This document shows, piece after piece, positions 1-33,759 of a DNA stretch of 33,759 nucleotides. A program made the position numbers and the translations under genes. The notes beneath the pieces were generated by a model, which saw only the letters and a list, made by a program, of their open reading frames with translations, was not told the origin of the DNA and searched no databases. How positions within the stretch are numbered: the first letter of the stretch is position 1; each line of letters begins with the position of its first letter. The stretch comes from Candidatus Hydrogenedentota bacterium (lineage in GTDB: Bacteria > Hydrogenedentota > Hydrogenedentia > Hydrogenedentales > CAITNO01), in the NCBI GenBank assembly GCA_012730045.1, contig JAAYBR010000087.1:1-33759 (forward strand). The letters run 5' to 3'.

Positions 1-12
1 GTAAAATGGCAC

Positions 13-84
13 GGGGACATTGCGGACTCCTTCGGTGATGGTTGCGGAACAACTCATTCTACCGAACGGAACCGCAATGTCTCC
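13..84. repeat. Imperfect 24-bp inverted repeat at the left edge
   Basis: Positions 13-36 and 61-84 form an inverted repeat with 19 of 24 positions matching. Both arms share a GACATTGCGG core and a TTCGGT end, with a 24-bp centre. The element lies directly upstream of the part of the first gene that looks like real protein, and its base composition is less GC-biased than the gene. It could be a small palindromic (MITE- or REP-like) element or ordinary intergenic sequence joined to a gene fragment. No target duplication can be judged because the window starts here. Confidence 0.5.
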
Positions 85-949
85 TCTCCTTTTCTGCCCG
101 TGTTGCGTTTCGCGCTTGAATCCGCCGTTCCTTTACATCAACGACTGGAACGAGTGGACGGCGGGAAAATACTCCCGCGGCGAGGGGCAGACCACCGATT
201 TCATGCGCCGCAAGAGCAACTACTCCTTCGTGGACCAGTACAACCCCGAGTTCAACCGCTGCATTCACCCCATGCGCGGCGGCTACACGGACAACTACTA
301 CATGCAGATGGCCCAGAATATCCGCCGCTACAAGGGCGCACGGCCCCTCCCCGTGAACACGGGCGCCGTGGATGTCGCCGTGGACGGCGCGTTTGACGAC
401 TGGAAGGCCGTCGCCGTGGAGTACCGCGACACGGCGGGCGACACCACGCACCGCGACCACAAGGGCTACGGCGGGCTCCACTACACCAACACCAGCGGCC
501 GCAACGACATCGTCACCTGCAAGGCCGCCGTGAACGCCGCTCAGGTCGCCTTCCTCGCCGAGACCGCCGCCGGCCTCACCCCGCACACGGACCCGAACTG
601 GATGCTCCTCCTCGTGGACGCCGACCAAAACCACGACACCGGATGGTTCGGCTATGACCTGCTGGTGAACCGGAAGGTCGTGGACGAAAAGACCACCACC
701 GTCGAGCGCTGGGACGCCGCCGCAGGCGCCTGGGCCGACGCGGCAACAGTGCCCCTGCGATACGCGGGCAAATCCCTCGAACTCGCCCTGCCCCGGGACC
801 TCTTCGGCCCCGCCGCCGCCGAGCTGGCCTTCGACTTCCACTGGTGCGACAACCCGGCGGAACTCAAAGACCCCATCTCCCTCTGCACCGACGGCGACAG
901 CGCCCCCAACCGCCGGTTCAACTACCGTTTCCTCTGGAAGGCGGAATAG
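20..949 (+). CDS. 3' part of a carbohydrate-active protein with a C-terminal CBM9-like domain (N-terminus missing)
   Basis: Only the C-terminal part of a larger protein seems present. Convincing protein begins near base 119 with a PPFLYINDWNEW segment, a motif typical of the last strand of GH99/GH71-like glycosidase barrels. From about residue 120 to the end comes a domain resembling family-9-like carbohydrate-binding or DOMON-like sandwiches: DGAFDDWKAV, YRDTAGDTTHRD, GRNDIV, NWMLLLVDADQ and GYDLLVNR. The first ~33 residues, read from a TTG at 20 or an ATG at 38, are not convincing and translate a palindromic element. An in-frame stop at base 2 rules out extension to the window edge. So either the gene was cut by insertion or rearrangement, or a misassembly joined unrelated sequence. 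The product probably bound or cleaved polysaccharide. The family is inferred from motifs only, and the start is unresolved. Confidence 0.6.
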   Translation: MRTPSVMVAEQLILPNGTAMSPLLFCPCCVSRLNPPFLYINDWNEWTAGKYSRGEGQTTDFMRRKSNYSFVDQYNPEFNRCIHPMRGGYTDNYYMQMAQNIRRYKGARPLPVNTGAVDVAVDGAFDDWKAVAVEYRDTAGDTTHRDHKGYGGLHYTNTSGRNDIVTCKAAVNAAQVAFLAETAAGLTPHTDPNWMLLLVDADQNHDTGWFGYDLLVNRKVVDEKTTTVERWDAAAGAWADAATVPLRYAGKSLELALPRDLFGPAAAELAFDFHWCDNPAELKDPISLCTDGDSAPNRRFNYRFLWKAE

Positions 950-1040
950 GCCGGGCACAATAGAAGCCTCGACGATTCACGCCCTCTTTTTCAGAAGGAC
1001 TCACACGGAGGCGCAAAGCCGCCAAGAGAGGGAAGAACGG

Positions 1041-1115
1041 GCTTCCCTGGGAACGCCAGTCTCCCGATTGGCCTCCCAAAGCGTGCGGCTCAGGAAATTG
1101 CGTTCCCAGGAAAGC
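1041..1115. repeat. Intergenic inverted repeat, 16-bp arms
   Basis: Positions 1041-1056 and 1100-1115 are inverted copies with one mismatch (core CCTGGGAACGC / GCGTTCCCAGG). The 43-bp centre holds a smaller dyad, GCCA...TTGGC. It lies in the 193-bp gap between two genes that converge on it. It is not a canonical terminator because no T-run follows on either strand. It belongs to the same general class as the other GC-rich palindromic intergenic elements in this window, although its sequence differs. Confidence 0.6.
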
Positions 1116-1142
1116 GGTTGCCCCGACACACTCAGTACTTTC

Positions 1143-1640
1143 TTAGTTGACGGGCGGGGGATTCTCCAACGGAACAGGGGAAGGGAGCAAGCGGGTGCAT
1201 GCCTCCCGGAAGGCATAGATGGACATCGTGATTCCCACAAGCGACCAAGTGTATGTATCGGGAAACCACTCCCCAACAGTCCCACCGAAGCCTCCAATCA
1301 GGTCAATTGCCGCAAGGACCACCAAGGGCAGGACTGGGAGACCGATGGCAAAGACAAGCGCCTCCCCCCTGGTGCGTCCCTGAACAACCAGCAGCGCGAA
1401 TAACCCGATCAACAGCAAGTCGAACGTCTCCGCTTCCAGAAAGGCAATTGCGAGCCCGAATCCGAGCAATAACAGCGCAGCCAAGGCAAGACCGAACAAG
1501 ACTCCCGCACCCTCTCCCATCCGAACCGCCCACGGGCCCAGCCCTATCTCAACGGACTCTTCCCCTTCACCCTGGATCACTTGGACACGCAACAAGCGCG
1601 CCCGAAGCTCCTTTGCGAAAAACGCGCGCAGAATGCTCAC
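1143..1640 (-). CDS. Hypothetical membrane protein
   Basis: This 165-residue protein has no family I recognise. A GTG at 1640 is chosen as start because an AGGGAGAG ribosome-binding site sits about 9 bases upstream and no nearby ATG fits. Residues 1-40 are polar with several Arg and Glu (probably cytoplasmic). Four hydrophobic segments follow, near 46-68, 72-88, 94-115 and 128-142, and the tail is proline-rich. It is monocistronic, reading away from the GH30 gene, with its own promoter just upstream. The membrane-protein call is secure from hydropathy; the function is unknown. Confidence 0.7.
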   Translation of the reverse strand: MSILRAFFAKELRARLLRVQVIQGEGEESVEIGLGPWAVRMGEGAGVLFGLALAALLLLGFGLAIAFLEAETFDLLLIGLFALLVVQGRTRGEALVFAIGLPVLPLVVLAAIDLIGGFGGTVGEWFPDTYTWSLVGITMSIYAFREACTRLLPSPVPLENPPPVN

Positions 1641-1660
1641 CGGCTGCTCTCCCTGACTGT

Positions 1661-1695
1661 GGTGCTATTCTAGCACCCCTTCCCGCGCACGGCAA
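1661..1695 (-). promoter_or_regulatory. Promoter with operator-like dyad for the membrane-protein gene
   Basis: Read on the minus strand, TTGCCG (1690-1695), a 17-bp spacer and TAGAAT (1667-1672) form a good sigma-70-type promoter, placing the transcript start only about 20 bases before the GTG at 1640. A perfect dyad with 7-bp arms, GGTGCTA-TTC-TAGCACC (1661-1677), covers the -10 box, the usual place for a repressor site. The binding protein is not identifiable from sequence. Confidence 0.55.
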
Positions 1696-1802
1696 CCCGC
1701 GTCCGCCCGGAAGGCGTCCGTCCCCGGCAGGAAATGTCTTCCAGTTCTGAATCTGCGCACATCTGCGCCATCTGCGGACAGTCCTCCCCGCCCGCCGGTT
1801 TC

Positions 1803-1832
1803 TTTACCCTCTCCCGGGATGTCGGCTAGAAT
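1803..1832 (+). promoter_or_regulatory. Probable promoter of the GH30/ankyrin operon
   Basis: TAGAAT at 1827-1832 preceded at 18 bp by TTTACC (1803-1808) fits a sigma-70-type promoter with a strong -10 and a weak -35. Transcription would start near 1838, about 36 bases before the GH30 ATG. The leader contains an AGGA-type ribosome-binding site upstream of the start codon. Confidence 0.45.
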
Positions 1833-1873
1833 ACCGGGACGGACGTTATCCTAGAGGGAAGAAAGGACTCCTG

Positions 1874-3280
1874 ATGAGGCGAGTGACCCTGGTTGCCCTG
1901 TTGCTGGCCCTTGCCGTGCCCGGTTTCTCGGCGGAAACGGTGGACGTGTGGATGACGACGCAGGACGGGGCGAAGACCCTCTCCCAGGAGCCCCCGATCC
2001 CGCTGGCGGACAAGGCCGGCGGCGGAGACTTCGTGATTACCCTGTCCCCCGAGAAGACGGGGCAGGAAATCCTGGGCTTGGGCGCGTCGTGGGAGCATGC
2101 CACCTGCGAGAACCTGTTCAAGCTGCCGGAGGCGGAGCGGCTGGAGGTAATCCGGAAGATAGTCTCGCCCGTGGACGGCATCGGCATGAACCTGATGCGC
2201 CTGTGCATCGGGTCTTCTGACTTCATCGGCGAGCCGTACTACACCTACTGCGACCTGCCGGAGGGGCAGGAGGACCCCGAACTCGCCCGGTTCTCCATCG
2301 AGAAGGACCGGGCCCATGTGCTCCCGGTGGTGAAGGCGTCACAGGCGGCGAACCCGGACCTGCTCTTCTTCGCCTCCTGCTGGAGCGCCCCGGCGTGGAT
2401 GAAGACCACGGGCAAGCTGGGCGGCGGCAAGCTCCGCCCGGAGTGCCACCCGGTCTACGCGAAGTACCTGCTCAAGTTCATTCAGGCCTATGAAGCGGAA
2501 GGCATCCCGATCCACGCCGTCACGGTGCAGAACGAGCCGCACATGATCGCCCCCGGCTACCCGACGACCCTGTGGTCCGCCGAGGAAATGCGCGACTTCA
2601 TCCGCGACCACCTCGGCCCGCTGTTCAGGGAGAACGGCGTGAAGACCCTGATCTGGTGCTGGGACCACAACTGGAACAAGCCGGAGGTGCCCCGGACCAT
2701 TCTGTCGGACCCGCAGGCGGCGCAGTACATTGACGGAACGGGCTTCCACCACTACGAGGGGAAGGTCGAGGCGCAGAGCGTCATTAAGGCCGAATTCCCG
2801 GACAAGCACATCTACTTCACCGAGGGGTCCGTGTTCCGCCCGCGGGGGGCCGTGATGATCGCGAACATCCTGCGCAACTGGTCGCGGTCCTACAGCGCCT
2901 GGGTGGTCATGCTGGACGAGCACCGCAAGCCGAACCGGGGCCCGCACTCCGCCAGCGCCACGATCATCGAGCTCAAGGACTCCGGCGCGGTGGAGTACCG
3001 GAACGACTATTATCTCTACGGCCAGTTCATGAAGTTCATCCCCCGCGGCGCGGTCCGCGTCGAGTCCGACACCCCGGAGGGGAAGCGCCTCTTCTCCAAC
3101 GCGGCCTTCCGGACGCCCGGGGGAAAGATGGTGCTGGTCGTCGCCAACGCCGAAAGAAACCATACAGCTTTCTCCGTCCGGTGCGGGGAACAGGCCTTTG
3201 ACGCGGCCCTGCCCGCGGGGACAGTGGCAACCTACGTTTGGACGCCCGCCCGCCAACCCCTGTCTGGAGCCCTGCCATGA
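1874..3280 (+). CDS. Secreted GH30-family glycoside hydrolase
   Basis: This is a retaining beta-glycosidase of the family that includes glucosylceramidases, beta-1,6-glucanases and xylanases. Residues 1-20 are a Sec signal peptide ending FSA. The barrel carries the family landmarks: GLGASWEHA (68-76), MNLMRLCIGSSDF (105-117), SCWSAPAWMK (168-177), the acid/base glutamate in TVQNEP (Glu221) and the nucleophile in YFTEGS (Glu317). A C-terminal beta domain follows the barrel, as usual in GH30. At 468 residues it is full length. Its TGA overlaps the ATG of the ankyrin gene (ATGA), so the two are translationally coupled. The signal peptide indicates action in the periplasm or outside on an oligo- or polysaccharide. 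Family assignment is strong; the substrate cannot be read from sequence. Confidence 0.9.
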   Translation: MRRVTLVALLLALAVPGFSAETVDVWMTTQDGAKTLSQEPPIPLADKAGGGDFVITLSPEKTGQEILGLGASWEHATCENLFKLPEAERLEVIRKIVSPVDGIGMNLMRLCIGSSDFIGEPYYTYCDLPEGQEDPELARFSIEKDRAHVLPVVKASQAANPDLLFFASCWSAPAWMKTTGKLGGGKLRPECHPVYAKYLLKFIQAYEAEGIPIHAVTVQNEPHMIAPGYPTTLWSAEEMRDFIRDHLGPLFRENGVKTLIWCWDHNWNKPEVPRTILSDPQAAQYIDGTGFHHYEGKVEAQSVIKAEFPDKHIYFTEGSVFRPRGAVMIANILRNWSRSYSAWVVMLDEHRKPNRGPHSASATIIELKDSGAVEYRNDYYLYGQFMKFIPRGAVRVESDTPEGKRLFSNAAFRTPGGKMVLVVANAERNHTAFSVRCGEQAFDAALPAGTVATYVWTPARQPLSGALP

Positions 3281-5883
3281 TCGCCCATCTGAGAGTCGCC
3301 GCCTGCGGCCTGGCCCTGTGCGGCACATTTCTCGCAGCCTTTTCCGCGGGGCCGGCCGTGCGCGCGGACGCCGTCGCCCCCCCCGCGCCCGGCATGGAGC
3401 GCCTCTACGGCGGCAGCCTGCTTCAGGCGGCCGCGGCGGGCGACCTGTACGCCTCCCTGGCGCTCCTGCGCGCCGGGGCCGCCCTGTACGAGACCGACAC
3501 CGAAGGGCGGACGCCGCTCCTCACCGCCGCCGCCTCGGGCGCGCCCAACCTCCTGGACGCGCTCCTTGCGGCAGGGGTCCGGCGCGGCGACACGGACGCA
3601 GCGGGCAACAACGCCCTTCACCTGGCCGCCGCGGCCGGGGACATCTACACCGTCCGGCTGCTCAAACTGCGGGACTACGACCTGGGATCCATGAACCCCG
3701 CCCATGAAACGCCGATGCACCTCGCCGCGTCCGCCGGGCACTTGGCCGCCGTGCGCGGCCTGATGTCCCTGGGCGCGGACCCCGTGGCCTCCAAAGGCGA
3801 CCGTTTCTTCTCCCCCGTCATCGCGGCGCTTCAAGCGAAAAAGTACGATGTGTCCGCCCTCTTCCGGGCGCTGGGGACTGATCTGGGCTCCCACTTTGCG
3901 GCCGGATACGGGGACATCGGGGCGCTGGAGGAGTACGAGAGGACCAACCCCAACGAACTCACAAAGGTGGACAGAATGATGCGGCATGCGGTCCACAACG
4001 CCGCCGATGCCGGCCAGGTAGAGGTTATGCGCTGGTTCATACAACGCGGACACTCCTTCACCCAGGCATCCCAGGACGGCATGAATCCCGTCCAGTCAGC
4101 CTTGCACCTGGACAACCGAGAGATGCTGGAGCTCTTCTTCGAGTCCGGGCTTTCGCTGCTCTACCGGGATTCGACCGCCTACGGCAACACCCTGTTGAAC
4201 ATGGCCGTCCTGAACAACAATCCCGGACAGCTCGAGTGGTTCCTGGACAAGGGCGTTCCGGTCGGCCTCGCCAACACCCGGGGCAACACGGCCCTGCACA
4301 CCGCCGTGGAACAGGACACCTACCCCATCGCGAAAATCCTGATCGCGCGGGGCGCGCCCGTCAACACGAAGAACGAGCGCGGGGCCACCCCCCTGCACCT
4401 GGCCTCCGAAAAGGGCGCGACGGCCCTCGCCTCGCTGCTGCTGGACAGCGGGGCCGACATCGCCTCGCGGGACACCAGCCGGCGGCAGCCGCTGCATCTG
4501 GCGGTGCAGGGCGGCCACATCGCCCTCGCCCGCCTGCTGATCGAGCGGGGCGCCGACGTCCAGTTCCGGGAGAAACGGGGGTACACCCCCCTGCACATCG
4601 CCTGCGAACGGGACGACGAGCCAGCGGCCACCCTCCTCATCGCAAGCGGCGCGGACCTCACGGTGGGCGACGAGCGGGGCCACACCCCCCTCCACGTCGC
4701 CGCGGCGGTGCCCGCGCGCAAGTGCTTCGCCCTCCTGCTCTCCAAGGGCGCCGATCCCAACGCCGGCGACAAGGAGGGGCGCACGCCCCTCTGGCCAGCG
4801 CTTGAGGGGGACCATCTGGAACTCGCCCAGGCCCTCGTCAACGCGGGCGCAAAAACATCCCACGTGACACCGGCCGGAAGGACGCCCATGTTCCCCGCCG
4901 TCCGCGGAAAATCGGACAAGGCGGCCAAATGGCTCGTCGCCAACGGACTGACCGTGGACGCCGTGGACAAGGAAGGGCGCACGGTCCTGCACGAGGCCGC
5001 CGCCTACGGCGAAATTGACACCGTCCGTTTCCTCCTGGCGGGCGGCGCGCCGGTCAACCCGCTGGACGCGCAGGGACGGCTTCCCCTGCACCTGGCCGCC
5101 GAACGCGGCAACGTGCTCAGCGTGAAGGTGCTCGTGGACGCCGGGGCCGACTACGAAAAGCCGGACGCCGCCGGCAGGCTCCCCATCCATTACGCCGCGG
5201 CGCGCGGGCACTGGGGGCCCTGCCAGGTCTTCATTCTCAGAGGGCGCCAGGTGAACCTCCCGGACGGCGACGGGAACTCGCCGCTCCATCTTGCCGCCGA
5301 AAGCGGACAGCAGCGCACCGTGAAGCTTCTCCTGGGGCGCGGGGCCGATTTCACGGCAAGAAACGCGGCCGGAAAATCGGCACTGGACCTCCTTGAAGCG
5401 TCCGTGAGCGAGGGGCGCAAGGCTCTCGGCAGAAGCCCCGCCGAGGCGGCGGTCCACCAGGGCCGCGAGACCACCCTCCTCTTCCTGCGCGCCGTGCTGC
5501 TGGATGAGACCCGCCAGGCCGTGCTCCGCGGCGACGCCGGCTTTCTTGCGCGCATTCTGGACGTGATGCCCGCGGCGGCGCGTTCCAAGACCCTCGGGCT
5601 CACCCCCCTCCACCTCGCCGCCCGCGCGGGGGACATGAAGTGCCTGGAAACGCTGCTTGCGGCGAAGGGGGATCCCAACGCCCCCTCTGACACCGTGGAC
5701 GGAAACACCCCCCTGCACGAGGCCGCCGCCGCGGGCACACATGAGGCCGCCAGACGCCTGCTGGAGGCGGGTGCCAGCGCCCCCCTCCAGAACGCGCACG
5801 GAAAGACCGCCGCCGCCGTGGCGCGTGAGGCCGGCTACCAGGAGCTTGGCGTGCTGCTGGCCGCGGGGGAAACCGACTCCTGA
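3277..5883 (+). CDS. Exported ankyrin-repeat protein
   Basis: The start is the ATG at 3277 that overlaps the GH30 stop, with GGAG 8 bases upstream. The frame opens 39 bases earlier at a TTG, but that segment lies inside the GH30 gene and would mask the signal peptide. The first ~30 residues are an export signal ending near VRADA. Almost all the remaining ~840 residues are ankyrin repeats of about 33 residues with the G-x-TPLHLAA pattern. The repeats are regular between about residues 330 and 700 and more divergent before. An inter-repeat helical stretch lies near residues 700-760. No enzymatic domain is visible. Ankyrin arrays bind proteins; an exported one suggests a scaffold or binding role at the envelope. 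Coupling to GH30 implies matched expression. Stop at 5881-5883. Confidence 0.88.
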   Translation: MIAHLRVAACGLALCGTFLAAFSAGPAVRADAVAPPAPGMERLYGGSLLQAAAAGDLYASLALLRAGAALYETDTEGRTPLLTAAASGAPNLLDALLAAGVRRGDTDAAGNNALHLAAAAGDIYTVRLLKLRDYDLGSMNPAHETPMHLAASAGHLAAVRGLMSLGADPVASKGDRFFSPVIAALQAKKYDVSALFRALGTDLGSHFAAGYGDIGALEEYERTNPNELTKVDRMMRHAVHNAADAGQVEVMRWFIQRGHSFTQASQDGMNPVQSALHLDNREMLELFFESGLSLLYRDSTAYGNTLLNMAVLNNNPGQLEWFLDKGVPVGLANTRGNTALHTAVEQDTYPIAKILIARGAPVNTKNERGATPLHLASEKGATALASLLLDSGADIASRDTSRRQPLHLAVQGGHIALARLLIERGADVQFREKRGYTPLHIACERDDEPAATLLIASGADLTVGDERGHTPLHVAAAVPARKCFALLLSKGADPNAGDKEGRTPLWPALEGDHLELAQALVNAGAKTSHVTPAGRTPMFPAVRGKSDKAAKWLVANGLTVDAVDKEGRTVLHEAAAYGEIDTVRFLLAGGAPVNPLDAQGRLPLHLAAERGNVLSVKVLVDAGADYEKPDAAGRLPIHYAAARGHWGPCQVFILRGRQVNLPDGDGNSPLHLAAESGQQRTVKLLLGRGADFTARNAAGKSALDLLEASVSEGRKALGRSPAEAAVHQGRETTLLFLRAVLLDETRQAVLRGDAGFLARILDVMPAAARSKTLGLTPLHLAARAGDMKCLETLLAAKGDPNAPSDTVDGNTPLHEAAAAGTHEAARRLLEAGASAPLQNAHGKTAAAVAREAGYQELGVLLAAGETDS

Positions 5884-5901
5884 CCGGGAATTAATGGAAG
5901 G

Positions 5902-5933
5902 GAGGGCGGCGGACTTTCGGTCACGCCGCCCTC
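5902..5933 (+). terminator. Strong hairpin after the ankyrin gene
   Basis: Perfect 10-bp arms, GAGGGCGGCG (5902-5911) and CGCCGCCCTC (5924-5933), with a 12-nt loop start 18 bases after the stop codon. No T-run follows on either strand, so it is either a U-less terminator or an RNA-stabilising 3' structure. Confidence 0.5.
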
Positions 5934-6258
5934 TGCTGCGGGGGGTGTCTGAATCCGCGGTGCCGGCCATTGCAGCCAGTCGCCGACGGAATCAAGATCC
6001 CGGGACCCCTGGGCTGTTAGGGGCTACCCCGGCCACCACGCTGGGCTGAAGCGTGGCCTCGTCTCAAACACCGGCATCATGATACCACTACATCTAGTGC
6101 GTTGTCAAGTGTTTTTTTCTTCCCGTTTTCAAGGAAAAGCCCTGCTCCTTGTGGTGCGTCCAGTCATGACCCCATATTTGGTGTGTATGCCGGAGCGGGC
6201 TGGGGCGGCATTCTCCAAGATGTTGTGTTAGACCTTTTACACGGGCCGGGGGAGACTC
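5934..6258. other. Gene-free convergent intergenic region
   Basis: This stretch lies between the ankyrin gene (+) and the URO-D-family gene (-), and no open frame in it looks coding. It holds a hairpin, CCACGCT-7-AGCGTGG (6036-6056), of the GC-rich palindromic kind, then an abrupt shift to lower G+C from about 6065 to 6240. The low-G+C part contains a T-run at 6112-6118 and a complete leftward promoter (separate entry). It could be the remnant of a lost gene or the locus of a small RNA. Confidence 0.5.
6079..6108 (-). promoter_or_regulatory. Orphan leftward promoter with a dyad in its spacer
   Basis: On the minus strand a perfect TTGACA (6103-6108), an 18-bp spacer and TATCAT (6079-6084) make one of the best promoter matches in the window. 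The spacer carries the dyad CACTA-4-TAGTG (6086-6099), operator-like in position. Transcription would run from about 6072 toward 5900, antisense to the end of the ankyrin transcript, and would meet two hairpins (6036-6056 and 5902-5933). No gene follows. Confidence 0.5.
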
Positions 6259-7284
6259 TCAGGCGCCGACTCCGCAGGTGAGACGGTCCCACGCGGCGAA
6301 CACTTCCCGGACATTTTCCGGGCGGGCCCCCGCGCCGAACTCGCACTGGGCGATGCAGCCCCCGTCCCGCCAGAGGTGGCGGTGGACCTCCGCGACGGCT
6401 GCTGCCACCTCCTCCGGAGAGGCCTCCGGCAGAATGTGCTGCCGGTCAATCTCGCCCCAGAAGGTGACCTTTCCGGCGAAGGGGGCGAGGTTTTCGACGC
6501 CCATGCAGAAGACCTGGCTGTTGACGGCGTCCACGCCCAGTTCCACCAGGTCCGGAAAGATGTCCAGGGTGTGCCCGTCGGAATGCATGAAAAGCTTCTT
6601 CCCGGCGCCGCGGGCGATCTGGGCGTAGTCCCGGTACATGGGTTTGAACAGTTCGCGCCAGAGGGACGGATCAATCAACAGCGCCTGCTGCGAGCCCCAG
6701 TCGTCCATGAACATGAGGCCGTCCACGTCGGTGCGCGCCCAGAGCTCCAGAAGGCCGCAGTAAAAGCGGTGCATGTCCGCGAGAAACGCCTCAAACCCCG
6801 CGGGGCGGGTCAGGAGGTCCATGCAGAGGTCGGCGGTCCCCCGGAGGAACTGGAGCTGCTCAAAGGGCCGGGGACAACACCCGGCCAGCACGAACGCCTC
6901 CGTCTCCGCGCAGAACCGGTTGACACGTTCCCCGTCCACGGTCTGCCACTCCACGGGCACATGAATTCTGCCCCGGTCGGCGTCCCAGTCGCCCACCAGG
7001 GGCTCCTTCACCTCGCCGATGACGCCGCGCTGGATGTTCACGAAGGTGCAGCCCCAGTCGTCCACCGAGACCCCGGGCTCCGTGGGGTCGCCGTGGCCGG
7101 GGCCGTTTTCCCGGAGGAATCCGGGGCATCCGGCGATGTCAGGGGGAAAATCGCGCAGAATGCCCGCAACCGCCTCCCCGTGGTGGATTTCCGCCCAGGG
7201 GAGCGTCCAGAGCTGGCGGGGCGCGCGGGCGGGCCGTCTGCATTCCAGCGTCTGGCGGACAAGGTCCCGGGATGATGCGGACAT
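6259..7284 (-). CDS. Uroporphyrinogen-decarboxylase-family protein
   Basis: This 341-residue protein belongs to the URO-D/methyltransferase superfamily but is probably not haem-biosynthetic HemE. The ATG at 7284 has AGGAG about 8 bases upstream; the frame stays open for 56 more codons but those overlap the acylphosphatase gene in another frame. Family features are the N-terminal RQTLECRRPAR segment, GLMFMDDWGSQQALLIDP, KKLFMHSDGHTLDIFPDLVELGVDA and the late WGEIDRQHILP strand, all typical of the large environmental group annotated as URO-D-like. Relatives demethylate or decarboxylate small molecules, often with corrinoid partners, but no corrinoid protein is encoded nearby. It is last in a leftward operon with the acylphosphatase (28-bp gap) and the HEAT-repeat gene. 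Substrate unknown. Confidence 0.8.
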   Translation of the reverse strand: MSASSRDLVRQTLECRRPARAPRQLWTLPWAEIHHGEAVAGILRDFPPDIAGCPGFLRENGPGHGDPTEPGVSVDDWGCTFVNIQRGVIGEVKEPLVGDWDADRGRIHVPVEWQTVDGERVNRFCAETEAFVLAGCCPRPFEQLQFLRGTADLCMDLLTRPAGFEAFLADMHRFYCGLLELWARTDVDGLMFMDDWGSQQALLIDPSLWRELFKPMYRDYAQIARGAGKKLFMHSDGHTLDIFPDLVELGVDAVNSQVFCMGVENLAPFAGKVTFWGEIDRQHILPEASPEEVAAAVAEVHRHLWRDGGCIAQCEFGAGARPENVREVFAAWDRLTCGVGA

Positions 7285-7312
7285 GGCGTTCTGCTCCTGC
7301 GGGGGCGGGGGC

Positions 7313-7588
7313 TTACCCGCGAATATGGACTCCGTCCTCGCCGGGCTTCCCTGCGGACTCCCAGCACTCCTGAACGCGGTCCACCCTGGCGAACCGGGGG
7401 CCCCGGGCGCACCAGTCGCGCATTTCCTCAAGGGACTCCCTGCCGCCCTCAAACACGGCCTCGACGCCGCCGTCCGGGAGGTTGCGCACCCATCCGGAGA
7501 GGCCGAGCCGGCGCGCCTCCTCGGCGGCCGCCCAGCGGTAGCCGACTCCCTGCACCCTGCCGGAAACCAGCATCCGCAGGCGTTCCAT
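7313..7588 (-). CDS. acyP: Acylphosphatase
   Basis: This 91-residue protein has the usual length for the family that hydrolyses carboxyl-phosphate bonds such as acetyl or 1,3-bisphosphoglyceryl phosphate. The signature GRVQGVGYR (10-18) supplies the phosphate-binding arginine (Arg18), and GWVRNLPDG (32-40) the catalytic asparagine (Asn36), spaced exactly as in characterised acylphosphatases. The ATG at 7588 overlaps the TGA of the HEAT gene (TGATG) and has AGGAA at good spacing; a GTG one codon upstream is the alternative. It is the middle gene of a leftward operon. Cytoplasmic, no signal peptide. Confidence 0.93.
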   Translation of the reverse strand: MERLRMLVSGRVQGVGYRWAAAEEARRLGLSGWVRNLPDGGVEAVFEGGRESLEEMRDWCARGPRFARVDRVQECWESAGKPGEDGVHIRG

Positions 7589-8928
7589 CACATTTCCTCG
7601 CGGATCTCCAGCAGCCGGGCGCGGTAGGCGGGCAGGGCCAGGGAGATGGCGGCCTGGCAGGCCGCGTGCGACAGTTCCCGGTCCACGTTCTCGATGCTGG
7701 GCTGGATGAGGGGAATGATCCGGGCGGACCCCAGTTCGACGACCAGTTCAAAGACCCTCATCTTTGCGGGCATGCTTTCCGAGCGGAGCAGGTCCTGGAA
7801 AACGGTGAGGGCGGTGGGGTCGCCGGAGGCGAGCAGGGCTGCGGCGATCTCGGCCCGATAGATGAGGTTGCTGTCCGTGGGGTCCTCCCTGCGGGCGAGC
7901 CGCGCCCTCAGGAACTGCGTGGCGTCCCAGTCGCCCTCGCGGGCAAGAAGCAGGGCGATTTCCGGGGCCAGCGTGGGATAGTCGGAGAAGATGCGCTTCA
8001 GCTCCTCGTTCTTCGAGGGGTCGTTCAGGGCGTGGAGAACCTTCACGACCCGCAGGCGCACCTTGCCCTCGGTCTGGGAAAGCAGGCTGATCATCTCCGT
8101 GCGCACCTCCTCGCCGCCCAGGCGGGACAGTGCGAAAACGGCGGCGGCGCCCTTCACATCGCTGAGCTCCTGGACCATGCCGACGAGCCGGGGGATCATC
8201 TCCCGCTGGCCCATGCGTGCCAGGGAGCGCGTGGCCGGGGTGGAGAGCTCAATGGCGCGGTCGGCGAACATGGGCTTGAGGAGGGGGATCAGGTCGGTGA
8301 AGCCGCCAAGACCGGAGAGGGAGGCCGCCAGGGCGCGCGCCTGGCGGTTGCCGCTTTCGAGCCCCTGCCTCACCAGCGTCTCCGAGAAAGGCTCCCCGAT
8401 GAGGTACAGCCCCCTGGAGGCGGCCAGCTGCGTCTGCAAATCATTCGACTCGACCAGCTGCTTGAGGTAGTTGGTCGCCTCGCCGTCGTTGGCCAGGGCG
8501 AGCAGCACGGCGGCGTCCATCTTCATGTCCTGGTCGTCGCTGCTCTCCCCGTAAATCTCCCGCGCGCGGGAGAAGGCGCGGTCCACCACCCGCTGCTGTT
8601 CGGCGCGGAGCATCTGCACCTCTTCCGGGTTGAACCGGCTGCCCTCCACCTTGCCGCCCTGCACCTGCACCTCCTCGACAGACTCCAGGAGATAGGGAAT
8701 CTCGCCGCTCTTCGGCGTGAGCACGGTGAGCGTGGTGTCGGTCACCGAAACGACCTTCAGATTGGCGTCCTTCGCGGCGGAGTCCTTCAGGACGACCGTG
8801 ACCAGGGTCTCCGTCCCCGCCAGCTCGCCCAGGGTCACGGCGCGGTCCGCCCCCGTGACCCTGACGTCCGCGGCCCACGCCAGACCGGCCGCCAACCCGA
8901 GCACCGCCACTGCCACAGCATGTCTCAT
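7588..8928 (-). CDS. Exported HEAT-repeat protein
   Basis: This 446-residue protein starts with a Sec signal peptide (about residues 1-19, ending LAWA). A small beta-rich region follows (about 20-100, including TLTVLTPKSGEIPYLLESV), resembling the fold that precedes HEAT arrays in many planctomycete-type secreted proteins. From about residue 125 to the end there are helical pairs of HEAT/armadillo type (e.g. AAVFALSRLGGEEVRTEMISLL, split here as AAVFALSRLGG and EEVRTEMISLL). No catalytic motif is seen. The ATG at 8928 has AGGA 8 bases upstream. It is first in the operon with acylphosphatase and the URO-D-like gene; its stop overlaps the next start. A protein-binding role in the periplasm is inferred. 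Confidence 0.8.
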   Translation of the reverse strand: MRHAVAVAVLGLAAGLAWAADVRVTGADRAVTLGELAGTETLVTVVLKDSAAKDANLKVVSVTDTTLTVLTPKSGEIPYLLESVEEVQVQGGKVEGSRFNPEEVQMLRAEQQRVVDRAFSRAREIYGESSDDQDMKMDAAVLLALANDGEATNYLKQLVESNDLQTQLAASRGLYLIGEPFSETLVRQGLESGNRQARALAASLSGLGGFTDLIPLLKPMFADRAIELSTPATRSLARMGQREMIPRLVGMVQELSDVKGAAAVFALSRLGGEEVRTEMISLLSQTEGKVRLRVVKVLHALNDPSKNEELKRIFSDYPTLAPEIALLLAREGDWDATQFLRARLARREDPTDSNLIYRAEIAAALLASGDPTALTVFQDLLRSESMPAKMRVFELVVELGSARIIPLIQPSIENVDRELSHAACQAAISLALPAYRARLLEIREEM

Positions 8929-9015
8929 TGTCTCATTCCTTTTCGCCCCGCGCGGCGCGGGGCCTGCTTTCCGCCCGGGCGCGGCGGCAACTCCCGCCGC
9001 TTCGCGCCCGTCCCT

Positions 9016-9044
9016 ATTTTACGGTTTCCCCGCGCCCCGTTCCA
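9016..9044 (-). promoter_or_regulatory. Possible promoter of the HEAT-repeat operon
   Basis: On the minus strand TAAAAT (9016-9021) is a good -10 and TGGAAC (9039-9044) a weak -35 at 17 bp. The ~80-nt leader would contain GC-rich hairpins at about 8976-9009 and 8945-8962. These hairpins could alternatively end transcription from the upstream GH4 gene, although no T-run follows them. Confidence 0.35.
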
Positions 9045-9064
9045 CCCGCGGGCGCCGCCCCCGC

Positions 9065-10312
9065 TCAATGGAGGTTGATCGTCTCCAGGCTGACGGCCTT
9101 TTCGAGATACTTCCGCGCCCGGGTAATGGAGTCCACAAACGGGTTAACGGCCATCGCCTGGAGGGCGAGGTCGAAGGACCGCTGCCGGTGGGCCTCGATG
9201 GTGAGCCGGTCGCTCTCCTTGATGGACCAGAAGACGCCCTTGAGAAAGCGGGGCAGCAGCCCCACCTTGTGCGCCTTGACCCCCTTGCGGTTGACGGACA
9301 CCGGAATCTCCACGCTGCTCTCGTCGTTGAGGTCCTTGATGGACCCGTTGTTGAGCACGCAGGCGACGGTGGTGAGGGGCGCCTGCCCCTCGAAGCCCTG
9401 GATGAGCGGGATGATGCTGTCCGAGTACCACGAGGCGTCGCGCTGGCGGGTGAGTTCGGGGATCATGTCGAGGTGGGTGTCCTCGTACACGCGCAGAATC
9501 TGCTGCTCCGCCTCGTAGAGGACCTCCGCGCGGAAACGGGTGCAGTGCTGCTGCTTGCGCACCACGTCGGCGCGGTGGAAATACATGCCCGTGACCCGGG
9601 TGGGGATCATGTGGAAAAGCTCGATGAGGTCATAGTCGAGCCCCTCCTCCTCCCGGCTCTCCAGCAGCTCCAGCAGTTGCGCCATCCGGCTGCGCCCGCC
9701 CATTTTCACGTCCTGGATCCAGCCGAGGTGGTACAGGCCCACATAGTCCATCGTGAGCTGGGCGGGGTCCGCCCCGAGGATGCCCGCAATCTTCTGCGAG
9801 TAGGTTCGGTGGGTGTCGCACACCCCCACCACGGTCAGCTTCGTGAGCGCGGAAAGGGCCTCCACCAGGATGCCCATGGGGTTGCCCAGATTGATGAACA
9901 CCGCGCCGGGCGAGGTCCGCTCCACCGTCCGCGCCAGCTCCAGCACCACGGGCAGGGTGCGCAGGGCGTTGATGATCGCCCCCGGCCCCAGCTGCTCGTC
10001 GCCGATGAGGTTGAACTGCGGCGGCAGCATCTCGTCGCGGAGCCGCGCCTTCATGCCGCCGACGCGCACCTGGTTGATGACGTAGCGGGCCCCCGCGACG
10101 GCCTCCACCACCTCGGTCTCCGCCTTGATCTTCATGGGGAAGCCGCTTTTGGCGACGATGCGCTCGCAGAAGGCGCGGACCACCTCCAGCTTGCGGCCGG
10201 GGCGCCCGTGCAGCACGATCTCCCGCACGTTCAGGTTGTTCTTGATAACCGAGGCGACGAACTCGGGAACGTAGACGCTGCTGCCCCCAAGGATCGTGAT
10301 GCGGTCAATCAT
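9065..10312 (-). CDS. GH4-family NAD-dependent glycosidase
   Basis: This 415-residue protein belongs to the alpha-glucosidase/alpha-galactosidase/6-phospho-glycosidase family that cleaves by NAD-dependent oxidation and metal-assisted elimination. The dinucleotide-binding start is ILGGSSVYVP (7-16). Other family blocks are QVRVGGMKARLRDE, GPGAIINALRT, INLGNPMGI and GVCDTH, whose Cys and following polar residue lie where the metal-binding Cys/His region lies in relatives. YHLGW, DVVRKQQ and the C-terminal NNGSIKDL block follow. Two positions deviate from common members: Asp-Thr-His after the Cys, and Tyr in GLYHLGW where Asn is frequent. ATG at 10312 with GGAGGGG about 6 bases upstream. It is cytoplasmic and stands alone; no phosphotransferase genes are near, so a non-phosphorylated substrate is as likely as a phosphorylated one. 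Confidence 0.85.
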   Translation of the reverse strand: MIDRITILGGSSVYVPEFVASVIKNNLNVREIVLHGRPGRKLEVVRAFCERIVAKSGFPMKIKAETEVVEAVAGARYVINQVRVGGMKARLRDEMLPPQFNLIGDEQLGPGAIINALRTLPVVLELARTVERTSPGAVFINLGNPMGILVEALSALTKLTVVGVCDTHRTYSQKIAGILGADPAQLTMDYVGLYHLGWIQDVKMGGRSRMAQLLELLESREEEGLDYDLIELFHMIPTRVTGMYFHRADVVRKQQHCTRFRAEVLYEAEQQILRVYEDTHLDMIPELTRQRDASWYSDSIIPLIQGFEGQAPLTTVACVLNNGSIKDLNDESSVEIPVSVNRKGVKAHKVGLLPRFLKGVFWSIKESDRLTIEAHRQRSFDLALQAMAVNPFVDSITRARKYLEKAVSLETINLH

Positions 10313-10489
10313 GCCGCCCCTCCCCGTCTCGTCGCCGGGCGTCTCCGCAGCGTTTCAAACCGCATTCGTACCGCGTCCCTGTTTCTCGTGGCCCGCCGGT
10401 CAGGCCGAAACGCTCCCTTGCGCGCCCGTCCGGCCCTCTGAAACTAACGGTTGTCGCCGCCCGAAGTCAAGCGGGACACCCCGGGTCCT

Positions 10490-11422
10490 TCAGGAGCCGC
10501 CTTTGGCGCGCCCGAAACACCGCCGCGCCTCCGCCTCGTTGCCCAGGCGGGCAAAGAGCTCTGCGGCCTCCGCGAAGGCGCCGGCCTCCTCCATCACCCG
10601 GGCGGCGAGGGCGCCGCGCCCCGCCGCGTGAAAGCGCCGGCCCGCCTCGGCGAGCAGCGCCCGCCGGCGTTCCGCCTCCGGCCCCGCCATCTCCCGCGCG
10701 TTCTGCAGCAGGCGGTAGGCGCCGTCGGCGGCGCGCTCCCCCTCCGGCGTGCCCGCCGCGGCCGCCTGCATCCACCGGTCCAGAAAGTCCAGCGCCCGGG
10801 CGGGCTTTCCCGCGGCCAGCCAGGCCTCCGCGGCCTCGCCGGGCATCTGCGCCTTTTCGTAGGCCGCCGCCGCGCGCGCCGGTTTCCCGGTCGCCGCAAA
10901 GAACCGGGCCGCCGTGGCGAACTCGCCGCATTTCAACATCAGCTTCGCCGCCTTCTCCGTCTGCCCCGCCTTGGCAAGCTCCTCGGCGGCACGAAGCGGC
11001 TGCCTGTCTTTGAGATACCACCGGGCGGCCTCCCCCGGCTGGTTCAGCGAGGCGTACACATCCGCCATCCGGCCGTAACGCTTCTGGCGGCGCAGCTCCT
11101 CCATCGTGTGCTTCGGGTGCTTCGCCGCCTCCAGCGTGTCGCCGAACTCGTCGTTCCCCTCCTCCGGCGGCACCTCAAACCCCGCCATGCTCCGGCGCAC
11201 GCGCCAGTCATGCACGGCGTTGCGCAGGCGGGCCCACCCCTCCAGCACGACGCACAGCGGCACCAGGATCAGCGCCACGCGCAGCGTGGTCGCGCCCACG
11301 GGCCCCAGGGGGTCCAGGCCAAAAGCCCCCTCCACGGCGCGCACGCCCGCCCCCAGCAAATCCGTCCAAAACCAGCCGCACAGCGCCACGACCCAGTTCA
11401 TGTATCTCTCGCCAGTGCTCAT
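10490..11422 (-). CDS. Membrane-anchored TPR-like helical repeat protein
   Basis: The start is taken at the ATG at 11422; the ATG at 11401 is nearly as good, and neither has a strong ribosome-binding site. The frame stays open for 102 more codons, but those read antisense through tRNA-Phe and its promoter and are rejected. The ~310-residue product has hydrophobic segments at about 11-25 and 44-62 (ALILVPLCVVLEGW core). A cytoplasmic region follows, made of alanine-rich helix pairs with a repeated A-x-x-Y/W-x-K/R-A-G pattern (DRQPLRAAEELAKAGQTEKA, TGKPARAAAAYEKA), typical of TPR/Sel1-like arrays. A likely role is a scaffold at the inner membrane. No enzyme domain is visible. Confidence 0.7.
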   Translation of the reverse strand: MSTGERYMNWVVALCGWFWTDLLGAGVRAVEGAFGLDPLGPVGATTLRVALILVPLCVVLEGWARLRNAVHDWRVRRSMAGFEVPPEEGNDEFGDTLEAAKHPKHTMEELRRQKRYGRMADVYASLNQPGEAARWYLKDRQPLRAAEELAKAGQTEKAAKLMLKCGEFATAARFFAATGKPARAAAAYEKAQMPGEAAEAWLAAGKPARALDFLDRWMQAAAAGTPEGERAADGAYRLLQNAREMAGPEAERRRALLAEAGRRFHAAGRGALAARVMEEAGAFAEAAELFARLGNEAEARRCFGRAKGGS

Positions 11423-11579
11423 GTGCCACCCGCCGGTAGAATTGACCGGACCGCCGTCCGGAAAAGGCTTGAATTTCCCTGAAACGCCAGGCACGATTCT
11501 ATCAGACCCGCAGGCACTGCGGAAAGCGGCGGCAGCCGCCGTGCCATGGGGTGCCGCGCGGTTTCTTGCCGGCGGTGAC

Positions 11580-11609
11580 TTGACATCGGGGGCGGAATTG
11601 GCGTATTCT
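11580..11609 (+). promoter_or_regulatory. tRNA operon promoter
   Basis: A perfect TTGACA (11580-11585), an 18-bp spacer and TATTCT (11604-11609) lie just before tRNA-Phe. The predicted transcription start is within about 5 bases of the tRNA 5' end. The two tRNA genes share this promoter because none is seen between them. Confidence 0.7.
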
Positions 11610-11620
11610 ATGGAAGCCGT

Positions 11621-11696
<76 letters not shown>

Positions 11697-11744
11697 TTTT
11701 TTTGGGTGTCTAGCCGCGCGCGCGGCACAACATATCAGGCCTTT

Positions 11745-11820
11745 GCCGGAATAGCTCAGTTGGTAGAGCGCGTCACTCGTAATGACGAGGTCCGGGGTTC
11801 GATTCCCCGTTCCGGCTCCA
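11745..11820 (+). tRNA. tRNA-Thr (CGU)
   Basis: The 76-nt cloverleaf has acceptor GCCGGAA/TTCCGGC, anticodon stem CGTCA/TGACG around CTCGTAA (anticodon CGT, reading ACG), and T stem CGGGG/CCCCG with TTCGATT. The discriminator is T and CCA is encoded. A G+C-rich genome with many ACG codons fits use of this isoacceptor. Confidence 0.97.
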
Positions 11821-11832
11821 GCCGCCCTCCCA

Positions 11833-11867
11833 GGCGCGGGAACTGCATTGCTGTTCCCGCGCCTTTT
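11833..11867 (+). terminator. Terminator of the tRNA operon
   Basis: Perfect 11-bp arms, GGCGCGGGAAC (11833-11843) and GTTCCCGCGCC (11853-11863), with a 9-nt loop are followed directly by TTTT. It starts 12 bases after tRNA-Thr and has the form of a canonical intrinsic terminator. Confidence 0.85.
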
Positions 11868-11935
11868 GCATGCCCCCGGCCACCCCAGCCAGAATTCCGC
11901 AGAATATTCATAATGCCGGGATCGTGTCCAATGAC

Positions 11936-11964
11936 TTGCATTTTTAGCAGGGGCCGGGTATGAT
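11936..11964 (+). promoter_or_regulatory. Promoter of the regulator pair
   Basis: TTGCAT (11936-11941), a 17-bp spacer and TATGAT (11959-11964) form a good sigma-70-type promoter. Transcription would start near 11971, about 47 bases before the ATG at 12018. The downstream Fur-family gene follows by 2 bases and has no promoter of its own. Confidence 0.6.
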
Positions 11965-12017
11965 ACAACCGTTGTGATTCCAGAAAAGCAAGTAAACCTT
12001 GAGAGGTGAAGGCGCTC

Positions 12018-12596
12018 ATGGAAAGCAAACAGTCATTCAGCACGTCCGAAGTGGCGCGGTTCTGTCATGTCACCGCCGACACCATCCGCAAATGGGCGGA
12101 GGCGGGGCGCATCCGGGTGTTCAAGACGCCGGGGGGACACCGCCGCATCCGCCGGGACGATCTGATGCGGTTCCTGCGGGAGAACAGCATTCCGATCCAC
12201 GAGGATCTGGACAATTCCGGCGTCCGCCTGCTGGTGGTGGACGATGAGAAGGCGGTGATCTCGGTGATCCGGCGTTTTCTGGAGCGCTCCTCGACGCCGT
12301 TCCAGATTGAGGTGGCCATGGACGGGTTTGAGGCGGGCCGCCTGGTGGCGACCTTCCGCCCGGACGTCATTTTCCTGGACCTGCGCCTGCCGGGCATTGA
12401 CGGGTTTGAGGTCTGCCGCCGCATCAAGACCAATGCGGAATCCTCGTCCTCCCATGTCCTCGCGATGACGGGGTACTACGAGGGCGAGGTGGCCCAGCGG
12501 GTGATCGAACTGGGGGCGGACATGCTGCTGCAGAAGCCCTTCACGCCGGACGACCTGCGGCGCGCCCTGGCCAAGGTCGGGGTCGAAGTAAACTGA
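12018..12596 (+). CDS. Excisionase/MerR-type HTH fused to a response-regulator receiver domain
   Basis: This 192-residue protein has an N-terminal winged-helix DNA-binding domain of the excisionase/MerR type (residues 7-54) with the TPGGHRR wing (37-43). A receiver domain follows (70-190) with the full phosphorylation site: Asp75-Asp76-Glu77, phospho-acceptor Asp121 in FLDLRLPG, Thr151 and Lys173 in QKPF. The order is reversed compared with ordinary response regulators, where the receiver comes first. The ATG at 12018 has AGAGGTGA at good spacing; a GTG four codons earlier lies in that site and is rejected. No histidine kinase is encoded nearby, so the phosphodonor is unknown. It is cotranscribed with the Fur-family gene. 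Confidence 0.88.
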   Translation: MESKQSFSTSEVARFCHVTADTIRKWAEAGRIRVFKTPGGHRRIRRDDLMRFLRENSIPIHEDLDNSGVRLLVVDDEKAVISVIRRFLERSSTPFQIEVAMDGFEAGRLVATFRPDVIFLDLRLPGIDGFEVCRRIKTNAESSSSHVLAMTGYYEGEVAQRVIELGADMLLQKPFTPDDLRRALAKVGVEVN

Positions 12597-12598
12597 TC

Positions 12599-13027
12599 AT
12601 GGCGCGTCGGCCCTCCCCCCAGCGCGGCGGCCCCGCCCGGCCGCGTCCGACCCGGAACACGCCCCAGAGCGCGGCGGTGCGCCGCGTGTTCGAGGAGGCC
12701 GAAGGGCCGCTCTCCGTGCAGGACGCCCGCGACCGCTCGGCGCGCCTGTGCCCCGGCATCGGCATCGCCACGGTCTACCGCATCCTGCGGCGGCTGCTCG
12801 GCGAGAAAGTGGTGTCGGCGGTGGACATTCCCGGGGCGGGGGTGCTGTACGAGGCGGCCGCCGGTCTGCACCACCATTACTTCGTCTGCCACGGCTGCGG
12901 CCGCGCGTTTGTGCTCAAGAACTGCCCCGGCCACCTTCAGGCCATGGTTCCCAAGGGCTTCGAGCTGCAGCGGCACGACATTGTCCTTCACGGCCTGTGC
13001 GCCGGATGCAGCGCGGCCACGCCCTGA
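12599..13027 (+). CDS. Fur-family transcriptional regulator
   Basis: This 142-residue protein has a winged helix (about 23-80, with GIATVYRILRRLLGEKVV) and a C-terminal metal/dimerisation domain. Two CxxC pairs (Cys97/Cys100 and Cys134/Cys137) would hold the structural zinc. The regulatory-metal segment reads HHHYFVC where Fur and Zur usually have HHDHxxC, so the Asp and second His ligands are replaced by His and Tyr. The usual acidic residue after the first CxxC is also missing (GRAFVL). The sensed metal or signal may therefore differ from iron or zinc. The N-terminal 20 residues are Arg/Pro-rich and probably disordered. The start lies 2 bases after the upstream stop without a clear Shine-Dalgarno site, so coupling is likely. 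It converges on nrpR. Confidence 0.85.
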   Translation: MARRPSPQRGGPARPRPTRNTPQSAAVRRVFEEAEGPLSVQDARDRSARLCPGIGIATVYRILRRLLGEKVVSAVDIPGAGVLYEAAAGLHHHYFVCHGCGRAFVLKNCPGHLQAMVPKGFELQRHDIVLHGLCAGCSAATP

Positions 13028-13062
13028 GCGTCCCGGCCGCGTGCCCCCCCTCCAGGCGGGGC

Positions 13063-14082
13063 TCAGAGCCCCCTGATGCCCGAATAGGACGACAGGACGC
13101 GGTATTCCTTGAGCCGGGAGAAGTCGCACAGGGTGCTCATGGCGGCGCTGGTGACCTGGATGCCCTCCTCCACCACGGCGGCCACGGGGTTGAGTCCGCC
13201 GCTGAGGATGACCCCCACGCGCTCCGCGCCGACGGGGATGTCGAGGAGAGGCTGGTTCGGGCTGCCGACGGCCACCACCCCGCCCAGGCCAACCTCCTCC
13301 ATGGCGCGGAAGAGGGCGCGCACGTCGGCCAGGGCGACGGCGGGCACCTCGCGGAAACTCGCGCCGATGAGCCCCGACCCCTCGCGCGACGCGCGCCACA
13401 CGGAGGTCATGTGGCCGCGGATGAAGATCTCCAGCGGGTCGAGGGAGGACCCCTCGTAGGTGATGACCTGGGTGAAGCGGCGCGGCTTGCCGTCCGTGAT
13501 CTCCAGCAGGCCGCCGAAGCGGGAGGCCATGGCGATGCCCGCGTGGAGCAGCACGCCGTTGACGCTCACGCTGCACACCGTGCCGATGGCGGCGCGGTTC
13601 GGGGGGACCGTGAACCCGCCGATGCGCTCGCCCGGCAGGGCGACCACCACCAGGCGTCCCATGCCCAGGCGCGCCTTGAACACGTCGGCCATGATGCTGA
13701 TCGTGTTCCGCAGGTCGCGCAGCTGCACGGTGGAGATGTTTAGAATGATGCGCCCCCCCCGCGCGGACAGGTCAAAGTCCATCTGGTAGGACAGGGCGTC
13801 AATCTTCCCGGCGATGAAGCCCACCTTGTCCGCCACCAGCGCCCCCTCCAGCTCCTCGATGCCCCGGGCGGTCAGCCGCCGTCCGCCCCGGCCGAGGTTC
13901 TCCGTCCACCCCAGCTCGTCGGCCATGGCCAGATAATTGCGCACCGCCCGCTCGCTGAGCTGGATGCCGCTCAGGTCGAGGGACTTCGCGATGCGCTCGC
14001 TGCCCATGCCGTCGGGCGCCTCGTGCAGCACCCGCAGGATGGCGACCATCCGCCGCTTCGTTTTGATGTCCATGGATTCCAT
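13063..14082 (-). CDS. nrpR: NrpR-type transcriptional regulator (HTH plus one NrpR/DUF128 domain)
   Basis: In methanogenic archaea NrpR represses nitrogen-assimilation genes and is released by 2-oxoglutarate. This 339-residue bacterial homologue has an N-terminal winged helix (about 5-75: TKRRMVAILRVLHEA, SERAVRNYLAMADELGW) and a single effector/dimer domain (about 80-335) with the repeated ILNIS, GRLVVVALPGERIG, IGTVCSVSVNGVLLHAGI and GVILSGGLNPVAAVVEEGI blocks. This HTH-plus-one-domain layout resembles NrpRI of Methanosarcina, unlike the two-domain form. The ATG at 14082 has GGAGGAGG 8 bases upstream; the frame stays open for 98 more codons, but those lie in the regulatory region. It is divergent from gdhA, whose enzyme uses 2-oxoglutarate. 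Family call is good; the regulatory role here is inferred. Confidence 0.85.
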   Translation of the reverse strand: MESMDIKTKRRMVAILRVLHEAPDGMGSERIAKSLDLSGIQLSERAVRNYLAMADELGWTENLGRGGRRLTARGIEELEGALVADKVGFIAGKIDALSYQMDFDLSARGGRIILNISTVQLRDLRNTISIMADVFKARLGMGRLVVVALPGERIGGFTVPPNRAAIGTVCSVSVNGVLLHAGIAMASRFGGLLEITDGKPRRFTQVITYEGSSLDPLEIFIRGHMTSVWRASREGSGLIGASFREVPAVALADVRALFRAMEEVGLGGVVAVGSPNQPLLDIPVGAERVGVILSGGLNPVAAVVEEGIQVTSAAMSTLCDFSRLKEYRVLSSYSGIRGL

Positions 14083-14117
14083 GCGTGCCGCCTCCTCCGC
14101 GCCGGGAAAGTTTTTTT

Positions 14118-14155
14118 CACCGCGCCAACCGGAAAAAGTTCCGCTTGGTGCGGTG
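14118..14155. promoter_or_regulatory. Long dyad in the nrpR leader
   Basis: Two 17-bp arms (14118-14134 and 14139-14155) match at 15 positions around an AAAG centre. The inner part reads CGGAA-AAAG-TTCCG and the outer blocks are CCAA/TTGG and CACCGC/GCGGTG. Weaker pairing continues into flanking T and A runs. It starts 35 bases upstream of the nrpR start codon. No T-run follows on the transcribed side, so an operator for autorepression or an RNA leader structure fits better than a terminator. Confidence 0.6.
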
Positions 14156-14214
14156 GAAAAGCCGCCCCGCCACGCGGCGGTTTCGAGAAGTTGTTGAAAA
14201 TTCGCCCAATGCAT

Positions 14215-14260
14215 CCGGCAGTAATGCCGGGTCCAGGCGGTATATTGCACCATGTACCGC
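14215..14260. promoter_or_regulatory. Two further dyads upstream of gdhA
   Basis: CCGGCA-4-TGCCGG (14215-14230) and GCGGTA-12-TACCGC (14237-14260) lie between the nrpR leader dyad and the gdhA promoter. The second abuts the -35 box of gdhA, a typical place for an activator or repressor. Both are short, so chance occurrence in GC-rich DNA is possible. Confidence 0.35.
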
Positions 14261-15737
<1,477 letters not shown>

Positions 15738-15746
15738 TCTTTTTCC

Positions 15747-15785
15747 CGGCCCGGCGGAGTACACTTTCCGCCGGGCCGTTTTTTT
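15747..15785 (+). terminator. gdhA terminator
   Basis: A perfect 12-bp stem, CGGCCCGGCGGA (15747-15758) with TCCGCCGGGCCG (15767-15778), an 8-nt loop and seven T residues form a textbook intrinsic terminator 9 bases after the stop codon. Confidence 0.93.
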
Positions 15786-15836
15786 AACCAGACAACGCGC
15801 CGGGACTGGCGCCCGCGCGCGGGGAGTGGCGGCGTC

Positions 15837-18464
15837 ATGAGCTTCACATCCGGCATCAGTTCCGGGCTGCCCGAGCTGGACCGCACCATCCGGGGGGTGC
15901 TGGCGGGGGACAACATTGTCTGGCGGGTGGACCGGATCGAAGAATACGCGGCCTTCGTGCTGCCCTTCGCGGAACACGCCCTCTCGACGGGGCGCCCCAC
16001 GGTGTACTTCCGCTTTGCGAACCACGCCCCGGTGCTGGAGGACCGGCCGGACAACCCGCTCTTTCTCCGGCTCACCCTGGACCCCGCGCAGGGCTTCGAG
16101 GGCTTCCTCGACGCGGTGCACGACACCATCGAGGCCACCGAAAAGGGGGCCTACTATGTGTTCGACTCCCTGTCGGACCTTTCGGCGGCGTGGCACGGCG
16201 ACGCGATGCTCTGCAACTTCTTCCTCATGACCTGCCCCTACCTCTACGACCGGGGCGACCTGGCCAGTTTCGCGCTCCTGCGGGACCGCCACTCCAACGA
16301 GGCGGTGCTGCCGATCCGCAACACCTGCCAGGTGATGCTGGACGCGTACAAGAAGGGCGGCACCATCTTCGTGCGTCCCCTGAAGACGCAGCAGCGCTTC
16401 TCCCCCACCATCCACATGCTGCACCGGTGGGAGAACGGCGCGCTCACGCCCATCGCCGAGAGCCACGTGATCACCGAGGTGCTCAAGCCGGTGCCGCCCT
16501 CGGCGGTCGGCTGCTCGGTGCGGCCGCTGGACGCGTGGAACCGCGCCTTCATGCAGGCGCAGGATCTGCTCACCGGGCCGCCCGAGCTGCTGCGAAGCGA
16601 GCTGGCCAACCACCTGTTTGAGACCCTGCTGCGCATGCTTATCTCGCACGAGGAGCGGGTGCTGGGGCTGGCGCGCCGCCACCTGACCCTGGCCGACCTG
16701 CTGGAGATCGGGCGGCGCACGGTGGGCACGGGACTCATCGGCGGCAAGTCCGCGGGCATGCTGCTGGCCCACGCCATCCTCCGGGGCGCGGGCGGGGAGT
16801 GGGCCGGCCGGCTGGAGATGCACGACAGCTTCTACATTGGCTCCGACTGCTTCTACACCTTCCTCGTGCGCAACGGGTGCTGGTGGATGCGCCGCCGCCA
16901 GAAGGCGGGCGAGACCCTTTTCGAGGAGGCCGAGCAGGCGCGCCGCCGCATCCTCACGGGCAAGTTCCCGCCGGAGTTCGAGGGGGAGCTCGAGCGCATC
17001 ATGGAGTACTTCTCCAGCGCGCCCATCATCGTGCGGTCCAGCTCGCTGCTGGAGGACGCCTTCGGCAACTCCTTCGCGGGGAAGTACGACAGCGTCTTCT
17101 GCGCGAACCAGGGCTCCTTCCACCATCGGATGGAGGACCTGAAGACGGCGATCCGCACGGTGTACGCCAGCGCCATGAGCGCGTCGGCCCTCGCCTACCG
17201 CAAGGCCCACGGCCTGCTCGAGCGCGAGGAGCAGATGGGGCTCCTGATCCAGCGCGTCTCCGGCACCCAGCACGGCGAGCTCTTCTTCCCCGACCTGGCA
17301 GGCGTCGGGTTCTCTTTCAACCCCTACGTCTGGAACCCGGACATTGACCCCGGGGCCGGCGTGCTGCGCATGGTCTTCGGCCTGGGCACCCGGGCGGTGG
17401 ACCGGTCCGACTCCGACTACACGCGCCTGGTGGCGCTCAACGCCCCCGACCTCTCGCCCGACTCGCGGGAGAGCGGCCAGGGAAAATGCAGCCAGCGCAT
17501 CGTGGACGTGCTGGACCTCGACGCGAACCAGCTCGTCTCGCTGGACTTCGGCGCGGTGGCCGAGCGCGGCGGCGGCGACCGGGACCGCGCCGTGGCCCGC
17601 TTCTCCCACCGCGACCCGGCGCTGGTGCGCGCGGTGCGCGCGCAGGGCTCCGGGACGGTCCCCCTCACCATCACCTTCGACCGGATGATCCGCGACACGT
17701 CCTTCATCGGGGACATGCGGGAGGCCCTGCGGCTGCTGCAGGAGGCCTACGACTACCCGGTGGACGTGGAGTTCACGGCGAACTTCCCCGAGGAGGGCGT
17801 GTACAAGCTCAACATCGTGCAGTGCCGCCCGCTCCAGGTCAAGGGCAACGCGGTGTGCGAGCCCCTGCCCGCCCGCATCCCCGACGAGGACCTCCTCCTG
17901 CGCGCGCGCGGCCCCGTCATCGGCCCGAGCCGCTCGGAGACCCTGGACACCTTCATTTATGTGGTGCCGGAGGTCTACTCCAGCCTGCCCAACGCCGACC
18001 GCTACCGCGTGGCGCGCATCATCGGCCGGGTGACCCAGGCGCTCAGGGGGGCGCGGGTCATGCTCCTCGGCCCGGGCCGCTGGGGCACCACCACCCCGTC
18101 CCTGGGCGTGCCCGTGTCCTTCGCCGAAATCCACCCCGTCGCCGTGCTCTGCGAGATCGTGGCCATGCGCGACGGCCTCGTGCCGGACGTCTCCCTGGGC
18201 ACCCATTTCTTCAGCGAGCTGGTGGAGCAGGACATGCTTTATATTGCCGTGTACCCCGAGCGGGCGGAAACGGTTCTCCGGGACGACTTCTTCCTCCGGG
18301 CACCCAATCTTCTGCTGGAGCTGGCGCCGGAGGCGGCCCTGTTTGCAGACACCCTGAAAGTCGTCCGGGTGGCCCCGGAAACAGGAAAAGTGCGCCTGCA
18401 CGCCAATGTGCTGGAGCAGGAAGTGGTCTGTTTTATGGAACCCGCCGCGGTTCCCGAAGGATAG
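15837..18464 (+). CDS. Degenerate KaiC/RecA-like domain fused to a PEP-synthase-type ATP-grasp domain
   Basis: This 875-residue protein has three regions. Residues 1-215 resemble a KaiC/RecA-type domain (SGISSGLPELDRTIRG start, YYVFDSLSDLS near 106-115), but the P-loop position reads WRVDRIEEY, so nucleotide binding there is probably lost. Residues 295-670 are the nucleotide-binding domain of PEP synthase and pyruvate phosphate dikinase: IGGKSAGM (301-308), IIVRSSSLLEDAFGNSFAGK (397-416) and LNIVQCRPLQ (658-667). The phosphohistidine and PEP-binding domains of those enzymes are absent. The last 200 residues form a separate domain with LLGPGRWGTTTPSLGVPVSF (743-762). It is therefore unlikely to be a complete PEP synthase; an ATP-dependent phosphotransferase on an unknown substrate is possible. 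ATG at 15837 with GGGGAG upstream. Transcribed alone. Confidence 0.8.
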   Translation: MSFTSGISSGLPELDRTIRGVLAGDNIVWRVDRIEEYAAFVLPFAEHALSTGRPTVYFRFANHAPVLEDRPDNPLFLRLTLDPAQGFEGFLDAVHDTIEATEKGAYYVFDSLSDLSAAWHGDAMLCNFFLMTCPYLYDRGDLASFALLRDRHSNEAVLPIRNTCQVMLDAYKKGGTIFVRPLKTQQRFSPTIHMLHRWENGALTPIAESHVITEVLKPVPPSAVGCSVRPLDAWNRAFMQAQDLLTGPPELLRSELANHLFETLLRMLISHEERVLGLARRHLTLADLLEIGRRTVGTGLIGGKSAGMLLAHAILRGAGGEWAGRLEMHDSFYIGSDCFYTFLVRNGCWWMRRRQKAGETLFEEAEQARRRILTGKFPPEFEGELERIMEYFSSAPIIVRSSSLLEDAFGNSFAGKYDSVFCANQGSFHHRMEDLKTAIRTVYASAMSASALAYRKAHGLLEREEQMGLLIQRVSGTQHGELFFPDLAGVGFSFNPYVWNPDIDPGAGVLRMVFGLGTRAVDRSDSDYTRLVALNAPDLSPDSRESGQGKCSQRIVDVLDLDANQLVSLDFGAVAERGGGDRDRAVARFSHRDPALVRAVRAQGSGTVPLTITFDRMIRDTSFIGDMREALRLLQEAYDYPVDVEFTANFPEEGVYKLNIVQCRPLQVKGNAVCEPLPARIPDEDLLLRARGPVIGPSRSETLDTFIYVVPEVYSSLPNADRYRVARIIGRVTQALRGARVMLLGPGRWGTTTPSLGVPVSFAEIHPVAVLCEIVAMRDGLVPDVSLGTHFFSELVEQDMLYIAVYPERAETVLRDDFFLRAPNLLLELAPEAALFADTLKVVRVAPETGKVRLHANVLEQEVVCFMEPAAVPEG

Positions 18465-18497
18465 ACTCCCCGACGGCTTCGGTGTGCGGGAGCGGTG

Positions 18498-18520
18498 AAT
18501 CCCGAAAAACGGGGATTTTT
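18498..18520 (+). terminator. Probable terminator of the ATP-grasp gene
   Basis: AATCCC (18498-18503) and GGGATT (18512-18517) form a 6-bp stem with an A-rich loop. The T-run at 18516-18520 partly overlaps the stem. It lies 34 bases after the stop codon and is weaker than the gdhA terminator. Confidence 0.5.
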
Positions 18521-18611
18521 GCTTGCGAATCGGGGGGTATTGTGGTAAACTGTGGACAGGTCAACGGGTGTAGGTCTTTAGGTCGCACGCGCGTGAGAAG
18601 ACTGAAATCGC

Positions 18612-18641
18612 TTGACTTTTTTGAGTTGTTTCTGGTTTAAT
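18612..18641 (+). promoter_or_regulatory. ompA promoter
   Basis: TTGACT (18612-18617), 18 bp and TTTAAT (18636-18641) each match the sigma-70 consensus at 5 of 6 positions in an AT-rich patch. The transcript would start near 18648 with an 80-nt leader before the ATG at 18728, consistent with a strongly expressed envelope protein. Confidence 0.65.
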
Positions 18642-18727
18642 TTGGCAATGGTTTGATGAGTGCCGACGCCTTGGCGGGATTGTCGTTGGGGCGGCAAACG
18701 TTCAACACAGCGAGAAGGAGAAGCGTG

Positions 18728-19393
18728 ATGAAGAAACTGGTTTTGGTTCTGGCAGTGGCGGTTGCGGTGGCCGGGCTGAGTTCCGTCGCCCATGCCGCGA
18801 AGACGTGGGACGACATGTCCTGGTGGGGAAACACGGGCGCGACCCCGGAGCCGCAGCCGGAAAGCGGCACGTGCCCGGCGCAGATGAGCCGTGACGGCTA
18901 CTGGTGGTGGCCGACCGAAGCCGCCAGCAACGCGGACGACGGCGAGCTGTGGGGCAACCGCGGCATCGTCTACCGCGACTGGGAAAAGCCGGCGGAGAAG
19001 GTCGTTGAGCCTCCCGCGCCGCCGGAGCAGAAGCCGGCGGTTGACCTTACCCGGCCGGTGGCCAACAACGTCCTGTTCGACTTCGACAAGGCCGTTCTGA
19101 AGCCCGAAGGCAAAGTCGAAGTGGACAAGATCGTGGACTCGATGAAGAAGTTCCCGAAGGACACGGCCGTCATTGAGGGTCACACCTGCGACATCGGCGC
19201 CGAAGCCTACAACATGGGCCTTGGCCAGCGCCGCGCCGATGCGGTCCAGAAGTACATGGTTGAGAGCGGCATTGACGCGGCCCGCGTCCAGGCCGTCAGC
19301 TTCGGCGAGACGAAGCCGGCCGTCCCCAATGACAGCGCCGCGAACCGCAAGCTCAACCGCCGCGCCGAGTTCAAGGTCACCATCGTCAACTAG
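18728..19393 (+). CDS. OmpA-family outer-membrane/peptidoglycan-binding protein
   Basis: This 221-residue protein has a Sec signal peptide (1-23, ending AHA), a tryptophan-rich middle part with two related WGN-x-G segments (33-37 and 75-79), a proline/glutamate linker (88-105) and a C-terminal OmpA domain (113-221). In the domain NVLFDFDKAVLKPEG opens the fold, and GHTCDIGAEAYNMGLGQRRA (151-170) is the peptidoglycan-binding loop. The Asp that normally follows Thr is Cys154 here, with Asp155 one place later; the conserved Arg is Arg169. There is no lipobox and no room for a full beta-barrel, so it is either soluble-periplasmic or bound by its N-terminal part. The ATG at 18728 has AAGGAG about 8 bases upstream; the longer open frame upstream lies in the leader. 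Confidence 0.9.
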   Translation: MKKLVLVLAVAVAVAGLSSVAHAAKTWDDMSWWGNTGATPEPQPESGTCPAQMSRDGYWWWPTEAASNADDGELWGNRGIVYRDWEKPAEKVVEPPAPPEQKPAVDLTRPVANNVLFDFDKAVLKPEGKVEVDKIVDSMKKFPKDTAVIEGHTCDIGAEAYNMGLGQRRADAVQKYMVESGIDAARVQAVSFGETKPAVPNDSAANRKLNRRAEFKVTIVN

Positions 19394-19407
19394 TCTCCGT
19401 GAAGTTT

Positions 19408-19438
19408 TGCGGCTTCGGCCGCAGGCTCTGACCAGAGC
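19408..19438 (+). terminator. Twin small hairpins after ompA
   Basis: TGCGGC-TTCG-GCCGCA (19408-19423) is a stem closed by the very stable UUCG tetraloop. GCTCT-GACC-AGAGC (19425-19438) follows immediately. Neither has a T-run. They probably protect the ompA 3' end ahead of the true terminator at 19454. Confidence 0.5.
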
Positions 19439-19453
19439 GAATTGAGTTGAGGT

Positions 19454-19493
19454 TGCCCCGGCATCGCCGAGCGCGGTGCCGGGGCACTTTTTT
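19454..19493 (+). terminator. ompA terminator
   Basis: Perfect 10-bp arms, TGCCCCGGCA (19454-19463) and TGCCGGGGCA (19477-19486), a 13-nt loop and CTTTTTT (19487-19493) make a strong intrinsic terminator 61 bases after ompA and just before ymdB. Confidence 0.88.
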
Positions 19494-19522
19494 GCCGGGC
19501 CTCCCCCGGCGGGGGTGCTTTC

Positions 19523-20308
19523 ATGCGCATTCTTTTCATTGGCGACGTGGTGGGGCGCACCGGACGCGGCGCGGTGGCCCGCGCGCTCCCGGAACTCCGC
19601 AAGACGCACGCCGTGGACCTCGTCGTCGCCAACGCGGAAAACTCCGCCGCGGGCATTGGGGCCACCCCCTCCACCCTCCAGGAACTCCGCCGCCACGGCG
19701 TGGACCTCTTCACCCTGGGCAACCACACCTGGCGCAAGAAGGAGCTGCTCGACGCCATGGACGGCCTCGCCTGCGCGGCGCGCCCGGCGAATTTCCCGGA
19801 GGGGGTGCCCGGCCGCGGCGCGGTGACGGCCACCCTGGCCGACGGCCGGAAGGCGGCGGTGCTCAACCTCCTGGGCCGCGTCTACATGGACCCCGCCGAC
19901 TGCCCCTTTGCGGCGGCCGACCGGCTCCTTCCCGAACTGCGCGCGGTCACCCCGGTCATCCTCGTGGATTTCCACGCCGAAGCCACCTCGGAGAAGGCGG
20001 CGCTGGGCTGGCACCTCGACGGCCGCTGCTCCGCCGTTATCGGCACGCACACCCATGTGCAGACGGCGGACGAGTGGATTCTGCCCGGCGGCACCGCCTT
20101 CCTCAGCGACGCGGGCATGACGGGCCCCACAGACTCCATCATCGGCATGAAGCGCGGCCCGATCCTTGAAAAATTCGTCCGGGGCATCCCCGGAAAATTC
20201 GAGGTCGCCGAGGGCCCGGCCGTCTTCAGCGCGGTCCTGCTCGAGGTGGACGACACGACGGGAAAGGCCCTGTCCATCACGCGCATACTCCTCCGCGACC
20301 CAAAATAG
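19523..20308 (+). CDS. ymdB: YmdB-family metallophosphoesterase
   Basis: This 261-residue protein belongs to the YmdB/TIGR00282 family; the Bacillus member is a 2',3'-cyclic-nucleotide phosphodiesterase affecting biofilm and sporulation choices. The di-metal site is recognisable: Asp8 in FIGDVVGRTG, Glu39-Asn40 in NAENSAAGIG, Asn67-His68 in TLGNHTW, His in VDFHAEATSEK and the paired histidines in GTHTHVQTAD. The length is normal for the family. ATG at 19523 with a G-rich site (GGGGGTG) upstream. A terminator lies 30 bases upstream and repeats follow, so it is probably transcribed alone; no clear promoter was found. Cytoplasmic. Confidence 0.92.
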   Translation: MRILFIGDVVGRTGRGAVARALPELRKTHAVDLVVANAENSAAGIGATPSTLQELRRHGVDLFTLGNHTWRKKELLDAMDGLACAARPANFPEGVPGRGAVTATLADGRKAAVLNLLGRVYMDPADCPFAAADRLLPELRAVTPVILVDFHAEATSEKAALGWHLDGRCSAVIGTHTHVQTADEWILPGGTAFLSDAGMTGPTDSIIGMKRGPILEKFVRGIPGKFEVAEGPAVFSAVLLEVDDTTGKALSITRILLRDPK

Positions 20309-20339
20309 GGTGGCGCTGAAGACGCGGTGCCCAGGGGCC

Positions 20340-20451
20340 GGAGTGGACGGAGTGGACAAGGTGGACAAGGTGGACACGGCAACGTGATCGGGCCGATCGG
20401 TCGGATCCGACCGATCAGTCGGACAGGTCGGACGCGTCGAACCGGTCCGAC
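20340..20451. repeat. Tandem 9-mers and palindromes between ymdB and the cyclophilin gene
   Basis: Four direct 9-bp repeats, two GGAGTGGAC then two AAGGTGGAC, occupy 20340-20375. After 19 bp a perfect 22-bp palindrome centred on GGATCC lies at 20395-20416. A looser set of GTCGGAC units follows (20418-20424, 20427-20433) with an inverted partner GTCCGAC (20445-20451). Nothing here looks coding: the frames through it give only Arg/Gly/Thr-rich low-complexity peptide. Confidence 0.75.
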
Positions 20452-20489
20452 AGGTACGCAGGCCCCTCCGACGTCTCAGAGTCCCCGAC

Positions 20490-20519
20490 TTGCCCCGGTG
20501 TCCCGCTGCCCGGTATTAT
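20490..20519 (+). promoter_or_regulatory. Promoter of the cyclophilin gene
   Basis: TTGCCC (20490-20495), 18 bp and TATTAT (20514-20519) form a plausible sigma-70-type promoter with a strong -10. The leader would be about 45 nt and holds the AAGGAG ribosome-binding site. Confidence 0.55.
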
Positions 20520-20570
20520 TTCGGGGTTCTGCACGGCGGGTTTTCGCCCTAAAAAGAAGGAGTGTGTTTC

Positions 20571-21335
20571 ATGCCCAAGATGAAGTACGTCTACTACGCG
20601 ATCGTTGCGGTTGTCGCGGTGGGTTGTCTCGCCGCCATCAACCTGCTCAAGCCCGAGAGCGCGGTCAGCGCGGACCAGCAGCAGAAGGAGGAGGCGCGGG
20701 AAATGCTCGCGCAGGCGGACAAGATCAGCGAAGAAGCCAAGGCGGGGGCGGACCAGGAAATCGCCAAACCCGAACAACCCGAAACCAAGGAGAATGCACC
20801 TGTGGACATGCCGGAAAAGGCCCCCGAAAAATTCAGCGTCGAGTTTGAATGCACCAACGGCACCTTTGTGGTGGAGTGCGTGACCGAGTGGGCGCCCCTG
20901 GGCGCGGAGCGCTTCTACACCCTGGTGAAGGAGGGCTTCTTCAACGACGCGGGCTTCTTCCGCGTGGTGCCGGGCTTCGTGGTGCAGTTCGGCCTGGCCG
21001 CCGACCCCTCGGCCACCGCGAAGTGGAAGGAGAGGAAGCTCCGGGACGATCCGGTCACCCAGAGCAACAAGAAGGGGTACATCACCTTCGCCATGGCGGG
21101 CCCCAACACCCGCACCTCCCAGGTGTTCATCAACTACCGGGACAACACGAACCTGGACGGCATGGGCTTCGCCCCCTTCGGCAAGGTCGTCTCCGGCATG
21201 GAGGTCGTGGAGGCCATCAACGCGGAGGCGGGCGAGCGGCCAAACCAGGGCATGATCACCTTCGAGGGGAACGCCTACCTCAAGAAGAACTTCCCGAAAA
21301 TGGACTTCATCAAGAAGGCCACAATCAAGCAGTAG
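20571..21335 (+). CDS. Membrane-anchored cyclophilin-type peptidyl-prolyl isomerase
   Basis: This 254-residue protein catalyses proline cis-trans isomerisation, probably as a folding helper outside the cytoplasm. Residues 6-26 are a single hydrophobic anchor. It contains VGC followed by more hydrophobic residues, a poor lipobox, so a transmembrane anchor is favoured over a lipoprotein. A charged Glu/Lys/Gln-rich linker (30-85) precedes the cyclophilin domain (about 88-240). That domain has the family core: FYTLVKEGFFNDAGFFRVVPGFVVQ (catalytic Arg in FFRV), the YITFAMAGPNTRTSQVFINY block and the GFAPFGKVVSGMEVV end. The ATG at 20571 has AAGGAG 9 bases upstream. Monocistronic. Confidence 0.9.
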   Translation: MPKMKYVYYAIVAVVAVGCLAAINLLKPESAVSADQQQKEEAREMLAQADKISEEAKAGADQEIAKPEQPETKENAPVDMPEKAPEKFSVEFECTNGTFVVECVTEWAPLGAERFYTLVKEGFFNDAGFFRVVPGFVVQFGLAADPSATAKWKERKLRDDPVTQSNKKGYITFAMAGPNTRTSQVFINYRDNTNLDGMGFAPFGKVVSGMEVVEAINAEAGERPNQGMITFEGNAYLKKNFPKMDFIKKATIKQ

Positions 21336-21374
21336 AAACGGCGGGGGCACCCGTCCCCCCCTACCCTTGTTGCG

Positions 21375-21417
21375 CGCCCCCGCACGTCGCCGGCGAAACG
21401 GACCGCGTGCGGGGGCG
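21375..21417 (+). terminator. Hairpin after the cyclophilin gene
   Basis: Perfect 12-bp arms, CGCCCCCGCACG (21375-21386) and CGTGCGGGGGCG (21406-21417), enclose a 19-nt loop 39 bases after the stop. No T-run follows. Probably a U-less terminator or 3' stabiliser. Confidence 0.5.
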
Positions 21418-21480
21418 GTCCCATTAGCAACTTGGGCGCCGGAGACAATGTTCACAAGTGGGCGTCGGGCACGGACCAAG

Positions 21481-21558
21481 AGGTGGCACGGGCTTCCAGC
21501 CCGTGTTTCTTGGGCTCCATCCATGACCCAAATCACGGGCTGGAGGCCCGTGCCACCT
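21481..21558. repeat. Palindromic repeat element, 25-bp arms
   Basis: The arms at 21481-21505 and 21534-21558 are inverted copies with a single mismatch (outer AGGTGGCACGGGC). Each arm is itself a near-palindrome (CACGGGC...GCCCGTG), and the centre holds a smaller dyad, TTGGG...CCCAA. The whole 78-bp unit can fold as one long cruciform or as two smaller hairpins. It lies between two genes on the same strand and does not carry an open frame. It looks like a REP/BIME- or MITE-type element. Confidence 0.8.
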
Positions 21559-21644
21559 CACAGCCGGGCCCGGTGTCTGTCCGCAGACCCGGTGTCTCCA
21601 CCCCGGATTGACCCAAGGACAACTCAGTGAAAGGAAAGAAGACG

Positions 21645-23039
21645 ATGAACGACACCCCACGCGACCCCCATCCGCTTCCCGAGGCCCGGAGACAGCTTTC
21701 CCGCCGGTCCCTGCTGGCCTCCATGCTCGCCGCCACGGCGGGCGCCGGACTGGGACTCAAGGCCCACGCGAAAGAGGCCGCCGTGACCGCCGCCGCCGGA
21801 AACGCCCCGGCCACCGCCCTCCCCTCACGCGTGGCGATGATGTGCTCCGAAGACCCCGCGCGGCTCCAGCGGGTCGCCTGGCGTCCCGGCAACCCGGAGG
21901 CCAAAGCCCTCGCGCAGCTCCTTCCCGCCCCCGCCGGGCCCATCGCCGAGGCGGAGGCCGTGACGGTGGAGGCCGGAACGGATGTGTTCAGCCTGCCGCA
22001 GGGTGCGCCCCTCGCGCGGTCGTCGGCGGCCTTCACCAACCTGACTCCCGGCACCGCCTACTGCTACCGCGTCGGCGACGGAACCTCGTGGAGCTCCTGG
22101 CACACCTTCCGCACGGCCCCGGAGGGCGGCGGCGCCTTCCGTTTCCTCTATTTCGGCGACGTGCAGACCGACATCCGGTCGCAGGCCGCCCGCACCCTGC
22201 GCGCGGGGTGGCAGGCCGCGCCGGACGCCCGCTTCGCCGTGTTCGCCGGAGACCTGGTGAACCACGGGTTCAACGACAGCCAGTGGGACGAGTTCCACGA
22301 GGCGCTGGGCTTCATGTCGGGGTCCATGCCCCTGCTGCCCACGCCGGGCAACCACGACACCAAGCGGGAGACGCCGGCAGAGGCGCTGGCGGCGCCCTAC
22401 AGCGCGGCCCCGGCCTACCATGCGAACTTCGCGCTGCCCCAGAACGGGCCGGACATCCCCGAGCTCAAGGGGGAGGCCTACTATGTGGACTACCAGGGCG
22501 TCCGGGTCATCTCCATCAACTCCAACGTGCTGGACGATGACCGCCCGCTGAACGAGAAACACCGGAAGGCGTGGGACGGTCTGCTGGCGTGGCTGGAGGC
22601 GGCGCTGCGCGACAACCCCAACCGCTGGACCGTCACCACGCACCACCATCCCATCTATTCCGGTTCTGAGGGCCGGGACAACGAGGGGATGCGCACCCTC
22701 CTCCGCCCCCTGTATGACAAGTACCATGTGGACCTGGTCCTCCAGGGGCATGACCACTGCTACTGCCGCACCCATAAGGTTGCGGGCGACCAGGTAGTGG
22801 CCGCCAACGCCCCCGGCACCGTTTACATGGTGTCCGTGGCGGGGCCGAAGCTGTACACGCTGGACCCGAAGTTCAACGATCTGATGGCGGCCTCGCGCGG
22901 CAAGACCCAGATGTACCACACCGTGGACGTGACCCCGGACCGGCTGACGGTGTCCGGTTTCGCCGCCAACGGAGAGCCCATGGACGCCTTTGCCCTGTCC
23001 AAGGACGCGGCGGGAACCTCCACGCTGGAACCCGCGTGA
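21645..23039 (+). CDS. Tat-exported purple-acid-phosphatase-like metallophosphoesterase
   Basis: This 464-residue protein starts with a twin-arginine signal (SRRSLLA at 19-25, hydrophobic core, AHA near 40-42), so it is exported folded with its metals. A fibronectin-like N-terminal domain (about 60-158, ending YRVGDGTSWSSWHTFRT) precedes the calcineurin-like phosphatase domain. The metal ligands are Asp172 in FGDVQTD, Asp203 in AGDLVNHG, Asn236-His237 in PGNHD, the HHHP motif and GHDHCYCRTH. This two-domain layout is that of purple acid phosphatases. The ATG at 21645 has AAGGA about 9 bases upstream; a GTG six codons earlier is the alternative. A role in obtaining phosphate from organic esters is likely; the substrate is not shown. 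Confidence 0.9.
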   Translation: MNDTPRDPHPLPEARRQLSRRSLLASMLAATAGAGLGLKAHAKEAAVTAAAGNAPATALPSRVAMMCSEDPARLQRVAWRPGNPEAKALAQLLPAPAGPIAEAEAVTVEAGTDVFSLPQGAPLARSSAAFTNLTPGTAYCYRVGDGTSWSSWHTFRTAPEGGGAFRFLYFGDVQTDIRSQAARTLRAGWQAAPDARFAVFAGDLVNHGFNDSQWDEFHEALGFMSGSMPLLPTPGNHDTKRETPAEALAAPYSAAPAYHANFALPQNGPDIPELKGEAYYVDYQGVRVISINSNVLDDDRPLNEKHRKAWDGLLAWLEAALRDNPNRWTVTTHHHPIYSGSEGRDNEGMRTLLRPLYDKYHVDLVLQGHDHCYCRTHKVAGDQVVAANAPGTVYMVSVAGPKLYTLDPKFNDLMAASRGKTQMYHTVDVTPDRLTVSGFAANGEPMDAFALSKDAAGTSTLEPA

Positions 23040-23060
23040 CGGGTCCAAAACGCGCCCGCC

Positions 23061-23092
23061 GATAGCATCGGCCCCTGAGGCTCTGCTATCAT
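23061..23092. promoter_or_regulatory. Dyad with a -10-like TATCAT before secA
   Basis: GATAGC (23061-23066) and GCTATC (23085-23090), with a further inner GCC/GGC pair, form an imperfect hairpin in the 98-bp gap between the phosphatase gene and secA. TATCAT (23087-23092) overlaps its right arm and could be a -10 box, but no -35 is convincing. Confidence 0.3.
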
Positions 23093-23137
23093 GCGGGCAT
23101 CTGCGAGGACGCGGCTTTTCATGGAGAACGCCTTCTT

Positions 23138-25867
23138 TTGATTACCCGCCTGTTGACAGCCCTTTTCGGCACCAGCGCCGAGCGCGACCTGCGCCGGCTC
23201 TCGCCCCTGTGCGACGCCGTCCGCGAGCACGGACGACGCGTGAGCGCCCTGACCGACACCGCCCTGCGCGCCCAGACGGGCGTGTTCAAGGAGCGCCTGG
23301 ACCGGGGCGCCCCCCTGGACGACCTGCTTCCGGAGGCCTTTGCCGTGGCCCGGGAGGCGGCGAAGCGGGTGGCCGGGCTGCGCCCCTTTGACGTGCAGAT
23401 CATCGGCGGCATCGTGCTCCACCGGGGCGGCATCGCCGAGATGGTCACGGGCGAGGGCAAGACCCTGGTCGCCATCCTGCCCGTGTACCTGAACGCCCTC
23501 GCGGGGCGCGGCGTGCATGTGGTCACGGTGAACGACTACCTGGCCCGGCGCGACGCGGAGTGGATGGGGAGCATCTACCAGGCCCTCGGGATGTCCGTCG
23601 GCCTGATCCAGCAGGACATGAACACCCACGAGCGGCACGTGGGCTACCGGGCGGACATCACGCACGGCACCAACAGCGAGTTCGGGTTCGACTACCTGCG
23701 CGACAACATGGCGACGCACCCGTCCTACCGCGTGCAGCGCGAGCTGAACTACGCCATCGTGGACGAGGTGGACTCGATCCTCATTGACGAGGCGCGGACG
23801 CCGCTGATCATCTCCGGCCGCCCGGAGAAGAGCAGCGAGATTTACATCAAGGTGGACGAGGTGGTCCGGAGGCTCCGCAACGAGGAGCATTTCACGGTGG
23901 ACGAGAAGCAGAACTCCATCATCCTCACGGACGAGGGGATGGATGCCTGCGAGAGACTGCTCGGCATCGAGGACCTGTACGCCAACGAGACCATCGGCCT
24001 GGTCCACATCATCCAGCAGTCCCTGAAGGCCCACGAGTTCTTCAAGAAGGACGACGAGTACATCGTGCGCGACGGCGAGGTGCTGATCGTGGACGAGTTC
24101 ACGGGCCGCGTGATGACGGGGCGGCGCTGGTCGGACGGCCTGCACCAGGCCGTGGAGGCCAAGGAGCGGGTTCCCATCCGCTTCGAGTCGCAGACCGTGG
24201 CCACGGTCACCTACCAGAACTATTTCCGCCTGTACGACAAGCTGGCGGGCATGACGGGCACCGCCCTGACCGAGGCCGTGGAGTTCCAGAACACCTACAA
24301 GCTGGACGTGCACACGATCCCGACGAACCTGCCCATGGTCCGCGCGGACATGACGGACCTCATCTTCGGCACGGAGCACGGAAAGTTCACCTACGTGGTC
24401 CGCGAGATACAGCGCGTCCACGAGACCGGCCGGCCCGTGCTGGTGGGCACCGTCTCCGTGGAGAAGTCCGAGGAGGTGTCGGAGATGCTGCGGCAGGCCG
24501 GCATCGTGGACTTCCAGGTGCTCAACGCGAAGCACCACGAGCGCGAGGCGGCCATCGTGGCCAACGCGGGCAAGCGCGGCGCGATCACCATCGCGACCAA
24601 CATGGCCGGCCGCGGCACGGACATCAAGCTGGCGGAGGGCGTTCGCGAGCTGGGCGGCCTCTACATCATCGGCACCGAGCGCCACGAGTCGCGCCGCATT
24701 GACAACCAGCTCCGCGGCCGCTGCGGCCGCCAGGGCGACCCGGGCACCACGCGTTTCTATGTGAGCCTGGAGGACGAGGTGGCCCGTCTCTTCGGCGGCC
24801 CGCGCGTGAAGAAAATGCTGGAGTGGTTCGGCAGCAACGAGGAGATGGACGACGAGCCGCTGAGCCAGCGGATGGTCTCCCGCTCCATCGAGCGCGCGCA
24901 GCGCCAGGTGGAGATGCACAACTTCGAGATCCGCAAGCACCTCCTCGACTACGACCTGGTCATGGACAAGCAGCGCAAGTACATCTACGCCCTCCGCCGC
25001 GAGGTCCTGGAGGACCGCGACGTCACCGGCCGCCTCGAGGAGATGTTCCGCAACATCATCTGCGACGCCCTGGAGGAGTTCGCGCCGGAGGAGACGCCGG
25101 CCTCGGAGTGGGACCTGGACGGCATGGAGCGCGCCCTGCGCAACCATTTCGACCTCGACTTCCAGCTGGAGCCGCCGGCGGACGAGGAGATCCCCCAGCC
25201 GATGGAGGACTTCCTCTTCGACCAGGCCGTCGCGGCGTACCGGGGGCGTGTGGCGGGGCTGGCCGACGACATCCGGAAGCACTACCGGGAGCAGGTGGGC
25301 GGCGACGACACGCACATTGACTTCCAGCGGATCGCCCGCAAGCGCATCCACGACTTGGAGCTGATGGTGCTCCTGCGCACCGTGGACGACTACTGGATCA
25401 AGCACCTCTACGAGATGGACTACCTCCGGGAGTCCGTCAACCTGCGCGCCTTCGGCCAGAAGGACCCCCTGCTGGAGTACAAGCAGGAGGGGCTTGAGCT
25501 TTTCCAGGAAATGATCCGGAGCATTGACGAAACGGTCACGCAGATGCTGTTCCGCCTCACGGACCCGGAGCAGGCCAAGAGCCGCGCCCCGGGGCGCCCG
25601 GGCGGTCCGGACCCCTACAAGCAGCTCAGTGAATACGCCTACATCTCGGCGGACAAGCAGGCGGACCGCAGTTTCGCGTCCATGGACACCAGCCGCTTCA
25701 TGCTCGGCGGCAAGCCCCGGCAGGTGACCGAGGGCGGCCAGAGCCCCGTGGCCGAGGCGCCGAAGCAGAAGCCTGTGCGCGTGGTGGACAAGACGGGGCC
25801 GAACGACCCGTGCCCCTGCGGGAGCGGCAAGAAATACAAGAAATGCTGCGGAAAGCTAAACTTCTAG
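23138..25867 (+). CDS. secA: Preprotein translocase ATPase SecA
   Basis: This 909-residue motor drives Sec-dependent export through SecYEG. Family alignment starts at the first residue (ITRLLTALFGTSAERDLRRL), so the TTG at 23138 is the start; no in-frame ATG or GTG precedes it. Motifs include Walker A GEGKT (105-109), the DEAD-type VDEVDSILIDEAR (208-220), and GRGTDI with the arginine finger region GRCGRQGDPG in the second RecA fold. The helical scaffold and wing follow, then a C-terminal zinc-binding SEC-C tail (Cys892, Cys894, Cys903, Cys904) that binds SecB or lipid. The zinc tail shows it is a complete, SecA1-like form. Its end overlaps the transglutaminase-like gene by 25 bases. Confidence 0.97.
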   Translation: MITRLLTALFGTSAERDLRRLSPLCDAVREHGRRVSALTDTALRAQTGVFKERLDRGAPLDDLLPEAFAVAREAAKRVAGLRPFDVQIIGGIVLHRGGIAEMVTGEGKTLVAILPVYLNALAGRGVHVVTVNDYLARRDAEWMGSIYQALGMSVGLIQQDMNTHERHVGYRADITHGTNSEFGFDYLRDNMATHPSYRVQRELNYAIVDEVDSILIDEARTPLIISGRPEKSSEIYIKVDEVVRRLRNEEHFTVDEKQNSIILTDEGMDACERLLGIEDLYANETIGLVHIIQQSLKAHEFFKKDDEYIVRDGEVLIVDEFTGRVMTGRRWSDGLHQAVEAKERVPIRFESQTVATVTYQNYFRLYDKLAGMTGTALTEAVEFQNTYKLDVHTIPTNLPMVRADMTDLIFGTEHGKFTYVVREIQRVHETGRPVLVGTVSVEKSEEVSEMLRQAGIVDFQVLNAKHHEREAAIVANAGKRGAITIATNMAGRGTDIKLAEGVRELGGLYIIGTERHESRRIDNQLRGRCGRQGDPGTTRFYVSLEDEVARLFGGPRVKKMLEWFGSNEEMDDEPLSQRMVSRSIERAQRQVEMHNFEIRKHLLDYDLVMDKQRKYIYALRREVLEDRDVTGRLEEMFRNIICDALEEFAPEETPASEWDLDGMERALRNHFDLDFQLEPPADEEIPQPMEDFLFDQAVAAYRGRVAGLADDIRKHYREQVGGDDTHIDFQRIARKRIHDLELMVLLRTVDDYWIKHLYEMDYLRESVNLRAFGQKDPLLEYKQEGLELFQEMIRSIDETVTQMLFRLTDPEQAKSRAPGRPGGPDPYKQLSEYAYISADKQADRSFASMDTSRFMLGGKPRQVTEGGQSPVAEAPKQKPVRVVDKTGPNDPCPCGSGKKYKKCCGKLNF

Positions 25868-27330
25868 TCCCCGCCGTTGTCATCCTCCTCTGGGTGACGA
25901 TGATGGGAATCCTGGTCCACCGCGAAGTCATTGTCCCCCGCCTCCACCCCTCCCTCGCCGCGGCGCGCGTCACCGAGCCCCAGGACATGTGGATGGGCCT
26001 CTTTTACGGCGAACGCCGCATCGGCTTCGTCCACTGGTCCACCACCCCGGAGACGCGCGACGACGACCCCGGCTACCGCCTCCGCTTCCAGGCGCGCATG
26101 AGCCTGCCCGTCATGGGCGCCGGCGTCGCCGTGGCCCTGGAGGGCGGCGGGTGGCAGTCCGCCCTGCTCGGCCTGCGGGAGTTTGATGTCAGTTTCCGTT
26201 CCGGCGACCAGGACATGCGCATCCTCGGAACCGTGGAGAAGGACCGCATCCGCGGCACGGTGGAAACCGGCGGGGAGACCACCCCGCTGGAGCTGCCCGT
26301 GGCCGGGGGGCTCTCGCTGGGCAGCGGCATGGGCCTCTCCAGCATGAGCATGCCCCCGCTCTCCCCCGGCGAGACGGTCTATGTGGAGACCTTCGACCCC
26401 ACCACCATGTCCGTCGGCCGCGCGAAACTGGAGGCCGTGGAAAAGGCGGCGCTCACCGTGGGCGGGCAGGCCGTCGAAACGGTCCTCATCAACACCACCA
26501 TCGGCGGCATGACCACGCGCGCCTGGGTGAACGACAAGCAGGAAGTGGTGCGCGCGGAGACGCCCTTCGGCCTGAACCTGGAGCGCATTGACCCGCGCGA
26601 CGCCCTCACCCCCCTCAGCGACGACGAGCAGGTGGACATGGTGCAGCGGCTGGCCGTGGTCCCCACGGGCAGCCGCCCGGTCCGCGACGCGGTCCGGATG
26701 CGCATTCGCGTGGACGGCGTGCCGGGCGAGCTGCTGCCGCCGGACGGGCCCGCCCAGCGGCGAAACGGGAGTGAGTACCTGCTGGAACAGCTTGCCCCGC
26801 CCGCGCCGGACGGGGAGACGGAAATGATCACAGGGCCGGAGGCGGAGCGGCACCTGCGCACGGACGCCTTCATCACCGTGGACAACCCGAAAATCCGGGA
26901 GCTGGCCGCAGAAATCACGGGCCAGGAGGAGGACCTCTGGACCCGGGCGCTCAGGGTCCACGACTGGGTCCACCAGAACATCGAGAAGACGGCCACGATG
27001 AGCATGCCCAGCGCCGTCGAGGTGCTGCGGACGCGGCAGGGCGACTGCAACGAGCACAGCGTGCTGTTTGCCGCGCTGGCGCGCGCCGCGGGCGTCCCCG
27101 CGCGCATCGCCATCGGCCTCGCCTGGAGCGAGGCGCTGTCGGCCTTCGGCTACCATGCCTGGGTGGAGGTGTACGCCGGGCGGTGGATCCCCATGGACCC
27201 CACCTTCGGCCAGCCAACGGTGGACGCCACGCATCTGAAACTCTTCGACGGCAGCCTGGAGGAGTGGCCCCGTCTGCTCGGCTACGTCGGCAACCTTAAG
27301 ATTGAAGTGCTTGAAGTGGAGGGACCATGA
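25843..27330 (+). CDS. Membrane-anchored transglutaminase-like protein
   Basis: This 495-residue protein has an N-terminal transmembrane anchor (about 5-24), a large beta-rich extracytoplasmic region (25-330) and a transglutaminase-core domain near the end. The catalytic triad is intact: Cys402 in GDCNEHS, His438 in GYHAWVEVY and Asp452 in MDPTFGQP. Such domains act as proteases, amidases or crosslinkers. The ATG at 25843 lies inside the secA end and is needed to include the anchor. Its stop overlaps the next start (ATGA), so it is translationally coupled to the ABC ATPase. The four-gene arrangement suggests it works with the exporter at the membrane. Reaction and substrate are unknown. Confidence 0.85.
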   Translation: MLRKAKLLVPAVVILLWVTMMGILVHREVIVPRLHPSLAAARVTEPQDMWMGLFYGERRIGFVHWSTTPETRDDDPGYRLRFQARMSLPVMGAGVAVALEGGGWQSALLGLREFDVSFRSGDQDMRILGTVEKDRIRGTVETGGETTPLELPVAGGLSLGSGMGLSSMSMPPLSPGETVYVETFDPTTMSVGRAKLEAVEKAALTVGGQAVETVLINTTIGGMTTRAWVNDKQEVVRAETPFGLNLERIDPRDALTPLSDDEQVDMVQRLAVVPTGSRPVRDAVRMRIRVDGVPGELLPPDGPAQRRNGSEYLLEQLAPPAPDGETEMITGPEAERHLRTDAFITVDNPKIRELAAEITGQEEDLWTRALRVHDWVHQNIEKTATMSMPSAVEVLRTRQGDCNEHSVLFAALARAAGVPARIAIGLAWSEALSAFGYHAWVEVYAGRWIPMDPTFGQPTVDATHLKLFDGSLEEWPRLLGYVGNLKIEVLEVEGP

Positions 27331-28109
27331 CCGAAACGGCCGCAATCCGCACCGAGGGGCTCACCAAGCATTTCGGCGAGAAGGTGGCGGTGCACGCCCT
27401 GGACCTGGACATCGCCCCCGGCACCTTCTACTGCTGCCTGGGCCCGAACGGCGCGGGCAAGACGACGACCATCAAGATGCTGACAGGCCTGCTCCACCCC
27501 AGCGGCGGAAGCGCCCTCCTCGGCGGCCATGACATCCAGAAGGACCCGCTGGCGGCCAAGCGCCTGCTGGGCTATGTGCCGGACCACCCCTTCCTCTACG
27601 ACAAGCTCACGGGCAACGAGTTCATGCAGTTCGTCGCCGGGCTCTACCGGATGACCCCCGCCGAATACGCGGAGCGGTGCGGTCCCCTGCTGGAAATGTT
27701 CGAGATCGCCGCCGTGGCCGACCAGCTCATCGAGGACTACAGCCACGGCATGCGCCAGAAGCTCTCCTTCGCATCGTGCTTCCTGCACGACCCGAAGATC
27801 GTGGTGGTGGACGAGCCGTGGGTCGGGCTGGACCCCAAGAACATCCGCTTCGTCAAGGACTTCCTCAGGCGGCGCTGCCGCGAGACGGGGCTCACGGTGT
27901 TCATGTCCACGCACACCCTGTCCATCGCCGAGGAGATCGCCGACGTCGTGGGCATCATCCACCGGGGCCGGCTCCTGCGCGCGGGCACGGTGAACGAGAT
28001 CAAGGCCCTGCGCCACACGGCCGGCGGCTCGCTGGAGGACGTCTTCCTGGAGATCACCCGCGACGACGAGGAACCCGGCGACGCAAACGGGGGCGCCGCA
28101 CGCGCATGA
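27327..28109 (+). CDS. ABC-2-type transporter ATP-binding protein
   Basis: This 260-residue ATPase energises the permease encoded next to it. It has Walker A GPNGAGKTT (39-47), Walker B IVVVDEP (158-164) and the H-loop in STHT (His196). The signature loop reads YSHGMRQK (138-145) instead of LSGGQ, a form common in NatA/ABC-2-type exporters. The Q-loop region is GYVPDHP, with no Gln. The start ATG overlaps the transglutaminase stop and its own TGA overlaps the permease ATG, so the three genes are coupled. Cytoplasmic face of the inner membrane. Confidence 0.95.
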   Translation: MTETAAIRTEGLTKHFGEKVAVHALDLDIAPGTFYCCLGPNGAGKTTTIKMLTGLLHPSGGSALLGGHDIQKDPLAAKRLLGYVPDHPFLYDKLTGNEFMQFVAGLYRMTPAEYAERCGPLLEMFEIAAVADQLIEDYSHGMRQKLSFASCFLHDPKIVVVDEPWVGLDPKNIRFVKDFLRRRCRETGLTVFMSTHTLSIAEEIADVVGIIHRGRLLRAGTVNEIKALRHTAGGSLEDVFLEITRDDEEPGDANGGAARA

Positions 28110-29800
28110 ACCAGGTGCTCACCGTCATCCAGGCGAGACTGCGCATGGCGCGGCACGAGATCGTCGGCGTCCGGAACGAGTCGCGCCTTAAGGTGGGGGT
28201 CATCTCCGTCTCCGCGCTCCTGCTACTCTCCGGCATGTTTGTCTTCTTCTTCTCCGGGTTCCGGTGGATCGTCGCCTTCGGCGGGCGCGGCGGGCCGGAG
28301 TACAACTTCGGCGAGCTGCTCATGACGCGCCTGCTGGGCGTCCTCTTCCTGTCCCTCTTCATGCTCCTGGTCTTCTCGAACGTCCTGGTCTCCTTCGCCA
28401 CCCTCTACCGGTCCCACGAGGTCAAGCGCCTGATGCTGTCGCCCCTGCGCTTCGACCACATCTTCCACGCCCGCTTCTTCGAGTGCGTGGCCTTCAGCTC
28501 GTGGTCCATCGCGTTTCTCGGCGCCCCCATGTTCCTCGCCTACGGCCTGAGCATGGGCGCGCACCCGGTGTTCTATCTGGCGCTGGCGGCCTTCTTCCTC
28601 CCCGCCATCATCATCCCCGCCTGCCTCGGCTGCATCATCACCATGGTTCTCGTGCGCATATTCCCCCGCGTGCGCCCCGCGTGGATGGCCCTTCTGGGCG
28701 CCGTGGCCGTGGGCGGCTTCTTCCTGTACATCCGCCACATCCTCCGGGGCCAGCAGATTTCCGACGACACCATCCTCCCGGTCTTCCTCCAGACCACGGC
28801 GCGCATGCAGTCGTTCCTCCTGCCGAGCCACTGGGCGTCCCAGGGCATCCTCGCGGCCAGCCGCTTCAAGGTCGGAGAGGCCCTCTACTGGTGGACCACC
28901 CTCGCCTCCACCGCCCTGTTCCTCCTGCTCGTGTCGGGATGGCTGGCGCGGCTTCTTTACTATCCGGGGTGGTCGTGGCTGGCCGGTCAGGACCGCCAGC
29001 GGTTCCGGCCGCTGAACCGGGGCGCCCTGAACCGCCTCGCCGGCGTGATGCGCCTGGTGCCGGAGCCCGCCCGCTGCCTGTCCGTGAAGGACGTGAAACT
29101 CTTCTGGCGCGACCCCACCCAGTGGTCGCAGTTCGTCATCTTCTTCGGCATCATGGCGATTTACATCGCCAACCTGCGGAACACCTCGAAGTTTTACGAG
29201 CAGGAAATGTGGCGGAGCTGGATCGCCTGCCTGAACGTGGGCGCGGTCACCCTGATTCTGGCCACGCTCACAAGCCGCTTCGTGTTCCCCCTCGTCAGCC
29301 TGGAGGGGCGGCGCATGTGGATCATCGGACTGGCCCCCCTCACCTTCGCCCAGGTCGTCCGCCAGAAGTTCTGGATGAGCGTGGCCACCAGCGCCGCCTT
29401 CACCATCGGCCTCGCCTTCCTCTCCGCACACATGCTCCGCCTGGAGCCGGTCTACTTCCTCATGACCGTGTACACCGTCACCCTGGCCAATTTCGGGCTG
29501 GCGGGGCTGGCGGTGGGCCTGGGCGCCCTTTATCCCGTGTTCAAGGAGGAAAACCCGGCCCGCATCGTCAGCGGCCTCGGCGGCACCCTCAACCTCCTGC
29601 TCAGCGTGGGGTATATCGCGTGGATGGTGGCGGCGCTCACCCTCATCATGCAGTGGCGCGCCCTGGGGCTCTTCACCGGCGGCGCGGCCTTCCGCTGGGC
29701 CCTGGGCGGCGTCATGACGCTGGACCTCGCCCTCACCCTGGCCTGCTGCGTCCTGCCGATGAAAATGGGCCTGAAAAACCTTCAGAATATGGAGCTTTGA
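28106..29800 (+). CDS. ABC-2-type transporter permease
   Basis: This 564-residue integral membrane protein has about twelve hydrophobic segments in two groups of roughly six (about residues 30-290 and 340-560), separated by a polar loop with LSVKDVKLFWRDPTQWSQF. That is the size and pattern of large fused ABC-2 permeases, where two half-permeases are joined. The ATG at 28106 overlaps the ATPase stop (ATGA); the frame opens far upstream inside the ATPase gene, which is rejected. Together with the ATPase it should form an exporter. Cargo is unknown; lipid-linked or peptide cargo would fit coupling to an extracytoplasmic transglutaminase-like enzyme. Confidence 0.88.
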   Translation: MNQVLTVIQARLRMARHEIVGVRNESRLKVGVISVSALLLLSGMFVFFFSGFRWIVAFGGRGGPEYNFGELLMTRLLGVLFLSLFMLLVFSNVLVSFATLYRSHEVKRLMLSPLRFDHIFHARFFECVAFSSWSIAFLGAPMFLAYGLSMGAHPVFYLALAAFFLPAIIIPACLGCIITMVLVRIFPRVRPAWMALLGAVAVGGFFLYIRHILRGQQISDDTILPVFLQTTARMQSFLLPSHWASQGILAASRFKVGEALYWWTTLASTALFLLLVSGWLARLLYYPGWSWLAGQDRQRFRPLNRGALNRLAGVMRLVPEPARCLSVKDVKLFWRDPTQWSQFVIFFGIMAIYIANLRNTSKFYEQEMWRSWIACLNVGAVTLILATLTSRFVFPLVSLEGRRMWIIGLAPLTFAQVVRQKFWMSVATSAAFTIGLAFLSAHMLRLEPVYFLMTVYTVTLANFGLAGLAVGLGALYPVFKEENPARIVSGLGGTLNLLLSVGYIAWMVAALTLIMQWRALGLFTGGAAFRWALGGVMTLDLALTLACCVLPMKMGLKNLQNMEL

Positions 29801-29820
29801 GAAAGAGAGGAGACGCCCCC

Positions 29821-30216
29821 ATGATCGAGGTGCCCGTGGAAACCCGCGCCCACACCCAGTTTGTGCCCCTCAACACCCTGCTCCAGCAGATCATCCGCGA
29901 GCATGGCCCCGAGAACGGCGTCCTGCATGTCCACATCCCCCATACCACGGCGGGCATCACCATCAACGAGAACGCCGACCCGGACGTGGTCTCCGACATC
30001 ACGGGCACCCTTGAACGCCTGATCCCCTGGGAAAACGGCTACGCCCATGACGAGGGGAACAGCGCCGCCCACCTCAAGGCCAGCCTGATGGGCTTCAGCG
30101 TCACCCTCCCGGTCGAGAACCGCAAACTCCGCCTCGGCACCTGGCAGGGGGTCTACTTCTGCGAATTCGACGGCCCCCGCCATCGGAGAATCTGGGTCAC
30201 CCCCCTCCCCGCCTGA
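29821..30216 (+). CDS. yjbQ: YjbQ/UPF0047-family protein
   Basis: This 131-residue protein has the conserved core of the YjbQ family: VHIPHTTAGITINENADPDV, AHDEGNSAAHLKASLMG and LGTWQGVYFCEFDGPRHRRI. The E. coli member can replace thiamine-phosphate synthase when overproduced, but the normal role of the family is not settled. The histidines and acidic residues expected at the trimer active site are all present. The ATG at 29821 has AGGAG about 8 bases upstream, 20 bases after the permease stop, so it is probably the last gene of the secA-exporter operon. No link between YjbQ and export is evident, and the position may reflect shared transcription only. Confidence 0.93.
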   Translation: MIEVPVETRAHTQFVPLNTLLQQIIREHGPENGVLHVHIPHTTAGITINENADPDVVSDITGTLERLIPWENGYAHDEGNSAAHLKASLMGFSVTLPVENRKLRLGTWQGVYFCEFDGPRHRRIWVTPLPA

Positions 30217-30501
30217 GCATTCGGCAGACTCTTCCTGCACCCCGCCCATCAAGCGACTGCCGCAATTCACCCCTGTTCTGCTCGATTATGAAGCACATGC
30301 CTCCGCGCACATCGGCATTCTTCCGACAATTCGGCCCATCACCGCCCTTTCTTCCTCCCCATTATCAGGCTGAAACATGAGGTTTGGGGTTGTTTTTGTT
30401 TTGTTGTTTGTTTTTATGTTTGCGGGTGTTCGCGCAGCCCTGAGATTGGCATGCTTCCTGCCCCTTCAAAAGCGCGAAAAACCGTAAGGAGATCGAATAC
30501 C
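30217..30501 (+). other. Leader region of clpB with a G/T-rich tract
   Basis: No gene fits this 285-bp gap. From about 30381 to 30430 the plus strand is almost entirely G and T (runs of TTTG). A weak promoter (TTGTTT, 19 bp, TATGTT at 30415-30420) may lie in it. No CIRCE element (TTAGCACTC-N9-GAGTGCTAA) and no clear sigma-32 heat-shock promoter were found, so the control of clpB cannot be read. The upstream half looks like unstructured sequence. Confidence 0.4.
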
Positions 30502-33099
30502 ATGGCACGTTTGGACAAACTGACCATCAAATCCCAGGAGGCCCTGGCCGAAGCGCTGGAGCTGGCGGCGGATCAGGGGCATCCGGAGCTTTCCGGCCTG
30601 CACCTGCTCATCGCCCTCGCCCGGCAGGAACAGGGGGCCGTGGGGGCCATTCTCCAGCGGATCGGCATTTCCCCCGCCCAGGTGGAGCAGGCGGCACAGG
30701 CGGCGCTGGAGCGCACGCCCCGTGTGTCCGGCGCCCACGGCCAGCCCGGTCTGGGCCATGAGGCCCAGCAGACGCTGGACGCAGGCTGGAAGTCGGCCCA
30801 GAGCCTCAAGGACGAATATCTCAGCACGGAGCATATCCTGCTTGGGCTGTTGTCGGCCAAGGGGGAGGCCGCCCGCGTGCTGCGCGGGGCGGGGGTGACC
30901 GAGGACGCCGTGCTGCACGCCCTGAAGGAGGTGCGGGGCACCCAGCGGGTGACGGACCCCAACGCCGAGTCCACCTACGAGGCCCTGGAAAAGTTCAGCC
31001 GCGACCTGACCCAGCTCGCCCGGGCGGGCAAGCTGGACCCCGTGATCGGCCGCGACGAGGAGATCCGGCGCGTGGTCCAGGTGCTGTCCCGCCGCACAAA
31101 GAACAACCCGGTGCTCATCGGCGAGCCGGGCACCGGCAAGACGGCCATTGTGGAGGGGCTGGCCCAGCGCATCGTGGCGGGGGACGTCCCCGAGGGCCTG
31201 AAGAACAAGCGCGTGGCCTCGCTCGACCTGTCGGCACTGGTCGCGGGGGCCAAGTTCCGGGGCGAGTTCGAGGAGCGCCTCAAGGCGGTGCTGAAGGCGG
31301 TGCAGGAGGCGGACGGCCAGGTGATCCTCTTCATTGACGAGATGCACACCCTCGTGGGCGCGGGGGCGGCCGAGGGGTCCATGGACGCGTCCAACATGCT
31401 CAAGCCGGCGCTGGCGCGCGGCGAGCTGCACTGCATCGGCGCGACCACGCTGGACGAATACCGCAAGCATGTGGAGAAGGACGCCGCGCTGGAGCGGCGG
31501 TTCCAGCCCGTGTTCGTCTGCGAGCCGTCCGTGGAGAACACCATCGCCATCCTGCGCGGGCTGAAGGAGCGCTACGAGGTCCACCACGGCGTGCGCATCC
31601 AGGACAGCGCGCTCGTGGCGGCGGCCACCCTGAGCCACCGGTACATCGCCGACCGCTTCCTCCCCGACAAGGCGATTGACCTGGTGGACGAGGCGGGGTC
31701 GCGCCTGCGCATCGAGATTGACAGCATGCCTTATGAGATAGACGTGGTCGAGCGCCGCCTGCGCCAGATGGAGATCGAGCGCCTCGCCCTGCAGAAGGAG
31801 AAGGACCGGGCGGGCCTGGAGCGCCTGCGCGCCCTGGAGGGGGACATGGCGAACCTCCGCGAGGAGCTGAACGCGAAAAAGGCGGGCTGGCAGCGCGAGA
31901 AGGCCGCCATCGAGGAGATCCGCGGACTCCAGGCGCGCATGGACGAGGCCCGCCGCGAGGAGGAGATCGCCGAGCGCCGGGGGAACCTCGGGCGGGTCGC
32001 GGAGCTGCGCTACGGCGTGCTCAACGACCTGCAGCGCCGGGTGGAGGCCGCGCAGGCGCGGCTGGCGGACATCCAGAGCGGCGGCAGCTTCCTCAGCGAG
32101 GAGGTGACGGCGGAGCACATCTCCAAGGTCGTCTCCAACTGGACCGGCATCCCCGTGGACCGCCTGCTCGAGGGGGAAATGCAGAAGCTCCTGCGGCTGG
32201 AAGAGGTCATCGGACAGCGCGTCATCGGACAGGAGGAGGGCGTCCGCGCCGTGTGCGACGCCGTGCGCCGCGCGCGCGCCGGACTCAAGGAGCCCGAGCG
32301 GCCCATCGGCTCCTTCATCTTCCTCGGCCCCACGGGCGTCGGCAAAACCGAGCTGGCCCGCGCGCTGGCCGAGGCCCTTTTCGACGATGAGAACGCCATG
32401 GTCCGCGTGGACATGTCGGAGTACATGGAGAAGCACTCCGTCTCCCGGCTCATCGGCGCGCCCCCCGGCTATGTGGGGTACGACGAGGGCGGCCAGCTCA
32501 CCGAAGCCGTGCGCCGCCGCCCCTACAGCGTGCTCCTTCTCGACGAGATCGAGAAGGCCCACCCGGACGTGTTCAACGTCCTCCTGCAACTGCTGGACGA
32601 CGGCCGCCTCACGGACAACCAGGGACGGACCGTGGACTTCCGGAACACGGTGGTCATCATGACCTCCAACCTGGGCAGCGAGGCCTTCGGGGAGGGGGCA
32701 AGTGACCTGGTCAGCGCCGGGGACCTCGTGCGCGCCGTGCTCCACCGCCATTTCCGGCCCGAGTTTCTCAACCGGATTGACGACATTGTCGTGTTCCACC
32801 CGCTCACCCCCGCCGACATCCGCCGCATCGTGGATGTGCAGATGGCGCGGGTCGCCAAACGGCTTGCCGAAAGGGAGTTGACGCTGGAACTGACGCCGGA
32901 GGCCGGGGACCTTCTCGCCGCGCAGGGGTACGACCCCGTCTACGGCGCGCGGCCCCTCAAGCGCGCGATTCAGCGGCTGCTGCTCGACCCCCTGGCCCGC
33001 GAAATCCTCACAGGCACCATCCCCGACGGGGCGAAGGTCAGGGTCGAAAGGGACGGGGACGCGCTCCGGTTCCGGACGCGCGAAGGGGGGGAAGACTAG
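30502..33099 (+). CDS. clpB: ATP-dependent disaggregase ClpB
   Basis: This 865-residue hexameric AAA+ chaperone rescues aggregated proteins with DnaK. It has the two-repeat N domain (about 1-145), the first ATPase domain with Walker A GEPGTGKT (207-214) and [14 protein letters not shown] coiled-coil middle domain (about 405-530) follows, which is unique to ClpB and absent from ClpA or ClpC. The second ATPase domain has Walker A GPTGVGKT (609-616) and [13 protein letters not shown]. The length is normal. No ClpP-binding IGF/L loop is seen, which fits ClpB. The ATG at 30502 has AAGGAG about 10 bases upstream. It converges on a very small gene 12 bases away. Confidence 0.97.
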
Positions 33100-33111
33100 G
33101 CGGGGAAGAGA

Positions 33112-33258
33112 CTACTTCTTCTCGAGGATGACGAGGAAATCGTTGTAACTTCTGCCGTGGTTGGCGGTGACGGACACGACCACCCAGCCGTCCGCCAGCA
33201 GGTCGTCGAGTTTCTCCTTGCCGGAACCATTGGATTCGATAATAAGCGATGTCTGCAT
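33112..33258 (-). CDS. Small DUF4177-like protein (48 residues)
   Basis: The C-terminal part of a longer open frame reads as a compact conserved-looking protein. It contains a helix followed by LLADGWVVVSV (24-34) and FLVILEKK at the end, like the GxEGWELVSV pattern of DUF4177 proteins. The ATG at 33258 is the best start, with only a weak site (GCGGGA) upstream. Upstream of it the frame continues through palindromic repeats and is not coding. Function is unknown; the gene is supported by the motif and by sequence quality compared with its surroundings. Confidence 0.5.
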   Translation of the reverse strand: MQTSLIIESNGSGKEKLDDLLADGWVVVSVTANHGRSYNDFLVILEKK

Positions 33259-33444
33259 GACGGGATTCCCGCTTCCTGGGTTGTCTCTCTGACCGCGCCG
33301 AAGGGCGCGCAACACCAGGAGCAATGGTACCAGCGCGCCCGGGTCGGGGTCAAACCCGACGCCGCAACGGAGTCCGACAAGAGATTGCCGCGGCGGCCCA
33401 GGGCGGCCGCCTGCTAAAAAAGTACCGGGTTCGCTGGAGAGGCC
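33259..33444. other. Non-coding stretch before the right-edge repeats
   Basis: No frame here looks coding on either strand. The only possible signal is the upstream region of the small leftward gene, where no clear promoter box was found. It leads into two palindromic repeat pairs. Confidence 0.4.
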
Positions 33445-33557
33445 GCGCCCCTGGGATCGCCAAGCTCCCCCTTGGCTTTCGGGGAAACATGGATCGAACA
33501 GGCCCGCGTGGAAGAACGCAAGAGGCCAAGCTGGAGCTTGGCGATCCCAGGGGGCGC
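33445..33557. repeat. Inverted repeat pair with GGGATCGCCAAGCT core
   Basis: The arms at 33445-33468 and 33533-33557 are inverted copies that differ by one extra base. Next to the right arm the sequence CCAAGCTGGAGCTTGG (33527-33542) is itself a perfect 16-bp palindrome. Between the arms lie 64 bp with no gene. It is probably a REP- or MITE-like element. Confidence 0.75.
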
Positions 33558-33622
33558 GTGGTTTGGGCGATGGAGGGAGCCGAAGCCGTGGCGAGACGGG
33601 AGGGGTCGCGGCGCCTCCTTTT

Positions 33623-33738
33623 GGAGTGCGGCGGCAACGACGCCGCTTTGGTTTCCGGGAAAGGGCTGCCGGGAGGGGTGCGGCATGGATCATCCCCGGG
33701 CAAAGCGGTGTCGCCGCTTCGCTCTGCCACCGCACTCC
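33623..33738. repeat. Inverted pair with GGAGTGCGG ends
   Basis: GGAGTGCGG (33623-33631) starts one copy and its reverse complement starts from 33738 on the other strand. Both continue with a CGCCGCTTTG / CACCGCTTTG block. The two copies are about 30-40 bp long and imperfect. The unit runs almost to the end of the window, so its full extent is not seen. Confidence 0.6.
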
Positions 33739-33759
33739 ACATAACAGACGGACCCGCCA

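Follow-up and report, generated by a model that had tools for sequence, protein, structure and literature searches.

An ATP-grasp protein family with a P-loop-less KaiC-like domain, often encoded beside glutamate dehydrogenase in several bacterial phyla

The stretch of DNA analysed here (33,759 nucleotides of contig JAAYBR010000087.1 from a Candidatus Hydrogenedentota bacterium, hereafter the window) contains at positions 15837–18464 of the + strand an ATG-initiated open reading frame for an 875-residue protein that combines a KaiC-like domain without its P-loop, a PEP-synthase-type ATP-grasp domain and a C-terminal domain bearing the motifs GPGRWG and GTHFF. Coupling of this gene to glutamate dehydrogenase (GDH) and ammonia assimilation is well supported by genome sequences from at least six phyla. 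Our leading interpretation, held with about as much doubt as confidence, is that the protein may be dedicated to regulating (or activating) GDH at the expense of ATP and, more widely, to regulating the assimilation of ammonia into glutamate.

GDH is one of the chief points at which ammonia enters the cell. A conserved ATP-using family located beside GDH in at least six phyla, including gut Bacteroidota, is a concrete and testable candidate for its post-translational control. The analysis also corrects the common annotation as PEP synthase or PEP/pyruvate-binding protein, which would wrongly imply gluconeogenesis. Nothing describing this architecture or its GDH link was found in the literature, curated families and structures that were searched; the component parts are of kinds already known, with a real chance of a new activity.

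Genomic linkage to glutamate dehydrogenase and nitrogen genes

In the window, gdhA (14397–15737, + strand) lies directly upstream of the ATP-grasp gene on the same strand and encodes a family-I NADP-type GDH of 446 residues (NCBIfam PRK09414 equivalog, 767 bits). Divergent from it is a gene for an NrpR-like nitrogen regulator (13063–14082, − strand; Pfam NRD1_2 and HTH_12), the true start of which is probably near 14082, judging from the sequence there and from the HTH_12 domain, which begins only at residue 111 of the longest reading frame. NrpR is best known as a nitrogen regulator of archaea. A sigma-70-like promoter preceding gdhA (TTGATA-18-TATACT; 14261–14290, + strand) is identified by consensus match only, and between gdhA and the ATP-grasp gene there is a strong intrinsic terminator with a 13-bp stem and T7 (15747–15778, + strand). 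Given this terminator, the two genes in the window do not form one simple operon, and co-transcription is not required. The gene order is the same in a relative with 95% identity (L002). Near-matches to the NrpR operator occur in the NrpR-gdhA intergenic region, for example at 14301–14320, after the sigma-70-like promoter; the operator search gave a weak result, with 20 one-mismatch sites against 13.7 expected. Long antisense reading frames overlie the region (for example 14346–18401, − strand) and seem to be a side effect of high G+C.

The arrangement recurs among relatives that were picked regardless of their neighbours. At 42 of the 71 loci for which at least 1.3 kb of complete flank was available on each side, a GDH gene was present within flanks of about 1.5 kb, a count uncorrected for kinship that comprises 11/11 loci in Hydrogenedentota, 13/24 in Verrucomicrobiota, 15/26 in Desulfobacterota and 3/10 in Bacillota_A. 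With roughly one or two GDH genes per several-megabase genome, we estimate chance adjacency at well under 1%. The GDH gene may be upstream or downstream of the ATP-grasp gene and, in either place, on the same or the opposite strand. In Parabacteroides and Phocaeicola, a homolog with a response-regulator receiver N-terminus is located upstream of one gdhA and divergent from it, and lies 3.5–4 kb from a second gdhA, on the downstream side of the latter. Verrucomicrobiota copies of receiver-type length are beside GDH by coordinates (G110, G122 and G125), and four variants of the core with other N-termini (L167, L168, L172 and L173) adjoin an archaeal-type GDH that is about 30% identical to gdhA.

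GDH was absent within 1.5 kb at about 40% of the loci. Loci of this kind often carry instead gltB and gltD (L139, L161 and L162), type III glutamine synthetase (GS; L139 and L158) or Amt and P-II (L139, L155 and L158), and NrpR too adjoins some of them. A nitrogen gene was found at 34 of 58 extended loci, a rate biased by the choice of these loci, partly for lacking and partly for having GDH nearby. By comparison, none of 16 control regions of 11–16 kb from the same genomes contained GDH, gltB, gltD, GS III, Amt, P-II or NrpR. At the Lachnospiraceae loci examined (L018, L021 and L160) nitrogen genes were absent nearby; the neighbours there include methylenetetrahydrofolate reductase, MatE and Cu/Zn superoxide dismutase. 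The first-pass annotation, made from the window sequence alone, had left the substrate of the protein as unknown, which was incomplete in that gene linkage narrows the field to GDH, glutamate synthase and ammonia assimilation.

Co-occurrence within Hydrogenedentota follows the same association. The ATP-grasp protein was present in 31 of the 32 genomes whose GdhA is at least 73% identical, compared with 4 of the 28 others (Fisher p ~1e-11, kinship uncorrected), and it was missing from all eight genomes in which the best GDH is 50–72% identical. Many genomes, including many Verrucomicrobiota, possess family-I GDH and lack the ATP-grasp protein, which is thus not a universal requirement for GDH. 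No GDH residue distinguishes partnered from unpartnered enzymes, and the partnered GDHs are not one clade.

The same linkage might be read in metabolic terms, with the protein being an enzyme that uses up glutamate or acts alongside it, an ATP-grasp kinase or ligase that makes a product derived from glutamate or 2-oxoglutarate and is linked to GDH through a shared metabolite. Its ATP-grasp domain is intact, the gene accompanies GDHs only about 30% alike, and the linkage spans GDH, GOGAT and GS, which have metabolites and not a protein surface in common. However, beyond nitrogen assimilation and its regulators the biosynthetic neighbours are not consistent, and the N-termini, which resemble sensors, are swapped between proteins (a receiver in some, pseudo-KaiC in others, or none), as is typical of regulators. 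We therefore consider such an enzyme unlikely and favor a regulator of GDH.

The ATP-grasp and C-terminal core

A Pfam search of the 875-residue protein returned PPDK_N (PF01326, E=1.5e-45; residues 300–673, 16734–17855, + strand) as its sole domain, with neither a PEP-utilizer domain (PF00391) nor a TIM barrel. NCBIfam PEP synthase models match the ATP-grasp part only, at no more than 65 bits against cut-offs of several hundred. Searched by sequence against the PDB, single proteins and domains gave chance or very weak matches only, and the profile of the whole family led to PEP synthases. In an alignment of 105 proteins from several phyla (about 25–95% identity), residues K304, R400, S401, S402, E406, D407, E645, Q662 and R664 are invariant, and where the PEP synthase reference sequences align, most of these residues are found there too. 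PEP synthase, PPDK and rifampin phosphotransferase thus share with the window protein the ATP-grasp fold and the catalytic Lys, Arg, Glu, Gln and Arg, and from the sequences this engine apparently works. Unlike PEP synthase and PPDK, the window protein has no His domain and no PEP/pyruvate TIM barrel, and carries a new C-terminal domain instead. The first-pass annotation had described just such a protein, retaining the ATP-grasp domain of PEP synthase and missing the His and PEP domains, and its conclusion that this is not a gluconeogenic enzyme is supported.

The added C-terminal domain that it had also proposed is borne out. It comprises residues 690–870 (17904–18446, + strand), includes GPGRWGT at 745–751 and the motif SLGTHFF, and has G747, R748, G757, G788 and H790 invariant in the 105 proteins. 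When this domain was modelled alone with AlphaFold2 (pLDDT 81), Foldseek found nothing in the PDB at E<0.001. The invariant H790 sits in a local pattern that by eye resembles the His motif of PEP synthase, with GTHFF for TSHAA, which raises the case of a compact one-chain dikinase whose C-terminal domain would be a diverged swivelling phospho-His domain. Comparison with that domain by hhalign gave a probability of 0.4% and the model has no swivelling-domain match in the PDB; the hidden phospho-His domain was rejected as a candidate, and a one-chain dikinase is in our judgement the most improbable of the explanations considered.

HpeI and the phenylphosphate synthase subunits are split PEPS-type kinases. 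The best Foldseek matches of the ATP-grasp part in the PDB are HpeI (9goj), which likewise has no His domain of its own, and rifampin phosphotransferase, and these matches favor a split phosphotransferase resembling PEP synthase (compare phenylphosphate synthase and HpeHI), to which another gene would supply the His domain in trans. The window protein differs from HpeI and phenylphosphate synthase in its fused sensor and C-terminal domains, its link to GDH and its lack of a nearby gene for a His partner. In a regular-expression motif scan of the fetched neighbourhoods, which number dozens, the sole His-domain reading frame was a PtsI-like gene at a single Bacillota locus (L164), at a distance of 3.4 kb. 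In the genome of the window, PEP-utilizer His domains occur only in two proteins encoded on other contigs, PPDK and one resembling PtsI. A split PEP synthase was accordingly rejected, and the broader notion of a His domain acting in trans appears very unlikely.

The N-terminal domain and its exchange

Residues 1–215 (15837–16481, + strand) have a RecA/KaiC-like fold according to an AlphaFold2 model, Foldseek and weak sequence matches. The model of the full protein, built on a 15-row alignment, has a mean pLDDT of 78 and a pTM of 0.75. Against the PDB, FlaH, KaiC and RecA all match the N-terminal part with E values of about 1e-9 to 1e-8, among them FlaH (4yds, E=8.8e-10, TM by target 0.68); by sequence there were weak matches to UPF0273 PH0284 (2dr3, E=0.25) and KaiC (4dug, E=0.84). 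The fold and strand order are those of the KaiC, FlaH and RecA-like ATPases, and residues 109–110 form a Walker-B-like FD, but Walker A is missing from the whole family. In the window protein, GDNIVWRVDRIEEYA replaces the P-loop of the KaiC/FlaH-like RecA fold, and an alignment of 15 relatives places VWRVDRIEEYA (residues 28–38, 15918–15950, + strand; WRVDRIEEY being 29–37) at the Walker A position, where the family keeps GDNxVW (GDNxVWxVD). In the model, strand 26–31 leads directly into helix 34–50 with two residues between them, so that a P-loop has no room; strands and helices alternate from there to residue 205.

The pattern GxxxxGK[ST] did not occur in the first 120 residues of any of 101 distinct family proteins. 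The loss of the P-loop, which had been noted for the window protein along with its resemblance to KaiC/RecA, is thus a trait of the whole family and not of the window's genome alone. Full-length homologs with 35–95% identity exist in many phyla, and these, together with the missing P-loop in 101 of 101 proteins, show that the feature is not a product of chance. The architecture was found in Hydrogenedentota, Verrucomicrobiota, Planctomycetota, Desulfobacterota, Pseudomonadota, Lentisphaerae and Bacillota. Homologs were absent from the viral contigs searched, and PADLOC gave no match that would link the protein to anti-phage defense.

The same P-loop-less KaiC-like domain is present in HTH_3-cupin proteins of Desulfobacterota (L172:2571–3878 and L174:4558–5862), which are putative transcription regulators with a dead KaiC fold. 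It also occurs as a stand-alone protein of 245 residues in a Lentisphaerae genome (L175:6122–6859).

The first-pass annotation had suggested a phosphotransferase or an ATP sensor, and the two do not fare equally. As a pure sensor of ATP or energy, the protein would bind ATP without transfer and be reshaped by it, with allosteric control of GDH or of transcription as the outcome. A dead KaiC domain suggests that NTPase folds are being used non-catalytically, its reuse in HTH-cupin proteins points the same way, and no phosphate-carrier domain was recognised. Set against this, all catalytic and metal-ligand positions of the ATP-grasp domain are invariant in 105 proteins, which is more than binding usually needs, and R748 and H790 are invariant as well. 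The invariance of the catalytic residues makes a pure ATP sensor the less likely part of the suggestion, and we regard it as decidedly improbable; a protein that spends ATP in regulating GDH is preferred.

Other members of the family retain the core, consisting of the ATP-grasp and C-terminal domains, and differ in front of it. The N-terminus is a response-regulator receiver in Bacteroidota, Desulfobacterota and Bacillota and is of another kind in proteins of 914–1068 residues, the longer of which end in a nucleotidyltransferase domain; by eye, the sequence of the 914-residue protein suggests a GAF-like beginning. In Bacillota proteins of about 575–645 residues the core is nearly bare. The KaiC-like part is not the constant part of the family but one that is swapped for a receiver or other N-termini, and a constant core with changing front ends may be taken as a regulator-like pattern. 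In a Desulfobacterota protein of 1432 residues (L195:2006–6304), the ATP-grasp domain shares its chain with DUF5752 and two matches to receiver domains.

Proposed regulation of GDH and relation to known systems

In the mechanism that we propose, the exchangeable N-terminal domain (P-loop-less KaiC fold, receiver or other) would sense a signal, be it one of nitrogen, energy or phosphorylation. The constant core, comprising the ATP-grasp domain and the domain with R748 and H790, would then spend ATP to phosphorylate, otherwise modify or remodel a partner, most likely GDH, whose activity would thereby be switched. We infer the regulatory output, GDH as the direct target, the direction of its control and phosphotransfer chemistry (possibly via H790).

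Proteins of the GlnE/GlnD and GarA types are regulators of nitrogen enzymes. The role proposed here would likewise be control of ammonia-assimilating enzymes, and the 1061–1068-residue variant even has a nucleotidyltransferase domain, but folds and chemistry differ, the window protein being based on ATP-grasp. Variants of this length with a C-terminal NTP_transf_2 domain (L167:5895–9101 and L168:5932–9117) adjoin the archaeal-type GDH.

A Bacteroidota example, annotated as a PEP/pyruvate binding domain-containing protein (WP_041525632.1, Parabacteroides distasonis), has the same ATP-grasp domain with GPGRWGS and GTHFF and adjoins gdhA. Homologs of this type have a receiver-type N-terminal region, not a pseudo-KaiC domain, and are 24–27% identical to the window protein. 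A paper of 1996, cited in PMC4539542, states in its title that a trans-acting gene or genes beside gdhA of Bacteroides thetaiotaomicron affect GDH activity. Papers on B. thetaiotaomicron give BT_1971 as a catalase. The ATP-grasp family, too, is a gdhA neighbour in relatives of this species, and our hypothesis is that it is possibly the factor left unnamed in 1996, as far as that title describes it. A bolder version, which we find rather doubtful, is that the family constitutes an unrecognised, widespread class of ATP-grasp enzymes that covalently switch GDH through a new-fold C-terminal His/Arg domain, under interchangeable sensors that include a non-ATPase KaiC fold; it would explain the Bacteroides factor. 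In the 1996 work of Baggio and Morrison, the DNA needed in trans in E. coli reportedly spanned about 3 kb; the Bacteroidota homologs of the ATP-grasp gene are 2.95 kb long.
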